From NCBI RefSeq assembly GCF_003323745.1, contig NZ_QOIL01000005.1:372001-436000 (forward strand): a stretch of DNA of 64,000 nucleotides, given 5' to 3'. This DNA comes from Sphaerisporangium album. Its GTDB lineage: Bacteria; Actinomycetota; Actinomycetes; Streptosporangiales; Streptosporangiaceae. Every line of letters begins with the position of its first letter. The stretch's first letter is position 1. The position numbers and the translations under genes were made by a program. Below are positions 1-64,000 of the stretch, in pieces. A model generated the notes under the pieces. The model was not told where the DNA came from and made no database searches. It saw only the letters and a list, made by a program, of their open reading frames with translations.

Positions 1-1351
1 CGTCGGCATGCCGGCCGTACCCGGTGTGCTCGGCGTGATCGGGGTTCACCGGTTCGCCGTCCGCCGCCGCGGCCTCCTCACGGCCCTCCTGCCCCACCTC
101 CTCCTGGTCTTCACCGACCAGTTCCGGCATGGCGGGCTGTCTCGGCATGTCCTCGACGAGCTCCGGCGCGGGCAGCGGACCGTCCACGACACCCAGGTCG
201 CTCAGCTTGCGGGCGCTCACCAGCACGCGGCCCTCCAGCGACCCGACGCTCTTGTTGTACGCCACCACGGCCCGGCTCAGCGCCTTGCCCACCGCGTCCA
301 CGTTGCGCCCGAGGACGCCCAGCCGCTCGTACAGCTCCTTGCCGAGATCGAACACCGCGCGCGCGTTCTCGCTCAGCGCCTGCTGCTGCCACGCGTACTG
401 CGCCGTGCGCAGCATGGTGATCAACGTGGTGGGGGTGGCGATGTGGACGCGCCGCGCCATGGCGTGCTCCAGCAGCCCCGGGTCCCGTTCGAGGGCGGGC
501 GACAGGAACGCCTCGCCCGGGATGAACAGGACCACGAACTCCGGAGCCGGGCTGAACGCCTGCCAGTACGCCTTGGACGCCAGCCGGTCCACGTGGTCGC
601 GCAGGTGGCGGGCGTGGGCGTCCAGGCGCGCGTCCTGCATCTCGCTCTCGCCCGCCTCGGCGGCCTCCAGGTAGGCGGCGAGCGACACCTTGGAGTCCAC
701 GATGATGTTCTTGCCCCCCGCGAGCCGGACGACCATGTCCGGCCGTACGACGCCGTCGGCGGTGGTGGCGCTCGCCTGCTCGTCGAAGTCGCAGAACCGG
801 GCCATCCCGGCGATCTCGGCGACCCTGCGCAATTGCAGTTCTCCCCACCGGCCCCGCGCCTCCGGCCGCCGCAGTGCCCGCACCAGGGCCGACGTCTGCG
901 TCCTGAGCTGTTCGGAGCTCTGCCGGACGAACTCCATCTGCTTGCCCAGCTCGGCGCGGGCGACCCGGTGGCCCGTCTCGCTCTCGCGGAGCTGCTCCTG
1001 CACCTTGGCCAGGGTCTCGCGCAGGGGCGTGACGAGGTTCTCGACCGCCTGCCTGCGCTGCTCCAGATCGCCGGCCGCGTCGGCCCGAGAGGCGGCCAGG
1101 CGGCTCTCGGCCAGCTCCAGGAACCGCAGGTTGTTGACGTCCAGCGCCCGGTTCGACAGCGTCTGGAAGCGCTGGGTCATCTGCTCCTCGACGTAGGCGA
1201 CCTTCTCCTCGGCGGCGACGGCCCGCGCCTCGGCGAGCGCGGCCTTCGCCTCGGCCTGCGACGCTCGCGCGCCCGCGTGCGCCCGGCCCACGACGAAGCC
1301 GATGACCAGCCCGGCCGCCAGTCCCACGGCCAGTTGGAAGGCGAGTGCCAT
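1..1351 (-). CDS. rmuC: DNA recombination protein RmuC (3' end beyond window)
   Basis: RmuC-family protein, thought to limit rearrangements between inverted repeats; the family has a nuclease-like core. The minus-strand frame is open from the ATG at 1351 through position 1 (450 codons), so the C-terminus lies outside the window. It opens with a hydrophobic anchor (MALAFQLAVGLAAGLVIGFV), followed by a long Ala/Glu-rich coiled coil, then the family motif RGRWGELQLRRVAEIAGM with a nearby Cys, and DSKVSLAAY. The start is chosen because GGAGGA sits 8 nt upstream; in-frame ATGs at 1360 and 1369 are possible. It is divergent from ychF, about 80 nt away, so both probably share the promoter region. 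The end of the gene cannot be judged. Confidence 0.9.
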   Translation of the reverse strand, partial: MALAFQLAVGLAAGLVIGFVVGRAHAGARASQAEAKAALAEARAVAAEEKVAYVEEQMTQRFQTLSNRALDVNNLRFLELAESRLAASRADAAGDLEQRRQAVENLVTPLRETLAKVQEQLRESETGHRVARAELGKQMEFVRQSSEQLRTQTSALVRALRRPEARGRWGELQLRRVAEIAGMARFCDFDEQASATTADGVVRPDMVVRLAGGKNIIVDSKVSLAAYLEAAEAGESEMQDARLDAHARHLRDHVDRLASKAYWQAFSPAPEFVVLFIPGEAFLSPALERDPGLLEHAMARRVHIATPTTLITMLRTAQYAWQQQALSENARAVFDLGKELYERLGVLGRNVDAVGKALSRAVVAYNKSVGSLEGRVLVSARKLSDLGVVDGPLPAPELVEDMPRQPAMPELVGEDQEEVGQEGREEAAAADGEPVNPDHAEHTGYGRHAD

Positions 1352-1432
1352 GACGTCCATCCTCCGCATGATTCCAGTCCGCGCCCCGGCGCGTGTCCGC
1401 GCAGGGGCCGGGGCACCGTAAACTCGGCGAAC

Positions 1433-2509
<1,077 letters not shown>

Positions 2510-2724
2510 CACCCGTGTGGGGGTGACGGTCCTTGCGCTCATCGCGGCGGAGTCGGGGCTCCGCGGTCTCAGCCGGGGCTCATCCTCCTGCGGAGTTTTC
2601 GACCCTGGGACCGGCCGGCTTCCGAATCTGAGCCTTCGGGCTCCGCTCGCCGGTCCTGGTCGTTTCCCGGGAGGTAGGCCGCGAGTTCCTCCCTTCCATG
2701 GGTTGTCGTCGAGAGGTGGCTTGA

Positions 2725-3147
2725 TTACCGGTCGATGCTGCCGGGACCAGGGCAGGCCGACCGTTCCGGGGCAGGAAGCGGTTCGGTCTGGACTTCCTGC
2801 TGGAGTGCGGCCTCAACAGCGGTGCGCAGGTCCGAGAAGCGGTGTAGGTGCTCTCGTACCGTGATCGGGCTTCTGCCGAGCCGTTCTGCCGCCTGAGGGA
2901 TGGAAAGGCCGGAGGCCAGAAGTCCGGGCAACAGGCAATGCCAGGAGGTGTCAGCGGCCGGACCGTGCAGCCCGCGAAGGCGTAGCCGTCTGGCCTGGAC
3001 ACGGAAGGTGGGGTCGGCGCGGAAGTGCTGGCTGAGGGTGGCGCGGCTCACGCCCAGGACGCCGACCGCGGACTTGAACGTCATTCCGCCCTTCACCAGG
3101 ACCAGGAACTTCCCGTGCCAGGTGGTGTCGCGGCGTCGGGCCATCAT
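2725..3147 (-). CDS. Small protein with two helix-turn-helix segments
   Basis: A 140-aa protein I do not recognise by name. Two segments look like helix-turn-helix units: about residues 13-47 (GGMTFKSAVGVLGVSRATLS) and about 75-110 (SGLSIPQAAERLGRSPITVR), so DNA binding is likely. The C-terminal tail is Pro-rich. The start ATG at 3147 overlaps the TGA of the preceding gene as ATGA, which favours it over the longer open frame to 3297. It is the last gene of a five-gene run in which every junction is a 4-nt overlap, so it is almost certainly translated from one mRNA. A transcription factor acting on its own locus, or an element-associated DNA-binding protein, are both possible. Confidence 0.6.
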   Translation of the reverse strand: MMARRRDTTWHGKFLVLVKGGMTFKSAVGVLGVSRATLSQHFRADPTFRVQARRLRLRGLHGPAADTSWHCLLPGLLASGLSIPQAAERLGRSPITVREHLHRFSDLRTAVEAALQQEVQTEPLPAPERSACPGPGSIDR

Positions 3148-3437
3148 CGGGCACGTCCGAGGAGGAGTTGTTCCCACAGGTCGGCTATCTGCGCGTACCG
3201 CAGGCGAGGGCTCTGGACGGCCGTGTGGCCGGGGTCCGTGCGCTCGATGTAGCCCCGGCCGCCCGCCGTGATCAGGTAGTACACCACCGGCCTGCACTCA
3301 CAGGTCCAGCGCAGCACCCGCCGCCGATCCTCGGCCTGCGTCGCGGGTTGCCAGTCGATCGGCGCGCAGCCGGGGTCCGGCTCCATCACATGGAACCCGT
3401 GCCCGGCGGCGCCGTCGGTCGGTTTGAGCGGCGTCAC
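3144..3437 (-). CDS. Uncharacterised 97-aa protein of the five-gene array
   Basis: About 97 aa, starting at the GTG at 3437 that forms a GTGA overlap with the stop of the upstream gene; an open frame reaching 3599 is less likely. Visible features are a short conserved-looking core, WTCECRPVVYYLITAGGRG, followed by YIERTDP and a C-terminal amphipathic segment LRYAQIADLWEQLLLGRAR. The Cys-x-Cys and the hydrophobic YYLIT strand suggest a small folded domain. I do not recognise the family. Its position between a low-complexity protein and a DNA-binding protein suggests a common process, but nothing in the sequence gives a reaction. Confidence 0.55.
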   Translation of the reverse strand: MTPLKPTDGAAGHGFHVMEPDPGCAPIDWQPATQAEDRRRVLRWTCECRPVVYYLITAGGRGYIERTDPGHTAVQSPRLRYAQIADLWEQLLLGRAR

Positions 3438-4033
3438 GATGCTTGGTCCCGGTTCGCGCGGCCGGTGACCACCTCGGCGCAGTCCTGGCACATCCGCACG
3501 CCCGGCATCCAGATGACGCGCGACCTGGCTATGTCCGCGACGGTCGCGAGGATGCCGCACGCGGCGGCGGCCTCGGCCCGAGGGACGGCGCCGGGCCACG
3601 GCACGGCATGCTCGGCGAAGGAGCCGGTGACCAGCGCCACGGCGTACAACTGCCCGGCGCGGGACCGGCCGGCGTCCGGCCGAGCGGTGCGCGCTGGGTC
3701 GCTGTGCGCTGCGTCGGTGTTCGGCCGGCCGGTCTGCGCTCGGTGGGCCTGCGGCCGGTCGGTGAGCGCTTGGTCGGTGAGCGCTCGATGGGGGTGCGGC
3801 CGGTCACTGTTCGCCCGGTCACTGTTCGGCCGGTCATCGTATGGCCGGTCGAGGTCGAGCGCGTCGCCCACGCCTTGCGGCCGCTCCCGCGTGCGTTGCC
3901 CGGTGGTGGGCGGGAAGTAACCGCCCACCGAGATCCACGCACCCGGCCCGAAGCCGTACGGATCACCGATATCAGGACCAAGGGACTCTGCGGCCTTGGC
4001 CGGTTCGGTGGTGTTCTGGTCCGGGGTCGTCAT
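3434..4033 (-). CDS. Uncharacterised protein with a degenerate DRP repeat region
   Basis: 199 aa from the ATG at 4033 (ATGA overlap with the gene before it). The N-terminus (MTTPDQNTTEPAKAAESLGP) and the segment GFGPGAWISVGGYFPPTTGQ are followed by about 60 residues of imperfect short repeats based on TDRP/SDRP/AHRAQT (roughly residues 60-120), then a better-ordered C-terminal part: LYAVALVTGSFAEHAVPWPG, AAAACGILATVADIARSR, and MCQDCAEVV. The C-terminal Cys-x2-Cys could bind metal. The repeat DNA is visible as alternating GGTCGGTGAGCGC/GGCCGGTCACTG blocks at about 3740-3850. Function unknown. Confidence 0.55.
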   Translation of the reverse strand: MTTPDQNTTEPAKAAESLGPDIGDPYGFGPGAWISVGGYFPPTTGQRTRERPQGVGDALDLDRPYDDRPNSDRANSDRPHPHRALTDQALTDRPQAHRAQTGRPNTDAAHSDPARTARPDAGRSRAGQLYAVALVTGSFAEHAVPWPGAVPRAEAAAACGILATVADIARSRVIWMPGVRMCQDCAEVVTGRANRDQAS

Positions 4034-4320
4034 GCCACCCACGCCCATGCCCGGTCCAGCCCGGCCAGTGGACCCAACTCGGCCTCGCGCATCAGATCGC
4101 GGAGTTCCTCCACCGTGGCGGCTTCGACCCGCAAGGGCGACGGCGCGTTCCAGACGGCGATGGCGACGAATCTGCGGATGCCGACTCCGTACATGACGAA
4201 CCAGGCGGGTTCCATCTGGTCGACCTGGCAGGCCGCCGCCTGCTTGGCCAGATCCCAGCGCCGAGGCTCCACCCGGACGACCGGCCCCCCGATACGGTGC
4301 CGCCCCGCTTCCCGGCTCAC
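4030..4320 (-). CDS. Uncharacterised 96-aa protein of the five-gene array
   Basis: 96 aa from the GTG at 4320 (GTGA overlap with the preceding stop). The sequence is compact and non-repetitive: VRVEPRRWDLAKQAAACQVD, then MEPAWFVMYGVGIRRFVAIA and a C-terminal helix TVEELRDLMREAELG. The pattern of an aromatic strand (WFVMYG), basic turn and strand (FVAIAVW) looks like a small alpha/beta domain. I do not recognise the family and see no catalytic motif. The open frame continues upstream to 4659 but there only mirrors the neighbouring gene. Confidence 0.55.
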   Translation of the reverse strand: MSREAGRHRIGGPVVRVEPRRWDLAKQAAACQVDQMEPAWFVMYGVGIRRFVAIAVWNAPSPLRVEAATVEELRDLMREAELGPLAGLDRAWAWVA

Positions 4321-4712
4321 GCCGCAGCCCCAGACCGGTACGCCGGGGTGCCGTACGGCTCGCGCCGATACGGCCCACGCGGGTCGGGCGTGACCCGGTC
4401 GGGGGAGCGGCGCCCACCGGACGAAGTCGTGACCGGCAGGGGGCGCGCGTGCCTGCCGGGGCGAGGTGCCACAGGTGGCTGGAGCTTCAGCGGACGTACG
4501 GGGGCCGCCGCTGGGAGCGACGCGCCCAGCCCCAGGCGACGCCGAGCGTCGAGCCGGGCGCGCATCTGCGCCGGGGTCGGCTGCTCCCACTGGTGGTGGC
4601 GGCGGTGGGGCAGGCTGGAGGCGTCGTGCGCGTATGGCGGGTGCCCGCACCAACGACACCCGAGCGGCAACGGCGGGGCATCGGCCCCCCAGCGGATCCT
4701 AGTCTTAGGCAT
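4317..4712 (-). CDS. Small Cys-x2-Cys protein, first gene of the five-gene array
   Basis: 131 aa beginning at the ATG at 4712, with a weak GAGG 9 nt upstream. Near the N-terminus it has CRWCGHPPYAHD (Cys19, Cys22 and two His), a possible zinc site, followed by the basic helix TPAQMRARLDARRRL; the C-terminal half is Pro/Arg-rich and probably disordered. It heads the operon and is divergent from the XRE-type regulator at 4902, with a 190-nt region between them holding a perfect inverted repeat. I recall similar small proteins next to XRE regulators in actinomycetes but cannot name a family. Confidence 0.55.
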   Translation of the reverse strand: MPKTRIRWGADAPPLPLGCRWCGHPPYAHDASSLPHRRHHQWEQPTPAQMRARLDARRRLGLGASLPAAAPVRPLKLQPPVAPRPGRHARPLPVTTSSGGRRSPDRVTPDPRGPYRREPYGTPAYRSGAAA

Positions 4713-4785
4713 GGGTCAGGACCTCGATTCCTGATCAAGGCCCCGGAGCCTCGGTGTTACCGCACCGGGCCGGGGCCGCCAAGCG

Positions 4786-4813
4786 GTTTGCATGACGTGG
4801 CTGCCATGCAAAC
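4786..4813. promoter_or_regulatory. Perfect 9-bp inverted repeat, candidate operator
   Basis: Arms GTTTGCATG (4786-4794) and CATGCAAAC (4805-4813), separated by 10 nt, are perfect complements. The repeat lies in the divergent promoter region between the five-gene array and the XRE regulator, about one helical turn apart arm to arm. It is more AT-rich than the surroundings. The regulator at 4902 is the obvious candidate to bind it. Confidence 0.55.
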
Positions 4814-4837
4814 AGGCGGCCGGTTACCGTGGCAGAG

Positions 4838-4866
4838 TTGACCTGTTGCTCTCCGTGGCGAGTCAA
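4838..4866 (+). promoter_or_regulatory. Possible promoter of the XRE regulator gene
   Basis: TTGACC at 4838-4843 is a good -35 hexamer; the hexamer 17 nt downstream (4861-4866, AGTCAA) is a poor -10. GTTGAC (4837-4842) and GTCAAC (4862-4867) also form a short inverted repeat that a regulator could use. It is the best candidate in the 36-64 nt before the start at 4902. Confidence 0.3.
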
Positions 4867-4901
4867 CATGGTCAACACCCGTCGACTCCCCAGGACAGGC
4901 C

Positions 4902-6107
4902 ATGACGATGACCTTCGGTGAGCGGATGCGAGCCCTTATGGGTGAGCGCGGGATGTCGCTGCGCGGGCTCGCCAGGACGATCCATTACGACGTCGGTTAC
5001 CTGTCAAAGGTCGCCAATGACCGTAAGCGCCCGTCACTTCAGGCGGCCCAGAGGATCGACGGCGCGTTGGAGGCGGGCGGCGAGTTGGTCGCGCTCGAGC
5101 GGTCCGGTGTTTCGTCCGGTATGTGGGACGGGGACTTCGCCTTCGATGACGAGATCAATGCTCTGGAGTTCGCGGAGCGCGTCGCCGCGAGCGATGTCGG
5201 TAATGAGACGCTGACCAGGCTGGAACTGGCCATTGACGATCTGGCGACGGCTTATCCGAGTACGCCACCGGGAGAACTCCTCGAACGCGTGCGCCGATAC
5301 TTGTCCTACGTCGTGCGACTGATCGATGCACGCAAAACGCTTTCCGAGCATCGACGACTGCTCGTCGTCGGTGGCTGGCTCTCTCTGCTCGCGTCGACAT
5401 GCCACATCGACTTGCGTCAGTTCCCCGCCGCCACAGCCCGTCTTCGAACGGCTGCTCAGATGGCCAGGGAAACCGAGCACGCGGAGATCGCGGCTTGGTG
5501 CCTGGAGACCGAGGCGTGGCAGGCGGTCACGAATGGCGACTACCGCCGGGCCCTGAGCCTGACCCAGGGCGCGCAGACGGTCGCACCGCGAGGAGGCTCG
5601 GCGTACATCCAGGCGACCGCCCAAGAGGCCAGAGTGTGGGCGCGCCTGGGTGCGGGGCCGGAGACCCGTGATGCGCTGGACCGCGTCGCCGCTCTGGTCT
5701 CCCCGCTGCCGATGCCAGACCGCCCCGAGCACCACTACCGGTACGACCCCGCGAAAAGCGATGCCTATATCGCGACGACCCTGTCGTGGCTCGGTGATCG
5801 GGCGGCCGAGCCGTACGCGCGGCAGGTGATCGCGCGCATGGAATCCACCAAGGATGGCTCACCGCGTCCACGCAGAGCGGTGAGTGCGCGTCTTGACCTG
5901 GCCCTGGCCCTCCTCGCCTCCGAGCAATTCGATGAGGCAGGGCAGCTCACGCTGATGGCCGTCACCAGTGGCCTGCTTGTGCCTTCGAACTACTGGCGAG
6001 CCCGCGAGGTGATCACGACCATCGAAGCACACCGCATGCCCGCATCCGTCGAGCTACGCGAGGCATTCCGGGAACTGTATGCGCCCACTCGTTCAGACCA
6101 GGGGTGA
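4902..6107 (+). CDS. XRE-family helix-turn-helix regulator with TPR-like C-terminal region
   Basis: 401 aa. The N-terminus is an XRE/Cro helix-turn-helix: FGERMRALMGERGMSLRGLA, then YLSKVANDRKRPSL and QRIDGALEAGGELVAL, the usual form in actinomycete regulators. The remaining 300 residues are alpha-helical with repeated alanine-rich helices (for example TARLRTAAQMARETEHAEIA and YRRALSLTQGAQTV) that resemble tetratricopeptide repeats, suggesting binding of a peptide or protein ligand. The start is ATG at 4902; a second ATG at 4908 is possible. It is divergent from the five-gene array and probably controls it through the inverted repeat at 4786-4813. The gene is slightly less GC-rich than its neighbours, consistent with acquisition. 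Confidence 0.8.
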   Translation: MTMTFGERMRALMGERGMSLRGLARTIHYDVGYLSKVANDRKRPSLQAAQRIDGALEAGGELVALERSGVSSGMWDGDFAFDDEINALEFAERVAASDVGNETLTRLELAIDDLATAYPSTPPGELLERVRRYLSYVVRLIDARKTLSEHRRLLVVGGWLSLLASTCHIDLRQFPAATARLRTAAQMARETEHAEIAAWCLETEAWQAVTNGDYRRALSLTQGAQTVAPRGGSAYIQATAQEARVWARLGAGPETRDALDRVAALVSPLPMPDRPEHHYRYDPAKSDAYIATTLSWLGDRAAEPYARQVIARMESTKDGSPRPRRAVSARLDLALALLASEQFDEAGQLTLMAVTSGLLVPSNYWRAREVITTIEAHRMPASVELREAFRELYAPTRSDQG

Positions 6108-6265
6108 CATCTGACGCCGACAGAACCCGTCCGTGATGGGTCCCCGGCAACGCCGCTCACCCACGGATCGGCGCAGACCTGAGGGATTGTCCTTGCGCAG
6201 CCCCTGGGAACGCAGCCCGAGCCGGAGCGCCTCCAAGGCGCGGAGGCGAGGACCCTGTTGTTCGG

Positions 6266-8416
6266 TCAGGGGGTGGGGAGGCCGGTCGTTGGGGTTAGCA
6301 GGGTGGTGAAGACGTCGCCGTTGCCCGGGGCGGGGGCGCCGGGGGTCGTGCCGTAGGTGAGGCCGGTGACGAGGATCTTGCCGTTCGGGGCGGGGGCGGC
6401 GAACAGGTTGGGTTCGGCGAACGGGTCCACGCCGTCGTCGCGCGCCGTGCCGAACTGCGCCGCCGCCACCTGCTTGCCCTGGCCGGACAGGCGCACGGTC
6501 AGGATGTCGGCCTGTCCCGCCATCACGCCGACCCGGCCACGGGTGTACCCGACGACCTCGGCCTCGCCGCCGGGCAGCGGCACTACGCCCGCCCCCGCGT
6601 CCGTGGCGGGCGTCGCGAGGGTGGTGGTCCACTTCTGCTTGCCGGCGGTGGTGTAGGCGACGGCGAGCAGGTCGCCGCCGACGGCGCCGGTCGCGAGCAC
6701 CAGTCCGCCGGTCGTGACCGTCACGGCGTTCAGGCGGTCGTCGCCGGCGCCGCCCGCCGTGGTCGTCCAGCGCCTGGTCCCGTCGGCGTCGTACCGGGCG
6801 ATCCAGCCGTCCTGGCCGCCGAGCGCCGTGGTGCCCGGGAGCCCCGCCGGTCCGCCGCCGACCACGTACGCGCCGGTGGCGTCGGCGGCCACGCCGTACG
6901 CCTTGTCCTCGCCGGGGCCGCCGAGCTGGCGGACCCAGGCGACCTGCCCGCCGGGCGTGACACGGGCGAGGATGGCGTCCTTGTCGCCGCTGTTCGCGCC
7001 GGACAGCGCGCCCTTGGTGTACCCGGCGAGGTACGCCCCTCCGTCGGAGGTGGCCGCCAGGCCGTAGACCCGGTCCGCCGTGCCGGGCGCGCCGAACTGG
7101 GTCAGCCACCGCACGTCGCCGTCCGCGTCCAGGCGGACGGCGAAGGCGTCGTCCGTGGTGCTGCCCGGATGGTGACCGTCCAGGTCGCCCTTGGTGTACC
7201 CGGCGGCGATGACGCCGCCGTCGGGCAGCGCGGCCACGCCGTACAGGCGCTCGTCGGCGGCCGTGCCGAGCTGCCGGGTCCACCGGGCCGCGCTGTCGGG
7301 GCCGAGGCGGGACAGCACGACGTCAAGCCCGCCCGCGTGGCTCTGGCCGTTCACCGCGCCGCTAGCCGCGTACCCGAGCGTGGTGGAGCCGTCGGCGTGG
7401 GAAGCGGCGCCGCCCGCCCAGTCGGTGCCGGGGGTGCCATGCAGCGGAGCGGGCAGTCCCGCCGGGGGGACGACGCTCAGCACGGGACCGAGATCGGCCA
7501 TGCCCTGCTCGAAGGCCGCTCCCCACACGCTCCAGTCGTGTCCGCCGTCGAGGATGCGCATCTGGGCCGAGACGCCCGGCACCCGGCGCGCGGCGTTGTA
7601 GAGGGCCTCGGACTCGAAGTCGAGGTCGTGCCGGGCGTCGGCGGGGTCGGGGTTGGCGTACTCGTCGTCGCCCACCGCGATGAACAGCCGCACGGGCAGG
7701 TCGGGGTCGACCTCGGTCAGGAGCCGCGGGTAGTTGAGACGCTGGTACACCTCGTCGTCGAACTTCTCGCCGCCCAGCCCGAACGCGCCGTAGTCGCGGG
7801 TCGACGAGTCGCCGGGCGGCAGCGGGGTGTAGGCGGCGGGGCTCAGCACCAGGGCGCCTGAGAACAGGTCCTGGTGGGCCAGCGCGTACCGCAGCGCGCC
7901 CGCGCCGCCCATGGAGTAGCCGCCGACGATCCGCGCGGTGCGGATCGCCGCGGTGCGGTAGGTGGCGTCCACGTGCTTCACCAGGTCGCGGGTGAGCGCG
8001 GTTTCCACCGGCCTGCCGGGTACGTCGCTTCCGGTGTACCGCGAGTCCACGTACCAGCTGCCGCGTTCGCTCCACGGGGCGTCGGGCATCACCGCGATGA
8101 GCGGGGGGATCCGTTTGGCCTGGATCATCTCGTCCAGGGTCTGCTTGGCCTGGGTCCAGGACTGCAGCGAGTCGCCTCTGCCGTGCAGCAGGTACAGCAC
8201 CGGGTAGCGCTGGTCACCCCGTGCGTAACCGGCGGGCAGGTACACGTTGTAGGCGATCGGCTCGCCGAGCGCGGCGGAGTGCGCCGAGGAGGCGGTGATC
8301 GTGCCGGTCTTCGCCCTGCCTCCCCGCGCCTCGGCGGGCATCACCGTGTACGCCGTGCATACCGTGAGCACCAGGGCCGCCAGGACACCGAGCACCCGCC
8401 ATCGCGAAACGACCAT
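6266..8416 (-). CDS. Secreted esterase (esterase D/antigen 85-like fold) with beta-propeller-type repeats
   Basis: 716 aa. Signal peptide about residues 1-30 (hydrophobic VLGVLAALVLTVC, then PAEARGG). Residues about 50-310 form an alpha/beta-hydrolase of the putative esterase family (PF00756): LYLLHGRGDSLQSW, nucleophile elbow GYSMGG with Ser168, an acid near Asp250, and His293 in GGHDWSVW. From about residue 330 there are repeated units of some 50-60 residues with LYGVAALPDGGVIAAGYTKG, VYGLAATSDGGAYLAGYTKG and KAYGVAADATGAYVVGG, as in SBBP-type propeller repeats. Substrate is unknown; an acyl or feruloyl ester of a carbohydrate is plausible. The ATG at 8416 is preceded by AAGGAG at 8 nt. A perfect LacI-type palindrome lies about 55 nt upstream, suggesting sugar-responsive repression. 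Confidence 0.85.
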   Translation of the reverse strand: MVVSRWRVLGVLAALVLTVCTAYTVMPAEARGGRAKTGTITASSAHSAALGEPIAYNVYLPAGYARGDQRYPVLYLLHGRGDSLQSWTQAKQTLDEMIQAKRIPPLIAVMPDAPWSERGSWYVDSRYTGSDVPGRPVETALTRDLVKHVDATYRTAAIRTARIVGGYSMGGAGALRYALAHQDLFSGALVLSPAAYTPLPPGDSSTRDYGAFGLGGEKFDDEVYQRLNYPRLLTEVDPDLPVRLFIAVGDDEYANPDPADARHDLDFESEALYNAARRVPGVSAQMRILDGGHDWSVWGAAFEQGMADLGPVLSVVPPAGLPAPLHGTPGTDWAGGAASHADGSTTLGYAASGAVNGQSHAGGLDVVLSRLGPDSAARWTRQLGTAADERLYGVAALPDGGVIAAGYTKGDLDGHHPGSTTDDAFAVRLDADGDVRWLTQFGAPGTADRVYGLAATSDGGAYLAGYTKGALSGANSGDKDAILARVTPGGQVAWVRQLGGPGEDKAYGVAADATGAYVVGGGPAGLPGTTALGGQDGWIARYDADGTRRWTTTAGGAGDDRLNAVTVTTGGLVLATGAVGGDLLAVAYTTAGKQKWTTTLATPATDAGAGVVPLPGGEAEVVGYTRGRVGVMAGQADILTVRLSGQGKQVAAAQFGTARDDGVDPFAEPNLFAAPAPNGKILVTGLTYGTTPGAPAPGNGDVFTTLLTPTTGLPTP

Positions 8417-8470
8417 CTGGTCACTCCTTCACCGGGGCCGGAGGGGCCCGGTCCGAGGGCTGGCGCGGCT

Positions 8471-8488
8471 ACTGTAAACGTTTACAGT
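8471..8488. promoter_or_regulatory. 18-bp perfect palindrome, LacI/GalR-type operator
   Basis: ACTGTAAACGTTTACAGT is a perfect 18-bp palindrome with the central CG step typical of LacI/GalR operators. It lies 55 nt upstream of the minus-strand esterase start, where a repressor would block transcription. No LacI-family gene is in the window, so the regulator would be encoded elsewhere. Confidence 0.65.
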
Positions 8489-8911
8489 CACGCTCCGGCC
8501 CGACACGTCTTGGGTTAAGAGGTTTCCGGTGAGTTTCGCGGGCCGTTTCGGCCGTGTCAATAGGGCAATTCAGTCACGGCACCTGAAACCACACCCGTCG
8601 ATATCCGCCGAGCCCATGCTCGGTGACGCGGCAGCCCTTCGGGCGAGGGCGAGGGCGAGGGGACGGGAACCCCGGCGGACACTGCCCGAGCCGGGAAGGG
8701 CGCCGAGGGCCGGAGGGGAGGGCCGTCCGTCGTGCGACACTCGCCTCCGCGGCCGTGGCCGGCCGTGCGCGGCGCGTCTGGTACCGGGTGTGAGCTGCGG
8801 TGATACCTGTGCCGATATCAGTCTGAACTTGATGAGGATATTAATCATCTATAGGTATGTTCATGTTTCCTCATGTCTCTGAGGGACGACGGCTAGGAAG
8901 AGGAAGAAGCT
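8489..8911. other. Intergenic region with an AT-rich promoter-like segment
   Basis: No credible gene. Positions 8640-8665 hold a short GAGGGC repeat. From about 8805 to 8890 the sequence turns unusually AT-rich for this genome; TTGATG at 8829-8834 followed 17 nt later by TAGGTA (8852-8857) may be the promoter of the penicillin-binding protein gene. AGGAAG stretches just before 8912 serve as its ribosome-binding site. Confidence 0.4.
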
Positions 8912-11113
8912 GTGTTGGGGGATCGGTCGGGCGCCGGGGCGAAGATCGGGCGGCTTGTCGCCATCGGGGCGGCGGCGGGGGTGCTGGTCGCGGGGATCGC
9001 GTTGCCGGCGATCGGAGGTGCGGGGTTCGGGCTGATGTCGGCGGCCAACGAGGTCAACCTGAAACCGGAGGACCTCCACGAGCCGCCGCCCGCCGAGGTC
9101 TCGATCGTCCAGGACGCCAAGGGCAACGAGATCGCGCGGTTCTACGAGCAGTACCGCGAGGTCGTCGGCCTGGACGCCATCGCCCCGATCATGCGGACCG
9201 CGATCGTCTCGATCGAGGACTACCGCTTCTACCAGCACGGCGCGATCGACCTTGAGGGCACGATGCGCGCGCTGGCCACGAACCTGCGGTCCGGAGGGGT
9301 GAGCCAGGGCGGGTCGAGCATCACGCAGCAGTACGTCAAGCAGGTGCTGCTCAACGCGGCCGGCACCGAGAAGGAGAAGAACCAGGCGCTGGAGGCGAGC
9401 TACGCGCGCAAGCTCAAGGAGCTGCGCTACGCGATGGGCGTCGAGCAGAAGTACACCAAGGACGAGATCCTCGCCAAGTACCTCAACATCGCGTATTTCG
9501 GCGCGGGCGCCTACGGGGTCGAGGCGGCCGCCAAGCGGTTCTTCGGTGTCAGCGCGAAGGAACTCACCCTGCCGCAGGCGGCGACGCTGGCGGGCGCCGT
9601 CCAGGACCCCAACGCCACCGACCCCAATCTGGGCAAGAAGCAGCGTGAGCGGCTGCTGAACCGGCGCAACGTCGTCCTGAACCGGATGGCCGAGCTGGGC
9701 GAGATCACCACGGCCGAGGCGGCGCAGGCGAAGGGCACCAAACTCGGCTACAAGGGTACGAAGCTCCCCGGAGGCTGCGAGGCCAGCAAATATCCGTACT
9801 TCTGCATCTATGTGCGTAACGAAATCCTGAGCAACCCCGACTTCGGCGCGACCACGAAGGCGCGCGTGGACTTCCTCAACCGGGGCGGGCTGACGATCAA
9901 GACGACGATCGACCCGGCCATGCAGGCCGCCGCGGACAAGGCGATCAAGAAGTGGGTCAACCCGTCGGACAACCCCGTCGCGGCCGAGGCCCTGGTCCAG
10001 CCGGGCACCGGCGCGATCAAGGCCATGGCCGCCAGCAGGAAGTACGGCCGGAGCAAGGCCCGCAACGAGATGTCCTACAACCTCGTCGCGGACGCGGCGC
10101 ACGGCGGCGGCATCGGCTTCCAGGCGGGATCGACCTTCAAGACGTTCACCCTGCTCACGGCCCTGGAGAAGGGCTACAAGATCGACGACGGCATCAGCGC
10201 GGGGGCCGGCTTCCGCGCGTCGGGGTACTCGGCGTTCAAGGACTGCAAGGGCCAGAACATCGGCGACCCGACTCACACGGTCACGAACGACGAGGGCTCG
10301 CCCGGCTGGAAGACCCTGCAGACCGGCACCTGGCAGTCGGTGAACACGTTCTTCATGGAGCTGGAGCAGCGCGTCGGGCTCTGTGACACGGTCAAGACCG
10401 CACAGTCGCTGGGCATCCACCGCTCCGACGGCGGCAAGCTCCAGCAGTACGAGACGTTCACGCTCGGCATCAACGAGATGGACCCGGTCACCGTGGCCAC
10501 CGCGTACGCCGCGATCGGCGCCCGCGGCCGGTACTGCGCGCCCATGGCGATCAGCCAGATCACCGACCGGGACGGGAAGGTCAGCACGTACAGGCCCAAG
10601 TGCAAGCAGGCCCTCGACCCCGAGGTCGCCGACGCGGCGGCCGACGTGCTGTCGGGCGTGTTCACCAAGGGCACGATGCGGGCCGTGGGCGGAATCGGCC
10701 GCGACGCGGCGGGCAAGACCGGCACGACCGACGGGTACGCCAGCGCGTGGTTCGCCGGGTTCACCCCGGATCTCGCGGGCGCGGTGAGCATCGGCGACCC
10801 GCGTGGCTCGCAGCAGCACAAGCTGATCGGCGTCACGATCGGCGGCCGTTACTACGGCTCGGTGTTCGGCGCGAGCATCCCGGGTCCGATCTGGAAGGAC
10901 ACGATGCTGGCGGCACTGAAGAACGTCGAGCCGACGCCGTTCACCCCCATCAACGCGGACCGGTTCGGCGGCTGCGGCCAGAGCTGCCGTCCCGCGCCGC
11001 CCGCCGCCGACCCCACCACCGAGGGCAACGACCCCAACGTCTTCAACGTCCCCAACGGCCCTGACGGCGGCGCCGGCGCGGGCCTCCTGGGCACCCCGAA
11101 CACGAGAGGGTGA
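8912..11113 (+). CDS. Class A penicillin-binding protein (glycosyltransferase/transpeptidase)
   Basis: 733-aa bifunctional peptidoglycan synthase. An N-terminal anchor (about residues 13-45) is followed by a GT51 glycosyltransferase domain with the catalytic Glu in IEDYRFYQHG (Glu102), GGSSITQQYVKQ and the RKLKELRYAMGVEQKYTKDE block. The transpeptidase domain has the nucleophile motif STFK (Ser407, Lys410), an SVN motif near residue 475 and KTGTT near residue 600. The C-terminus is a short Pro/Gly/Asn-rich tail. Start GTG at 8912, preceded by AGGAAGAGGAAGAAG. It acts outside the membrane in cell-wall growth. A strong GC hairpin at 11173-11198 probably ends the transcript. Confidence 0.93.
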   Translation: MLGDRSGAGAKIGRLVAIGAAAGVLVAGIALPAIGGAGFGLMSAANEVNLKPEDLHEPPPAEVSIVQDAKGNEIARFYEQYREVVGLDAIAPIMRTAIVSIEDYRFYQHGAIDLEGTMRALATNLRSGGVSQGGSSITQQYVKQVLLNAAGTEKEKNQALEASYARKLKELRYAMGVEQKYTKDEILAKYLNIAYFGAGAYGVEAAAKRFFGVSAKELTLPQAATLAGAVQDPNATDPNLGKKQRERLLNRRNVVLNRMAELGEITTAEAAQAKGTKLGYKGTKLPGGCEASKYPYFCIYVRNEILSNPDFGATTKARVDFLNRGGLTIKTTIDPAMQAAADKAIKKWVNPSDNPVAAEALVQPGTGAIKAMAASRKYGRSKARNEMSYNLVADAAHGGGIGFQAGSTFKTFTLLTALEKGYKIDDGISAGAGFRASGYSAFKDCKGQNIGDPTHTVTNDEGSPGWKTLQTGTWQSVNTFFMELEQRVGLCDTVKTAQSLGIHRSDGGKLQQYETFTLGINEMDPVTVATAYAAIGARGRYCAPMAISQITDRDGKVSTYRPKCKQALDPEVADAAADVLSGVFTKGTMRAVGGIGRDAAGKTGTTDGYASAWFAGFTPDLAGAVSIGDPRGSQQHKLIGVTIGGRYYGSVFGASIPGPIWKDTMLAALKNVEPTPFTPINADRFGGCGQSCRPAPPAADPTTEGNDPNVFNVPNGPDGGAGAGLLGTPNTRG

Positions 11114-11172
11114 GGCAGGGCCGGCCGCGCGGTCGCGCCCTGCTCGGGGTCACCGCGAGTGCCGGGGTCGAC

Positions 11173-11198
11173 GCCGCCGCGCCGATCGGCGCGGCGGC
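11173..11198 (+). terminator. GC-rich hairpin after the penicillin-binding protein gene
   Basis: Perfect 11-bp stem GCCGCCGCGCC / GGCGCGGCGGC with a GATC loop, 60 nt after the stop at 11113. No T-tract follows, as is common for actinomycete terminator hairpins. Confidence 0.45.
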
Positions 11199-11865
11199 CC
11201 GGCGGCTGGAGGAACTCACCCGGCAGCCGGAGCCTGACCTGCGGATTCGAGCGGGTAGTAAGGCGTGGCCGTCAGGTAATCCAGGTGGGCTCGCCTGGAC
11301 GCGTACTCTCCTTTGTTTGGGTCGGTTGTGTGCCTCTGCGGGGGTCGGCGGCCGCGGGTGTGGCCGCCAGGCGTCGTGCGCGCGTGGGCGGCCTTGCGGA
11401 AGGGAGGTCGGTGCGTGCGGACGTGTCGCAGTCTCGCGACCGGTCCCGGCGCCCTCGTTCCCGCACAGAGTGTTCTCGTCCACACGCGGAGCACGGAGAA
11501 CTTGGTACGGATCGACTCGCGCGGTGCGATTAGATGGTTGAGCAGGAGTTATGCCTCTGTCGCATGCCGCGTTCATGGCGTTCTTGTGTCTGGTGCGAGC
11601 TTTGTCCCTAATGCGAACTTTGTCGCGGAGGTCGATGGTGGCTCGCGTACGGACGCAGGCCTCGCGTGCTGCGTGAACTGGGCGGTCGCGTTCCCGAAAC
11701 CGGAGGAAGACCGACTTGGTCTGCTACGGCGATGCCTGCAGCATGGGCGTGGCTTTCCTGGAACAATTGGTGAGACGGCTAAAGTGAATACTTCACCATG
11801 GATAACAGGATCGATAGTAAGACGAGAGCGCGCCAGCCGGGGGGATCGGCGCGAGCGGAGGCGTG
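11199..11865. other. Long untranslated region before the Tcp-like operon
   Basis: About 670 nt without a convincing gene; open frames here show no family resemblance and poor codon bias. Positions 11540-11840 are less GC-rich than the flanks. A direct repeat TGCGAGCTTTGTC / TGCGAACTTTGTC sits at 11594-11606 and 11612-11624. GTGAATACTTCAC at 11784-11796 is a short inverted repeat close to the first gene of the operon. It probably holds the promoter and a long leader; I cannot assign a riboswitch class. Confidence 0.35.
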
Positions 11866-12891
11866 ATGGCTCGCAGGTCAAACGTCCAGAACGGTCCGCG
11901 GACCGCTGGCGAAAGCGAGCATTCGACGTACCCTCCCTCGCCCTACGACCCGGACCCTGAGCGCGTGCCGGCACGTGGCAGGAGCGCGGTTCGCCGCGGT
12001 GGCTGGTCCGGCGGGGGCGGGCGGTGGCTCGTCTGGACGGGCAGGATCGTCCTGTGGGCCCTGATCGTCGTGATCGTGGTCAACGGCGTGCGCGCGCCCA
12101 TCGACCGGCTGACCCAGTCGGACACGCCCGCCGGCACGGCGGCGACCCCGACGGGCTCCGGCTTCCCGGAGAAGGAGGCGGAGGCGTTCGTCAGCCAGTT
12201 CGCGAACGCCTATCTCAACTTCGACGGGGCGAAGCCGGACGACCGCGCTGAGCGGTTGAAGCCGTTTCTTCCCGATGGGGCGGCCGATCGCCAATTGGGG
12301 TGGAATGGTTTTGGCAGAATGTCCGCCGGCACTTTTCAGCTGGCGGACATAGAGGTCCAGGACGCACAAAATGCGGTCGTGACGGTTTACGCCCAATCGG
12401 GACCGCAGCGCTGGAAGCTTTCCGTCCCGGTTTACACCTCGGGCGGCAGTTTCGTGGTCTCCGGTGAGCCCGCCCTGCTGCCGGCCGGCGGTCCCGCCGG
12501 GCTTCCCCAGGTGGCCGAGCCCGAACACGACGAAACCGCCGAAGCCGAGCTGCGCCCGCAACTCGAGGGCTTCTTCAAGGCGTACGCCCTCGGGGATGCC
12601 ACCCAATTGCAGCGATATGTCGTTCAGGGTGTGACGCTGGAAGGCTTCGGCAACAAGCTCACCCTGGTCGAGCTGAAGAGCGTCACCGCTCCGCCGGGGG
12701 GCACCAGCCGCGAGATCACCGCCGTCGTCACGTGGGGCATGCCGACGACGGCCACCGCCTCGCCGGCCGCGACCGCCGATCCCAGCGGGCAGTCCGCCGG
12801 CCTGGAGCAGGCGTACCGGCTCACCGTCGAGAAGCAAGGCGACAACTGGTACATCAAGGACATCCGCGGCGCCACCCGGTCTACAGGATGA
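11866..12891 (+). CDS. TcpC/ConB-like (VirB8-type) conjugation channel protein
   Basis: 341 aa. A Pro/Arg-rich cytoplasmic N-terminus (1-50), one transmembrane helix (about 54-73, WLVWTGRIVLWALIVVIVVN), then two extracytoplasmic NTF2-like domains (about 95-205 and 225-341). The first has EAEAFVSQFANAYLNFDG and RAERLKPFLPDG, features of the TcpC family (PF12642), whose members in pCW3 and ICEBs1 are VirB8-like parts of the mating channel. The C-terminus ends in WYIKDIRGA, typical of the NTF2 fold. The ATG at 11866 follows GGAG; a GTG lies directly before it. First gene of an operon encoding the rest of a Tcp-like complex; a membrane scaffold role is inferred. Confidence 0.75.
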   Translation: MARRSNVQNGPRTAGESEHSTYPPSPYDPDPERVPARGRSAVRRGGWSGGGGRWLVWTGRIVLWALIVVIVVNGVRAPIDRLTQSDTPAGTAATPTGSGFPEKEAEAFVSQFANAYLNFDGAKPDDRAERLKPFLPDGAADRQLGWNGFGRMSAGTFQLADIEVQDAQNAVVTVYAQSGPQRWKLSVPVYTSGGSFVVSGEPALLPAGGPAGLPQVAEPEHDETAEAELRPQLEGFFKAYALGDATQLQRYVVQGVTLEGFGNKLTLVELKSVTAPPGGTSREITAVVTWGMPTTATASPAATADPSGQSAGLEQAYRLTVEKQGDNWYIKDIRGATRSTG

Positions 12892-12905
12892 GGCCGGGAG
12901 CCGCC

Positions 12906-12998
12906 ATGACGAGCGAGGGAGCAGAAAAGGTAACGCGACGACGCGGGACCGCCTCGCGGACCGCCCGGCGCGACCACAAGCAGGAGGACGGAAGTTGA
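12906..12998 (+). CDS. Possible 30-aa basic peptide coupled to the next gene
   Basis: An ATG at 12906 opens a 30-codon frame (MTSEGAEKVTRRRGTASRTA, then a basic tail) whose TGA (12996-12998) overlaps the TTG start of the next gene as TTGA. The overlap suggests translational coupling like that seen throughout this operon. The peptide has no recognisable domain, so it may be just a leader that helps translation of the membrane protein. Confidence 0.4.
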   Translation: MTSEGAEKVTRRRGTASRTARRDHKQEDGS

Positions 12999-13294
12999 TT
13001 CTTAAAGTCATCATTGAGAACGCGCTTGAGGCCATCGCGCCGACGGCGCCGTCAGCGCCACCGCCGACCGGCGGGGTCAACACCGCGGGCCTCGCGGACT
13101 TCCTGCGAAAGTTCTTCGCCCCGCTGTTCCTCGTCGTGGTGTCCGTCGTGGCGATTTTCTTCCTCTTCACGCGGGAGATCACCAGATTCGTCCAGTTCAT
13201 CATTCTGGCGGTGGCGATCGGAGTGATCTTCTACGTGCCCAACGTCATCGAGGTGACGGCCAAGGCCATCGCGGGGGCGCTCGGCATCAAGTAA
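12995..13294 (+). CDS. Small two-helix membrane protein of the Tcp-like complex
   Basis: 99 aa from the TTG at 12995, with AGGAGG about 7 nt upstream. An N-terminal amphipathic stretch (MILKVIIENALEAIAPTAPS) is followed by two hydrophobic helices at about 45-66 (FLVVVSVVAIFFLFT) and 70-90 (FVQFIILAVAIGVIFYVPNV). Size, topology and position between the VirB8-like and VirB3-like genes match the small TcpD/ConC or pilin-like VirB2 subunits of conjugation operons, but sequence alone does not decide between these. Membrane location is clear; the exact role is inferred. Confidence 0.6.
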   Translation: MILKVIIENALEAIAPTAPSAPPPTGGVNTAGLADFLRKFFAPLFLVVVSVVAIFFLFTREITRFVQFIILAVAIGVIFYVPNVIEVTAKAIAGALGIK

Positions 13295-13332
13295 GCGTGG
13301 TCGTGTGGCTGTGACTGGGAGAGGAGGATCGG

Positions 13333-16300
13333 GTGGACCTGCCTACCTATACCAATATCTGGCGAATTGAGAAGCGGCTCTACAAGCTGTACGACCTCCG
13401 GCTGCCGATGCCGCTTCCGATCGTCTGGATCGGTGTTTTCCTGGGAGTGCTGGTCCCGTGGTCGGTCCTCCTGGCGCTCGTCGGGGTTCCCTTCGAGGCG
13501 CCATGGCACGTCGTGTACCTCGTGCCACCGGGAATCGTGACCTGGCTGTCGACACGGCCGGTCATCGAGAGCAAGCGGCTCAACGAGCTGCTCCAGTCGC
13601 AGTTGCGCTACCTCGGCGAGCCGAAGACCTGGTGCCGCCTGGCGCCGGCCGAGGAGCCCGACGAGATCACCTTCACCGCCAAGGTGTGGCGGACGGCGCC
13701 GGGGGCCGCGCGGGCCGTCGCCGCCGCGAGCGTGAAGTCCGCGTCCACGGCGGGGGCCAGGTCTGGGTCCAAGTCGCGGCGTGGCACCCGGGCGAAGCCC
13801 AAGCACACGGCTCCTCGTCGCCGTCCCCTGGAGGCGTTCGGCTCGGCGCGGCAGCTCCCGTCCGTCAAGCGGGGGGACGCGCTCGTGCCCGGCGAGGCGC
13901 GTCCGGTTCCCGGCGAGGTGCGCCCGGCGGTGGCCGCGGCGGCCGCCGCGGTCACCACCCTGCCTGTGGCCGAGGCGCCGGCGCTCATGCCGGGCGTCCG
14001 TGGGCGGGCGTCCGAGAGCACGCGCGTGACCTGGAGCGGCACGGCCGTCCAACCCGACGCCGCGATCCCCGCCCTTCCGCCGAGCCCCGGCCGCGGGAGG
14101 CCGGCACCCGAGGTGCCCAAGCCCGCCACGCGCCTTTCCGGTGCGGCGCCCGAGGTGCTCCAGCCGGTCACCGGTCTTTCCGGTGCGGCGCCCGAGGTCG
14201 TGAAGCCGGCCACCGGCCTGTCCAGGTCGGTGACCGACGTGCCCAAGCCGGTCACCGAGCCGGTCCGCCGGACCGAGCCTGAGACGCCCTCGGCTCCGGC
14301 CGCATCGTCGCGGACGGTCGTTCCTCCGGCGCGCCCGGGACTTCCCCCGGCGCCGATCACCCTTCCCCCGCTGCCCGCGGGTGGTTCTCCTGTTTCCCCT
14401 GCTTCTCCCGCATCGTCTGGTGTGTCCGCTGGGGTTGGGGCGGAGGCGGGCTCCGGTACGGACGCCGCCTCGTCGGCCCCCGCGCCGATCGGTACCGAGG
14501 CCCTTCGCCGCCTGCGCAGGCTCGCGGCGTCCGCCGAGAACAGGGAGGGCGCCGCCGGCCGCAGGTCCGCGGGCGCGGGTGCCGGCGCGTCCGAGCGCAT
14601 GGCCTCACACGAGTGGCCGACCCTGGGCACCGACCGCCCGGCCTCCCCTGAAGCCGGTGAGCCGGTCTCCGACCGGCGAGCGAGTAATCAGCCAGTTGCC
14701 GGGGTTCAAGCGACCCGCCAGCCGGATATCGAGGTTCGGTCCGGCGATGAGTCGGGTGGCGAGGTCCGGTCGGAGGTGCGGCCGGATGTCGAGGTTGGGG
14801 TGACTGAGCGGCCGGATGTCGAGGTTGGGGTGACTGAGCGGCCGGATGTCCGGGTTGGGCCGGGCGATGAGTCCGGTGCCCAGGTCCGGTCGGACGTGCG
14901 GCCGGATGTCGAGGTTCGCGCGACGCGTTCGCCGGATGTCGAGGTTCGGGCGAACGTCCAACCCGATGTCGAGGGCAGGTCGGAGGTGCGGCCGGATGTC
15001 GAGGTTCGGGTGAAGTCCTCGGACGTGGACGTTCGCGTCGAGAGCGTCGGCGAACAGGGGCCCGCAGAGACTCTGGGCCGTCCCGGAACTCTCAGGCCTC
15101 CTGTGAGTCTTGGCCGTCCGGAGACCCTGGGGCGTCGCGAGACCTTGGGAGACGTTCCCGACGAGGCCACGCCCCGGCGTCGTACCGGTGGCCTCGCGGG
15201 CGACGGTCGTGAGCAGCACCGCAAGGGTCAGCCGCCGCGCGCCGCGACTCCGAACGAGGGAAGTCAGGGGCTCGCCGCCTCTCGACCCGCCCCTCCTGAG
15301 GTCGCACCGCCGGCGCACAGCGCACCCGCCCGCCGGCGTCCCGAGATCGCGCCGGCGGCGCGGAGCGTGCCCGTACCCGAGGCGAGGCCGGCCGAGCCCG
15401 ACAAGCGTCACCCGAGTACCTCCCAGCCCAGTACGCCTGAGCCCGGTACGCCTGAGCCCAGTGCGCCAGAGTCCAGGATCGCCGGGCCTCGGGTGCCTGT
15501 GCGTGGTGGTGGGCGGGAGCATGTGGCGCCGCCGTTGTCCATTCGGGCCGTGCCGGGGACGGGGGATCCGGCGGTGCCGTCGGTGCCTGTTTCTGGGCCT
15601 CGGACCGGGGACGAGCCGCGGGTGCGGCGGGTCGAGTCCGTTGTGGGGCGTGACCAGTCCGGTGGCTGGCGGCGGCTGGCGCAGGTGGTGGTCGGTGGCG
15701 GGGCGCCGAGCCGTAACGACGGCATCGAGGCCGACGAGGCGCGGGCGCGCACGGTGCTCAACGGCAGCCGCCGCGTCGTCGTGCTCGGGTGCACCGGCGG
15801 CGCGGGCCAGACCACGACCACGCTGATGCTGGGCCACACCCTGGCCCGCTACCGCGAGGACCGCGTCCTGGCGGTGGACGCCAACACCGGCGACAACACC
15901 CTGACCGGCCGCATCCACACCGACTCGCCGGAGACGCTGACCTCGCTGATGGCGGGCCTGGACGGCGTGAGCGGCTACCTGAGCATGCGGGCGTACACGA
16001 CCCGCTGCGAGTCCGGCCTCGAGGTCGTCGGCTCCGACGCGGACGTGGGCGCGGCGCGCAGGCTGGCCGACCGCAGGCTGTTCTCGGACGAGCGGCTGGC
16101 CCAGGCCGTGCGGGTGCTGGACCGGCACTACCGCCTGATCCTGGTGGACCCCGCGGCGGCGGTGGCGGCGCGCATGCTGGCGTACGCCGACCAGCTCATC
16201 CTGGTGGCCCCGGCCAGCGAGGACGCCCCGGACGCGGTGGCGATGACCTTCGACTGGCTGGACGGGCAGACCTCCGCCGACCTGCGGCGGCGGTCCGTCA

Positions 16301-16548
16301 TGGTGATCAACGGGGTCAGCCGCCGCAGCATGGCGGGCGTGGAGCAGGCGGAGGCGGTCGCCCGCGGCCGTTGCCGCGCGATCGTCCGCATCCCGTGGGA
16401 GGACGAGCTGGCCCCCGGGCGTCCCGGGCCGGCGCAGCCGTCCCAGTTGCGGGCGGGTGGGCGCAGGGCGTACGTCGCCCTCGCGGGTGTCGTGGCAAGC
16501 GGGCTGGCGGCGGCGAGCCGCCCGAGCGAGGAGGAAGTGGCGCAGTGA
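13333..16548 (+). CDS. TcpE/ConD-like membrane domain fused to a MinD/ParA-like domain
   Basis: 1071 aa, from a GTG preceded by GAGGAGG. Residues about 1-100 match the TcpE family (PF12648; VirB3-like): YTNIWRIEKRLYKLYDLRLP followed by two membrane helices (about 30-72). Residues 110-790 are Pro/Ala-rich and low in complexity, with tandem RPDVEV repeats at about 458-560. The C-terminal 280 residues are a MinD/ParA-like P-loop fold: RRVVVLGCTGGAGQTTTTLM, LAVDANTGDN, LILVDPAAAV and DQLILVAPA. The P-loop lysine expected after GAG is Gln826, and the deviant signature lysine is Cys820, so ATP hydrolysis may be lost or altered. Such a fusion could let a partition-type domain position the channel. 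Function of the fusion is inference. Confidence 0.7.
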   Translation: MDLPTYTNIWRIEKRLYKLYDLRLPMPLPIVWIGVFLGVLVPWSVLLALVGVPFEAPWHVVYLVPPGIVTWLSTRPVIESKRLNELLQSQLRYLGEPKTWCRLAPAEEPDEITFTAKVWRTAPGAARAVAAASVKSASTAGARSGSKSRRGTRAKPKHTAPRRRPLEAFGSARQLPSVKRGDALVPGEARPVPGEVRPAVAAAAAAVTTLPVAEAPALMPGVRGRASESTRVTWSGTAVQPDAAIPALPPSPGRGRPAPEVPKPATRLSGAAPEVLQPVTGLSGAAPEVVKPATGLSRSVTDVPKPVTEPVRRTEPETPSAPAASSRTVVPPARPGLPPAPITLPPLPAGGSPVSPASPASSGVSAGVGAEAGSGTDAASSAPAPIGTEALRRLRRLAASAENREGAAGRRSAGAGAGASERMASHEWPTLGTDRPASPEAGEPVSDRRASNQPVAGVQATRQPDIEVRSGDESGGEVRSEVRPDVEVGVTERPDVEVGVTERPDVRVGPGDESGAQVRSDVRPDVEVRATRSPDVEVRANVQPDVEGRSEVRPDVEVRVKSSDVDVRVESVGEQGPAETLGRPGTLRPPVSLGRPETLGRRETLGDVPDEATPRRRTGGLAGDGREQHRKGQPPRAATPNEGSQGLAASRPAPPEVAPPAHSAPARRRPEIAPAARSVPVPEARPAEPDKRHPSTSQPSTPEPGTPEPSAPESRIAGPRVPVRGGGREHVAPPLSIRAVPGTGDPAVPSVPVSGPRTGDEPRVRRVESVVGRDQSGGWRRLAQVVVGGGAPSRNDGIEADEARARTVLNGSRRVVVLGCTGGAGQTTTTLMLGHTLARYREDRVLAVDANTGDNTLTGRIHTDSPETLTSLMAGLDGVSGYLSMRAYTTRCESGLEVVGSDADVGAARRLADRRLFSDERLAQAVRVLDRHYRLILVDPAAAVAARMLAYADQLILVAPASEDAPDAVAMTFDWLDGQTSADLRRRSVMVINGVSRRSMAGVEQAEAVARGRCRAIVRIPWEDELAPGRPGPAQPSQLRAGGRRAYVALAGVVASGLAAASRPSEEEVAQ
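14706..15010 (+). repeat. Tandem RPDVEV-coding repeats inside the TcpE-ParA linker
   Basis: Repeats of roughly 36-39 nt built on CGGCCGGATGTCGAGGTT encode variations of RPDVEVR/ERPDVEVGV. At least eight units occur, two adjacent ones (14794-14858) being nearly identical. They stay in frame and lie in the disordered linker, so their number could vary between strains. Confidence 0.8.
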
Positions 16549-16579
16549 TCGTGCAGCGAACCGGGGAACGGGCGGCCTG

Positions 16580-19063
16580 ATGGGCCGGTCGTCGCGGTCG
16601 AGGAGCAGGCTGGCCGTACGCTACTTCGACGATCGGATCCTTCTCACCGACTCGTCCGCATGGACGTATTTCCGGCTTCCGACGGTGAGCTACGAGTTCG
16701 TCACCGCCGAGGAGCGCGAGGCCCTCGCCACGAACATCACGATCGCGCTGGCCGCGATCCGCATGCCCGACGCCGAGGTGCACCTGCGGGTGGCGCACCG
16801 GGCCTACCCGGCCGCCGAGTGGGCGATGGCGCTGAACGCCACCTCCGACGAGGGGGAGGGCTGGCGCGACTACCTGGAGGAGATGTACCGGCACGTCTGG
16901 GCGAAGGACTTCTGGACCAAGGAGGTCTACGTCGGCGTGCGGCTCGGCCCGCGCGGCGCCCAGCTCGGCACGGGCGTGCTCGGCCAGCTGTTCGGCTTCT
17001 ACCAGCGCGGTGAGGCGGCGCTCGGGCTGGAGGACGACCAGGTCCCCGCGAACGAGATCGCCAAGTGGACCGACCAGGCCGAGCGCCTCGGCCGGGCCCT
17101 CGGCTCCAGCGCCCTGTACGCGCGCCACGCGTCCTCCGGCGAGCTCGCGTGGCTGTTCCGGCACGCCGCGTCCGGCTCGCTCGGCGACCCGCCGTCGTCG
17201 GCGACGCCGTCCAGGAGGTGGGGGAAGGGCGAGGTCGAGTCGCTGGTCGAGGGGCAGATCCACAACGGCCGCTCGTTCCTGCGCATCGAGCAGCCGGGCG
17301 GCGACTCCTACGTCGCGCACCTGTCGTTCGCCCGGTTCCCGGACCTGATGCCGTTCCCGGACGGCGAGCCGTGGCTGCACTTCATCGACCAGTTACCGTT
17401 TCCGGTCGAGGTCAGCTCGCGGATGCGCCTCATCCCGCCGGTCAAGGCCAGCAAGGACGTCGCGCGCAAGCTGGCCCACGCGCGGGACATGGACATCCAC
17501 ATCCGCGAGGCGGGAGCCGAGGCGCCGATCGCGCTCGCCGAGCAGATCGACGCCGCCCGCATGCTGGAGCACGGCATCACCAAGGAGCGCCTGCCGTTCG
17601 TGTACGGCTGGCACCGGCTGATCGTGGCCGCGCCGACCGAGGAGATGTGCCTGCAACGGGTCGAGGCGGTGGTGGAGCACTACCGCGACATGGGCATCGA
17701 CATCGTCAACTCGACGGGCGACCAGTTCTCGCTGTTCTGCGAGGCGCTGCCCGGCGAGCGGGTGCGTGTCAACGCGTACGCCCAGCGGCAGCCGCTGCGC
17801 ACGATCGCGGGCGGCATGGCGACGGCGACCGTCGACCTCGGCGACCGCATCGACGAGAGCGGGGCCGGGTGGGCGGGGCCGTACATCGGTGAGACGCTGG
17901 GCCGTGCCCGGTCGATCGTCCACTTCGACCCGCTGGTCGCGGCGACGCGCAACCGTCCGACAGCCATCGCGATCACCGGCGAGCCGGGCGGCGGCAAGAC
18001 GACGCTCGCGCTGCTGCTGATCTACCAGATGGCGCTGCGCGGGGTGACGGTCGCGGTGATCGACCCCAAGGGCGACGCCGAGTCGCTGGTGCAGCTGCTG
18101 CAGAAGCGCGGCAGGAAGGCGCGCATCATCCCGCTGGGCTCGGCGGCCCCCGGCCTGCTGGACCCGTTCTCCTTCGGCGACGACATCGCCGCCAAGAAGA
18201 CCATGGCGACCGAGACGCTGCGCCTGCTGCTGCCGCGCATGTCGGAGGAGCGCGAGTCGGCGATGATCCAGGCCGTGGCCACGGTCTCCAATGGGGTGGA
18301 CCCCTCGCTGGGCAAGGTGGTCGACCACCTGGAGCAGGCCGAGGACCCCGCGTCCAGGAACCTCGGCGCGGTGCTGCGGTCGATGGCCGAGATGCACCTG
18401 GCGCGGCTGTGCTTCGACCCCTCCGGCGGCGACCAGATCGACACCGAGGGCTGGACGACGGTGTTCACCCTCGGCGGGCTGACGCTGCCCGACGTCACGA
18501 CCGCGCGGGACGACTACTCCTACGAGCAGCGGCTCTCGGTGGCGCTGCTGTACCTGGTGTCGCAGTTCGCCCGGCGGCTGATGAACGGGCTGGACCGCCG
18601 CGCGCCGAAGGCGATCTTCCTGGACGAGGCGTGGGCGATCACCTCCACGCCCGAGGGTGCCAAGCTGGTGCCCGAGGTCTCGCGCATGGGCCGGTCGAGG
18701 AACACGGCGCTGGTGCTGGTCTCGCAGAACGCGGGTGACCTGCTGAACGAGCAGGTCACCAACTGTCTGTCCTCGGTGTTCGCCTTCCGGTCCACCGAGC
18801 GCACCGAGGTCGACAGCGTGATGGCGCTGCTCGGCGTGGAACCGTCCGAGGAGCACAAGGGAGCGCTGCGGGCGCTCGGCAACGGCGAGTGCATCTTCCG
18901 TGACCTGGACGGACGGGCCGGGCGCATCGGCGTCGATCTCATCTCCGAGGAGTTGCTTCGGTGGCTGGACACGAATCCGACCCACGACAAACCCGGCGAG
19001 AGCGTGCATGATCCTCGTGGGCGAGCGAGCAGGTCGGCGGCTGCGCAGGAGGTGCGGTCATGA
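16580..19063 (+). CDS. VirB4/TcpF/ConE-like conjugation ATPase
   Basis: 827 aa. The N-terminal half (SRLAVRYFDDRILLTDSSAW, VSYEFVTAEEREALATNITI) is the VirB4/TraC-type domain; the C-terminal half is the ATPase with Walker A GEPGGGKT (Gly467-Thr474) and Walker B AIFLDEAWAIT (Asp682, Glu683), followed by SRMGRSRNTALVLVSQNAGD, characteristic of VirB4 proteins. It would power assembly or transport at the inner face of the membrane. The ATG at 16580 overlaps the stop of an 11-codon frame (GTG 16545 to TGA 16580) that has its own GAGGAGGAAG, another sign of coupled translation from the TcpE-ParA gene. Its stop overlaps the next start as ATGA. Confidence 0.88.
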   Translation: MGRSSRSRSRLAVRYFDDRILLTDSSAWTYFRLPTVSYEFVTAEEREALATNITIALAAIRMPDAEVHLRVAHRAYPAAEWAMALNATSDEGEGWRDYLEEMYRHVWAKDFWTKEVYVGVRLGPRGAQLGTGVLGQLFGFYQRGEAALGLEDDQVPANEIAKWTDQAERLGRALGSSALYARHASSGELAWLFRHAASGSLGDPPSSATPSRRWGKGEVESLVEGQIHNGRSFLRIEQPGGDSYVAHLSFARFPDLMPFPDGEPWLHFIDQLPFPVEVSSRMRLIPPVKASKDVARKLAHARDMDIHIREAGAEAPIALAEQIDAARMLEHGITKERLPFVYGWHRLIVAAPTEEMCLQRVEAVVEHYRDMGIDIVNSTGDQFSLFCEALPGERVRVNAYAQRQPLRTIAGGMATATVDLGDRIDESGAGWAGPYIGETLGRARSIVHFDPLVAATRNRPTAIAITGEPGGGKTTLALLLIYQMALRGVTVAVIDPKGDAESLVQLLQKRGRKARIIPLGSAAPGLLDPFSFGDDIAAKKTMATETLRLLLPRMSEERESAMIQAVATVSNGVDPSLGKVVDHLEQAEDPASRNLGAVLRSMAEMHLARLCFDPSGGDQIDTEGWTTVFTLGGLTLPDVTTARDDYSYEQRLSVALLYLVSQFARRLMNGLDRRAPKAIFLDEAWAITSTPEGAKLVPEVSRMGRSRNTALVLVSQNAGDLLNEQVTNCLSSVFAFRSTERTEVDSVMALLGVEPSEEHKGALRALGNGECIFRDLDGRAGRIGVDLISEELLRWLDTNPTHDKPGESVHDPRGRASRSAAAQEVRS

Positions 19064-21708
19064 GACATCGTGGGCGGAGTGAGGGGCGGGCCGGCGTCGG
19101 CGAGGGGCGTCGGGTGACCAGCGGGACGGCTCTGGCGGGCCGGATGATCCGGGCGATCCAGGACCGGATCGAACGGACGGCCGGGCGGATCGACGCGGCG
19201 CGGTCGGCACGGGCCGCAGGGCTGGCCAAGCCGGTCGTCATGACCGGACCGGCGAGGCGAGCGGGTAAGCAGAGGAGCCGTGGCGCGCGGCTGCGGCGCA
19301 GGGCGCTCGTCGTGCTGGCGATCATCGTCGGCGTGGTCGTGGTGCCGATCGCGTTCTCGCCGACCGTGGCGGGGGCGGCGGCGCCGTGCGACCTGTCCCC
19401 GGACCTGTCCCCGGAGATCGTGGGCGGGGGCATGGACGGGCTCGTCAAGCCGCCGCCGCCGGAGATCCCTGGCGTCACGACGGGCGTGCCCTCCACCGAG
19501 ACGCTGCCGCCGGGCGCGGCGACGGGCACGACGTCCCAGGCCGCGCTGAACCCGGCGACCAACTACGAGCGGTACGGCATGGCCGGGCAGTTCTGGCACA
19601 CCTACGAGCTCGGGTGCAGCGACGTGGCCGCCCTCTTCGGCAACGCGTGGGCGAACACGGTCTTCCTGTGGGCCAAGGCCATCGACCGGATGACCATCAC
19701 GACCTACCAGGCGGCGGCCACCGAGGGACCGCTCCAGTCCATCAAGGACGTCGTCGACGACATCGTCACCAACCTCGCCAACGCCATGTACTGGCCGTAC
19801 CTGCGGGTCATCATCCTGCTCGGCGCGGTCTGGCTGGCCTGGTACGGGCTGATCCGCAAGCGCGCCAGCACCACCGCCGAGGGCGTCATCTGGATGATCC
19901 TCGCGGTGACCGTCGCCGTGTGGTTCTTCAGCCGTCCCGGCGACTTCACCGGCCTCGGCAAGACCGTGACCGACAAGACCGCTGAGATCGTGAACTCGGC
20001 GTTCAGCGGGCTGCCCGGGGCGGGCGGCGCCTCGTGCCTGCCGGTCAAGGGCCAGGCCAACCCCAAGGCGGGGCCGGGCGGCTACGGCCAGAACGGCACC
20101 CCGGGCGTCGACCAGAACGCGGACGCGCTGTGGTCCACGCTGGTCTGCAAGCCGTGGCTGATGGGCGAGTTCGGCACCGCCGACGCCAAGTCCCCGGTCG
20201 TGGCGAGCATGGGCGCGAAGCTGCTGGACATCCAGGCCACGGACGTACAGGAGCAGAACTCCGGCCAGAAGCCGACGAACAGCGCACACCAGGCGCGCTA
20301 CGAGCAGGAGATCGCCAAGCCGCTGGAGAGCACACCGCTGTTCTTCCTCTTCCAGGGCAAGGACTGGACGAGCCGGCTCGGCATCGCGATCGGCGCGCTG
20401 ATGGCGGCCATGGTCGCGGGCGTGCTGATCTTCCTGGTCGCCGTCTCGCTGATCGCGCTCAAGATCGGCTTCCTGCTGCTGCTGATCCTCGGCCCCGTGT
20501 TCCTGCTGATCGGCGTGCACCCCGGCTCGGGGCGCATCATCGCCATGCGCTGGGTGGAGATGCTCATCGGCACGCTGCTGCGCCAGGCGGTCCTCGCCCT
20601 GGTCCTGGGCGTGCTGGTGTACGGGTACGCGTTGATCATCTCGACGGCCCTGCCATGGGGCATGCAGATCATGTTCATCGCGTTGCTGACGATCGCCGTG
20701 TTCTTCTACCGGCGTCCCTTCCAGCACCTGTTCGCCAGCATGGACGGGCACACGCTCACCACGAGGATGCTCGGCGAGGCGGCGTCCGCGCCAACCCTGT
20801 CGCGGGCCGCGAACGCGCTGCCCCCGGTGGCGGCGGCGCGCATGGGCCGCTGGGGCCTGCGCAAGGCGGAGCCGATCGTCAACGCGGCCGCCATGGCCGC
20901 GGGCGCGGGAGCGGGGGCGGCCGCGGCCGCGTCGGTCTCCCAGGCCCGCGTCCGGGACCAGGAGGTCACGCCGGGCGCCACGCAGCAGACCGGCACCCGC
21001 GTGCCCGTGGGCGCCCAGCCGGCACCACTGGACGCCGACGCGCAGGCAGGGGTGCGCCGCAAGGCCACCGGCCGCGGCGCCGCCGTCCCGCGTCCCGGCG
21101 CGGCCCCGCCCCTCAACCTCAACGGGCGTGGCGGCGGGACGCCGGCCGGGTCCGGGCGTCCGGGCGGCGGGAGCGTCCCCGGCTCTCGCCCGGCCACGCG
21201 GACGAGCACCGGTTCGGGCGGCTCCGGTTCGGCGGGGAGTTGGTTCGGGGGCGGGTCCGGCGGCGGCTGGGCCTCGCGGTCCGGCTCCTCTGGCTCGGGA
21301 GGCTCCTCAGGCGGGTCGTCGGGCGGCTCGTCGGGCGGTACGCGCCGGTCGGAGGGCTCGGCGCCGCGGGCTCCGCGCTCCACGGCGGGAGGCCCTCGCG
21401 GCATCCTCGGCGGTGGCGGTGGCGGCGGGTCGTCCTCCAACCGCGGCTCGGGCGGGTCCTCGCGGGGCTCCTCGGGCGGGTCGTCGCGCGGATCGTCCGG
21501 CGGCGGGTCGTCGCGTTCGGGCAGCAGCATCTTCGGCTCGTCGGGCAACGGCAACGGCAACGGCGGGAACCGCGGGTCCGGCTGGCTCTCGGGCGGGCGC
21601 TCGGGGTCGGACGAGGCCCCGCCGCTGTGGCTGCCGCCGCGCTCGGACGGCGGGCGCGGTGAGGACGCGCCGTTCTGGCTGCAACCGGCAGACGGCGACA
21701 AGGACTGA
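19060..21708 (+). CDS. VirB6/TcpH/ConG-like polytopic membrane protein
   Basis: 882 aa. A basic N-terminus precedes a first hydrophobic helix (about 85-105, VVLAIIVGVVVVPIAF) and an extracytoplasmic stretch with LGCSDVAALFGNAWANTVFL; further helices follow near 245-270, 285-305, 440-480 and 500-560, as in TrbL/VirB6-type channel proteins. From about residue 640 the protein becomes a cytoplasmic tail of Ala/Pro and then extreme Gly/Ser content (GGSSGGSSGGSSGG), ending in PPLWLPPRSDGG and FWLQPADGD. The tail is probably disordered and could recruit partners. Start ATGA-overlaps the VirB4-like gene, so both are probably made stoichiometrically. Confidence 0.72.
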   Translation: MRHRGRSEGRAGVGEGRRVTSGTALAGRMIRAIQDRIERTAGRIDAARSARAAGLAKPVVMTGPARRAGKQRSRGARLRRRALVVLAIIVGVVVVPIAFSPTVAGAAAPCDLSPDLSPEIVGGGMDGLVKPPPPEIPGVTTGVPSTETLPPGAATGTTSQAALNPATNYERYGMAGQFWHTYELGCSDVAALFGNAWANTVFLWAKAIDRMTITTYQAAATEGPLQSIKDVVDDIVTNLANAMYWPYLRVIILLGAVWLAWYGLIRKRASTTAEGVIWMILAVTVAVWFFSRPGDFTGLGKTVTDKTAEIVNSAFSGLPGAGGASCLPVKGQANPKAGPGGYGQNGTPGVDQNADALWSTLVCKPWLMGEFGTADAKSPVVASMGAKLLDIQATDVQEQNSGQKPTNSAHQARYEQEIAKPLESTPLFFLFQGKDWTSRLGIAIGALMAAMVAGVLIFLVAVSLIALKIGFLLLLILGPVFLLIGVHPGSGRIIAMRWVEMLIGTLLRQAVLALVLGVLVYGYALIISTALPWGMQIMFIALLTIAVFFYRRPFQHLFASMDGHTLTTRMLGEAASAPTLSRAANALPPVAAARMGRWGLRKAEPIVNAAAMAAGAGAGAAAAASVSQARVRDQEVTPGATQQTGTRVPVGAQPAPLDADAQAGVRRKATGRGAAVPRPGAAPPLNLNGRGGGTPAGSGRPGGGSVPGSRPATRTSTGSGGSGSAGSWFGGGSGGGWASRSGSSGSGGSSGGSSGGSSGGTRRSEGSAPRAPRSTAGGPRGILGGGGGGGSSSNRGSGGSSRGSSGGSSRGSSGGGSSRSGSSIFGSSGNGNGNGGNRGSGWLSGGRSGSDEAPPLWLPPRSDGGRGEDAPFWLQPADGDKD

Positions 21709-21710
21709 CG

Positions 21711-22355
21711 ATGGCGCAGGTCAACGACCGGCGGAAGCTCGTTTTCGCCGGCGTCGTCGTCGCACTCGCGGCCGTCGGCATCTATCTGTCCATGCGGCCG
21801 GCCGGCGGCTCCGGCGAGGCCGACCCACCTCCCGGGGCCGTGTCCACCACGGCCCCGGCCACGCCCGTCGCCCAAGCCAGCGCGCCTCCGGTCAAGTCCG
21901 GAAATTTCGATATCTACTCCTACCTGCCGCTGTCGAAGGACCAGATCGCGCAGGCGGCGGACGCGGCGCAGCGGTTCGCGGTCTCCTACGCCACGTACCG
22001 CTGGGACGAGGACCCGGCCTCGTACGCCGAGCGCCTCAAGGGCTACACCACGCCGGACCTCGGGGTCATCCTCACCAGGGACGTGACCTCGCCCGCCACG
22101 GTCGAGCAGAACCGCGCCGACCAGGTGGTCTCCGACGGCTCGGCGCGGCTGAAGTCGATCCGTGACATCGCGAGCGGGTCGGTCGTCTTCGTGGTGACCG
22201 CCGTCCAGCGCATCACGGCCAAGAGCGGCACGCGCGAGAGCGGCGCCGACTACGCGATCACGCTCACCCAGGTGGGCGACCAGTGGCGCGTCTTCGACAT
22301 GCAGCCCGCCGACGCGGGACAGGACGGCGACCCCGGCGGGGGGACGACAGAGTGA
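21711..22355 (+). CDS. Membrane-anchored NTF2-like accessory protein of the Tcp-like complex
   Basis: 214 aa. One transmembrane helix (about residues 10-27, LVFAGVVVALAAVGIYLSM), a Pro/Ala/Thr linker, then an extracytoplasmic domain from about residue 65: AADAAQRFAVSYATYRWDED, YAERLKGYTTPDL, VVFVVTAVQRITAKSG and a final WRVFDMQPAD. This helix-strand order resembles the second domain of TcpC/VirB8 proteins, so it may be a second VirB8-like subunit. It starts 2 nt after the VirB6-like gene, and its stop overlaps the hydrolase start as GTGA. Confidence 0.6.
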   Translation: MAQVNDRRKLVFAGVVVALAAVGIYLSMRPAGGSGEADPPPGAVSTTAPATPVAQASAPPVKSGNFDIYSYLPLSKDQIAQAADAAQRFAVSYATYRWDEDPASYAERLKGYTTPDLGVILTRDVTSPATVEQNRADQVVSDGSARLKSIRDIASGSVVFVVTAVQRITAKSGTRESGADYAITLTQVGDQWRVFDMQPADAGQDGDPGGGTTE

Positions 22356-23437
22356 GCTCCCGCGCACGCGTCGCCCTGATGGTCGGGCTGGCCGGGGTGG
22401 TGCTGATCACCCTGGTCATGGCGCCCATGCTGATGAGCACGTTCCCGTCCTTCCTCGGGCCGGGCCGCGGGGCGCAGGACTGCGAAGACGACACGATCAA
22501 GGTGACGAACGTCTCGGACACCGCGCAGTCGGACATCCCAGGCGACTACCTGGAGCTCTACAAGAAGTGGGGCAAGAAGACCGGCGTGCAGTGGACCGTC
22601 CTGGCCGCCGTCGGCAAGCGGGAGACCGACCACGGGCGCTCGAACCTGCCCGGGGTGAAGAGCGGGACGAACTACGCGGGCGCCGCCGGGCCGATGCAGT
22701 TCCTGATCAGCACGTGGGGCGGCAAGTCCAAGATCAAGATCCCGTCGAAGTTCAACGGGTACGCCTCCGACGGCGACGAGGACGGCTGGGCCGACGTCTA
22801 CAACCCCGCGGACGCGATCCTCGGCGCGGCCAAGATGCTCAAGCGCAACGGGGCCCCCGGCGACCTGACCCGCGCCCTGTTCGTCTACAACCACGCCATG
22901 TGGTACGTCGAGCAGGTGCTCCAGATCGCCCGGCGGTACGCCACGGACGGCACGCTGGAGGTCCCGCCGGAGGCCGACCCCCAGTGCGACCCGCCGCTGG
23001 TGGACGCGGCGCCGACGGACGTCGTCCGCAAGATCATGGAGTACGCTCTGGCGCAGCGCGGCAAGCCGTACGTCTGGGGCGGCACGGGGCCGCACGGCTA
23101 CGACTGCTCGGGCATCATCTACATGGCCTACCGCGCGGCCGGGCTGTCGATCCCCCGGACGACCTTCGGCCAGTGGCCCTTCGGCGTGAAGATCGCCAAG
23201 GGGTCGGAGCAGGCCGGCGACCTGGTGTTCTTCAACGCCGGGCCCGGCACCTCGTCCAACAACCCCGGCCACGTCGGCATGGTGGTGTCGCCGGGCAAGA
23301 TGATCGAGGCCAGGTGCACGCTCTGCGGGCCGATCAAGGTCTCGACCTACCGCGACCGGCCGAACATCGTCGGCTACACCCGCCCGCTGGACAACCCGAC
23401 CGTCATAGAACAGCTCAAGCGCCTCGGCCTTACGTAG
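22352..23437 (+). CDS. Two-domain wall hydrolase: lytic transglycosylase plus NlpC/P60 (VirB1/CwlT-like)
   Basis: 361 aa. An N-terminal signal or anchor helix (about 7-30) is followed by a lytic-transglycosylase domain (about 65-200) with the catalytic Glu in GKRETDHG (Glu91), AAGPMQFLISTW and ALFVYNHAMWYVEQVL. The C-terminal NlpC/P60 (C40) peptidase domain has GYDCSG (Cys252) and NNPGHVGMVV (His307). The same pairing of a glycan-cutting and a peptide-cutting domain is found in CwlT of ICEBs1 and in TcpG-type proteins, which open the wall for the mating channel. Start GTG at 22352 by GTGA overlap. This is the last clear gene of the Tcp-like operon. Confidence 0.88.
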   Translation: MSSRARVALMVGLAGVVLITLVMAPMLMSTFPSFLGPGRGAQDCEDDTIKVTNVSDTAQSDIPGDYLELYKKWGKKTGVQWTVLAAVGKRETDHGRSNLPGVKSGTNYAGAAGPMQFLISTWGGKSKIKIPSKFNGYASDGDEDGWADVYNPADAILGAAKMLKRNGAPGDLTRALFVYNHAMWYVEQVLQIARRYATDGTLEVPPEADPQCDPPLVDAAPTDVVRKIMEYALAQRGKPYVWGGTGPHGYDCSGIIYMAYRAAGLSIPRTTFGQWPFGVKIAKGSEQAGDLVFFNAGPGTSSNNPGHVGMVVSPGKMIEARCTLCGPIKVSTYRDRPNIVGYTRPLDNPTVIEQLKRLGLT

Positions 23438-23518
23438 ATCGGTCATTCCGGTCGGCTGCCGCAATGCCGGGGCGTCCGGCCGCAGAGATGGACGGAGGAC
23501 TCCTTAGTCTTTACCCGC

Positions 23519-23908
23519 ATGGAGAAGATTGTTGTGGCGGCGATCATCGTCGAGGGAGACAGGGTTCTCGCGGCCCAGCGGGCCCGGCCACCGGCCACCG
23601 CGGGGGGCTGGGAGTTCCCCGGGGGCAAGGTGGACCCCGGCGAGACCGACGAGGAGGCGCTGATCCGCGAGTGCCGCGAGGAACTGGGCGTCGAGATCGC
23701 CGTCGGGGAGAAGGTCGGCGGCGACTGGCCGCTCAGCCCGGGGTACGTGCTGCGCGCCTGGTTCGCCCGCCTGGTCTCCGGCGTCCCGCACCCCCATGAG
23801 CACTTGGCCTTGCGCTGGATGGCCCGTGACGAGCTCTTCGACATCCCGTGGCTGCCCGCCGACCTCCCCATCGTCCAAGCTGTACAAGATCTGATCCCCG
23901 AGGGTTGA
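23519..23908 (+). CDS. MutT-like NUDIX hydrolase
   Basis: 129 aa, a single NUDIX domain. The NUDIX box is complete: GGKVDPGETDEEALIRECRE followed by ELGVEI. The N-terminus (VVAAIIVEGDRVLAAQRARP) and the early GGWEFPGGK match MutT-type 8-oxo-dGTP diphosphatases, which clean the nucleotide pool; other nucleoside diphosphate-X substrates are possible. No ribosome-binding site is at a normal distance (GGAGGA is about 20 nt away), while a TAGTCT hexamer at 23505-23510 lies 8 nt before the ATG, so a leaderless transcript is possible. It follows the wall hydrolase by 81 nt; it may be an independent gene. Confidence 0.88.
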   Translation: MEKIVVAAIIVEGDRVLAAQRARPPATAGGWEFPGGKVDPGETDEEALIRECREELGVEIAVGEKVGGDWPLSPGYVLRAWFARLVSGVPHPHEHLALRWMARDELFDIPWLPADLPIVQAVQDLIPEG

Positions 23909-23986
23909 AGCCCGGCGCGATGTGAGATAACAGCTACACAGCGTGACGAGTTTGTCGCGTACCGTATCGGGGAACGGGGGGCTGTA

Positions 23987-26191
23987 GTGGCCGGTTGGTG
24001 GCAACGTGCCCGGGTGGTGTCCATGGTCGGCACCGGAGCGCTGATCCTGGGCGGGGGTGGATCCGCCGTGACGGCGGCCGCGGCCGAGCAGGGTCCGGAG
24101 GGTCCACCGGATTCCGGCGGAGCCAAGCTCAGCGTGCGGCTGGTGGCGGCAACCCAGAACGGGCGGCAGACGACGATCCACGCGGGCGATGTCCTGCACT
24201 TCCGGGTCAGGTTCGACGGCCCGGCCCCGCGCACCCGCCTGGCGGTGGCCACGACCCCGGCGAACGCGCCGACCCTCATGAGCTGCGAGGACCGCGAGGC
24301 GACGCCCGCCAAGCCGTCCCCGCGCCTGCGCGTCTGCGAGTTCGACCGGGTGACGGACGGCAAGACCGTCGACGTGGCGATGCGGGTGCCCCGGGAGGCC
24401 CAGGAGGTCGGCATCAGCGCGGTCGCCCACATGCACGACCCGGGCGGCGTGCAGTGGATCCGGCGCACGGCCGACGTGAAGCTCCGCGTCGAGAAGGCGG
24501 CCGGCGATCCCGATGCGGACGGGCAGAAGGCGGGCGTCCAGTCGGCCGGCACCTTGGCCCACACCGTGACGACGCCGCGCGGGACCACCGGCGACGACAT
24601 CACGGGCACCACGGACGACACCGACACCGGCAACGCCGCGACCGCCAGCGCGGGCGGGGGCGTGGTGGCGGGCCCAGGTCCCGTGGCCACCACGGGGGAC
24701 GACACCACCGGCACCGGCGACACCGGCACGGACGACGCCGGTACGGACGACGCTGACGAGGTCACGGACACGACCGACGACGGCGACACCGGGACGGGCA
24801 TCGACTCGCTCTTCAACTCCGCGCTCAAGGGCGGCCTCGGACGGGACGCCCGCGCGGACGGGGGCGCGTCCGCCGAGCGGCCGGTCCCGACGGGGGGACC
24901 CGTCCCGGCCGAGGGCGGCACCAAGAACGCGGGCGGCACCAGGGGCGTGGCCGCGATCGGCGACGTCCCGCGCAGCCCCCACCCGAGCGGCGCGGACGAC
25001 CTCACCGTGGACGTGGGGGCCGTGAAGACCCCGCCGCCGGCGAATCCGGACCAGTTCGGGGTGACGGCGCCGGCCAAGGCGGTCAAGGAGGGCGGCGAGG
25101 TCAAGGCCGTCAAGCCCGTCCCGGCCGCGGCCGTCAAGCCCCTGCCGGCCACGGCGGTCGTCCCGCTCCAGAAGCCGGCCGACGCTGTTGCGGCCGGGCC
25201 CGTCATCCCGGGCCAGAGGCCGGCCGACGTTCTTCCGGCCGGGCCTGTCGTCCCGATGCAGAAGCCGGTCGGCGCTCTTGCGGCCGAGCCCGTCGTCCCG
25301 GACGAGAAGCCGGCCGACGCTCTTGCGGCCGAGCCCGCCGCCCCGGACGAGAAGCCGGCCGACGCTCTTCCCACCGAGCCTGTCGTCCCGGACGAGAAGC
25401 CGGGCGTCGACGCTCTGCCGGTCGTCCCCGTCATGCCGGGGGAGAAGCCGATGGGCGCCGGGCGGAAGCCGGTGGCCGGTGCCCCGGCGAAGCCGGGAGC
25501 CGCCACGCCGGTCCCGGCCGCGCCGCGCGGCCCCGTGGTCTCCGGCAAGCAGACGAAGGCCGCCAAGGCGAAGCGGCCTGCCAAGAACGGAGCCAAGAGC
25601 AGGAACGGCGCGGTCCCGCACCCGGCGCCCGGCGTGCCCGCCAAGCCCGCGGGAGCGCCCGCGCCGGCTGCCGCCGCCGTTCCGATGCCGATGCCGATGC
25701 CGATGCCCGTCCCTGCGCCCGCCCCGGTCCCGCCGGCGGCGCCTCCGGTCACGGCGCAGTTGCCCGCCGCGCTGCCGCAGGCTCCGGCGGGGCCCGCGAT
25801 CACTCCGGCTCCCGGACAGGCTCAGCCGCCCGCCAACGTGCTCGCGCCCGGCGCCGTCCCCGGCCGGCCGGCCCCGTCCGTCCAGGCGGCGGCGAGGCCT
25901 CCGGTCCCCGGACAGGCGGGCGTAGCGCCGGGGCAGCTGCCCGGGGCCGGCGTGCCGGCGGCCGAGATCCCGGCTCCCGGGCAGGCCCAGGCGGCGGCTC
26001 CGCTCGGCGTGCCGCTGCCGCAGGAGATCCGCCCGGCCAAGCAGGACCTGGTGGCGAGCTCGGACCACGAGGGCTTCGAGATGGTCCGCGGCCTGCCCGC
26101 CGCCCTGGCCGCGGTGGCGTTGCTGCTGCTCGCGCTGGCCCTGCAGATGCGGCTGCGGCACCGCAGGGCGCGCAGGTCGCACGTCCTGTAG
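23987..26191 (+). CDS. Large repetitive surface protein with C-terminal membrane anchor
   Basis: 734 aa, GTG start after a run of Gs. Signal peptide about 1-35 (VVSMVGTGALILGGGGSAVTAAAAE). Residues about 45-170 look like a folded beta domain (LSVRLVAATQNGRQTTIHAG, then VLHFRVRFDG and RTRLAVATTPANAPT). Next come an acidic Thr/Asp/Gly segment (TGDDTTGTGDTGTDDAG), Pro/Ala/Lys-rich tandem repeats (KPADALAAEPVVPDE and close variants at about 420-490), and a PMPMPMPMPVP run. A final transmembrane helix (about 705-724) and basic tail (RLRHRRARRSHVL) anchor it, without an LPXTG motif. Function unknown; a wall-spanning stalk is plausible. Its co-directional position after the Tcp-like operon hints at a link, unproven. 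Confidence 0.65.
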   Translation: MAGWWQRARVVSMVGTGALILGGGGSAVTAAAAEQGPEGPPDSGGAKLSVRLVAATQNGRQTTIHAGDVLHFRVRFDGPAPRTRLAVATTPANAPTLMSCEDREATPAKPSPRLRVCEFDRVTDGKTVDVAMRVPREAQEVGISAVAHMHDPGGVQWIRRTADVKLRVEKAAGDPDADGQKAGVQSAGTLAHTVTTPRGTTGDDITGTTDDTDTGNAATASAGGGVVAGPGPVATTGDDTTGTGDTGTDDAGTDDADEVTDTTDDGDTGTGIDSLFNSALKGGLGRDARADGGASAERPVPTGGPVPAEGGTKNAGGTRGVAAIGDVPRSPHPSGADDLTVDVGAVKTPPPANPDQFGVTAPAKAVKEGGEVKAVKPVPAAAVKPLPATAVVPLQKPADAVAAGPVIPGQRPADVLPAGPVVPMQKPVGALAAEPVVPDEKPADALAAEPAAPDEKPADALPTEPVVPDEKPGVDALPVVPVMPGEKPMGAGRKPVAGAPAKPGAATPVPAAPRGPVVSGKQTKAAKAKRPAKNGAKSRNGAVPHPAPGVPAKPAGAPAPAAAAVPMPMPMPMPVPAPAPVPPAAPPVTAQLPAALPQAPAGPAITPAPGQAQPPANVLAPGAVPGRPAPSVQAAARPPVPGQAGVAPGQLPGAGVPAAEIPAPGQAQAAAPLGVPLPQEIRPAKQDLVASSDHEGFEMVRGLPAALAAVALLLLALALQMRLRHRRARRSHVL

Positions 26192-26237
26192 TCGCGAAGA
26201 TCGGATACCGCGTAGGAAGAGTGTCGCCAAACGCCCG

Positions 26238-26264
26238 TTACTGTTACTTTTGCCAAACTAGGAT
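26238..26264 (+). promoter_or_regulatory. Possible promoter of the 26.3-kb surface-protein gene
   Basis: TAGGAT at 26259-26264 is an actinomycete-type -10 hexamer 43 nt before the preferred start at 26307. TTACTG at 26238-26243 is the best -35 candidate but with a short 15-nt spacer. The region is AT-rich compared with the flanks. Confidence 0.35.
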
Positions 26265-26306
26265 TGCTCTTGGTAGGGCATGGTCCAGGCAGGCGGAGGG
26301 CAAGCG

Positions 26307-27473
26307 GTGAATGGACGCGTGCGAGTGACGACCGTCTCCGCGGTCGTCGCCTCGCTGGGGTTGACGGGCGCCGTGCTACTGGCCGCGGCGCCCTTGACCT
26401 CCAACCGGGCCAACGCCGCGCAGCTCGCACTGGCCGAGCCCACGCAGGTGGTCGAGCCGACCGACCCGACGATCACCGACCTGCCGGATCCGTCGAGCCC
26501 CGAGCCCGAGCCGACCGTGACGGTGACGATCACGGAGAGCCCGGACCCGACGGTGACCAAGACGCGCACGGTCACCCCCAAGCCGACCAAGTCCCCGACG
26601 AAGCCCCCCAAGGCCACCCCGTCGGCGAGCAAGACCTCCCCGATCGCGCCGCCTCCGACGACGGAGACGCTGCCCAGCGCGCCGACGATCCCGACCAACC
26701 CGCCGCTGCTTGAGACGACCCCGCCGCCCGTGGAGACGCCCGCGCCCGATCCCCAGGTGTCGCTGAGCCTGGTCTCGCCGCCTCCCCCGACGGCGTCCCC
26801 GACGGACACGACCAACCTGGCGTTCGAGGACCCGACCCCCGACTCGGTGCCCATCGAGATCCGCAACGCCTCCCCCGAGTACGACCAGCTGACGCTGAGC
26901 AGGAAGCTCGCGATCCCGGGCGTGCTGCTCGCCGTCCTGGTGATGCTGGGCGTGCTGATCTTCGAGGGCCGCATCCGCAGGATGGCGCACGCCGCGGCGA
27001 TCCGCAGGGCCGGGCCCCGCGCGCCGGGCCGTCACCGCGGCGGCGACTTCTTCGGCTACCCGGTGCCGCCCTACCCCATCTACCACGGGGGCACGACGTA
27101 CGCGCCGGTCGTCAGCTTCGTGCCGGTGCACGGCTACCCGAGCTCGCCGCTTCCCGGCTACGAGGACCCGTACGGCGTCTACGGGCAGGGCGACCCGATG
27201 GCCCCCGGCCAGACGGCGCCGCAGGCGGGCCCGTCCGTGGCGTGGCCGCCCGTCCAGGACGTCCCCGCCGCTCCCCAGCCGGGCGCCGGCGACGCGACGG
27301 TCACGATGCCCGCTCCGGGCGGCCAGATGCCTCCCACGGCGTCCGCGCCCCGCTCGGGGGTCGTCCTTCCCGGGCAGTTCCCCGGCGAGGAGAAGCGGAC
27401 GCTTCAGGGGCCGCTGCCGGACGGCAAGCAGGGCCGCGGCCTCCTCGGCCGATTCTGGCGCGGCCGCTCCTGA
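26307..27473 (+). CDS. Pro/Thr-rich membrane protein with exported N-terminal stalk
   Basis: 388 aa from the GTG at 26307, which has GGAGGG 6 nt upstream; an in-frame ATG at 26280 lacks one. Signal peptide about 1-37 (VSAVVASLGLTGAVLLAAAP). Residues 40-180 are Pro/Thr-rich (TVTVTITESPDPTVTKTRTV, PTKSPTKPPKATPSASKT), an extended wall-crossing region. One transmembrane helix at about 203-224 (IPGVLLAVLVMLGVLIF) leads to a cytoplasmic, Pro/Gly/Tyr-rich tail. No enzyme domain is visible. Part of the stalk sequence (26562-26692) recurs, frameshifted, at 33225-33356. It is co-directional with the preceding surface protein; a structural or sensor role is guesswork. Confidence 0.6.
   Translation: MNGRVRVTTVSAVVASLGLTGAVLLAAAPLTSNRANAAQLALAEPTQVVEPTDPTITDLPDPSSPEPEPTVTVTITESPDPTVTKTRTVTPKPTKSPTKPPKATPSASKTSPIAPPPTTETLPSAPTIPTNPPLLETTPPPVETPAPDPQVSLSLVSPPPPTASPTDTTNLAFEDPTPDSVPIEIRNASPEYDQLTLSRKLAIPGVLLAVLVMLGVLIFEGRIRRMAHAAAIRRAGPRAPGRHRGGDFFGYPVPPYPIYHGGTTYAPVVSFVPVHGYPSSPLPGYEDPYGVYGQGDPMAPGQTAPQAGPSVAWPPVQDVPAAPQPGAGDATVTMPAPGGQMPPTASAPRSGVVLPGQFPGEEKRTLQGPLPDGKQGRGLLGRFWRGRS
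26562..26692 (+). repeat. Source copy of a 131-bp duplicated segment
   Basis: This coding stretch in the Pro/Thr-rich stalk is nearly identical to 33225-33356: by eye four substitutions and one single-base insertion. The copy here keeps the reading frame, so it is taken as the original. Confidence 0.85.
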
Positions 27474-27476
27474 CCT

Positions 27477-27494
27477 GTTCGGGGCGCCCCGAAC
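27477..27494. terminator. Palindromic hairpin between convergent genes
   Basis: GTTCGGGGCGCCCCGAAC is an 18-bp perfect palindrome 4 nt after the stop at 27473 and about 95 nt before the end of the minus-strand permease gene. It can form a 7-bp stem with a GCGC loop and could end transcription from both sides. Confidence 0.4.
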
Positions 27495-27589
27495 CGGCCT
27501 CCGCCCGATCGGGACGGGCGCCCGTGGCCTCCCCCGCCGGAGCCGGCCGCGGCGTGCTCGGCCGGCCTCGGAGGGGTTCGTCCTGACGC

Positions 27590-28789
27590 CTACTGCGCGG
27601 CCAGGGCGACCGTCGGCGACAGGCGGGCGGCACGCATGGCCGGGTAGATGCCGGCGATGGTACCGATGACGAGCGTGGCCGCGCTCGCCCCGCCGAACGC
27701 CCACGAGGGCACGACGGGCGGCCAGTCACGCGAGAGCGCGTACGCGGTGGTGGCCAGCGCGCCGAGCACCGAACCGACGAGACCGCCCAGCGCCGACAGG
27801 AGCAGCGATTCCGCCAGGAACTGGATACGCACCTGTCCACGGGTGGCGCCCAGGGAACGGCGCAGCCCGATCTCCCTGCGCCGCTCCAGCACGGAGATCA
27901 CCATCGTGTTCGCCACCCCGACGCCGCCCACCAGCAGCGCGACCGCGCCGAGGCCGAGCAGCAGGTTCGTGAACGCGCTAGCGGCGGCGGCCCTGGCGGC
28001 CAGCGCGTCGGACGGCCTGCTCACCTCCACCTCGTTCGGGTTCTCCGGGTTGACCGTGCGCGGCAGCACCGCCCGTACGGCCTCCACGGCTTCCTCCCTC
28101 GACCGCTCGTAGATCGTCGTGGGATGCCCGCCGAAGCCGAGGAGCTTCTCGGCGACCGGGAACCCCACGAGGGCCGAGCGTTCGATCTCGGGGGCCAGCG
28201 GCATCGGCTCCAGGATGCCGATGACGGTGAACCACCGGCCGCCCATCCACACCCGCACGCCGACCCTGGTGATGCCGAGCCGGGTGGCGGCCTCCGAGCC
28301 GAGGACGACGGCGGCCTGCCGTTCGGTGGCGGCGTTCAGCCAGGTTCCCTTCGCCACACGGCCCTCCAGAGTGGTCAGCAGCTCGGTGGTCGCGGCCTGG
28401 ACGGAGATGCCGCCGGTCACGGCCTCGGGGATCCGGTCGGTGCGCCGGACGCCGGTGTCGGCGGTGCCGGTGGCCGAGGCCGTGTGAATCGGGCCGATGC
28501 GTTTCACCATGTCGAGCGCGATGGCTGGAAGCTCGGCCTGCTCGCCGAACAGGGTTCGGCCCGGGGACACGGTCAGCAGGTTGGTGCCGAGCCGGTCGAG
28601 CTGGCGCAACAGCTGCTCGCGCGAGGAGGACGAGATGCCGATCACCGCGACCATGGTGGCGATCCCGATGGCGATGCCGAGCGCGGAAAGGATCACCCGG
28701 GTCGGCCGGGCCCGCAGGCCGGCCGCGCCCACCCGCAGCACGTCGGAGGGCCCGAGACGGGAGGGCCTCAGCCGTTGGTCGCGGGTCAT
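27590..28789 (-). CDS. MacB-like ABC transporter permease
   Basis: 399-aa inner-membrane permease of the MacB/FtsX type. The first transmembrane helix (about 30-50, RVILSALGIAIGIATMVAVI) precedes a periplasmic-type core domain (about 60-270), then three helices close together at the C-terminus: LLLGLGAVALLVGGVGVANT, the cytoplasmic loop RRREIGLRRSLGATRGQVRI, and LLLSALGGLVGSVLGALATT. These are the classic FtsX-domain features. The start ATG at 28789 overlaps the ATPase stop (ATGA). Together with the ATPase and adaptor it should form a mechanotransmission-type exporter for a peptide, lipid or antibiotic; the cargo is unknown. Confidence 0.9.
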   Translation of the reverse strand: MTRDQRLRPSRLGPSDVLRVGAAGLRARPTRVILSALGIAIGIATMVAVIGISSSSREQLLRQLDRLGTNLLTVSPGRTLFGEQAELPAIALDMVKRIGPIHTASATGTADTGVRRTDRIPEAVTGGISVQAATTELLTTLEGRVAKGTWLNAATERQAAVVLGSEAATRLGITRVGVRVWMGGRWFTVIGILEPMPLAPEIERSALVGFPVAEKLLGFGGHPTTIYERSREEAVEAVRAVLPRTVNPENPNEVEVSRPSDALAARAAAASAFTNLLLGLGAVALLVGGVGVANTMVISVLERRREIGLRRSLGATRGQVRIQFLAESLLLSALGGLVGSVLGALATTAYALSRDWPPVVPSWAFGGASAATLVIGTIAGIYPAMRAARLSPTVALAAQ

Positions 28790-29583
28790 GCCCTGCCCCC
28801 TTTCGTCGTGATCTCGGTACGCCCGTCGGGCCGGGCCTCCTCGGTGATCTCCGCCGGCGGGCCGCTCCCGGTGCCCTTCGTGATCTCCGCCGGCCGGCCG
28901 GCGCCGTCGCCGTGGTCGGCCACGATCCGGCCGTCGCGGACCCTGACCTGGCGCGGGCACCAGTCGGCGATCTCCACGTCATGGGTGATGATCGCGATGG
29001 TCGTGCCCGAGGCGTGCAGGTCACGCAGCACCCCCAGCACCTCGGCGCCCGCGCCCGAGTCCAGGTTTCCCGTGGGCTCGTCGGCGAGCAGCAGCGGCGG
29101 GTCGCCGGCCACCGCGCGGGCCACCGCGACCCGCTGCTGCTCGCCGCCCGACAGCTGGTGGGGCCTGTGCGCCAGCCGGTGACCGAGGCCGACCCGCTCC
29201 AGCGCCGCCGCGGCCCGCTCGCGCCTCTCCCGCCGGGGGATGCCCGTGTACAGGAGGCCCTCGGCGACGTTGTCCAGCGCGCTCACGCCGGGGGCCAGGT
29301 GGAACTGCTGGAAGACGAACCCCAGGGTGCGGCCCCGCAGCGCCGACAGCTCGCGGTCGGACAGCTCGGCGATGTCGTATCCGTCGATGCGCACCGTGCC
29401 GCTGGTGGGCCGGTCCAAGGTGCCGATCATGTGCAGCATGGTGGACTTGCCGGAACCGGACGGGCCGACGATGGCCAGCAGCTCCCCGCCGGCCACCGTC
29501 AGGTCCACACCGCGAAGGGCATGCACCTGACCGGCGTAGACCTTCGTCACCGCGTGGAGCGCCACGACGTACGGCGCGTTCAT
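28786..29583 (-). CDS. MacB-like ABC transporter ATPase
   Basis: 265-aa ABC ATPase. Walker A GPSGSGKST (40-48), Q-loop FVFQQFHLAPGVSALDN, signature LSGGEQQRVAVARA, Walker B LLLADEPTGNLDSG and H-loop IITHDVEIA are all intact, with the LolD/MacB-type N-terminus VTKVYAGQVHALRGVDL. About 35 extra residues at the C-terminus repeat a PAEIT-type element (PAEITKGTGSGPPAEITEEA) and look disordered. ATGA overlaps join it to the adaptor gene upstream and the permease gene downstream, so the three are one translation unit. Confidence 0.93.
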   Translation of the reverse strand: MNAPYVVALHAVTKVYAGQVHALRGVDLTVAGGELLAIVGPSGSGKSTMLHMIGTLDRPTSGTVRIDGYDIAELSDRELSALRGRTLGFVFQQFHLAPGVSALDNVAEGLLYTGIPRRERRERAAAALERVGLGHRLAHRPHQLSGGEQQRVAVARAVAGDPPLLLADEPTGNLDSGAGAEVLGVLRDLHASGTTIAIITHDVEIADWCPRQVRVRDGRIVADHGDGAGRPAEITKGTGSGPPAEITEEARPDGRTEITTKGGRA

Positions 29584-30644
29584 TTCGCGGGCACCCCGAC
29601 CTTCATGCCCTCCGACAGCCCGGAGCCGCTGATCTCCACCAGGCCACCGCCGAACGCGCCGGTCTCCACCGTCACGATGCGCGTGGTGCTACCCTCGACC
29701 ACCTCGACGCCGAACCCGCCCTCGCGCAGGGCGAGCAGCGCCTCCACCGGCACGGCGAGCACGTTCTCGTGCCGCTCGCTCTCCATCTCCACGTCCACGG
29801 GGGCCTGGTCCAGCTTCGACCTGGGCGTCTTGTTCAGGGTGATGTCGACGTCGATGGTGGTGCGGCCGTCCTGCCCCTGGTCGGAGCCGCTGCTCTTGGC
29901 CACCGCGCCCACCGAGCTGATCCGCCCTTTGACACGCTCGCCGCCGGGCATCTCGACGGTCACCTCGGCGCCCTCGCGGGCCATCGCCTGGTCGTCGGTG
30001 TCGAGATCCACGTGCACCAGACGCCGGACGCCGCTGACCGTGAGGACCTGCCCGCCGGGGCCGACCTTGTCGCCGACCTCGACCTTGGCCTCGGTGACCC
30101 GGACCACCCCGGGCAGGAACACCACCTGCGCGCCGTTCACCCGGCCGGTCCGCGGCAGCCCCCGGTCGTCCTGCCACGCCTTGACGGCCAGGGACGTGGC
30201 GTAGCTGAAGTGGTCGTCTACGGTCAGGTACTCGCCGTATCCGAGCGCCTTGAGGTTGCGCTCGAGCTGCTCCACGTCCGGCCCGTCCGAGACGCCCGCG
30301 CCCAGCTCCCGGTAGAGCGGCAGCTTGCCGTACATGAGGCAGAGCGGCCTGCGGTCGACCTTGAGCAGCGGGCGGCCGCGGCGGACGACCGCGCCCTCGG
30401 CGGCCACCCAGGTCACCGTGCCGGAGGCGTCGGTGCCGAGACGCCGCTCACCCGAGTAGGTGAGCGAGCCGTCGACGGTCTTGGTGTCCACCAGGTCCTG
30501 CCGGGTGATCGCCGCGGTGGCGGGGACGGCGGCCTTGGAGGGCGCCGCCGCGCCTGTGCCGCCGTCGCCGAGCGCGACCAGCGCGGTCCACGCGGCGGCG
30601 ACGGTGAGCAGGCCCACGCCGGCGAGGGTGAGGCCCTTCCTCAT
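29580..30644 (-). CDS. HlyD/MacA-like adaptor with a peptidoglycan-binding-like insert
   Basis: 354 aa from the ATG at 30644, which overlaps the lipoprotein stop. An N-terminal membrane anchor (about 5-27) is followed by a lipoyl-like barrel half (GTVTWVAAEGAVVRRGRPLL), then a peptidoglycan-binding-like helical domain at about 122-165 (DVEQLERNLKALGYGEYLTV, FSYATSLAVKAWQDDRGLP) in the place of the usual coiled coil, then the second half (VEVGDKVGPGGQVLTVSGVR) and barrel domains. This arrangement is common in Gram-positive adaptors, which have no TolC to reach and may instead contact the wall. It works with the MacB-like ATPase and permease. Confidence 0.85.
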   Translation of the reverse strand: MRKGLTLAGVGLLTVAAAWTALVALGDGGTGAAAPSKAAVPATAAITRQDLVDTKTVDGSLTYSGERRLGTDASGTVTWVAAEGAVVRRGRPLLKVDRRPLCLMYGKLPLYRELGAGVSDGPDVEQLERNLKALGYGEYLTVDDHFSYATSLAVKAWQDDRGLPRTGRVNGAQVVFLPGVVRVTEAKVEVGDKVGPGGQVLTVSGVRRLVHVDLDTDDQAMAREGAEVTVEMPGGERVKGRISSVGAVAKSSGSDQGQDGRTTIDVDITLNKTPRSKLDQAPVDVEMESERHENVLAVPVEALLALREGGFGVEVVEGSTTRIVTVETGAFGGGLVEISGSGLSEGMKVGVPAK

Positions 30645-31159
30645 GAAGGGCCCCCGCCCGGTTCGAACTCCTTGCACGCCGCGTGGGCGGCCTTGACCTT
30701 CTCCTCCGGTGTGCCCGGCGGGATGTTGATCATGACCCTGCCGTCAGGGCCGGGGTCCTCCATGGGGATGCCGTGCTCGCGCATGCACTGGGCGAACTTG
30801 AGCATCCGGTCGAGCTGCTTCTGGTCGGGCTTCCCCAGCTTGTCGCCGATCGCGGCGTCCATGAAGTGCTTGCACGCCTGCTGCGCCTTGGCGATCTTGT
30901 CCTCCTCGCCCTTGCGCCCCTCGATCCTGATCCCGCCGTTGGGTTCCGGGTCCTTCATGGCGACGCCGTGCTCGCGCATGCACTGGGCGAACTTGAGCTG
31001 GGCCTCCCTCGGGTCGGTGGGAGCCGAGGCCGAGGCCGAGGCGGTGGGTGCGGCCGTACCGCTGCTCACGCTCGCCACACCGTCGTCCCCCGCGGGCGCG
31101 CCGCACGCGGCCAGCGCCAGCACCAGTGGGGCGGCGGCCAGCATCGGTCGTAGGTTCAT
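30641..31159 (-). CDS. Lipoprotein with a duplicated QCMREHG motif
   Basis: 172 aa. Signal peptide and lipobox LALAAC (Cys19). The mature part opens with a Ser/Ala/Thr linker and contains two copies of the same unit: KFAQCMREHGVAMKDPEPNG and, about 65 residues later, KFAQCMREHGIPMEDPGPDG, each followed by a conserved Ile/Val strand and ending in a CKHF or CKEF segment. Four Cys could form two disulfides. The ATG at 31159 has GAGGAG 8 nt upstream. I know this motif from actinobacterial lipoproteins next to MacAB-like exporters but no function is established; sensing or presenting the exported substrate is a guess. First gene of the export operon. Confidence 0.8.
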   Translation of the reverse strand: MNLRPMLAAAPLVLALAACGAPAGDDGVASVSSGTAAPTASASASAPTDPREAQLKFAQCMREHGVAMKDPEPNGGIRIEGRKGEEDKIAKAQQACKHFMDAAIGDKLGKPDQKQLDRMLKFAQCMREHGIPMEDPGPDGRVMINIPPGTPEEKVKAAHAACKEFEPGGGPS

Positions 31160-31233
31160 GACTGTCGCTCCTCGGCGCCGCGGGTCGTTCGCCCGGGGCG
31201 CGAAGCACACTTCAGCGGTTCCGGTGCTAAACG

Positions 31234-31259
31234 TGGATAAGCCGCGATGGTCTTATCCA
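31234..31259. promoter_or_regulatory. Perfect 8-bp inverted repeat in a divergent promoter region
   Basis: TGGATAAG (31234-31241) and CTTATCCA (31252-31259) with a 10-nt spacer lie between the export operon and the two-component system. One helical turn separates the arm centres by about 18 bp, suiting a dimeric regulator such as the adjacent OmpR-type protein. Confidence 0.5.
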
Positions 31260-31310
31260 GGGTTAACACCTGATCCGGCACTCTCGACGCAGAACGGGAG
31301 GGGGCCGGGG

Positions 31311-31964
31311 ATGCGAGTGCTCGTCGTAGAGGACGAGGAGGAGCTGGCCGACGTCATCGCGCGGGGGCTACGGCTGCACGCGATCGCCGTCGACGTCGCC
31401 TACGACGGCCAGGAGGCGCTGGAGATGTCCGCGTACGTCCACTATGACGTCGTCGTCCTGGACCGGGACCTGCCCGAGGTGCACGGGGACGACGTCTGCC
31501 GCGAGCTGAGGGCGGGGGGCGAGACCGGACGGGTCCTCATGCTGACGGCGGCGGGGCAGGTCCGGGACCGGGTCGGCGGGCTGTCCCTGGGCGCGGACGA
31601 CTATCTGACCAAACCGTTCGCGTTCGCCGAGCTCGTGGCCCGGATCCGGGCGCTTTCCCGCCGCTCGCCGCGGGTGACGCGGTCCACGCTGGAGCGGGCC
31701 GGGATCAAGCTTGATCCCGGACGCCGCACGGTCGCCCGCGACGGGCGGGAGATCGCGCTGAACCGCAAGGAGTTCGACGTGCTCGCCGAGCTGATGCGCG
31801 CCGGCGGGCGCCTGGTGACCTCGGCGGAGCTGCGCAGGAGCGTGTGGGATGAGCACGCCGTCGCGGACACCGGCGTGCTCCGAGTCACCATCACCTCACT
31901 TCGCAAGAAGCTGGGCGGCCCGGCCGTGATCGAGAACGTTCCCGGCAAGGGGTACCGGCTTTGA
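31311..31964 (+). CDS. OmpR-family response regulator
   Basis: 217 aa. Receiver domain with acidic pair Glu7-Asp8 (VLVVEDEEELADV), phosphoacceptor Asp51 (VVVLDRDLP), Thr in MLTAAG and Lys in DYLTKPF. The C-terminal winged helix (about 130-217) has LNRKEFDVLAELMRAGGRLV, then LRVTITSLRKKLGG and the final IENVPGKGYRL. Divergent from the lipoprotein/MacAB-like operon, which it probably controls through the inverted repeat at 31234-31259. Its TGA overlaps the TTG of the histidine kinase gene. Confidence 0.93.
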   Translation: MRVLVVEDEEELADVIARGLRLHAIAVDVAYDGQEALEMSAYVHYDVVVLDRDLPEVHGDDVCRELRAGGETGRVLMLTAAGQVRDRVGGLSLGADDYLTKPFAFAELVARIRALSRRSPRVTRSTLERAGIKLDPGRRTVARDGREIALNRKEFDVLAELMRAGGRLVTSAELRRSVWDEHAVADTGVLRVTITSLRKKLGGPAVIENVPGKGYRL

Positions 31965-33142
31965 GGCTTCGCGGCCCGGCGCTCCTCCCGGCGGCCCGCC
32001 TCTGGTGGGACGGGCGGAGGCTGCGCCTGAGGCTCACGTTGCTGTACGGCGTGCTGTTCTTCGTGGCCGGGTCCGTTCTGCTCTGGCTCACCTACCTGAT
32101 GACGGCGCGGGCGCTGGACCAGCAGTTCAACATCAAGTTCCTCCGTAAGGACGGCGCCGCGCCGCTCGGCGGCCTCCCCGTCCCCACTGGTCCGATCGTG
32201 GACGCCGTGCAGCTGGACGTCGACCATAGGACCAGCAGCGTGCTGAGCGAGATGGTGCGCTCGTCCCTGACCGTCATGATCTTGATCGGGATCATCGCGC
32301 TGCTGCTGGGATACCTGGTGGCCGACCGGGCGCTGCGGCCTCTCGACCGGGTCACCGACACGGCGCAACGGCTGTCGGAGAGCACCCTGCACGAACGCAT
32401 CGCGCTGGGCGGCCCGCAGGACGAGGTGAAGCGGCTGGCCGACACCTTCGACATGATGCTCGACCGGCTGAACCGGGCCTTCGACGTCCAGCGGCGGTTC
32501 ATCGCCAACGCCGCTCACGAGCTGCGCACGCCCCTGGCCATCAACCGCACGGTGCTGGAGGTGTCGCTGGAGGAGCCGGACGCCTCCCACGACCTGAAGG
32601 CGATGGCCAGGGCACTGCTCGGCACCAGCGCCCGCTACGAGCGGCTCATCGAGGGGCTGCTGCTGCTGGCGCAGTCGGAACAAGAGCTCACCTACCGCAG
32701 GACGGTGGACGTGCGGCAGGTCGTGCGCATCGTGCTGGAGCAGCTCGACCTGCAGCCGCGCAAGCGGCACGTCGCCGTCCACCACGACCTGAGCCCCGCG
32801 TTAGCCCAGGGCGACCCGCTCTTCCTGGAGCGCTGCGTGTTCAACCTGCTGGAGAACGCGATCAAGTACAACGTACGGGACGGCGAGGTGTGGGTGAGGC
32901 TGCGCCAGGACGACGGCGTCACGCTCACCGTGGAGAACACCGGCAGGCCGGTCCCTCCGTACGAGGTGGACGAGCTGTTCGAGCCGTTCAGGAGGCAGCA
33001 GGGTGAGCGAATCGGCTCCTCGCGCGGCGCGGGCCTCGGGCTGTCGATCGTGGCCGCCATCGTCAAGGCGCACGGCGGCTCGATCGAGGCCCGCGCCCGC
33101 CTCCAGGGAGGCCTGGAGGTCACCGTACGCCTACCGGCGTGA
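31961..33142 (+). CDS. Sensor histidine kinase of the MacAB-linked two-component system
   Basis: 393 aa, TTG start forming a TTGA overlap with the response regulator. Two transmembrane helices (about 25-47 and 103-121) flank a short extracytoplasmic loop of about 55 residues; then a HAMP region (RALRPLDRVTDTAQRL), HisKA with phosphoacceptor His186 (FIANAAHELRTPLAINRT), and HATPase motifs NLLENAIKYN and GLGLSIVAAIVKAHGG. The small sensor loop suggests detection at the membrane, for instance of a membrane-active compound, which the adjacent exporter would remove. Confidence 0.93.
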   Translation: MRLRGPALLPAARLWWDGRRLRLRLTLLYGVLFFVAGSVLLWLTYLMTARALDQQFNIKFLRKDGAAPLGGLPVPTGPIVDAVQLDVDHRTSSVLSEMVRSSLTVMILIGIIALLLGYLVADRALRPLDRVTDTAQRLSESTLHERIALGGPQDEVKRLADTFDMMLDRLNRAFDVQRRFIANAAHELRTPLAINRTVLEVSLEEPDASHDLKAMARALLGTSARYERLIEGLLLLAQSEQELTYRRTVDVRQVVRIVLEQLDLQPRKRHVAVHHDLSPALAQGDPLFLERCVFNLLENAIKYNVRDGEVWVRLRQDDGVTLTVENTGRPVPPYEVDELFEPFRRQQGERIGSSRGAGLGLSIVAAIVKAHGGSIEARARLQGGLEVTVRLPA

Positions 33143-33224
33143 AGCCCGGCCCGGTTGGCTCGGAAACCGTGGGCTGGGAAACTGCACGCACCGCGGCGAC
33201 CGCGTCTCCGTACGACGCGGCCCT

Positions 33225-33356
33225 ACGCGCACGGTCACCCCCAAGCCGACCAAGTCCCCGACGAAGACCCCCAAGGCCACCCCCGTCGGCGAGCAAGACC
33301 TCCCCGATCACGTCGCCTCCGACGACGGAGACGCTGCCCAACGCGCCGACGATCCC
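33225..33356 (+). pseudogene. Frameshifted fragment of the 26.3-kb surface-protein gene
   Basis: A 132-bp near-copy of 26562-26692 with an added C in GGCCACCCCCGTCGG that breaks the frame. It has no start, signal peptide or membrane helix, and lies in the 265-nt gap between the histidine kinase and the DUF262 gene, exactly at the left margin of the lower-GC defence block. Confidence 0.8.
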
Positions 33357-33372
33357 CTGTGCGGCATCTGAC

Positions 33373-33392
33373 AGCCATCGCTCGCGACGGCT
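33373..33392 (-). terminator. Hairpin beyond the end of the DUF262 gene
   Basis: AGCCATCG and CGACGGCT pair with one mismatch around a CTCG loop, 15 nt past the minus-strand stop at 33407. Weak without a T-tract. Confidence 0.25.
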
Positions 33393-33406
33393 GAGAACCC
33401 CCGTTG

Positions 33407-35071
33407 TCAGCCTGTGTCTATATCTGCTTCGCCTACGAGACTCGCGTCGCTCGATAGTCCGAAACTTGCCATGAAGTCCCGTTCGCGTTCGGCAAGCTCG
33501 GTCCTTCGTGCCTCGATGAAGCCCTCATCGTCGCCGGCCGCCAGCAGGCCCATTGCGCGAGCCGGGATCGCGTGGCTCTCGAGCACGTCGCTCCGAACGT
33601 CTTCCGGGAGATTCAGAAGCGCGTTCTTGACCGACACACGAGGCGCCGTCGGCATGATCAGCCGGTTGGCGGGGCTGGATGCGGCCGCCACTCCCGGCCT
33701 GGTGATCACATGCCGATATGCAGAGGTGGCACCTCGGGCCAGCAGGTCCGCAGGCGAAATTCCCTCGCCGTGCGGAGACAGGCGCTCTGGCAACTCCTGA
33801 AGTTCCCAGATGATGAACGCGCGGACGCGGGCGCTGCGCAAGTCGAACCGGTTGGGGAAGGGGCGGGGGCGTTCATCGGAGATAGACAGCTCGCCGTGCC
33901 CGCGCGCGAAAGCCCGCATCTCGGCCAGCGACTGCCTGATCTGGGTGGTGTTGGCCCCTGCGAAGTGGCCCGACCACGACGTCACCCAGAACCATCTGAT
34001 CAAAACCTGTATCTGTTGTGGGGTCGGTTTCGGGCGGTCATGGAAGAAGGTCGTCAGCAACATCAGTTGCGCGTCATAGGGGATTAGTCGCGCGAGCGGC
34101 ACCCCTACCACGTCGCGGAGGAAGTTCACGGCACGGGTCAAGGCCTCTTCGGTCGCGTCGACCGCCTTTTGGACGTTGTCCTTGACCCGCCTCGCGAGAA
34201 CGTCCCACCTGGCCTCCTGAACGTTCTCCTCGCCGCTCACCGCGAGGACGGACCGGAAGACGGCATCAGGGGAAACCTCGCCGAAGCCGGTGTCCGCGAT
34301 CAGCTCGATCATCTCGTCGAGGCGGTCCGCCAGGCTCTGTTGTCCACTGGTGTGGTAGGTCAGCGCGGAGACCATCTGCGCGGGACGCATCGGCTGGCCG
34401 GTGCTGTTGACCCGGGAGAAGACCTCCACGGCGTCTTCCAGGGAACCTCCCACCAAACGCACCACGGCGAGTTTGTACGACTTGATTCGCTGGGCGACGA
34501 GTTCCGCCTCACCGGTGAGCTGGTCGACATCCATGTCATCGCCCGCGCGCTTGGCGAGCTCTCGCGCGTAAGCAAGGAAGTCGATCGTGCGGAGTACCGA
34601 CCGCAGAGGCAGATAGTTGGCGGGAGGCGCCTCGGGCCGCTTCCAATGACGGTAACGATTGACGCCGTCGCCGGCTTCGCCGAGAATGCGGTACGGCCAC
34701 CACATCCAGTCGCTCTGCGCGGTGGACCTCCGGGCGTCGGCCGGCCTGCGCAGCGTGGCGAAGAGTGCTGACAGCCGTTGGTGACCATCCAGGACGTATG
34801 CCACCGATCGTCCCTCGCGCGGAGGCGGCACAGGTAGATCACCGATGCGATCGAGACTGGCGAGCGGTTCCGACGTCTCCCAGAACAGCAGGCTCCCGAT
34901 GGGGTAGCCGCGCTCGATGCTGTCGAACAGGTCGAGGATCTGCTCAGGACGCCAGACGAACGGCCGCTGGAACTTGGGAATACGGAGCTCGCCGTCGGCA
35001 AGGGGAGCCAGGACCTGCTCCATGAGCATGATCTCGGGCTTGACGTCGATGTCATAATCTTCAGCGGTCAT
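33407..35071 (-). CDS. DUF262 (GmrSD-like, ParB-fold) protein of a defence operon
   Basis: 554 aa from the ATG at 35071 (a TTG codon precedes it). The DUF262 motifs are clear: RIPKFQRPFVWRPEQILDLF at about residues 30-49 and YVLDGHQRLSALFATL with DGHQR at 95-99, the ParB/Srx-type nucleotide or DNA-processing site found in GmrSD and SspE-type proteins. FSRVNSTGQPMRPAQMVSAL is also typical. The C-terminal half is helical and shows no HNH motif I can identify. It is the last gene of an operon with a TOPRIM-like nuclease (11-nt gap) and an AAA ATPase. DUF262 proteins in such settings restrict foreign DNA. Codon use is less GC-biased than the flanks, which suggests acquisition. Confidence 0.85.
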   Translation of the reverse strand: MTAEDYDIDVKPEIMLMEQVLAPLADGELRIPKFQRPFVWRPEQILDLFDSIERGYPIGSLLFWETSEPLASLDRIGDLPVPPPREGRSVAYVLDGHQRLSALFATLRRPADARRSTAQSDWMWWPYRILGEAGDGVNRYRHWKRPEAPPANYLPLRSVLRTIDFLAYARELAKRAGDDMDVDQLTGEAELVAQRIKSYKLAVVRLVGGSLEDAVEVFSRVNSTGQPMRPAQMVSALTYHTSGQQSLADRLDEMIELIADTGFGEVSPDAVFRSVLAVSGEENVQEARWDVLARRVKDNVQKAVDATEEALTRAVNFLRDVVGVPLARLIPYDAQLMLLTTFFHDRPKPTPQQIQVLIRWFWVTSWSGHFAGANTTQIRQSLAEMRAFARGHGELSISDERPRPFPNRFDLRSARVRAFIIWELQELPERLSPHGEGISPADLLARGATSAYRHVITRPGVAAASSPANRLIMPTAPRVSVKNALLNLPEDVRSDVLESHAIPARAMGLLAAGDDEGFIEARRTELAERERDFMASFGLSSDASLVGEADIDTG

Positions 35072-35082
35072 CAACCCATCAC

Positions 35083-36033
35083 CTAAACGATCTGCCGCAG
35101 TAGTGTGAGGATACTGCGCAGCTCAGTTGCCGCGTCAGAGCCCAGGTCGCGATCGAAGTCCGCCTCTGTGATCCGATGCGCGGCCACGTCCTGGAAGAGC
35201 TTGATGACGTCTGCACCGAAGCCCTGCTTTAGCCCACTGACGACCTTGTCAGGAAGACCGTCGAACAACGACTTCTGGTTTTCGGGGACCTCGCCGCTCT
35301 TGCCGAACCCGAGCTTCATGTCGAAGTGCCCACGCTGCTCCTTGGTGAGCTTTTTGAAGAACTTCAGTCGTTGAGAGGCTTCGCGGTACGGTTTCTTTGC
35401 CTGGAGCAGCCTGTTGGGAATATAGTTCTCTGCCTCCCGTAGTTCGAGAACATGGACCTTCACTCCGAGACGGCGGAGCTGTTCGATGCGTCTCGAGGAC
35501 TTCACGGGTGCGTCAGGCGTCAGCTTGTCGCTGTCCACCACCAGTGCGACACGTTGGAGTCGCCGGAATCTACGATGCTCCTCCTCGGCACGCCGATACG
35601 TGTCACCGCCACCGCCGCCGTGTTCGATGATCAGCCAATTCCGATCGATGGCGACCAGGAGATCCTCATGCCCGAATATGCGTGCGACTGCCTTGAGAAA
35701 CCCTCCGTCCGAGGCGTTGTTCTCGACGAGGACCACGGCGGGCAGAGATAGGTCTGCGACATGATCTTCCACGTCGTCCGGAAAGATCCTGGCGACGGGG
35801 GGTCCGCCCGGCACGGAGTAGGCGGTGTACTGTACGGAGCTTCGTTCCGCCAGCTCTCTGAATGTTTCCGCAACGCGTGGCCAATGGCGATGCAGATAGG
35901 ATTCGATCTCCGGAACGGCAGCCGGGTTCACCGCCCAGGAATGGCGGCCATCGGCGAAATGGCATATCAGCACGTAAACATGTCGCGCCTGATCGTCTCT
36001 GGCGAACAGAGCGGTGCCGAGCTCAACGCGCAT
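35083..36033 (-). CDS. TOPRIM-like nuclease partner of the AAA ATPase
   Basis: 316 aa I identify only by motif. The central part has the TOPRIM pattern: VVLVENNASDGGFL with Glu104, then RVALVVDSDK with Asp167-x-Asp169, then VHVLELREAENYIP, where the R-E-x-E-N-Y element is shared with OLD-family and DUF4435-type nucleases. The region between Glu104 and the Asp pair is 60 residues, longer than minimal TOPRIM domains. The C-terminus is helical and basic (REASQRLKFFKKLTKEQRGH). It overlaps the ATPase gene by 11 nt, as in split OLD-like, PARIS-like and similar ATPase-plus-nuclease systems. DNA or RNA cleavage on infection is inferred, not shown. Confidence 0.65.
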   Translation of the reverse strand: MRVELGTALFARDDQARHVYVLICHFADGRHSWAVNPAAVPEIESYLHRHWPRVAETFRELAERSSVQYTAYSVPGGPPVARIFPDDVEDHVADLSLPAVVLVENNASDGGFLKAVARIFGHEDLLVAIDRNWLIIEHGGGGGDTYRRAEEEHRRFRRLQRVALVVDSDKLTPDAPVKSSRRIEQLRRLGVKVHVLELREAENYIPNRLLQAKKPYREASQRLKFFKKLTKEQRGHFDMKLGFGKSGEVPENQKSLFDGLPDKVVSGLKQGFGADVIKLFQDVAAHRITEADFDRDLGSDAATELRSILTLLRQIV

Positions 36034-37372
36034 CGGTGTCCTGGCGACCGAGTTGCGCGGCTGCGAGGGCCCGGGTCTCCTCGAAATCCTCCGCGAATAT
36101 TCCTTGTGGCCAGTAGTCGACGTTCCCCAGGTCGTCCACGTTGATTCGTCGCACCGTCGCCGACACGCCGGTGTGCTCTACGAAGTAGAGCGCGATCATG
36201 TCCGGGTCGACTTTACCCTCGGCCACCCGGCGGCGCAGTCGCAACAGGAACGTTTCGCTGTGCGTCTCTATCAGGAAGCGGACCGGTGTCCTCTGCGTCG
36301 CCGTCACGTACAGGTCCGCCAGCGCGGCCTGGCCTGAAGGGTGGAGGTGGAGCTCCGGCTCTTCGACGATCTCGAGAATGGAATGGACGGGCGGGTCGAG
36401 TTCGTCCCGGGCGCGCCGGACCAGGATCGGCAGCACCTGCGCGACTCCCGTGCCGGTGTCGGTCGCCGGAACCCAGAGCCCTGCCGTCGCCTTCGATTTG
36501 AGTCCCACAGAGTAGGCGTCGTACCTGGGCACGACCTCCAACTCCCACCCTGGGATGTGTTCGCCGAGGTACTCGTTGATTTTGGTGATCAGCCGGCCGC
36601 CGCGCCGGACATGGTCGTAGATGAGGATCGGGACGGTGTCCGTTCCTGAGTCGTCATCCTGGCTCGGGAGCCTCGCTGTCAGGCGTCCGACCCGGTTGGG
36701 ACGCGTACGAAAAGGCCCGAGGTGGCGAATTCGATCCAATCCCGCCCTCACCAACCACCCTCTGCCATCCGGAAATGGAGACCGTGTTAGATCATCCGGC
36801 ATGGCTCGAGAACGGTTGGCAGGGAGCAGGCCCTTGAATGCCACCGATGAGACATGAGACAAGAGATCGTTGCCGGTGACCGAGTAGGGGTGTGAATCCT
36901 CCTCGCCCGCCTCATCCTCCGGAATCCACTCAAGGGAAGTCGTGCCCTCCGGCGAGCGGAGAGTCCACCGGCTCACCACCTGGCTATGCCACTCGGCGAC
37001 GTTCTGGATGGTGACGTCAATCCCGATGGTCAGAGGAAAGGTCATGCCATGGCTACCTGCGGAATCGGGATCAAAGCTCTTCCCGATGGCCTGCTCAGGC
37101 ACTTCTACTTCAAGCCCGAAGCTGACACTGCCATGCTCGACCCGATTGTGGATAAGATCGACGAAGTCCGGAGCGTGTTCCCCGAGTTGTTCGAGATCCA
37201 GGGGTAGGCTCGAGTCGGAATCAAAACCCGTGCTCAGCACCAGGGGTGCCCTTACGAGGGCGCTTTTTCCCGAGTTGTTCTTGCCCAGAACCACCGTGAT
37301 GGGGCGCAACTCCAGATTCTGGCGTTTGGAGAAGCATCGGTAGTTTTCAAACGAGAGTCGGACCAGGGGCAT
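36023..37372 (-). CDS. AAA ATPase with DUF3696-type C-terminus
   Basis: 449 aa. RecF/SMC-like N-terminus (VRLSFENYRCFSKRQNLELR) with Walker A GKNNSGKS (30-37), a long middle lid region, Walker B and D-loop as EIVEEPELHLHPSGQAAL (EEPELHLHP at 337-345) and the H-loop IETHSETFLLRLRRRV. The last about 50 residues (SATVRRINVDDLGNVDYWPQ, FAEDFEETRAL) match DUF3696, which caps a class of such ATPases found next to nucleases. It heads the three-gene operon; no ribosome-binding site is visible, and TAAGCT 6 nt before the ATG could be the -10 box of a leaderless transcript. It probably senses or threads DNA and controls the TOPRIM-like partner. Confidence 0.85.
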   Translation of the reverse strand: MPLVRLSFENYRCFSKRQNLELRPITVVLGKNNSGKSALVRAPLVLSTGFDSDSSLPLDLEQLGEHAPDFVDLIHNRVEHGSVSFGLEVEVPEQAIGKSFDPDSAGSHGMTFPLTIGIDVTIQNVAEWHSQVVSRWTLRSPEGTTSLEWIPEDEAGEEDSHPYSVTGNDLLSHVSSVAFKGLLPANRSRAMPDDLTRSPFPDGRGWLVRAGLDRIRHLGPFRTRPNRVGRLTARLPSQDDDSGTDTVPILIYDHVRRGGRLITKINEYLGEHIPGWELEVVPRYDAYSVGLKSKATAGLWVPATDTGTGVAQVLPILVRRARDELDPPVHSILEIVEEPELHLHPSGQAALADLYVTATQRTPVRFLIETHSETFLLRLRRRVAEGKVDPDMIALYFVEHTGVSATVRRINVDDLGNVDYWPQGIFAEDFEETRALAAAQLGRQDTDAR

Positions 37373-37555
37373 GCCGTTAGCTTAGTACCGCAAACCGCTG
37401 CGGACTCGTGGCTCGCGGTGATGTGGCACAGACAGGGCCTGTATGGCGGTGCCGGACCGGCCACAGTTGAGAGTACGCCGATCCGACGACGGTGTCCGGC
37501 GTGCGGGAGGGGACAGACCGCGTGCGCCCATACTCCGTCAGTTCGAGGCAGCCAT

Positions 37556-37586
37556 GCGGGCGCCGGAGTGAAGCCCCGGCGCCCGC
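37556..37586 (-). terminator. Strong hairpin after the Sdh1-type operon
   Basis: GCGGGCGCCGG and CCGGCGCCCGC form a perfect 11-bp stem around a 9-nt loop, 45 nt past the minus-strand stop of sdhB at 37631. The rest of the 258-nt gap to 37373 shows no gene. Confidence 0.55.
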
Positions 37587-37630
37587 GGACGATCTGGTCC
37601 GCACGGCCCAAGCGCGACGTTGTCGAGATC

Positions 37631-38398
37631 TTACTTGGAGGCCGACGAGCCCGGCCGCTTGAAGATCTTGTTGCCGAGCCAGACCAGCGGGTCGTACTTG
37701 CGGTCGACGACGCGCTCCTTCATCGGGATCAGCGCGTTGTCAGTGATCTTGATGTGCTCGGGGCACACCTCGGTGCAGCACTTGGTGATGTTGCAGTAGC
37801 CGAGGCCGTGCTCCTCCTGCGCTGAGTCCTTGCGGTCGGCCACGTCGTACGGGTGCATGTCCAGCTCGGCGATCCGCATGAGGAAGCGCGGCCCGGCGAA
37901 GGCCGGCTTGTTCTCCTCGTGGTCGCGGATCACGTGGCAGACGTTGTTGCACATGAAGCACTCGATGCACTTGCGGAACTCCTGGGACCGCTCGACGTCG
38001 ATCTGCTGCATGCGGTACTCGCCGGGCTTGACGTTGTCCGGCGGGGTGAACGAGGGGATCTCGCGCGCCTTCTGGTAGTTGAACGACACGTCCGTCACCA
38101 GGTCCTTGATGACGGGGAACGTCCGCATCGGCGTGACGGTGATCGTCTCGTCCTCGCTGAACGTCGACATGCGCGTCATGCAGCCGAGGCGCGGCTTGCC
38201 GTTGATCTCCATCGAGCACGACCCGCACTTGCCCGCCTTGCAGTTCCAGCGGACCGCGAGGTCGGGCGCCTGCGTGGCCTGCAGGCGGTGGATGACGTCG
38301 AGCACGACCTCGCCCTCGTTGACCTCGACGACGAAGTCCTCGAGCCCGCCTTCGCCGCCCTCGCCACGCCAGACGCGGAACTTGGCCTTGTAACCCAT
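37631..38398 (-). CDS. sdhB: Succinate dehydrogenase/fumarate reductase iron-sulfur subunit (Sdh1 type)
   Basis: 255 aa. Carries the three clusters expected of SdhB: [2Fe-2S] ligands in CKAGKCGSC and a following Cys (GKPRLGC), then CIECFMCNNVCHV and CCTEVCPEH for the [4Fe-4S] and [3Fe-4S] sites. It passes electrons from the flavin subunit to the membrane quinone site. The start ATG at 38398 shares one base with the stop of sdhA. The gene set and sizes resemble the Sdh1 complex of mycobacteria (Rv0247c-Rv0249c), distinct from the b558-type operon at 45.9-49.4 kb. Confidence 0.93.
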   Translation of the reverse strand: MGYKAKFRVWRGEGGEGGLEDFVVEVNEGEVVLDVIHRLQATQAPDLAVRWNCKAGKCGSCSMEINGKPRLGCMTRMSTFSEDETITVTPMRTFPVIKDLVTDVSFNYQKAREIPSFTPPDNVKPGEYRMQQIDVERSQEFRKCIECFMCNNVCHVIRDHEENKPAFAGPRFLMRIAELDMHPYDVADRKDSAQEEHGLGYCNITKCCTEVCPEHIKITDNALIPMKERVVDRKYDPLVWLGNKIFKRPGSSASK

Positions 38399-40305
38399 CA
38401 GGACTCCTTCACCAGGGCGTCGTAGTCCGCCAGCTCGTCGGCGGTGACGTACTTGCTGATCTCCGCCCGGTCGAACAACGTGAGCAGGTCGGGCCGCATG
38501 GGAGGCTGGTCCCGCTCCTCGATGGTGACCTCGCCGCCGGAGCCGAGCCCGCACAGCAGCAGCTTGCGCCGCCATTCGGCCGACATCGCCGGATAGTCGT
38601 CGCGGGTGTGCCCGCCGCGGCTCTCCTGGCGGAGCAGCGCGGCGCGGGCGACGCACTCGGAGACCAGCAGCATGTTGCGCAGGTCGATCGCGAGGTGCCA
38701 GCCGGGGTTGTAGATGCGGCCGCCCGGGGCGCCGGTGTTGGCCGCGCGCTCCTTGAGCTTCTCGACGACCTCCAGCGCCTCCTTGACCTCCTCGGCCTTG
38801 CGGATGATGCCCACGAGGTCGTTCATGGTGCGCTGGAGCTCGTGGTGCACCTCGTACGGGTTCTCCCCGCCGGTCCGCGAGAGCGGGGCCACGGCCTCGT
38901 CCTCGGCGTCGCGCAGCGTCTCCTCCGGCGTGACCGGACGCGCCGCGAGCCCGTCGACGTACTCCGCCGCGCCCGCGCCGGCCCGGCGGCCGAACACCAG
39001 CAGGTCGGACAGGGAGTTGCCGCCGAGGCGGTTGGAGCCGTGCATGCCGCCCGACACCTCGCCGGCCGCGAACAGGCCCGGCACCGAGGACGCGGCGGTG
39101 TCGGCGTCGACCTCCACGCCGCCCATGATGTAGTGGCAGGTCGGGCCGACCTCCATGGGCTCGGCGGTGATGTCGACGTCGGCCAGTTCCTTGAACTGGT
39201 GGTGCATCGACGGCAGCCGCCTGACGATCTCGGCGGCGGGCAGGCGGCTCGACACGTCCAGGAACACACCACCGTGCGGGGAGTTGCGCCCGGCCTTCAC
39301 CTCGGAGTTGATCGCGCGGGCGACCTCGTCACGGGGCAGCAGCTCCGGAGGACGGCGGTTGTTGGCCTGGTCGTCGTACCAGCGGTCCGCTTCCTCCTCG
39401 GTGGTGGCGTACTTGTCCTTGAACACCTCGGGGATGTAGTCGAACATGAACCGCTTGCCCTCGGAGTTGCGCAGCACCCCGCCGTCGCCGCGGACGGACT
39501 CGGTGACGAGGATGCCGCGCACCGACGGCGGCCAGACCATGCCGGTCGGGTGGAACTGGATGAACTCCATGTTGATCAGCTTGGCCCCGGCCAGCAGCGC
39601 CAGCGCGTGCCCGTCCCCGGTGTACTCCCAGGAGTTGGAGGTCACGACGTAGGACTTGCCGATGCCGCCGGTGGCCAGCACGACCGCGGGCGCGTCGAAG
39701 CAGATCAGGCGGCCGGTCTCGCGCCAGTAGCCGAACGCGCCGCTGATCGCGGCGTCCTCGGCGGGGCCCTCCTTGAGCAGCTTGGTGATCGTGCACTCGG
39801 CGAAGACCCGGATGTAGGCCTCGGGGTCGCCGTGCAGCTTCTCGTCCTCCTGCTGGAGGGCGACCACGCGCTGCTGGAGCGTGCGGATCAGCTCCAGGCC
39901 GGTGCGGTCGCCGACGTGGGCCAGGCGCGGGTACTCGTGACCGCCGAAGTTGCGCTGGCTGATCTTGCCGTCCTTGGTGCGGTCGAACAGCGCGCCCCAG
40001 GCCTCCAGCTCCCAGACGCGGTCCGGGGCCTCCTTGGCGTGCAGCTCGGCCATGCGCCAGTTGTTGAGGAACTTGCCGCCGCGCATGGTGTCACGGAAGT
40101 GCACCATCCAGTTGTCGGCGGGGTTGACGTTGCCCATGGCGGCGGCGGCTCCGCCCTCGGCCATGACCGTGTGGGCCTTGCCGAACAGCGACTTGCAGAC
40201 GATCGCCGTGCGCTTGCCCTGCTGGCGGGCCTCGATCGCCGCCCGGAGCCCCGCGCCGCCGGCTCCGATGACGACGACGTCGTATTCGTGACGCTCGATT
40301 TCCAC
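38398..40305 (-). CDS. sdhA: Succinate dehydrogenase flavoprotein subunit (Sdh1 type)
   Basis: 635 aa. FAD-binding GAGGAGLRAAIEA at residues 14-26, covalent flavin site around His45 (KAHTVMAEGGAAAA), substrate-site elements EFIQFHPTGM, VTESVRGDGG and HGSNRLGGNSL, and the capping-domain histidine in CHYIMGGVEVD. Oxidises succinate to fumarate or the reverse. Lies 10 nt downstream of the membrane-anchor gene and directly before sdhB. Sequence and length (646 aa in the M. tuberculosis counterpart) place it in the mycobacterial Sdh1 group. Confidence 0.94.
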   Translation of the reverse strand: MEIERHEYDVVVIGAGGAGLRAAIEARQQGKRTAIVCKSLFGKAHTVMAEGGAAAAMGNVNPADNWMVHFRDTMRGGKFLNNWRMAELHAKEAPDRVWELEAWGALFDRTKDGKISQRNFGGHEYPRLAHVGDRTGLELIRTLQQRVVALQQEDEKLHGDPEAYIRVFAECTITKLLKEGPAEDAAISGAFGYWRETGRLICFDAPAVVLATGGIGKSYVVTSNSWEYTGDGHALALLAGAKLINMEFIQFHPTGMVWPPSVRGILVTESVRGDGGVLRNSEGKRFMFDYIPEVFKDKYATTEEEADRWYDDQANNRRPPELLPRDEVARAINSEVKAGRNSPHGGVFLDVSSRLPAAEIVRRLPSMHHQFKELADVDITAEPMEVGPTCHYIMGGVEVDADTAASSVPGLFAAGEVSGGMHGSNRLGGNSLSDLLVFGRRAGAGAAEYVDGLAARPVTPEETLRDAEDEAVAPLSRTGGENPYEVHHELQRTMNDLVGIIRKAEEVKEALEVVEKLKERAANTGAPGGRIYNPGWHLAIDLRNMLLVSECVARAALLRQESRGGHTRDDYPAMSAEWRRKLLLCGLGSGGEVTIEERDQPPMRPDLLTLFDRAEISKYVTADELADYDALVKES

Positions 40306-40315
40306 TGGATGATCC

Positions 40316-41131
40316 TTAAGCGAGCGGGAAGTTGATGATGCCCTTGGCGACCAGCCGCACGTACAGGTCGGCCAGCATGACCGAGTACATGGACAGCCAG
40401 GCGAGCAGCATGTGGCGGCGGTTGAGCTTGGAGACGAAGGTCCACATCTTGTAGCGCAGGGGGTGCTTGGAGAAGTGGTTCAGCCGCCCGGCCGTGATGT
40501 GACGGCAGGAGTGGCAGCTCAGGGTGTACGACCAGATCAGCACCACGTTGATCCAGAGGATGAGCGTGCCGAGCCCGAAATGACCCCACGCGCCGTGCTC
40601 GTCCCGCAGGGCCAGCACCGCGTCCCACGTCAGCACCAGGGCGATCAGCACCGCGCCGTAGAAGAAGTAGCGGTGGATGTTCTGGATGATCAGCGGCAGC
40701 CGCGTCTCACCGGTGTACTTCTTGTGCGGCTCGGCCACCGCGCAGGCGGGCGGCGAGAGCCAGAACGCACGATAGTAACCCTTGCGGTAGTAGTAACAGG
40801 TGAGACGGAAACCGGCCGGCAGGCCGAGGATCAGAATGCCGGGCGGTAGCGTCCACCAGTCGCCGAAGGGGGCGAGGCCGAGGAAGCGCGCGCCTTCCGG
40901 ACACGACGTCGCCAGGCAGGGCGACGAGAAGGGGGCGATGTAGGGTTCGACGAAGTAGCTCTTGTCGAAGATCGCCCAGAGTCCGTAGACGAGGAACGAC
41001 GCCAACGCCGCGAATGTGATGGCGGGGGCCAGCCACCATCGATCCGTGCGCAGGGTGCGGGCCGTGATCTGCGCCCGTTGCTTCCTTTGCGCCGGTTCGC
41101 CGGTCGGCCGACCGGCCGTTGTCTGGGTCAT
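40316..41131 (-). CDS. Membrane anchor of the Sdh1-type succinate dehydrogenase
   Basis: 271 aa, five or so hydrophobic segments: about 33-58 (APAITFAALASFLVYGLWAI), 90-112 (LPPGILILGLPAGFRLTCYY), 155-175 (FFYGAVLIALVLTWDAVLAL), 190-212 and 245-262. Conserved His residues in NIHRYFFYG, CHSCRHIT and HFSKHPLRYK are haem-ligand candidates. Size and order fit the mycobacterial Rv0249c-type anchor, which differs from classical SdhC/SdhD pairs. The ATG at 41131 is preferred because GGTGGAG lies 9 nt upstream; an in-frame GTG is at 41146. First gene of the operon. Confidence 0.85.
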   Translation of the reverse strand: MTQTTAGRPTGEPAQRKQRAQITARTLRTDRWWLAPAITFAALASFLVYGLWAIFDKSYFVEPYIAPFSSPCLATSCPEGARFLGLAPFGDWWTLPPGILILGLPAGFRLTCYYYRKGYYRAFWLSPPACAVAEPHKKYTGETRLPLIIQNIHRYFFYGAVLIALVLTWDAVLALRDEHGAWGHFGLGTLILWINVVLIWSYTLSCHSCRHITAGRLNHFSKHPLRYKMWTFVSKLNRRHMLLAWLSMYSVMLADLYVRLVAKGIINFPLA

Positions 41132-41349
41132 GGGAGAACTCTCCACCTTCCCCGGCCTTTGCCGCCTCAGGGGCGAGGGTCCGGGCTTTCACGTTTGGCT
41201 GGGGTGCCGCGCGCGTGTGCTCCGCGCCGGTCGCAGCCGCGCGCGTGGCCGGTGCGGGCTACGTTACGACGGCTGGCACCCCGGGGGTGGACAGGGTCAC
41301 TCACTTTTTCGACTGACCTCGTGTGATTCCTGTCACGTCGCTGTCAGGC

Positions 41350-41799
41350 TCAGGAACGCTGTCCACCTCTTGGCAGTTTAACGACTGTCACGAAGAAGTC
41401 GTCGATCTGGCGTACCACCCGAATGAACTGGTCGAAGTCGACCGGCTTGGCGACGTAGGCGTTCGCGTGGAGGCGGTAGCTGCGCAGGATGTCCTCCTCG
41501 GCCTCCGAGGTCGTGAGCACGACCACGGGGATGCTGCGCAGCCCGGCGTCGGCCTTGATGTCCTCCAGCACCTCCCTGCCGTCCTTGCGGGGCAGGTTGA
41601 GGTCCAGAAGGATCAGGTCCGGCCGGGGCGCGTCGGCGTAGGGGCCCTCGCGGCGCAGGAACGCCAGGGCCTGCTCGCCGTCACTCACCACGTGCAGCTT
41701 GTTCTGCACCTTGTTGTGCTCGAACGCCTCACGGGTCAGCAGCACGTCGCCGGGGTCGTCCTCGACGAGCAGGACGTCGATCCAGCGAAGCTCATTCAT
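41350..41799 (-). CDS. Single-domain response regulator (Rcp1-like)
   Basis: 149 aa, receiver domain only. Acidic cluster EDDPGD at 13-18, phosphoacceptor Asp66 ([13 protein letters not shown]), Thr in [10 protein letters not shown] and Lys in [11 protein letters not shown]. The form [20 protein letters not shown] is typical of receivers paired with phytochrome-like kinases. No output domain, so it signals by binding partners or relaying phosphate. It overlaps the kinase gene by 8 nt and ends the three-gene signalling operon. Confidence 0.92.
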
Positions 41800-43429
41800 G
41801 CGCGTCTCCAGGAATCGCGGGCAAGGTCCAGCGGAAGGTGGTGCCCCTGCTACCCGGGACCGGTTCTTCGAGCCAGATCTTGCCGCCGTGATACTCGACG
41901 ATCTTTCTGCACAGCGCCAGGCCGATGCCCGTTCCTGGATACACGTCCCGCGGGTGCAAGCGCTGAAATATCAGAAAGATTCGATCAGCGTACTTGCTCT
42001 CCACGCCGATGCCGTTGTCCGCGCACGCGAACTCCCACATGTCCTCCTTGCGCTCGGCGGAGATGTGGACGCGGGGCGCATCCTCGGAGCGGAACTTGAT
42101 CGCGTTGCCGACGAGGTTCTGGAAGAGCTGGGTGAGCAGCACCTGGACGCCGAAGACCTCCGGCAGCTCGTCGTGCGTGACCTCCGCGCCGGTGTCCTCG
42201 ATCTGGGCGGCCAGGTTCCCGACGGCGTAGTCCAGCGCCTTCTCGGCCTTGACCGGCGCCTTCTCGCCGCCCACGCGGCCCACCCGGGACAGATCGAGCA
42301 GGTCGTTGATCAGGAGCTGCATGCGCTTGGCGCCGTCCACGGCGAAGGCGACGTACTGCTTGGCGCGGTCGTCGAGCTGGTCGCCGTACCGCTGCTCCAG
42401 CATCTGCGTGAAGCTCGCGACCTTGCGCAGCGGCTCCTGGAGGTCGTGGCTGGCGACGTAGGCGAACTGCTCCAGTTCGGCGTTGGACCGGCGAAGCTCG
42501 TCCGTCTGGTCGGAGAGCTGCTGGCGGGCCTTGGCGGAGTGGCGCCACTCCCGCAGGATGCGCCTGCGCATGGCGTCGACGCGGCCGGACAGCTCGGCGA
42601 GCTCGGCGGGGCGGTCGACGTGCAGCTCGCGGTCGAAGTCGCCGATGGCGACCGCCCGCACCTGCTCGGTGAGCTTGGAGATCGGCCGCAGCACGACGTA
42701 CCGGACGAGGAGCGTGAAGATCACGAAGGCGGCCACGACGACCAGCGCCATGATGATCATCAGAGCGTAGAACGCCCCCCAGCCGGCCTCCAGACGGGCG
42801 CTGCCCTCGTCGTGCAGGCGGCCGAGCGTCGCCTGCTGCGCCGCCAGGGCCTGGCGCACGGCGGAGAAGCGCTGGGTGTTCACCGCGGCGTAGGTCGTGG
42901 AGGTCTGCTTGCCGAGCTGCGGAACCTTGGCGATCACGACGTCGGCGTAGTCGTGGTGCCAGGCGGCGGCGGCCTCCCTCAGCCGCGCGAGGTCGGCCCG
43001 GGGGGCGGGGTCGCCGATGCGCGTCACCAGCCCGGACAGCTTCGCGGCCGCCTCGTCCTCCGCCTGGAGCGCGGTGCGGTAGTCCTGGAGGTACTGCTCC
43101 TCGTTGGTGCGCCCGTAGGTGCGGACGGAGTTCTCGGCGGCCGACAGGGCCGTGGCGATCTCCAGGGTGTGCAGGACGGCGGGGTCGATCACGTCCACCA
43201 CGGCCTCGCGGGCGACGCGCGTCGTGTTGATCGTCGCGGTGGTCAGGCCCGCGCCGACGACGAAGGCCAGCATGACCAGCAGCCCGGTGATGAGGAACCA
43301 TCGGCCTAGGGGCAGACGGCCGAAGCCTTTCGGGGGCGCGGGCGGCGGCAGGGGGGCGAGGTCGGTCACGGGGGCCTCCGGATCGGGGATACGGCGGCCG
43401 CGGGCGCCAGGGCGGATGCCGCCTCTCAC
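41792..43429 (-). CDS. Sensor histidine kinase with CHASE3-like input domain
   Basis: 545 aa. First membrane helix about 44-63, an extracytoplasmic helical domain of about 150 residues (CHASE3-like, with [20 protein letters not shown]), second helix about 220-243, HAMP ([20 protein letters not shown]), a coiled coil, then HisKA with His328 ([14 protein letters not shown]) and HATPase motifs [17 protein letters not shown] and [28 protein letters not shown] is the phytochrome-kinase type. Start GTG at 43429 with GGAGG 7 nt upstream; GTG at 43369, also with GGAGG, is an alternative. It probably phosphorylates the receiver proteins on both sides. Confidence 0.9.
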
Positions 43430-43472
43430 GGTAGTCCTCCGGGTGGGGTGGCGGCGCCAGTGAGGCGACCGC

Positions 43473-44660
43473 TCATCTGGCCCTCCGGCCGATGAGCACG
43501 GCGGCCAGGTCGTCGCTGAGCTCGTCCCTGTGCATCTCCTGGACCGCGGTGATGATGCGGTCCAGGTCGATCTCGCCCTGCTCGCGGATGAGGCGGATCA
43601 GCCCCTCGGTGCCGAGCAGGTCGGGGCCGCCGCCGATCGTGGCCTCGATCAGCCCGTCGGTGTAGAGGAGCAGCGTCCAGTCGTCGCCCAGCGGGAGCCG
43701 GATCGTCGTCCAATCGACGCCGTTGAAGATGCCGAGCGGCGGCCCCGACGGCGTGTCCGGCACGACGTCCAGCACACCCTGGTGGACGTCGCCGCGCAGG
43801 AACAGCGGCGGCGGATGCCCGACGACGTGCAGGTCGGCGTGGCGCAGGCCCGGCTCGATCGTCATCGTGCACAGGGTGGTGAAGATCTCCGGCGACTTGC
43901 GCTCGTTGCGCAGCACCGTCTCCAGCGTGGCCAGCAGGTCGTTGCCGGTGTGGCCGGCCAGCACGAGCGTGCGCCAGGCGATGCGCAGGGCGACGCCCAG
44001 GGCCGCCTCGTCGGGGCCGTGGCCGCACACGTCGCCGATCACGACGTGCACCGCGCCGTCGGGCGTCTGCACCGTGTCCCAGAAGTCGCCCGCGAGCAGG
44101 GCCTGCCGTCGGCCGGGCAGGTAGCGCGCGTGGTGCTGGAGCCCGTGGGCCTCCTTGAGGAGGGGGACGGGCAGCAGGCCGTGTTCCAGGCGAGAGTTCT
44201 CGCGGCTGAAGTGCTGGGCGTCCGCGAGCTTGCGCTGGACGAGGTCGGCGCGCTTGCGCTCGATCGCGTAGCTGATCGCCCGGGCCAGCAGGCGCTCGTC
44301 GACGTCCTGCTTCACCAGGTAGTCCTGCGCGCCGGCCGCGACCGCCGCGACGCCGACGTGCGCGTCGTCCAGGCCGGTGAGCACCAGCACGGCCGTGTCG
44401 GGGGCCATGGCGAGGACCTGCCGCAGCGCCTCAAGGCCGGTGGCGTCCGGGAGGGAGAGGTCCACCACCACGCACTGGACCTGGTCCGTCAGCCGGTCAC
44501 GGCTTTCGGCGAGGCTGCGCGCCCAAATGATCTTCGGGGGCGTGGGGGTGGTGGCGAGCAGCTCTTCGACCAGGAACGCGTCGCCCGCGTCGTCCTCGAT
44601 GAGGAGGATCGTCTGCATCTCGGTCGGCGCCGCCGGCGTGCCGGGCGAGAGCGCGGTCAC
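43473..44660 (-). CDS. Response regulator with PP2C-type (SpoIIE/RsbU-like) phosphatase output
   Basis: 395 aa. N-terminal receiver domain (about 17-135) with acidic pair in LLIEDDAGDAF and Asp67 (CVVVDLSLPDATG), then a short linker helix and a PP2C-like domain with the metal-binding motifs LAGDFWDTV, GDVCGHGPDEAALG, LLLYTDGLIEA and DDLAAVLIG. Such proteins dephosphorylate anti-sigma-factor antagonists and so switch a partner-switching pathway. GTG start with AAGAGG upstream; an ATG at codon 15 is possible. It lies 43 nt before the CHASE3-like kinase gene, so the kinase is likely to control the phosphatase. Confidence 0.92.
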   Translation of the reverse strand: MTALSPGTPAAPTEMQTILLIEDDAGDAFLVEELLATTPTPPKIIWARSLAESRDRLTDQVQCVVVDLSLPDATGLEALRQVLAMAPDTAVLVLTGLDDAHVGVAAVAAGAQDYLVKQDVDERLLARAISYAIERKRADLVQRKLADAQHFSRENSRLEHGLLPVPLLKEAHGLQHHARYLPGRRQALLAGDFWDTVQTPDGAVHVVIGDVCGHGPDEAALGVALRIAWRTLVLAGHTGNDLLATLETVLRNERKSPEIFTTLCTMTIEPGLRHADLHVVGHPPPLFLRGDVHQGVLDVVPDTPSGPPLGIFNGVDWTTIRLPLGDDWTLLLYTDGLIEATIGGGPDLLGTEGLIRLIREQGEIDLDRIITAVQEMHRDELSDDLAAVLIGRRAR

Positions 44661-44716
44661 TGGTGCCTCTTGGGAAGTGTATGAAGTATGGGTTGACCTT
44701 GCCTGCTGCCCTGCAC

Positions 44717-44745
44717 CTTATAGCGAAAGCCGTCCTGACGCATGA
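44717..44745 (-). promoter_or_regulatory. Possible promoter of the signalling operon
   Basis: On the minus strand, TATAAG (44722-44717) is a good -10 hexamer about 57 nt before the GTG at 44660; the -35 region 17 nt upstream (TCATGC) is poor. Confidence 0.3.
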
Positions 44746-44809
44746 ATGTACGAAACCGTGACTTGGGGGTATGAAGCATTTCAAATCGACTTTCGCAGCT
44801 GACCCCGCG

Positions 44810-45751
44810 TCACGCGTCCGCGGGAGGCCTGGCCAGCTCGACACCCTGGGGCAACGATCCCTCCTCGGCCGCCTCGGACAGATAGGACAGCAGCGTAGCG
44901 CGGAAGGCGTGCGCCGCCCGGGTGGGCTCCACGTCCTTGCGCCGAGCGAGCGCGATCGCGCGGCGTAGCCCCGGCGGGGCGAGTGGCGTGCCCGCCAGCC
45001 CCGGCCGCCCGTCGAGCACCATCGAGGGCACCACCGCCACCCCCAGCCCCGCCTCCACGAACCGCAGCACCGCGTCCATCTCGCCGCCCTCGACGGCGAA
45101 GCGCGGCTCGAACCCGGCCTGGCGGCAGGCGTTCAGCGTCGCCTCGCGCAGGTCGTACCCCCGGCGGAACATCACCATCGGCCGTCCCCGCAACTCCTCG
45201 ATCCGGACGTACGGCCTGCGCCCGCGCGCCTCCGTGGGAGAGGCCACCACGAGGTTCTCCCGCAGGATCTCCTGGGTGACCAGGGACGGGTCGTTGCTCT
45301 GCAGGGGCAGGATGATCAGCGCCAGGTCCAGCCGGCCGCGCGCCAGGTCCTTGACCAGGTCGCGCGAGCCGCTCTCCTCCACCAGCAGGTCGATCCCCGG
45401 GTAGTCCGCGTGGAAGCGGGCCAGCGCCTCGGCCAGCAGCCCGGCGCACAGCGAAGGGGTCGCGCCCAGCCGCACCCGGCCCCGCCGCAGGCCGGCCAGC
45501 TCGGCCACCTCGCGGCGGGCGGTGTCGGCGTCGGCCAGCATGCGCCGGGCCAGGGGGAGCAGCGCCTCGCCCGCCGGGGTCAGCGTCACGTTGCCCCGGG
45601 CGCGGCTGAACAGCGGCGCGCCGAGCTCGGTCTCCAGCGCCTTGATCTGCTTGCTCAGGGACGGCTGGGCCACCCGCATGCGCTCGGCGGCGTGCGTGAA
45701 GTGTGCGGTCTCCGCCACAGCGACGAACGAGGCGAGTTGCTGGAGCTGCAC
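44810..45751 (-). CDS. LysR-family transcriptional regulator
   Basis: 313 aa. N-terminal winged helix-turn-helix: LQQLASFVAVAETAHFTHAA, ERMRVAQPSLSKQIKALETE and FSRARGNVTLTPAGEALLPL. The rest is the two-lobed LysR effector domain (about 92-295), with VRLGATPSLCAGLLAEALAR and GLGVAVVPSMVLDG. GTG start. It is divergent from sdhCAB, with a perfect LysR-type box between them, so it probably activates or represses that operon in response to a small metabolite, and controls itself. Confidence 0.92.
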   Translation of the reverse strand: MQLQQLASFVAVAETAHFTHAAERMRVAQPSLSKQIKALETELGAPLFSRARGNVTLTPAGEALLPLARRMLADADTARREVAELAGLRRGRVRLGATPSLCAGLLAEALARFHADYPGIDLLVEESGSRDLVKDLARGRLDLALIILPLQSNDPSLVTQEILRENLVVASPTEARGRRPYVRIEELRGRPMVMFRRGYDLREATLNACRQAGFEPRFAVEGGEMDAVLRFVEAGLGVAVVPSMVLDGRPGLAGTPLAPPGLRRAIALARRKDVEPTRAAHAFRATLLSYLSEAAEEGSLPQGVELARPPADA

Positions 45752-45871
45752 GATTCACAGCGTACGGTGACCGTTTCCGCCGACCTCCTCCGGCCTCGCC
45801 GGTGCCCGCATTGTGAGATTGCTCGCACGGGCGGTCCCCCGTCGCGCCTCCGTGCGGTAAGGGCCACGGTG

Positions 45872-45888
45872 GATAGCCTCCGGCTATC
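45872..45888. promoter_or_regulatory. LysR-type box between the LysR gene and sdhC
   Basis: GATAGCCTCCGGCTATC: perfect 7-bp arms around TCC. It contains the T-N11-A pattern (T45874, A45886) and the ATAG/CTAT ends typical of LysR regulatory sites. It lies 120 nt from the LysR start and 60 nt from the sdhC start. Confidence 0.65.
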
Positions 45889-45947
45889 GAAACAAGGCCC
45901 GCGATGACTTGGACGGCATATGCGCTCCTTACCTACCGTCGGCAAAC

Positions 45948-46720
45948 GTGACATCGACGATCGAACGAGGCGCGGCGACCGCCGAGGTGCGCCGCGTACC
46001 CCCGACCTCCAAGAAGCCGGCCCCTGACAGGCCGGCGCGCGGACGGCGCCCGGGACTGCTCGGGACGTCCAACGGCAGGAAGGCCGTCATGGCGGTCACC
46101 GGCGCCGTGCTGGTGCTCTTCCTCATCGGTCACATGCTGGGCAACCTCAAGATCTTCCTCGGCGCGGAGTCCTTCAACTCCTACGCCGAGTGGTTGCGCA
46201 CCGTCGGCGAGCCCGCCGTGCCCGGCCGCGCGCTCCTGACCATCACCGAGATCGGCCTGGTCGCCGCCGTCGTGCTGCACATGTGGTCCGCCGTCTCGCT
46301 GGCCCGCCGCGCGCGCAGGGCCCGGCCCGTCAAGTACGCGGCCCGGCGCAGGTCGCAGGCCGGCGGCTACGTCGTCCACACCATGCGGTACGGCGGGGTC
46401 GTGATCCTGCTCTTCGTCATCTGGCACCTGCTGGACCTCACCTTCGGGACCGTCAACCCCAAGGGCTTCCACGCCACCCCGTACGACCGCGTGGTCGCCG
46501 GATTCGACCCCTCCCGCTGGTGGGTCACGGCCTTCTACATCGCCGCCCTCGTCATGGTGGGCCTCCACCTGCGCCACGGCATGTGGAGCGCCTTCCAGAC
46601 CCTCGGGCTGGCGAACGGCCGCAGGCGCCACCTGCTGCGCGGCTTCGCCGCCGGCTTCGCGGCCGTGCTGGTCCTCGGCTTCCTGTCCGTCCCCATCGCC
46701 GTGATGATCGGAGTTGTGAA

Positions 46721-46724
<4 letters not shown>
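45948..46724 (+). CDS. sdhC: Succinate dehydrogenase cytochrome b558-type membrane subunit
   Basis: 258 aa. Five hydrophobic segments: about 47-66 ([20 protein letters not shown]), 93-113 ([20 protein letters not shown]), 140-162 ([20 protein letters not shown]), 195-215 ([20 protein letters not shown]) and 232-253. The four His in GHMLGN, LHMW, IWHLLD and LHLRHG are the expected ligands for two haems of the b558 family. The N-terminal 40 residues are basic and Pro-rich. GTG at 45948 is chosen by the reading frame; no strong ribosome-binding site is seen. GTGA overlap with sdhA. Confidence 0.9.
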
Positions 46725-48642
<1,918 letters not shown>

Positions 48643-48646
<4 letters not shown>

Positions 48647-49380
48647 ACCTGACCCTCAAGGTCTGGCGGCAGAACGGCCCCGCCGACAGCGGGCGCATGG
48701 TGACTTATCAGGTCACGGACGTGTCGCCGGACATGTCGTTCCTGGAGATGCTCGACGTCCTCAACGAGCGGCTCATCCTCGAAGGCGACGACCCCGTCGC
48801 GTTCGACCACGACTGCCGCGAGGGCATCTGCGGCATGTGCGGCATGGTGATCAACGGCGTCGCGCACGGCGAGCAGCGGGCCACCACGACGTGCCAGCTC
48901 CACATGCGCCACTTCGAGGACGGCGCCACCATCACGATCGAGCCGTGGCGGGCCGCGCCGTTCCCCGTCGTCAAGGACCTCGTCGTCGACCGGAGCTCCT
49001 TCGACCGCATCATCCAGGCCGGCGGCTTCATCTCCGTCCCCGCCGGCTCGGCGCCCGACGCGCACAGCGTCCCGGTGAAGAAGGAGGACGCCGACGACGC
49101 GTTCGACGCCGCCACCTGCATCGGCTGCGGCGCCTGCGTGGCCGCCTGCCCCAACGGCTCGGCGTCCCTGTTCACCGCCGCCAAGATCACCCACCTGGGC
49201 CTCCTGCCCCAGGGCCAGCCCGAACGCGACTCCCGCGCCGTGGCGATGGTGGAGCAGATGGACCTGGAAGGCTTCGGCGGCTGCACCAACACCGGCGAAT
49301 GCACCGCCGTCTGCCCCAAGGGCATCAGCCTCGACGTAATAACCCAAATGAACCGCGACTACCTGAAAGCCGCCAAGTAG
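48643..49380 (+). CDS. sdhB: Succinate dehydrogenase iron-sulfur subunit (b558 type)
   Basis: 245 aa. [2Fe-2S] ligands in CREGICGMC and a later TTTC, then [14 protein letters not shown] and [14 protein letters not shown] for the other two clusters. The C-terminus ends [11 protein letters not shown]. Start GTG at 48643 by GTGA overlap. Completes the sdhCAB operon; electrons go on to menaquinone through SdhC. A 27-bp near-copy of its 3' end occurs at 54335-54361. Confidence 0.94.
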
Positions 49381-49458
49381 GTGATCTGCCGCCGGGCCCT
49401 ACGAAAGGTCCCTCGCTCCGCTCGGGGCAGCCGTCGTGCGGCGCGCCACCCGGCCGGT

Positions 49459-49496
49459 GTGACCGTTCGCCGGTTTGGGGGCCGGCGGACGGTCAC
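49459..49496. terminator. Long hairpin between sdhB and the convergent small gene
   Basis: Arms 49459-49473 and 49482-49496 form a 15-bp stem with one G-T pair around an 8-nt loop (TTTGGGGG). It lies 78 nt after sdhB and 31 nt beyond the minus-strand stop at 49527, so it can serve both. Confidence 0.6.
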
Positions 49497-49526
49497 GTGA
49501 GGCGGTCTTGGGTGGTGGTTCGGGGG

Positions 49527-49979
49527 TCAGGCGCGGCTGCCGGCTGCCTCGTAGCCGCCGCCGGGCCAGTGCCAGGCGCCCACGTAGGAATTGCCGTCCT
49601 CGGTGAACGTGCCCTTGTAGTAGGCGGGGGAGCCGGGGGTGTCGTACCAGATCGTGAGGGTGCCGTCCTTGACCTGCCAGGTGTAGGGGAGGAGGTCGCC
49701 CGTGGTGCTGAAGACGTGCGAGCGCAGGGTGTCGGTCTCCTCGTCGTAGCCGATGTACTCCACGCCCCGCACCCGGCCGAGGTCGAAGCGTTGGATCAGG
49801 AAGAAGCCGCCCTCCATCCATTCGAAGCTGACCTGGCCGTCGCTCGCGCCCTGGCCTCCGTCGGAGGTGGTGACGTTCCACGTGCCGACCAGGATGTCGA
49901 GTTGCCGCAACGCCGGGTTCGGTGTCTTGTCGCGAAGGTCGGGGGTGTTGTCGCTCGGGTTCGTTGTGGTGTCGCTCAT
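49527..49979 (-). CDS. Small beta-rich protein co-expressed with an ECF sigma factor (DUF1579-like)
   Basis: 150 aa, no signal peptide. The pattern LRQLDILVGTWNVTTSDGGQ, EWMEGGFFLIQRFDLGRVRG, YIGYDEETDTLRSHVFSTTG and WQVKDGTLTIWY is that of DUF1579-like or lipocalin-like beta-barrel proteins, which often bind small ligands. The ATG overlaps the stop of the sigma-factor gene (ATGA), so it is translated with it. Enzymatic function is unknown; a ligand-binding partner of the sigma factor is only one possibility. Confidence 0.7.
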   Translation of the reverse strand: MSDTTTNPSDNTPDLRDKTPNPALRQLDILVGTWNVTTSDGGQGASDGQVSFEWMEGGFFLIQRFDLGRVRGVEYIGYDEETDTLRSHVFSTTGDLLPYTWQVKDGTLTIWYDTPGSPAYYKGTFTEDGNSYVGAWHWPGGGYEAAGSRA

Positions 49980-51082
49980 GGGGCGCCCCTCTCGTCAGTG
50001 GTCGTCTGTTGAGACGGGCGCCCTGGGGAAAAGGAATCGGCGCTGCCCGAAGTGAGCGTCTCCGGCAGGGCGAAGATGGGGAAGAAGCCAGGGCCGAAGG
50101 TGGTGATCTCCAGCACCTGGCCCCCTACGATCCGTAGTACGTCGAGGGACTGGGCGCGGTACGTCGTCTCGTCCGGGCGCCGGTTGTACTTGGCGGTGGC
50201 GGGCTGGCGGTTCGCGTGGACGGGGACGAGTCGCCAGTCGCCGTGGTACGCGGAGGACCCGGGGGTGAACACCTCGGCGGCGAAGGCGGTGATCGCGTCG
50301 CGTCCCGCGAACCACATCGGGAGCGGCGGCATCGTCAGGCGCACGTCCTCGCTCAGCAGCCCGGCCAGGGCGTGGGCGTCCGCGCTCTCCATCGCCGCCA
50401 TGTACCGGTGCAGCAGCGCGCGTTCGTCCTGGGTCGGCTCCGAGGAGATCGCCCAATCCAGCCGCCGTCCGGGCAGCCGCTCCCGAAGCGCCGGCCGGGC
50501 CCGCTGGAGCGCGCTCTTCACCGCGGCGACGCTCATCTCCAAGGCGGTCGCCACCTGTTCGGCGGGCCAGCCGAGCACGTCGCGCAAGATCAGCACCGCC
50601 CGCTGCCTCGGCGGCAGGTGCTGGATGGCGGCCAGGAAGGCCAGTTCGATCGTCTCCCTGGCGACGACCACGGCGTCGGGTTCGCCCTGGCGCGGCGCCA
50701 CCGGCTCCAGCAGCGCGTCCGGGTACGGCTGCAACCAGGGAATCTCGGACGGCCGCTCCGCCGGATACGTACCGGAATGTGAGGGTGACTGGTACGGCCG
50801 CGGCCTGCGGGGGTTGCGGTCGAGGAAGTCCAGGCACGCGTTCGTGGCGATCCGGTACAGCCAGGCCCGGAACGTGGAACGGCCCACGAAGGTCTCGCGC
50901 CCGCGCCAGGCGCGCAGGAACGCCTCCTGCGTCAGGTCCTCGGCGTCCTCGAAGGAGGCCAGCATCCGGTAGCAGTGCACCTGCAGTTCGCGCCGGTACT
51001 TCGCGGCGAGTCCGGCGAATGCCGATTCGTCCCCCGCACGGGCGGCGGCCACCGCCGCGTCGTCATCCACGAGATCCACCAC
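49976..51082 (-). CDS. ECF sigma factor with SnoaL-like C-terminal domain
   Basis: 368 aa. Region 2 (HCYRMLASFEDAEDLTQEAF, RAWLYRIATNACLDFLDRN) and region 4 (LPPRQRAVLILRDVLGWPAE, MSVAAVKSALQRARPALRE) are followed by about 140 residues with a SnoaL/NTF2-like fold (MAAMESADAHALAGLLSEDV, MWFAGRDAITAFAAEVF). This matches the SigG/SigX5-type ECF group, in which the fused domain replaces a separate anti-sigma factor and may sense a ligand. GTG start; no clear ribosome-binding site. First of a two-gene operon. Confidence 0.9.
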   Translation of the reverse strand: MVDLVDDDAAVAAARAGDESAFAGLAAKYRRELQVHCYRMLASFEDAEDLTQEAFLRAWRGRETFVGRSTFRAWLYRIATNACLDFLDRNPRRPRPYQSPSHSGTYPAERPSEIPWLQPYPDALLEPVAPRQGEPDAVVVARETIELAFLAAIQHLPPRQRAVLILRDVLGWPAEQVATALEMSVAAVKSALQRARPALRERLPGRRLDWAISSEPTQDERALLHRYMAAMESADAHALAGLLSEDVRLTMPPLPMWFAGRDAITAFAAEVFTPGSSAYHGDWRLVPVHANRQPATAKYNRRPDETTYRAQSLDVLRIVGGQVLEITTFGPGFFPIFALPETLTSGSADSFSPGRPSQQTTTDERGAP

Positions 51083-51100
51083 AGCACGATAGCCACACCT

Positions 51101-51134
51101 ACCGGCCCTGCCAGGCTGACGTGGCAGGGCCGGT
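51101..51134 (-). terminator. Hairpin after the first haem peroxidase gene
   Basis: ACCGGCCCTGCCA and TGGCAGGGCCGGT form a perfect 13-bp stem around an 8-nt loop, 32 nt past the minus-strand stop at 51166 and just before the sigma-factor gene. Confidence 0.65.
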
Positions 51135-51165
51135 GCGTCGGATCATCGGGTGGGGTGCCTGCGGC

Positions 51166-53283
51166 TCAGCTCAGGTCGCGGAGTCTGGTCCTGGGTGTGG
51201 TGGCGGTGACGCTGGAAGTGGGGCCCACCGGGTGACGGCGGGCGGTCGAAGCTGAGGCGGGCGGCGCGGCGGATCTCGCCGCGGCGAGTGCCGGGTTCGC
51301 GGGCAGCAGGAACACGTTGGCGGGCAGATCGGCCTGGGGGATGTCGGTGTTCAGGGCGATGATCTGGGACAACGTCTTGCGCGAGTCGATGCCGTACTGC
51401 TGGCGCAGGAAGCTCTGCAGGGGGTCGTTCTGGTAGTAGAAGCGGTCGCCGTCGCGCGCCGCGCCGAACTGGTCCCGCCAGATCGCGAGCTGCAACTCGC
51501 CCAGTTCCGAGCCGGTGACGTGCTTCTCGGCGAGCATGCCGGTGAAGGCGTCCACGTTGTTCACCGAGCCGTAGATCGCCTTGAGGCGCGCGGCCAGCGT
51601 CGTACGGCGGACGACGCGGGTCGCGTTGTCGGCGGCGACGGTCGTCGGGTTGCCGTTGATGTCGAAGAGCTGGACGACGTCCAGGCTGTTGAGGTCGTTG
51701 ATCTCGTTGCCGGGGGTGAGCAGCGGGTCCGACGGGAAGGCTTCCGTCGTCTCGCCGGTGATGGCGGTGAACGACGTCTTGGACGGCAGGCCGTAGGCGT
51801 TGCGGAGCTGGTTGTAGGTGGGGATGCCGTGGTCGCGCCCGCGCTGCAGGTCGACGGCGCCGAGGTCGACCACGCCGCGGAAGCACTGGGGCAGGGTGGG
51901 CCCGTCCAGGCAGCCTGGGTTGCCGGGGACGGGGACCTGGAACAGGACGCTGCGGAGCTGGTTGTCGATCGTCTCGTCGTTGCGGTACTCCGACTCCCCG
52001 CCGATGCCCTTGAGTACGGGCCCCAACTGGATCTGCGTGAGGAGGTCGGGATTGAAGAACGCCACGTTGAGCGGGACGGCGAGCGCGACGTCGGCGCCGG
52101 TGACGGTCACCTCGACTCCCTGTGCCTCAAGGGCGTCGAGCGTGGCCTGGGAGTAGCGGCCGGCGTTGGTGTGGAACTCCATCTCGCCGTGGATCTGGCT
52201 GTGGGCGCGGTAGCCGACGGTGGCGAACTCGTTGGCCACGCTCGGGTCGATGCCCGGGTCGTAGCCCTGGTAGGAGGGCAGCGAGACGCCCATAGCGGGA
52301 AGGAACTCGTTGTAGGTGATGTACTGCTGCTCGGCGATCACCACCGCGCGGGCGATCTGGAACTTGTCCTCCTGGGACATCGAGGCCGGGAGCAGCGAGA
52401 CGATCCGGTTGTGCTCGCGGGCGAACAGCGTCTGCGTCGCGGTCAGCGCCATGTTCTCGTTGGCGCGCACGTCCCCGGCGACGACGGCGTTGCCCGGGTT
52501 GGCGAGCAGGCGTCCGTCCACCTGCATCGTGGGCGCGGTCGACGCGTTGCCCCGGCTGGTACGCCGGGGCAGGTATCCGCCGGACAGCAGCAGCTTCGCG
52601 TTGTTGTTGGCGGGGTTGCCGTCCACCGTGCCTTCGCGCATCCAGTCCAGCCGGGCGTCGGTGCCGCCGTAGACGGCCCACGCGTCGACGTAGGAGCTGA
52701 CGGTGTTGACCTGCTGGCGGGGGTTGCTCACCCCGGTCCCCGGCGCGGCGACCGTACGGGTGAACGGCACGACGCCGAGGTCGTTGGTGAACGACTCCAT
52801 CGTGTCCGTCCGGTTGAACGGGATGTCGGCCTGGGTTCCGCCTTCCTGCCGCAGGCCGATCGTGTGGTCGATGAACTGCCCCCACACGTTGCCCCACTGG
52901 CTTACACCGCGCTCGGAGAAGACGTTGATGTTCACGTCGTTGAACACGCGGTTGGAGACGTACCGCCCGTTCGGAGTGGTGGTCATCTGGCTCTTGCCGT
53001 CGACGTACCGTGAGGGGGCGATGCGTAAGTAGTTCGTGCCGGAGCTGCCGACGGACGATCCGTAGGGGTTGTTGCCGGTGCCGTTGAGGCTCTGGACCTC
53101 CCACGTGCCGAGGATCGGGGCGGCCGCGACGCCGTTGACCGCCGAGGTGGCCGGGGTGCCGGCGGCCACGACCAGGCCGAGCGGCAGCGCGAGCACGGCC
53201 AGGGCGGCGGGGACGCGGCGGGGACGAAGGACGTGGGCGGCGGGCCGGGGACGGCGGCTCGTCAAGGGAAGGAACGGTCGCAT
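51166..53283 (-). CDS. Secreted haem peroxidase of the animal-peroxidase superfamily (copy 1)
   Basis: 705 aa. An Arg-rich signal peptide (hydrophobic VPAALAVLALPLGLVVAAG) ends near residue 48. The peroxidase domain (PF03098) runs from about residue 58: distal His140 in WGQFIDHTIGL, catalytic Arg273 in DVRANENMALTATQTLFARE, then HNRIVSLLP, proximal His361 in GYRAHSQIHGEM, and DLQRGRDHGIPTYNQLRNAYG near the end. It should oxidise halides or organic substrates with peroxide outside the cell; the substrate is unknown. The ATG at 53283 follows GGGAG by 7 nt. It is a close paralogue of the gene at 59070-61919 but lacks the discoidin domains; a decayed fibronectin-III gene lies upstream. Confidence 0.9.
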   Translation of the reverse strand: MRPFLPLTSRRPRPAAHVLRPRRVPAALAVLALPLGLVVAAGTPATSAVNGVAAAPILGTWEVQSLNGTGNNPYGSSVGSSGTNYLRIAPSRYVDGKSQMTTTPNGRYVSNRVFNDVNINVFSERGVSQWGNVWGQFIDHTIGLRQEGGTQADIPFNRTDTMESFTNDLGVVPFTRTVAAPGTGVSNPRQQVNTVSSYVDAWAVYGGTDARLDWMREGTVDGNPANNNAKLLLSGGYLPRRTSRGNASTAPTMQVDGRLLANPGNAVVAGDVRANENMALTATQTLFAREHNRIVSLLPASMSQEDKFQIARAVVIAEQQYITYNEFLPAMGVSLPSYQGYDPGIDPSVANEFATVGYRAHSQIHGEMEFHTNAGRYSQATLDALEAQGVEVTVTGADVALAVPLNVAFFNPDLLTQIQLGPVLKGIGGESEYRNDETIDNQLRSVLFQVPVPGNPGCLDGPTLPQCFRGVVDLGAVDLQRGRDHGIPTYNQLRNAYGLPSKTSFTAITGETTEAFPSDPLLTPGNEINDLNSLDVVQLFDINGNPTTVAADNATRVVRRTTLAARLKAIYGSVNNVDAFTGMLAEKHVTGSELGELQLAIWRDQFGAARDGDRFYYQNDPLQSFLRQQYGIDSRKTLSQIIALNTDIPQADLPANVFLLPANPALAAARSAAPPASASTARRHPVGPTSSVTATTPRTRLRDLS

Positions 53284-53462
53284 GGACGAACTCCCTGCTC
53301 AAGATGGGAATGACGCGCGCCGCGCCGGTCAGCCCGCCGCGAACTCGATGAGCGGTGAGGTCGCAGGCGCCGTGTGAGGGCATGGCCGGACGCGAACGCG
53401 CCGATGCGCACGGCCACGACCGGCGCTGTGCCGTGACAGCGTCGACCGTGCCGGCTTTGGGG

Positions 53463-53820
53463 TTACGGGACGAGGGCGCTGAACTCCGCGGTCAGGGCGC
53501 TCTCACGGGCGTGGCCCGGCGGGCACCCCGGGGACGTCGCCGGCGGCGTCGAGCGCCGGCGGGTCTTGGAGGCGTGGTCCGGCGTACGGGCGGACTCGTC
53601 CGCCGAGTTCACCGCGAAGACCTTGGTAGAAGTAGATCGGCGTCGGGCTGAGCCCGGTGTCGCGCGACGTGGTGGCGGGCGCGTTCACCGTCGCGATCGG
53701 CGTGTCGCTTCGCCCCACCTCGCTGGATCGTGTAGCTGCTCGCGCGGGGGCCGTGCCTCCCCTTCGATCAAGATGGACGCGTCGCCGGGCGACGTGCGTC
53801 GTCATGGCTCCCCGTAGCCG
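53463..53820 (-). pseudogene. Decayed remnant of a fibronectin-III/carbohydrate-binding protein gene
   Basis: Minus-strand sequence matches parts of the intact gene at 62127-63641. Near 53640-53790 it resembles the first FN3 domain: TPIATVNAPATTSRDTGLSP here versus TPYATVNAPADTFLDRGPLS there, and GACGCGTCCATCTTGATCGAA versus GACTCGTCCATCCTGGTGGAA, with a base missing right after. Near 53463-53520 it matches the 3' end of the intact gene, so most of the middle has been deleted. The best open frame (53503-53805, 100 aa) switches frame relative to the intact gene. Confidence 0.75.
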
Positions 53821-53845
53821 TACGCGGCCGCCCGCCGGGTGGGCG

Positions 53846-53980
53846 TCAGGTGCGGAGCACCCGCCGTCGGAGGTGGCGAGATCCTCGATCCCGCCGGTGG
53901 CAATGGTGGACACCCATCCCCGTCGCGCCGATCGCCGGGGACCAGGTGGAGATGGCGGCCTCGAACCTGCGTGATGCCAT
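53846..53980 (-). CDS. 44-codon short ORF, possible leader peptide (copy 1)
   Basis: ATG at 53980 with GAGGGAGG at normal distance opens a 44-codon frame with MASRRFEAAISTW, then GATGMGVHHCHRRD and an Arg-rich end. A matching short frame with the same ribosome-binding site lies upstream of the intact copy (63874-63984). Shared features (MA start, W at 13, AT, VH-x-HR) suggest a conserved leader peptide for the FN3/peroxidase loci. Confidence 0.4.
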   Translation of the reverse strand: MASRRFEAAISTWSPAIGATGMGVHHCHRRDRGSRHLRRRVLRT

Positions 53981-54057
53981 GGTCCTCCCTCATCAGATGA
54001 CCGATCGTCGGGCATCGCCGGGGGGTCGGGTCCGCCAAGAAGGAAGTTCTCCTGCTC

Positions 54058-54086
54058 ACTATCACCAGCCCGAACTGATTAGTCAA
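54058..54086 (-). promoter_or_regulatory. Promoter upstream of the copy-1 leader ORF
   Basis: On the minus strand TTGACT (54086-54081) and GATAGT (54063-54058) are separated by exactly 17 nt, in an AT-rich pocket. A transcript would start near 54051 and carry the short ORF at 53980. Confidence 0.5.
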
Positions 54087-54334
54087 GACTTTGGCAATGT
54101 AGCAAACAAACGTCCGTCAAAACCCTGAGAAACGCGGAAGACCGGTCTACCCGTCACCATTAGTAGCGGTGATTTCTTTCGGGTCACGAGACCGAAGTGC
54201 CCGGCCATGACCGCCCGGGGGCACCGGTGCGTCACCAGCCCGACACTGGCGGGGGAGCAGGGGTTCGGCGGCGCGCCCGCGCCGGTGGGCGCGCCGCCGT
54301 CCGTCCCGATCGCATCTCGCCGGACGCCTCAGCA

Positions 54335-54361
54335 CAAATGAACCGCGAATACCTGAAGGCC
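54335..54361 (+). pseudogene. Fragment resembling the 3' end of sdhB
   Basis: The 27 nt match 49345-49371 with two differences and encode QMNREYLKA, compared with QMNRDYLKA at the end of the sdhB gene. The surrounding sequence is not sdhB-like. Short enough that chance cannot be fully excluded. Confidence 0.4.
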
Positions 54362-54402
54362 CGTCGAGTGGGCTTTCGTATCTGGGCTTTACCAAGCCGC
54401 CA

Positions 54403-54445
54403 CGGGCCCCGGGATGGTCTCTCGCGTCGCCCGGGGCCGTGTTTC
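54403..54445 (+). terminator. Hairpin downstream of the sdhB-like fragment
   Basis: GGCCCCGGG and CCCGGGGCC pair over 9 bp around a 16-nt loop, followed by GTGTTT. It resembles an intrinsic terminator but no intact gene precedes it. Confidence 0.35.
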
Positions 54446-54666
54446 CGCCTACCGGCCACCCCGTAATTCCGTAATCACATACCGCCCGGCTTCCGGCAGG
54501 CCGGGATTTCCTATGTCCAGCACATGGCAGGCGCCGATCCGACCGGTGCCGGGCCTGCTTCTCCGGGCGGCCGGGCTCTCCCCGGACGGACCCGGAGGTA
54601 AGCGAACTGAAAGGCGGTGCTTCCTAGAGTCCGGCTGACACGGAGGGCTCTGCTCGGGAGGGATTG

Positions 54667-56826
54667 TTGGATTCGTTGAGTGGATGGGTGGTCCGGCACC
54701 GGGTGGTGGTCGGGCTCGTATGGCTGGCGATCACCGTGGTGGGGTTGGTCCTGGCCCCGTCGGTGTCGGGCCGGTTGAAGAGCGGAATCCTTCTCGACAG
54801 TGCCGCGTACACGGCCAACGAGCGGATCGCGGCGCAGTACGGCGGTAGCGCGTCGGACCCGGGCGTCGTGGTGATCGACCTGCCGGACGGCTTGACGGTC
54901 ACGTCGGACGGGGTGGCGGCCAAGCTGCGCGCCCTGGACGCGCGGATCGCGAAGGGGATGCCCGGGCTCCGGGAGATCTCCTTTGCCTCGACCGGTGACC
55001 AGGCGCTGCTCGGCAACGGAGGGCGGAGCACGATCCTGCTCGTCTACCCGCCCCAGGCGGGACGCGACGTACCGGCCGCGGTGCTCGACCAGTTGACCTC
55101 GGCGGCCAGAACCGCCCTGCCGGAGGCCACGGTGCACAGCACCGGTTTGAACGCGCTCGCGTCCGGTAGCGCCTCCAGCGGCCACTCCAGTGTGATGACG
55201 GAGCTGTTGATCGGCGCGCTGGGCGCGTTGATCGTGCTGGCCTGGGTGTTCGGGTCGGTCCTCGCGCTCCTGCCGTTGGTCATGGCGCTGATCTCGGTGC
55301 TGACGATGCAGCTGTTCATCTACGCCCTGACGTTCGTGGTGCCCTCGGCGACGGTGCCGTTCAACCCGGCCGTGCAGTACATCGTCGCGCTGCTCGGGCT
55401 GGGCCTGTCGATCGACTACTCGCTGCTGATCGTCAACCGGTGGCGTGAGGAGCGCGCCGCGGGCAGGTCGAACGCGGAGGCGGTGCAGGCGGCCATGCGG
55501 CGGGCCGGGCACGCGGTCATGTTCAGCGGTGTCACCGCGTCCCTCGGGCTGTTCGCGCTGATCGTGGTTCCGGTGTCGCTCGTGCGTGGTGTCGGCATCT
55601 CCGGGCTGTTCATCCCCTCGACGGCCACGCTGGTCGCCTTGACACTGCTCCCGGCCGTGCTGTCGAAGCTGGGTCCGCGCCTGGACTGGCCGCGACGCCG
55701 GTCCAGCGGGAAGGTGAGCCGGTTCTGGACGTGGTGGTCGCACACGGTGATCCGCCACCGGGTCCTGGCCGCCGTGTTCGGCTTGGCGATCCTGTCCGGG
55801 CTGACCGGGGTCGCGGCGACCATGAACATCGCGCAGCCGACCGGGTCCGCGCTGGTCGGCACCGATGCCTACGCCGACGGGCTGCGCGCCCTGGAAGCCG
55901 GCGGGTTCCCCAGCGGCACCCTCACCACCATCCCGATATGGGTGCCTTCGTCCGGGCAGGCGCAGGCGGTCGCGGCGTCGTTGGACGGCCTGTCGAGCGT
56001 GCACGGCGCGGTGGCCCCGACCGGCGCGTCCTGGCAGCGAGGAGGAAGTGGGCTGGTGGTCGTGCTGCCCGAGCGCGAGGTCGGCACCTCGGACGCGGGC
56101 ACCTCGCTGGACGACGTGCGGCGCACGGTGCCGCACGGGGTGCTGGTCGGAGGCCACGCCGCGCAGCAGATCGACGAGGCCGACGCCACCTATGGCGCGT
56201 TCCCCCTGATGTTCGGCCTGGTGGCCCTCGTGACGTTCCTGCTCCTCGCCCGCGGGCTGAGGTCGATCATGCTTCCGGCCAAGGCGGTGCTGCTCAACGC
56301 GGTGTCGGTGGCGGCGACCTACGGTGTAGTCGTCATTGTCTGGCAGCACGGGATCGGGACCGAGGCGTTGTGGGGCGTGCCGGGCACTGGATCGGTCGAC
56401 ACCTTCGTGCCGATGCTGTTGTTCGGGTTCCTGTTCGGCATTTCCATGGACTACGAGGTGTTCATCCTCGCCCGGGTGCGGGAGGGCTACGAGCGCACCG
56501 GCTCCACCCACGAGGGGATCGTCGAAGGCATCTCGCGGACCGGGCGGCTGGTGACCAGCGCGGCTTTGATCCTGTTCTTCTCGCTCGCGTCTCTGGCCTC
56601 CGCGAACGACATCACCGTCCGTGAGCTCGCCTCCGGGATGGCCGCGGGTGTCGTGCTCGACGCCGTCGTCGTACGGATGCTGCTACTGCCGGCGCTGGTG
56701 TCCCTGTTCGGCAAGGTCAACTGGTGGATGCCCGGCTGGGCCGCCCGGCTGTTGCGGCTGCCCCCGGCGAGCACGCCCGAGCCGCCCGCACGGGGCCGGG
56801 CAGCGCTGAACGTGGGTGATGCTTGA
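54667..56826 (+). CDS. MMPL/RND-family transporter
   Basis: 719 aa, about the size of small MmpL proteins. Two copies of the RND pattern: a first helix (GLVWLAITVVGLVLAPSVSG), an external domain (about 35-170), then a bundle of helices including ALIVLAWVFGSVLALLPLVM and YIVALLGLGLSIDYSLLIVN, whose Asp-Tyr is the MMPL proton-relay element; and again GFLFGISMDYEVFILARVRE in the second half. It exports lipids or hydrophobic compounds. The start is TTG at 54667, 5 nt after GGGAGG; TTG at 54664 is too close to it. It lies 3 nt before the response-regulator gene, so transporter and sensor are one operon. Confidence 0.9.
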   Translation: MDSLSGWVVRHRVVVGLVWLAITVVGLVLAPSVSGRLKSGILLDSAAYTANERIAAQYGGSASDPGVVVIDLPDGLTVTSDGVAAKLRALDARIAKGMPGLREISFASTGDQALLGNGGRSTILLVYPPQAGRDVPAAVLDQLTSAARTALPEATVHSTGLNALASGSASSGHSSVMTELLIGALGALIVLAWVFGSVLALLPLVMALISVLTMQLFIYALTFVVPSATVPFNPAVQYIVALLGLGLSIDYSLLIVNRWREERAAGRSNAEAVQAAMRRAGHAVMFSGVTASLGLFALIVVPVSLVRGVGISGLFIPSTATLVALTLLPAVLSKLGPRLDWPRRRSSGKVSRFWTWWSHTVIRHRVLAAVFGLAILSGLTGVAATMNIAQPTGSALVGTDAYADGLRALEAGGFPSGTLTTIPIWVPSSGQAQAVAASLDGLSSVHGAVAPTGASWQRGGSGLVVVLPEREVGTSDAGTSLDDVRRTVPHGVLVGGHAAQQIDEADATYGAFPLMFGLVALVTFLLLARGLRSIMLPAKAVLLNAVSVAATYGVVVIVWQHGIGTEALWGVPGTGSVDTFVPMLLFGFLFGISMDYEVFILARVREGYERTGSTHEGIVEGISRTGRLVTSAALILFFSLASLASANDITVRELASGMAAGVVLDAVVVRMLLLPALVSLFGKVNWWMPGWAARLLRLPPASTPEPPARGRAALNVGDA

Positions 56827-56829
56827 ACC

Positions 56830-57540
56830 ATGAAAGTGCTGGTGGTCGAGGACGAGCCGGACATGGCCGAGTCCCTGAGGTGGGGGCTGGAGGCGGAGGG
56901 CTACGTCGTGGACGTGGCCGACAACGGTGAGGACGGCCTGTGGAAGGCCGGTGAGACCGGTCACGACGTGATCATCCTCGATGTCATGCTGCCCGGCCTG
57001 GACGGCTTCCAGGTCTGTGGCCGGCTGCGCGCCCAGGGCGTGTGGACGCCGATCCTGATGCTGACGGCGATGGACGACGACCTGGATCTCGCCGAAGGGC
57101 TCGACGCCGGCGCGGACGACTACCTGCCCAAGCCGTTCTCCTACACGGTCCTGCTGGCCCGGCTGCGGGCGCTGACCCGGCGCGGGCTCGGGGAACGGCC
57201 CGCGGTGATCGCCGCCGGGGGTCTCACCCTCGACCCTGCCAGGCGCAAGGTGTGGCGCGACGGGGCGGAACTGGACCTGTCCAGCCGGGAGGTGGCGGTG
57301 CTGGAGTACCTGATGCGGCGTCAGGGCCGCGTCGTATCGAAGACCGAGCTGCTCGACCACTGCTGGGATTCGGCCTACGACGGCGGCCCGGCAGTGGTCG
57401 AGGTCCACATCCACCGGCTGCGCCGCAAGATCGATCCGCCGGACGGCGCGCCGACCATCGTCACCCTGCGCGGCCAGGGCTACCTCATAGAAGCCGGCCC
57501 TGGAGAAGCCGACGCCAGAGAAGCCGGCCATGCCCCCTGA
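56830..57540 (+). CDS. OmpR-family response regulator
   Basis: 236 aa. Receiver with acidic residues in VEDEPDMAES, phosphoacceptor Asp51 (VIILDVMLPGLDGF), Thr in MLTAMDD and Lys in DYLPKPFSY; winged-helix DNA-binding domain about 128-222 with LSSREVAVLEYLMRRQGRVV, VVEVHIHRLRRKID and LRGQGYLI. It follows the MMPL gene by 3 nt and overlaps the kinase gene by 11 nt. Likely controls the transporter. Confidence 0.94.
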   Translation: MKVLVVEDEPDMAESLRWGLEAEGYVVDVADNGEDGLWKAGETGHDVIILDVMLPGLDGFQVCGRLRAQGVWTPILMLTAMDDDLDLAEGLDAGADDYLPKPFSYTVLLARLRALTRRGLGERPAVIAAGGLTLDPARRKVWRDGAELDLSSREVAVLEYLMRRQGRVVSKTELLDHCWDSAYDGGPAVVEVHIHRLRRKIDPPDGAPTIVTLRGQGYLIEAGPGEADAREAGHAP

Positions 57541-58915
57541 ACCGGGTCCGCGGGCTCGGTCACGCCGCAGGCGGTCGCTGCGGACCCGTGTCACCATCTC
57601 CGCCAGCCTGATCACCGCCGCCGCCATCACGGGCGGCGTCGTGCTGCTCTACCTCCTGCAGATGCACGCGGTGCGGCAGACCGTCGACGGCCAGCTACGC
57701 ACCTACGCCGCCCAGATCGCCCAGGCGTCGCCCACCGGAAACTGGCCCCGTCCGCTGCCCCGCTCGTCGCTGGATCCCGCCGCCGAGGCCCAGGTGATCG
57801 CCGCCGACGGCACCGTCCTCACCTCCACCCGCGGCCTGGCCGGGGTCCCCGCCACGTTCGCGCTTCCCGCCGGGTCGACCAGGCCGGTCCGGCTCAAGGG
57901 CGCCGACGGCGTGATACCCGACGACGTCGGGGTCTTCGCGCTCCGCGAGATCGTCAACGGGCAGCCCGTCACGATCGTCGCCGGCACCCCCACTGGGCTC
58001 CTCAGGTCGATCAACACCGAGTTCACCTACCGGCTGATCGCAGGGTTTCCGATCACCCTCGCGCTCGCCGCCGCCGCCGTGTGGACCCTGGTCGGGCGCG
58101 CGCTCGCCCCGGTGGAGCAGATCCGGCGCGCCGTCACCGACATCACCTCCGCCGACCTGTCCCGCCGCGTGCCCGAACCGGGCACGATCGACGAGATCGG
58201 GCACCTGGCCGAGACGATGAACGAGATGCTCGCCCGGCTGGAGGACTCCGCGCTGCGCCAGCGCCGGTTCGTCGCCGACGCCTCCCATGAACTGCGCAGC
58301 CCGCTCGCCACCCTCCGCACCACCCTCGACGTGGCACTGGCCCACCCCGATCGGGCGCCGTGGCCCGCCGTGGCGACCCGCGCGGCCGGCCAGACCGCGC
58401 GCCTGGAGCGGCTCATCCAGGACCTCCTGCGCCTGGCCAAGGCGGACGAACACCCCCAGGTCGGCCACCGTCAGACCCTTGACGCCGCCGACCTCCTCCG
58501 TGACGTCGTCGGCGCCACCCCGGCTCGCGGGCTCACCGTCGACCTCCACCTCGCCGACGGGGTGTTCCTCCACGGCGACCGCGCCGATCTCGGCCGGCTG
58601 GTGCGCAACCTGCTCGACAACGCCGTCCGCTACGCCGCTTCCACGGTCACGGTCACGCTCGCCGCCACGCCGGGCACTGCTCGTATCCACGTCCTCGACG
58701 ACGGACCGGGTGTCCCCGCCGCGGATCGGGAGCGCGTCTTCGACCGTTTCGTCCGGCTCGACGCCAGCCGTGATCGGGCCAGTGGCAACAGCGGTCTCGG
58801 CCTGGCGATAGCCCGCGAGATCGCGTCGGCGCACCAAGGCTGGGTCTGGGCCGCGGATCCTCCGAAATCGGGCGCCCACTTGATCATCGAACTACCGCGC
58901 CTGACCGGTCACTGA
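57530..58915 (+). CDS. Sensor histidine kinase of the MMPL-linked system
   Basis: 461 aa. Helix 1 about 25-44, extracytoplasmic domain of about 120 residues (45-165), helix 2 about 168-187, HAMP (RALAPVEQIRRAVTDITSAD), HisKA with His253 (FVADASHELRSPLATLRTTL), HATPase motifs RNLLDNAVRYA, VLDDGPGVPAADRERVFDRF and GLGLAIAREIASAHQG. Complete kinase; the sensed signal is unknown. Last gene of the transporter operon. Confidence 0.94.
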   Translation: MPPEPGPRARSRRRRSLRTRVTISASLITAAAITGGVVLLYLLQMHAVRQTVDGQLRTYAAQIAQASPTGNWPRPLPRSSLDPAAEAQVIAADGTVLTSTRGLAGVPATFALPAGSTRPVRLKGADGVIPDDVGVFALREIVNGQPVTIVAGTPTGLLRSINTEFTYRLIAGFPITLALAAAAVWTLVGRALAPVEQIRRAVTDITSADLSRRVPEPGTIDEIGHLAETMNEMLARLEDSALRQRRFVADASHELRSPLATLRTTLDVALAHPDRAPWPAVATRAAGQTARLERLIQDLLRLAKADEHPQVGHRQTLDAADLLRDVVGATPARGLTVDLHLADGVFLHGDRADLGRLVRNLLDNAVRYAASTVTVTLAATPGTARIHVLDDGPGVPAADRERVFDRFVRLDASRDRASGNSGLGLAIAREIASAHQGWVWAADPPKSGAHLIIELPRLTGH

Positions 58916-58947
58916 CCCGCGTCCCCGAAGCCCGCGGAGGCGCGCCG

Positions 58948-59022
58948 TCGCGATCATGCTGGTCGGCATCCTGCACCACCTGCACGACGACGAGAACCCG
59001 CAGGCCATCGTCGCAAGGGAAA
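58948..59022 (+). pseudogene. Scrap of a PF04672-type SAM methyltransferase gene
   Basis: Translated in one frame, this stretch reads AVAIMLVGILHHLHDDENPQ followed by AIVAR, which resembles the LxxxLHxxxDxxxPxxIVAR segment of the S-adenosyl methyltransferase family PF04672 (DUF574) common in actinomycetes. No other part of the gene is present; the sequence on both sides is unrelated. Confidence 0.45.
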
Positions 59023-59069
59023 CCCGCCGTGCCGGAGGGAGCCCGGCGCGGCGGGTTCGGGGTGTCGGG

Positions 59070-61919
59070 TCAGGAGGTGTGGGCGCGGGTCAGGGTCTGC
59101 GGGTTCGCCTTGGTCGTGGTGGGGGTTTGGGAGGTCGCGGCAGGGGTGGTGGGGAGGAGGAAGACGTTGGCCGGGAGTTCCGACTGGGGGATGTCGGTGT
59201 TCAGGGCGATGATCTGGGACAACGTTCTGCGGTGGTCGATGCCGTACTGCTGGCGGACGTAGGTCAGCAGGGGGTCGTTCTGGTAGTGGAAGCGGTCGCC
59301 GTCGCGGAGGGCGGTGAACTGGGCCTTCCAGATGGCGAGCTGGAGTTCGCCGAACTCGGAGCCGGCGACGTGCTTCTCGGCGAGCATTCCGGTGAAGGCG
59401 TCCAGGCTGCCGACCGAGCCGTAGATCGCCTTGAGCCGGGCGGCCAGGGTGGTGCGGCGGACGACGCGGGTGGCGTTGTCGGCGGCGACGGTCGTCGGGT
59501 TGCCGTTGATGTCGAAGAGCTGGACGACGTCGATGCTGTTCGGGTCGTTGATCTCGTTGCCGGGGGTGAGCAGCGGGTCGGACGGGAAGCTTTCCGTCGT
59601 CTCGCCGGTGATCGAGGTGAACGACGTCTTGGAGGGCAGGCCGTAGGCGTTGCGGAGCTGGTTGTAGCTCGGCATGCCGTGGTCGCGCCCGCGCAGCAGG
59701 TCGACGGCGCCGAGGTCGACCACGCCGCGGAAGCACTGCGGCAGGGTGGGTCCATCGAGGCAGCCGGGGTTGCCGGCGACGGGGACCTGGAACAGGACGC
59801 TGCGGAGCTGGTTGTCGATCGTCTCGTCGTTGCGGTACTCCGACTCGCCGCCGATGCCCTTCAGCATGGGGCCGAGCCCGATCCGGGACACCAGGTCGGG
59901 GTTGAAGAACGCCACGTTCAGCGGGACGGCGAGCGCGACGTCGGCGCCGGTGACGGTCACCTCGACGCCCTGCGCCTCAAGGGCGTCGAGGGTCGCCTGG
60001 GAGTAGCGGCCGGCGTTGGTGTGGAACTCCATCTCGCCGTGGATCTGGCTGTGGGCGCGGTAGCCCACGGTGGCGAACTCGTTGGTGACGGACGCGTCGG
60101 CGCCGTCGTCGTACCCCTGGTAGGCGGGCAGCGTGACGCCCATGGCGGGGAGGAACTCGTTGTAGGTGATGTACTGCTGCTCGGCGATCACCACCGCGCG
60201 GGCGATCTGGAACTTGTCCTGCTGCGACAGCGAGGCGGGCAGCAGCGAGACGATCCGGTTGTGCTCGCGGGCGAACAGCGTCTGCGTCGCGGTGAGGGCG
60301 ATGTTCTCGTTGGCGCGCACGTCTCCGGTGACGACGGCGCTCGCGGGCGCGGCGAGCAGGCGTCCGTCCACCTGCATCCGCGGCGCGGCCGACGCGTTGC
60401 CGCGGCTGTCGCGGCGGGGCAGGTAGCCGCCGGGCAGCATCAGGGTGGCGTTGTTGTTGGCGGGGTCGCCGTCCACCGAGCCGTCGCGCAGCCAGTCGAG
60501 GCGGGCGTCGGTGCCGCCGTAGACGGCCCACGCGTCGATGTAGGAGCTGACGGTGTTGACCTGCTGGCGGGCGTTGGACACGCCGGTGCCCGGCGCGGCG
60601 GCCGTGCGCGTGAACGGGACGACGCCGAGGTCGTTGGTGAAGATCTCCATCGGGTCGGTGCGGTCGAACGGTATGTCGGCCTGAGTGCCGTCGTCCTGGC
60701 GCAGGCCGATGGTGTGGTCGATGAACTGGCCCCACACGTTTCCCCACTGCGTGACCCCACGCTCGGAGAAGACGTTCACGTTGGTGTCGTTGAACACGCG
60801 GTTGGAGACGTAACGCGGGTTGGGGCCGGCGGCCATCTGGCTCTTGCCGTCGGTGTACCGCACCGGGCCGACCCGGGAGTACAGGGTGTCGGCGTTGCCC
60901 CGCGCCGGGGCGAAGGGGTTGTTGCCCGCGCCGTCGAGGCTCTCGGTCTCCCAGGAGCCGAGGATCGGCGCGGCGGCCACGCCGCGGACCTCCAGTCCCC
61001 ACAGTGAGTAGCCGTACGCCGTGTGCCGCGCGGTGCCGTAGACGCGGACGTAACGCCCGGCGCCCGAGACGGCGAGCGTCTGGAGCCCCCCGGTGCCGGT
61101 GGCGGTCGAGTAGATCGTCGTCCAGGTGGACGCGTTGTCGGATACCTGGATCTGGAAGGCGGTGGCGTAGGAGTTCTGCCAGTTCAGCACCACCTGGCAG
61201 ACGCGCCGCGACACGCCAAGGTCCACCTGGATCCACTGCGGGTCGCTGAACGCGCTGGACCAGCGGGTGCCGGCGTCCCCGTCGACCGCGGCCGGGGCGG
61301 ACAGTCCGGCGTTCTCGACGGACGACGCGGTCGCGGGGCGGTTCAGCGCCAGGTCGGCCGCGCCGCAGGCGGTCCGGACGAACGAGCCGTAGACCTGGAA
61401 CTCCCACAGCGAGTAGCCGTAGACCGTGTGCCGGGTCGTGCCGTACATCCGCACGTAGCGGCCGGTGCCGGTCACGTCCAGGGTCTGGGTGCCGCCGGGT
61501 CCGTTGGCGGTCGAGTACAGGTTCGTCCAGGTGACGGCGTTGTCGGAGGTCTGGAGCTGGAAGGCCACGGCGTAGGACGTGTGCCAGGTGAGCGCGACCC
61601 GGCTGATCGCGGCCTTCGTCCCGAGGTCGATCTGGATCCACTGGGGGTCGCTGAAGGCGCTGGACCAGCGGCTGGTGGTGCTGCCGTCGACCGCCGCGGA
61701 GGCCGGGGTGCCGACGGCCTCGATGGACGACGCCGTGACCGGCTTGCCCTTGGACAGCAGGGCGGGGGCGGCCTCGGCGGGGGCGCCGACGGCGACGATC
61801 AGCCCGATGAGCAGCATGAGGACGGACAAGGCGGCGGGAACGGCGCGAACGGCCGGACGGCGAAGGGCGCGGACGGCGGGCCGTGGGCGGCGGCCCTCCG
61901 AGGGGGGAACGGATCGCAT
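59070..61919 (-). CDS. Secreted haem peroxidase with two N-terminal discoidin domains (copy 2)
   Basis: 949 aa. Signal peptide to about residue 50 (AVPAALSVLMLLIGLIVAVG). Two F5/8 type C (discoidin/CBM32-like) domains of about 130 residues follow, each with SRWSSAFSDPQWIQIDLG or RWSSAFSDPQWIQVDLG and ending YGYSLWEFQVYG or YGYSLWGLEVRG; these usually bind sugars or lipids. The peroxidase domain then matches copy 1 closely (WGQFIDHTIGL, DVRANENIALTATQTLFARE, GYRAHSQIHGEM, DLLRGRDHGMPSYNQLRNAY). The discoidin pair would target the enzyme to a polymer or cell surface. Start ATG after GGGAG as in copy 1. The intact FN3 protein gene lies 207 nt upstream on the same strand. Confidence 0.92.
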   Translation of the reverse strand: MRSVPPSEGRRPRPAVRALRRPAVRAVPAALSVLMLLIGLIVAVGAPAEAAPALLSKGKPVTASSIEAVGTPASAAVDGSTTSRWSSAFSDPQWIQIDLGTKAAISRVALTWHTSYAVAFQLQTSDNAVTWTNLYSTANGPGGTQTLDVTGTGRYVRMYGTTRHTVYGYSLWEFQVYGSFVRTACGAADLALNRPATASSVENAGLSAPAAVDGDAGTRWSSAFSDPQWIQVDLGVSRRVCQVVLNWQNSYATAFQIQVSDNASTWTTIYSTATGTGGLQTLAVSGAGRYVRVYGTARHTAYGYSLWGLEVRGVAAAPILGSWETESLDGAGNNPFAPARGNADTLYSRVGPVRYTDGKSQMAAGPNPRYVSNRVFNDTNVNVFSERGVTQWGNVWGQFIDHTIGLRQDDGTQADIPFDRTDPMEIFTNDLGVVPFTRTAAAPGTGVSNARQQVNTVSSYIDAWAVYGGTDARLDWLRDGSVDGDPANNNATLMLPGGYLPRRDSRGNASAAPRMQVDGRLLAAPASAVVTGDVRANENIALTATQTLFAREHNRIVSLLPASLSQQDKFQIARAVVIAEQQYITYNEFLPAMGVTLPAYQGYDDGADASVTNEFATVGYRAHSQIHGEMEFHTNAGRYSQATLDALEAQGVEVTVTGADVALAVPLNVAFFNPDLVSRIGLGPMLKGIGGESEYRNDETIDNQLRSVLFQVPVAGNPGCLDGPTLPQCFRGVVDLGAVDLLRGRDHGMPSYNQLRNAYGLPSKTSFTSITGETTESFPSDPLLTPGNEINDPNSIDVVQLFDINGNPTTVAADNATRVVRRTTLAARLKAIYGSVGSLDAFTGMLAEKHVAGSEFGELQLAIWKAQFTALRDGDRFHYQNDPLLTYVRQQYGIDHRRTLSQIIALNTDIPQSELPANVFLLPTTPAATSQTPTTTKANPQTLTRAHTS

Positions 61920-61995
61920 GGACGAACTCCCTGCTTGCGCGGGTGACGGGGCGCGCCGCGCCGGTCTGCCCGCCCTGATGGAGGGGGCGGGGAAT

Positions 61996-62015
61996 CCGCA
62001 CGTGCCGACGTGCGG
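61996..62015 (-). terminator. Hairpin between the FN3 protein and peroxidase genes
   Basis: CCGCACGT and ACGTGCGG form a perfect 8-bp stem around GCCG, 110 nt past the minus-strand stop at 62127 and about 80 nt before the peroxidase start. It may attenuate read-through from the FN3 gene. Confidence 0.35.
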
Positions 62016-62126
62016 GCCTGACCGGACGCGACGCGCCGTTGTGCGGCCACCGCCGGCGCTCTGCCGCGCGGGCGTCGGCGGTGGAGGCCTTGAAGGGCAC
62101 GGGAGGGGCCGTGTCCAGAAGGGGTG

Positions 62127-63641
62127 CTACTGCGCGAGGGCGCTGACCTCCGCGGTCCGCGCGCTCTCACCCGCCCCGTTCACGGCGGTGAACTGGTAGT
62201 AGTACCGCTGCCCGGAGGTGACCGCCTTGTCCACGTACGTCGGCGAGGTGACTCGCACATACGGCGTCGAGCCCTCGCCGCCGGGGGTGGTGGACCGGTA
62301 GACGTTCCAGGTCACGTTCGCCTGGTAACCCCACTGGAGCAGGATGTCGCCCGCCCGCGGGGTGATCACGATGCCGAACGGGACGCCGGGCGCGCCGGGC
62401 GGGGGCGAGACCGTGCCGGTCGGCGTCGGGGTGGGCGTCACCGTGGGGGTCGCCGTGGGCGTCGGGCCGGTGCCGGGGACGGCCGAGACCTCGTTGGAGT
62501 TCGGCGAGCCGCCCACCGCGTTGGCCGCGGAGACGAAGTAGTAGTACGTCTTGCCGTTGCTCAGCCCGGTGTCGGTGAACGTGGTGGTGGTGCCGCCGAC
62601 CGTGCCGACGGGCGTGTTGGCCTCACCGTCGGACTTGGTGCCCCGGTAGATCCGGTACGACGTCGGCGCACCGCTGGCGCTGGCCGTCCACGTCAGCGTG
62701 ACCGAGCCCGCGCCCGGGGTGGCGGTCAGGTTGGTCGGACCGGCGGGTGAGGACGCCGTCGCCGGGGTGACGATCATCTGGTCCACCCGGGACAGCCCGT
62801 GGTCGCTCACCGCGAACTGGGTGATCGAGTTGACGCCTGCGTTCAGGCGCACCTGTAGCGCGGAGAGCTGGTAGGTGTCGAAGCTGCCGGTGATCGGGAA
62901 GCTCTGCGTGCTGGTGATGACGGTGCCGTTGACCTTGAGCCCCATCTGGCGGTTGTTGACCCCGGGGAACAGGCCGCCCTGGAACGCGTACCGCCAGGCG
63001 ACCGTGTAGAGGCCGGTGGTGGGGACGACGACGTTGTTGAACGTCATGGTCCCCTCGTGGGCGTAGGCCATGTCGACGACCTTCTTGTCCGGGGAGGTGG
63101 ACCCGGACGAGCCCAGCACGGAGGGGAACCACCCCGTCAGCGTCTGGAACCAGGCGAAGCCGCCGAGAAGGGCGTCCTTGCAGTAGTAGACCTTGCTGTT
63201 GCCCACGGTGACGCCGGGGACGTCGCCGCCGGTGCCGATCGGGGGCGGGGTCTTGGAGGCGTCCTCCTTCGTGCGCGGCGACTCACCCGAGGCGTTCACC
63301 GCGCTGACCTGGTAGAAGTAGGTCAGCGTCGAGCTGAGCGGCCCTCTGTCGAGGAAGGTGTCGGCCGGCGCGTTCACCGTCGCGTACGGCGTGTTTCCTT
63401 CGCCGCCGGCGGTCGTACCTCGGTAGATCCGGTAGCTGGTCGCGCCGGGGACGGCCTCCCATTCCACCAGGATGGACGAGTCGCTGCCGGCCTCCAGCTC
63501 GATGAAGCCGGGGGCGGCCGGGACGGCGGCGGCGTTCGCGGTGAAGCCGCCGCTCACGGCGACGCCGACGCCGAGGGCGATGCTCAGGGCGATCGAGGTC
63601 AGCACGGATATCAGGGTCCGTGCCAGGGGTGGTTTGCGCAT
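62127..63641 (-). CDS. Secreted protein with three fibronectin-III domains and a CBM6/35-like domain
   Basis: 504 aa from the ATG at 63641, with GGGAG 5 nt upstream. Signal peptide about 1-38 (LISVLTSIALSIALGVGVAV). FN3 domain 1 (about 41-133: ILVEWEAVPGATSYRIYRGT), a carbohydrate-binding-like beta-sandwich (about 150-300: GLYTVAWRYAFQGGLFPGVN, then LKVNGTVITSTQSFPITGSF and LNAGVNSITQFAVSDHGLSR), FN3 domain 2 (about 305-395), a Thr/Pro linker (TPTATPTVTPTPTPTGT) and FN3 domain 3. No catalytic domain, so it probably binds a polysaccharide at the surface. Two LacI-type palindromes and a short ORF lie upstream. Its relative upstream of peroxidase copy 1 is a pseudogene. Confidence 0.8.
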   Translation of the reverse strand: MRKPPLARTLISVLTSIALSIALGVGVAVSGGFTANAAAVPAAPGFIELEAGSDSSILVEWEAVPGATSYRIYRGTTAGGEGNTPYATVNAPADTFLDRGPLSSTLTYFYQVSAVNASGESPRTKEDASKTPPPIGTGGDVPGVTVGNSKVYYCKDALLGGFAWFQTLTGWFPSVLGSSGSTSPDKKVVDMAYAHEGTMTFNNVVVPTTGLYTVAWRYAFQGGLFPGVNNRQMGLKVNGTVITSTQSFPITGSFDTYQLSALQVRLNAGVNSITQFAVSDHGLSRVDQMIVTPATASSPAGPTNLTATPGAGSVTLTWTASASGAPTSYRIYRGTKSDGEANTPVGTVGGTTTTFTDTGLSNGKTYYYFVSAANAVGGSPNSNEVSAVPGTGPTPTATPTVTPTPTPTGTVSPPPGAPGVPFGIVITPRAGDILLQWGYQANVTWNVYRSTTPGGEGSTPYVRVTSPTYVDKAVTSGQRYYYQFTAVNGAGESARTAEVSALAQ

Positions 63642-63701
63642 GACAACTCCCAGGGGCGGGGGGTGGCCCGGGACGCTGGGCACGGACCGGCTTCCGGCAT
63701 G

Positions 63702-63717
63702 CAGAGAGCGCTCTCTG
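63702..63717. promoter_or_regulatory. 16-bp palindrome, LacI-type operator (proximal)
   Basis: CAGAGAGCGCTCTCTG is a perfect 16-bp palindrome with the GAGCGCTC core of the actinobacterial CebR/CelR operator (TGGGAGCGCTCCCA). It lies 60 nt upstream of the FN3 gene start, on the promoter side. Confidence 0.6.
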
Positions 63718-63827
63718 GTGCTGTCGCGCGAAGCGGGCCGGGGCGTGGGCGTCCGGGGCTGGGACGGGGGTTGTGCGACGCGGGCCGGGGTGGTCGCGCC
63801 CGCGTTGACGGTGCCTTGCGTGGCTCC

Positions 63828-63841
63828 GGTAAGCGCTTACC
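63828..63841. promoter_or_regulatory. 14-bp palindrome, LacI-type operator (distal)
   Basis: GGTAAGCGCTTACC is a perfect 14-bp palindrome with an AGCGCT core, 125 nt upstream of the palindrome-proximal one (centre to centre about 125 bp), so looping repression is possible. Confidence 0.55.
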
Positions 63842-63873
63842 CAACGCCTGCCGGTCAGGTGGGGTGGCGCCTG

Positions 63874-63984
63874 TCAGAGAAGGGAACGGCGATGCTCACA
63901 CCACCGGTGACGGCGGTGGACGCTCACCTCCGTCGCAACGGCCGCCCAGGGGCGGGCGGCGGCGCGAGGACTGTGTGGTGCCAT
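63874..63984 (-). CDS. 36-codon short ORF, possible leader peptide (copy 2)
   Basis: ATG at 63984 preceded by GAGGGAGAACC opens a 36-codon frame (MAPHSPRAAARPWAAVATEV, then SVHRRHRWCEHRRSLL). The His/Arg-rich end and layout resemble the short frame at 53846-53980 upstream of the decayed copy. It may be a regulatory leader for the FN3 and peroxidase genes. Confidence 0.4.
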   Translation of the reverse strand: MAPHSPRAAARPWAAVATEVSVHRRHRWCEHRRSLL

Positions 63985-64000
63985 GGTTCTCCCTCGGTGG

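What the first reader, a model, noticed from the sequence alone, without database searches (positions are those of the whole stretch)
33407..37372. Candidate anti-phage operon: AAA/DUF3696 ATPase, TOPRIM-like nuclease, DUF262 protein
Three tightly linked genes in a visibly lower-GC block (one 60-nt line here has 34 GC versus 43 in an sdhA line) combine an overlapping ATPase-nuclease pair, as in split OLD-like and PARIS-like systems, with a DUF262 protein of the GmrSD type. I recall that some reported three-gene defence systems contain DUF3696 ATPases and DUF262 proteins (Menshen may be one), but I cannot confirm a match; the TOPRIM-like middle gene may make this a new variant.
Basis: partly seen in the sequence, partly recalled or inferred. 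Interest (0 to 1): 0.85.

Follow-up and report, generated by a model that had tools for sequence, protein, structure and literature searches.

The report
Three-gene candidate anti-phage operon (PDC-M55)
An actinobacterium carries a compact three-gene cassette, already listed in a library as a candidate anti-virus system, whose middle gene probably encodes a nucleic-acid-cutting enzyme controlled by an ATP-driven partner and a third protein related to sensors of modified DNA.

Summary
Three co-directional genes (37372-33407, minus strand) encode an OLD-type ATPase with DUF3696 (A), a 316-aa protein without a Pfam family (B) and a DUF262 protein (C). All three match PADLOC's candidate system PDC-M55, full length and in order (A 1e-179, B 7.5e-117, C 2e-270), so the kind is already catalogued; no held paper contains that name. 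B is probably a split TOPRIM nuclease: E104, D109, G140-G141, D167 and D169 are invariant in 23 of 23 B proteins, and a profile of 26 OLD-type TOPRIM domains aligns Glu with Glu and DxD with DxD (E 2.7e-4; reversed control 0.44). Structural support is weak. It is not Menshen as PADLOC defines it: the ATPase is related, the DUF262 partner weakly so, but B does not match NsnC and gene order differs. Defence is supported by location: a P2-prophage hotspot, plasmids, and BREX, OLD or restriction genes close to 3 other copies. Best model: an ATPase-gated TOPRIM effector triggered through a DUF262 sensor; trigger and substrate are unknown.

The parts
36023..37372 (-). Gene A (PDC-M55A): OLD-type ABC/AAA ATPase with C-terminal DUF3696, 449 aa
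   Evidence: Pfam AAA_15 6.5e-19, AAA_21 2.7e-11, DUF3696 2.7e-6; PADLOC PDC-M55A 1e-179, NsnB 4.3e-41; best solved relative of the family profile 6p74, OLD family, 3e-12
37262..37285 (-). Walker A of A (G30-S37, GKNNSGKS)
   Evidence: G30, N32, G35, K36, S37 in 22-24 of 24 A proteins
36338..36364 (-). Walker B / catalytic Glu region of A (E337-P345, EEPELHLHP)
   Evidence: E337, P339, E340, H342, P345 in 23-24 of 24
36023..36033 (-). 11-nt overlap of A stop with B start
   Evidence: same overlap in 16 of 20 family copies (window plus 15)
35083..36033 (-). Gene B (PDC-M55B): predicted split TOPRIM nuclease, 316 aa
   Evidence: PADLOC PDC-M55B 7.5e-117; no Pfam/NCBIfam family over cut-off; residues 94-177 aligned with a profile of 26 OLD-type TOPRIM domains, E 2.7e-4, reversed 0.44; AF2 model pLDDT 75.2, top Foldseek hit = OLD C-terminal region 6njw but E only 0.08
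35722..35724 (-). Codon of E104, predicted TOPRIM catalytic Glu
   Evidence: invariant 23 of 23; aligned with the Glu of VEG in OLD-type TOPRIMs
35707..35709 (-). Codon of D109
   Evidence: invariant 23 of 23
35611..35616 (-). G140-G141, second TOPRIM-like motif
   Evidence: invariant 23 of 23; aligned with GG of OLD-type TOPRIMs
35527..35535 (-). D167-S-D169, predicted TOPRIM DxD metal motif
   Evidence: D167 and D169 invariant 23 of 23; aligned with DxD of OLD-type TOPRIMs
35416..35439 (-). R199-EAENYI-P206 motif after the TOPRIM core
   Evidence: R199, E202, N203, Y204, P206 invariant 23 of 23; N203 is not kept in the additional, more distant L054 protein
33407..35071 (-). Gene C (PDC-M55C): DUF262 (GmrSD_N) protein with a conserved C-terminal half of undetermined fold, 554 aa (555 from TTG at 35074)
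   Evidence: Pfam GmrSD_N 5e-24; PADLOC PDC-M55C 2e-270; best solved relative of the family profile 7p9k, listed as a DUF262 protein (recalled as BrxU), 1.7e-18
34775..34789 (-). DUF262 nucleotide-binding motif of C (D96-GHQ-R100)
   Evidence: D96, G97, Q99, R100 in 24 of 24 and H98 in 23 of 24 C proteins; equivalent of the DGQQR motif described for GmrS (passages)

Best explanation
The locus is a complete copy of PADLOC candidate system PDC-M55, a three-gene anti-phage cassette that moves between genomes. A is an OLD-type ATPase, B a TOPRIM nuclease encoded separately from it (a split OLD arrangement), and C a DUF262 NTPase of the GmrSD kind without a recognisable HNH nuclease half. Proposed mechanism: A binds ATP, dimerises and holds B inactive in a complex. 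C, through its DUF262 NTP-binding fold, senses a phage-derived feature (most likely altered DNA or a phage DNA-binding protein) and changes the state of A. B is then released or activated and cuts nucleic acid with a metal-dependent E/DxD site, stopping the infection, probably by damaging the cell as well. Shown here: gene content, conserved order and overlap, correlated divergence of the three genes, conserved ATPase, TOPRIM-like and DUF262 motifs, and locations on mobile elements and, for a few copies, near defence genes. Inferred: that B cuts nucleic acid, that A gates it, that C senses, and that the outcome is defence. Unknown: trigger and substrate.
For: PADLOC full-length matches for all three genes. 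Same triplet in 20 of 20 family copies with full-length B. Pairwise identities of A, B and C are correlated across 19 family copies (Spearman 0.65-0.72, 0 of 999 permutations reach it; this does not separate joint transfer from shared descent with the hosts). B: E104, D109, GG, DxD and the RxxENYxP residues invariant 23 of 23; match to a 26-sequence OLD-type TOPRIM profile E 2.7e-4 against reversed 0.44, and to a 6-sequence profile E 2.3e-5 against reversed 0.23. A: Walker A, Walker B and H-loop residues kept in 22-24 of 24. C: DGHQR conserved. Locations: a predicted P2-like prophage, between gpA (phrog_91) and portal (phrog_68), the interval that PMC9122126 describes in E. coli P2-like phages as a hotspot holding old, tin and many anti-phage systems (passages); a conjugative plasmid beside an integrase and a mobilizable plasmid close to a recombinase; in L041 54 nt from a BrxHI-BrxD pair with a tRNA-Pro on the other side, in L032 about 0.7 kb from an OLD-type gene, in L036 about 0.5 kb from a type I methylase.
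Against: No experiment exists here. B is not recognised by Pfam or NCBIfam, has no PDB sequence relative with E below 0.05, and its model's best structural match is not significant (E 0.08, TM 0.29/0.39), the following hits being mostly unrelated folds such as DnaB and KaiC. Two of the five AF2 models were poor (pLDDT 50.9 and 42.8). Only 3 of 6 single OLD TOPRIM sequences beat all 400 null ORFs. A set of 9 short PF20469-type proteins matched only at E 0.047 (reversed 0.25), and one DUF4435 protein at 0.21. B's E-to-D spacing is one residue longer than in the OLD sequences that carry that Asp. In the window the ten neighbours tested are ordinary genes. Among 134 flanking ORFs of 19 other copies no defence family is listed for more than 2 (25 of 135 families shown), so a defence island is not the rule. 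No DNA match to the prophage version in E. coli complete genomes. Two copies have lost the C-terminal half of C and one is frame-broken.
Confidence: 0.55

Rival explanations
1. It is a true Menshen system (NsnA-NsnB-NsnC) in a rearranged gene order, not a distinct system.
For: A matches NsnB at 4.3e-41 and C matches NsnA at 8.1e-9; ATPases from 10 of 10 Menshen loci fetched align with A at about 28-34%. PMC10952713 (passages) says that a Menshen component carries an OLD-type TOPRIM domain. Li et al. 2025 (NAR gkaf357), seen only as a title in two reference lists, reports domain polymorphism of Menshen and may include this variant.
Against: B has no match to NsnC by profile (E 0.28, reversed 0.23); none of 9 single NsnC proteins beats the best of 400 null ORFs; PADLOC's NsnC model does not hit this locus in the own genome, only weakly another contig (9.8e-4). 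In 9 of 9 Menshen loci laid out the ATPase is followed by NsnC, with a DUF262 gene before them in the two tested by Pfam. PADLOC lists the two systems separately.
Confidence: 0.25
2. C is the effector (a type IV restriction-like enzyme recognising modified DNA), and A with B only regulate or repair.
For: C's DUF262 half is clearly homologous to GmrSD-type enzymes, which cut modified DNA (passages of PMC10952713).
Against: C has no GmrSD_C/DUF1524 match at E up to 1; its C-terminal half against a GmrSD_C profile gives 0.23, the same as reversed 0.24; the one candidate HNH histidine (H455) is present in 10 of 20 full-length rows. Invariant acidic residues sit in B. The AF2 model of C is too poor to judge its C-terminal fold, so a diverged nuclease there is not excluded.
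Confidence: 0.15
3. The cassette protects mobile elements against each other, or acts as a toxin-antitoxin-like addiction unit, rather than as a phage defence of the host.
For: Found on a conjugative plasmid, a mobilizable plasmid and two predicted viral contigs.
Against: Most copies found here lie in genomes of one actinobacterial family in varied places, a result also of where I searched. The three genes abut with no room for a further gene between them; small genes outside were not looked for.
Confidence: 0.15
4. A housekeeping DNA-repair or respiration-linked operon of this genus (next to the sdh operon).
For: Lies directly downstream of sdhB here, and a decayed copy lies at the same place in another genus (G563).
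Against: No A, B or C match within the 13-kb region around sdhB in 10 of 10 other genus genomes; the B model matches 21 of 297 family genomes, one of them a remnant; GC is below that of the flanks in 21 of 21 loci.
Confidence: 0.03

Closest known systems
PADLOC candidate PDC-M55 (A, B, C)
   Same: All three proteins match full length, in the same order and strand.
   Different: Nothing found; the window copy is a typical member. The PADLOC models carry no description of function.
Menshen (NsnA-NsnB-NsnC) and the probably identical ptuXYZ
   Same: DUF262 protein and DUF3696 OLD-type ATPase, three tightly linked genes. PMC11980606 (passages) describes ptuXYZ as DUF262, PtuA-like ATPase, and PIN-like plus BECR RNase; that ptuXYZ equals Menshen is my inference.
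   Different: Third gene unrelated by the tests run: TOPRIM-like B instead of NsnC; order ATPase-TOPRIM-DUF262 instead of DUF262-ATPase-NsnC.
PARIS (AriA + AriB)
   Same: OLD-type ATPase and TOPRIM nuclease as separate genes; A matches AriA at 2.8e-20; the P2 hotspot also holds such systems (passages).
   Different: B has no DUF4435 match (comparison with one DUF4435 protein E 0.21); a third DUF262 gene is present in every full-length copy.
Gabija GajA / single-chain OLD proteins
   Same: Same ATPase type (6p74, GajA) and TOPRIM motifs.
   Different: ATPase and TOPRIM are separate proteins; no helicase (GajB) match among the ten window neighbours tested.
GmrSD / BrxU / SspE type IV enzymes
   Same: DUF262 half with a D-G-x-Q-R motif.
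   Different: No recognisable DUF1524/HNH half.

Membership tests
PDC-M55 (PADLOC) | All three protein models matched over full length by adjacent genes | tested here: met
   A 1-419 of 421, B 1-315 of 315, C 1-553 of 554 profile positions
PDC-M55 (PADLOC) | Conserved order A-B-C (my own criterion; PADLOC's system rules were not seen) | tested here: met
   20 of 20 family copies incl. window, plus L026, L027, L051 and L054, L055
Menshen | NsnB-type DUF3696 ATPase | tested here: met
   NsnB 4.3e-41, though PDC-M55A scores far better
Menshen | NsnA DUF262 protein | tested here: inconclusive
   NsnA 8.1e-9 over residues 8-241 only
Menshen | NsnC third component | tested here: not met
   no PADLOC NsnC hit for B at E up to 1; profile E 0.28, reversed 0.23; PDLC03879 does not hit this locus
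TOPRIM nuclease (OLD type) | Conserved Glu and DxD of the TOPRIM core | tested here: met
   E104, D167, D169 invariant 23 of 23 and aligned
TOPRIM nuclease (OLD type) | TOPRIM fold in three dimensions | tested here: inconclusive
   AF2 pLDDT 75.2; best hit is OLD C-terminal region 6njw but E 0.08
TOPRIM nuclease (OLD type) | Metal-dependent nucleic acid cleavage | not testable with these tools
   needs purified protein
PARIS | AriB DUF4435 partner (PF14491) | tested here: not met
   no PF14491 match for B; PF14491 not found in the own genome
GmrSD type IV restriction | DUF262 with D-G-x-Q-R motif | tested here: met
GmrSD type IV restriction | DUF1524/HNH nuclease half | tested here: not met
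   no Pfam GmrSD_C match; hhalign 0.23 vs reversed 0.24; candidate His in 10 of 20; fold itself undetermined
Anti-phage defence system | Protection against phage | not testable with these tools
   only location evidence

The most novel reading that the evidence does not exclude
PDC-M55 and Menshen/ptuXYZ are two outcomes of one modular defence chassis: a DUF262 sensor plus a DUF3696 OLD-type ATPase, to which different effectors are docked, a TOPRIM nuclease here and a PIN-like/BECR RNase there. If so, the ATPase-DUF262 pair is a general signal relay that can switch on unrelated killing enzymes.
Probability: 0.35. Interest if true: 0.65.

Novelty: new member of a known kind. Interest (0 to 1): 0.45.

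Why it matters
In what I could search, PDC-M55 appears only as a computed candidate in a model library. This work gives its unnamed middle protein a probable activity and testable residues, and separates the system from PADLOC's Menshen by its third gene. It also shows related cassettes in a P2-like prophage hotspot and on an enterobacterial plasmid, so that it could be tested directly in E. coli K-12. If the chassis idea is right, it would explain how one sensor-ATPase pair serves different nucleases.

Tried and rejected
Menshen membership: not met for lack of NsnC. Active GmrSD-type HNH in C: not supported; the AF2 model of C was too poor (pLDDT 54.9), so I did not search with it. The scan of genome contigs with B gave one locus. 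Scans of viral contigs with window C and with the B profile found no relatives. The C profile found three loci, of which L054 and L055 carry A-B-C relatives and L056 a DUF262-HNH protein without A or B found beside it. Scans with the L055 and L054 B proteins found only themselves. E. coli genomes (DNA of the prophage operon) and phage records (its B protein) had no match. PDB sequence search with the B profile gave only chance-level hits. The promoter and terminator scan was uninformative.

Correction made on checking: the profile comparisons were run by mistake with a global-alignment switch. I repeated them in local mode and cite those values; the conclusions are the same (6-sequence OLD profile 1.9e-6 global, 2.3e-5 local; NsnC 0.42 global, 0.28 local). 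One search printed only hits above 55% identity, so the absence of A, B and C near sdhB was rechecked without that filter (no hit at E 1e-3 in 10 of 10 regions).

Rows dropped before counts: L001 and L032, and L028 and L034, give the same tblastn values and are taken as the same genomes, counted once. L029 and L030 hold only a DUF262 relative by tblastn and were left out of the family alignments. Of 13 genomes with NsnC I fetched 10 and used 9 in the NsnC profile; L082 was left out because its match has an internal stop, and three partial matches were not fetched. Of 19 PF20469 loci, I used 6 long and 9 short proteins; 4 were unused. One search used 20 of the 23 loci plus those 6. The null is 400 of 650 mechanical ORFs from the flanks, cut to 350 aa, some of them not real genes. 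Of 148 flanking ORFs chosen by a script, 134 were scanned: the 8 of L050 and 6 others were dropped to stay under the residue limit, and the window's own flanks were tested apart.
Full report
What is there. The window holds three co-directional, tightly packed minus-strand genes: A 36023-37372, B 35083-36033, C 33407-35074 (perhaps from the ATG at 35071). A and B overlap by 11 nt. The block has 62.5% GC against 71.1% in the flanks. On one side lie sdhB and sdhA (Fer2_3; FAD_binding_2 with Succ_DH_flav_C) and a gene in the place of sdhC that had no Pfam match; on the other a histidine kinase and response regulator.

Identification. PADLOC's candidate system PDC-M55 matches all three proteins over full length and in order: A 1e-179, B 7.5e-117, C 2e-270. 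Pfam gives AAA_15, AAA_21 and DUF3696 for A and GmrSD_N (DUF262) for C, and nothing over cut-off for B; NCBIfam gives nothing over cut-off for any of the three. No held paper contains the string PDC-M55. Searches for PADLOC candidates, and for DUF262 with OLD or TOPRIM words, gave capped listings in which I saw none that I could tie to it (20 of 58 listed); I read passages only of the papers named below and of PMC12409362, which describes other DUF262 systems.

Distribution. The B model hits 1 place in the own genome, 4 of 396 genomes of a phylum sample including the own one, two of them weak partial matches, and 21 of 297 of a family sample including the own one. In the 20 family genomes with full-length B (window plus 19), A and C are adjacent in the same order in all 20: 17 have three full-length genes, 2 have a C of only 239-256 aa, and 1 is frame-broken. 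The 21st (G563) is a remnant. The 11-nt A/B overlap occurs in 16 of 20. Pairwise identities of A, B and C are correlated across 19 family copies (Spearman A-B 0.71, B-C 0.65, A-C 0.72; 0 of 999 permutations each), as expected if the genes travel or descend together. GC of the block is below that of its flanks in 21 of 21 loci, though in L042 by only 0.1 point. Flanking genes are shared by few pairs of copies: 8 pairs have any shared flank protein at the thresholds used.

Mobility and defence context. A Leclercia conjugative plasmid carries the triplet beside a tyrosine integrase, and a Paracoccus mobilizable plasmid carries it close to a recombinase. In a predicted prophage (L055, host not known) it lies between the gpA-type replication protein (phrog_91, 9.4e-280) and the portal protein (phrog_68, 8.4e-164). 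PMC9122126 (passages) describes this very interval in E. coli P2-like phages as a hotspot that holds old, tin and many anti-phage systems. L054, another predicted viral contig, holds the triplet too. Among family copies, L041 has a BrxHI gene (stop 54 nt before the start of A) and BrxD on the same strand, and a tRNA-Pro on the other side; L032 has an OLD-type gene about 0.7 kb away, with a 195-aa ORF between, and L036 a type I methylase-specificity protein about 0.5 kb away. These 3 were traced by scanning 10 large flanking proteins. A scan of 134 flanking ORFs of 19 copies matched 135 PADLOC families at E up to 1e-10, of which 25 were shown, each with 1 or 2 members; some (DrmB, mad6, PD-T4-6) I did not trace to a locus. 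The most frequent Pfam families there are metabolic. In the window itself there is no defence island.

The sdhB site. In 10 of 10 other genomes of the genus, sdhB is present and no A, B or C match is found within the 13-kb region around it. One (G592) shares the other flank of the window but has other genes in between (read from the ORFs, not tested by Pfam). Another genus member (G426) carries the cassette some 615 kb from its sdhB. In a different genus (G563) a decayed copy lies directly downstream of sdhB. The window copy is thus a gain or a rare survival at a recurring place.

B as a TOPRIM protein. In 23 B proteins with identity to the window protein down to about a quarter, E104, D109, F112, G140, G141, R161, D167, D169, P173, R199, E202, N203, Y204, P206, K240, G271 and G273 are invariant; in the still more distant L054 protein N203 is changed while E104, D109, GG, D167 and D169 are kept. 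A profile of 25 B proteins against 26 OLD-type TOPRIM domains aligns residues 94-177 with E 2.7e-4 (reversed control 0.44), with Glu on Glu, GG on GG and DxD on DxD; A, C and NsnC profiles against the same TOPRIM set gave 0.022, 0.14 and 0.21. A smaller set of 6 gave E 2.3e-5 against 0.23 reversed. Results that weigh less or against: of 6 single OLD sequences only 3 beat all 400 null ORFs; 9 short PF20469 proteins gave 0.047 against 0.25 reversed and one DUF4435 protein 0.21. The AF2 model (4 sequences, pLDDT 75.2, pTM 0.70; two of five models poor) has the OLD C-terminal region 6njw as top Foldseek hit among 350,542 chains, but at E 0.08 and TM 0.29/0.39, with unrelated folds close behind. 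I call the TOPRIM assignment probable, about 0.85.

A and C. A has conserved Walker A, Walker B and H-loop residues, and its family profile is closest among solved structures to OLD protein 6p74 (3e-12) and to GajA. C carries the DUF262 signatures FQRPFVW and DGHQR, and its family profile hits 7p9k at 1.7e-18. Homology to a DUF262-HNH protein (L056) extends to about residue 402 (E 3.8e-22). The last 150 residues show no DUF1524 match, and the one candidate histidine is kept in 10 of 20 rows. The fold there is undetermined.

Menshen. Loci from 9 genomes show the ATPase followed by NsnC, with a DUF262 gene before them in the two tested by Pfam. Their ATPases resemble A (10 of 10 fetched loci), but NsnC does not resemble B. 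PMC11980606 (passages) describes ptuXYZ: DUF262, PtuA-like ATPase, and a PIN-like plus BECR RNase. I infer that this is the same as Menshen, from gene order and from the look of the NsnC sequences printed. PMC10952713 (passages) instead links Menshen to an OLD-type TOPRIM family; the two statements differ, and the dedicated Menshen paper is not held, so this point stays open.

Mechanism. By analogy with PARIS, where an OLD-type ATPase activates a TOPRIM nuclease on sensing a phage protein (passages of PMC12839542), A most likely holds and releases B, and C most likely supplies the sensing step through NTP-driven switching, as described for BrxU and SspE (passages of PMC10952713). None of these steps is shown here.

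Verdict. A real, well-formed copy of an already catalogued but, as far as I could search, uncharacterised candidate system. 

Noticed in passing
L050 9300-11000 (G563, other genus): A decayed copy of the operon directly downstream of sdhB: A is internally deleted and runs into the end of B, C is truncated. Same genomic place as in the window.
   Followed up: partly
L047, L049: Copies whose C protein is only 239-256 aa, the DUF262 half alone, while A and B are full length; the C-terminal half may be dispensable or newly lost.
   Followed up: partly
L041 7286-15148: tRNA-Pro, the M55 operon, BrxHI and BrxD in a row: a compact defence island.
   Followed up: partly
plasmid NZ_MH909329.1, hit H25: A second Leclercia plasmid carries the operon, with an IS1-type transposase annotated inside the stretch that matches B.
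   Followed up: no
L029 6967-9560: Klebsiella plasmid with a DUF262 protein next to a 338-aa protein with an N-terminal hydrophobic stretch, a different two-gene arrangement.
   Followed up: no
L056 7923-10232: Protein joining a DUF262 domain and an HNH-like motif to a C-terminal part that I recall as AlbA/Schlafen-like, on a predicted viral contig.
   Followed up: no
window 28786-33142: ABC transporter, peptidoglycan-binding-domain adaptor, small gene without Pfam match and two-component system beside the operon; conserved in G592 (L149) without the cassette.
   Followed up: partly
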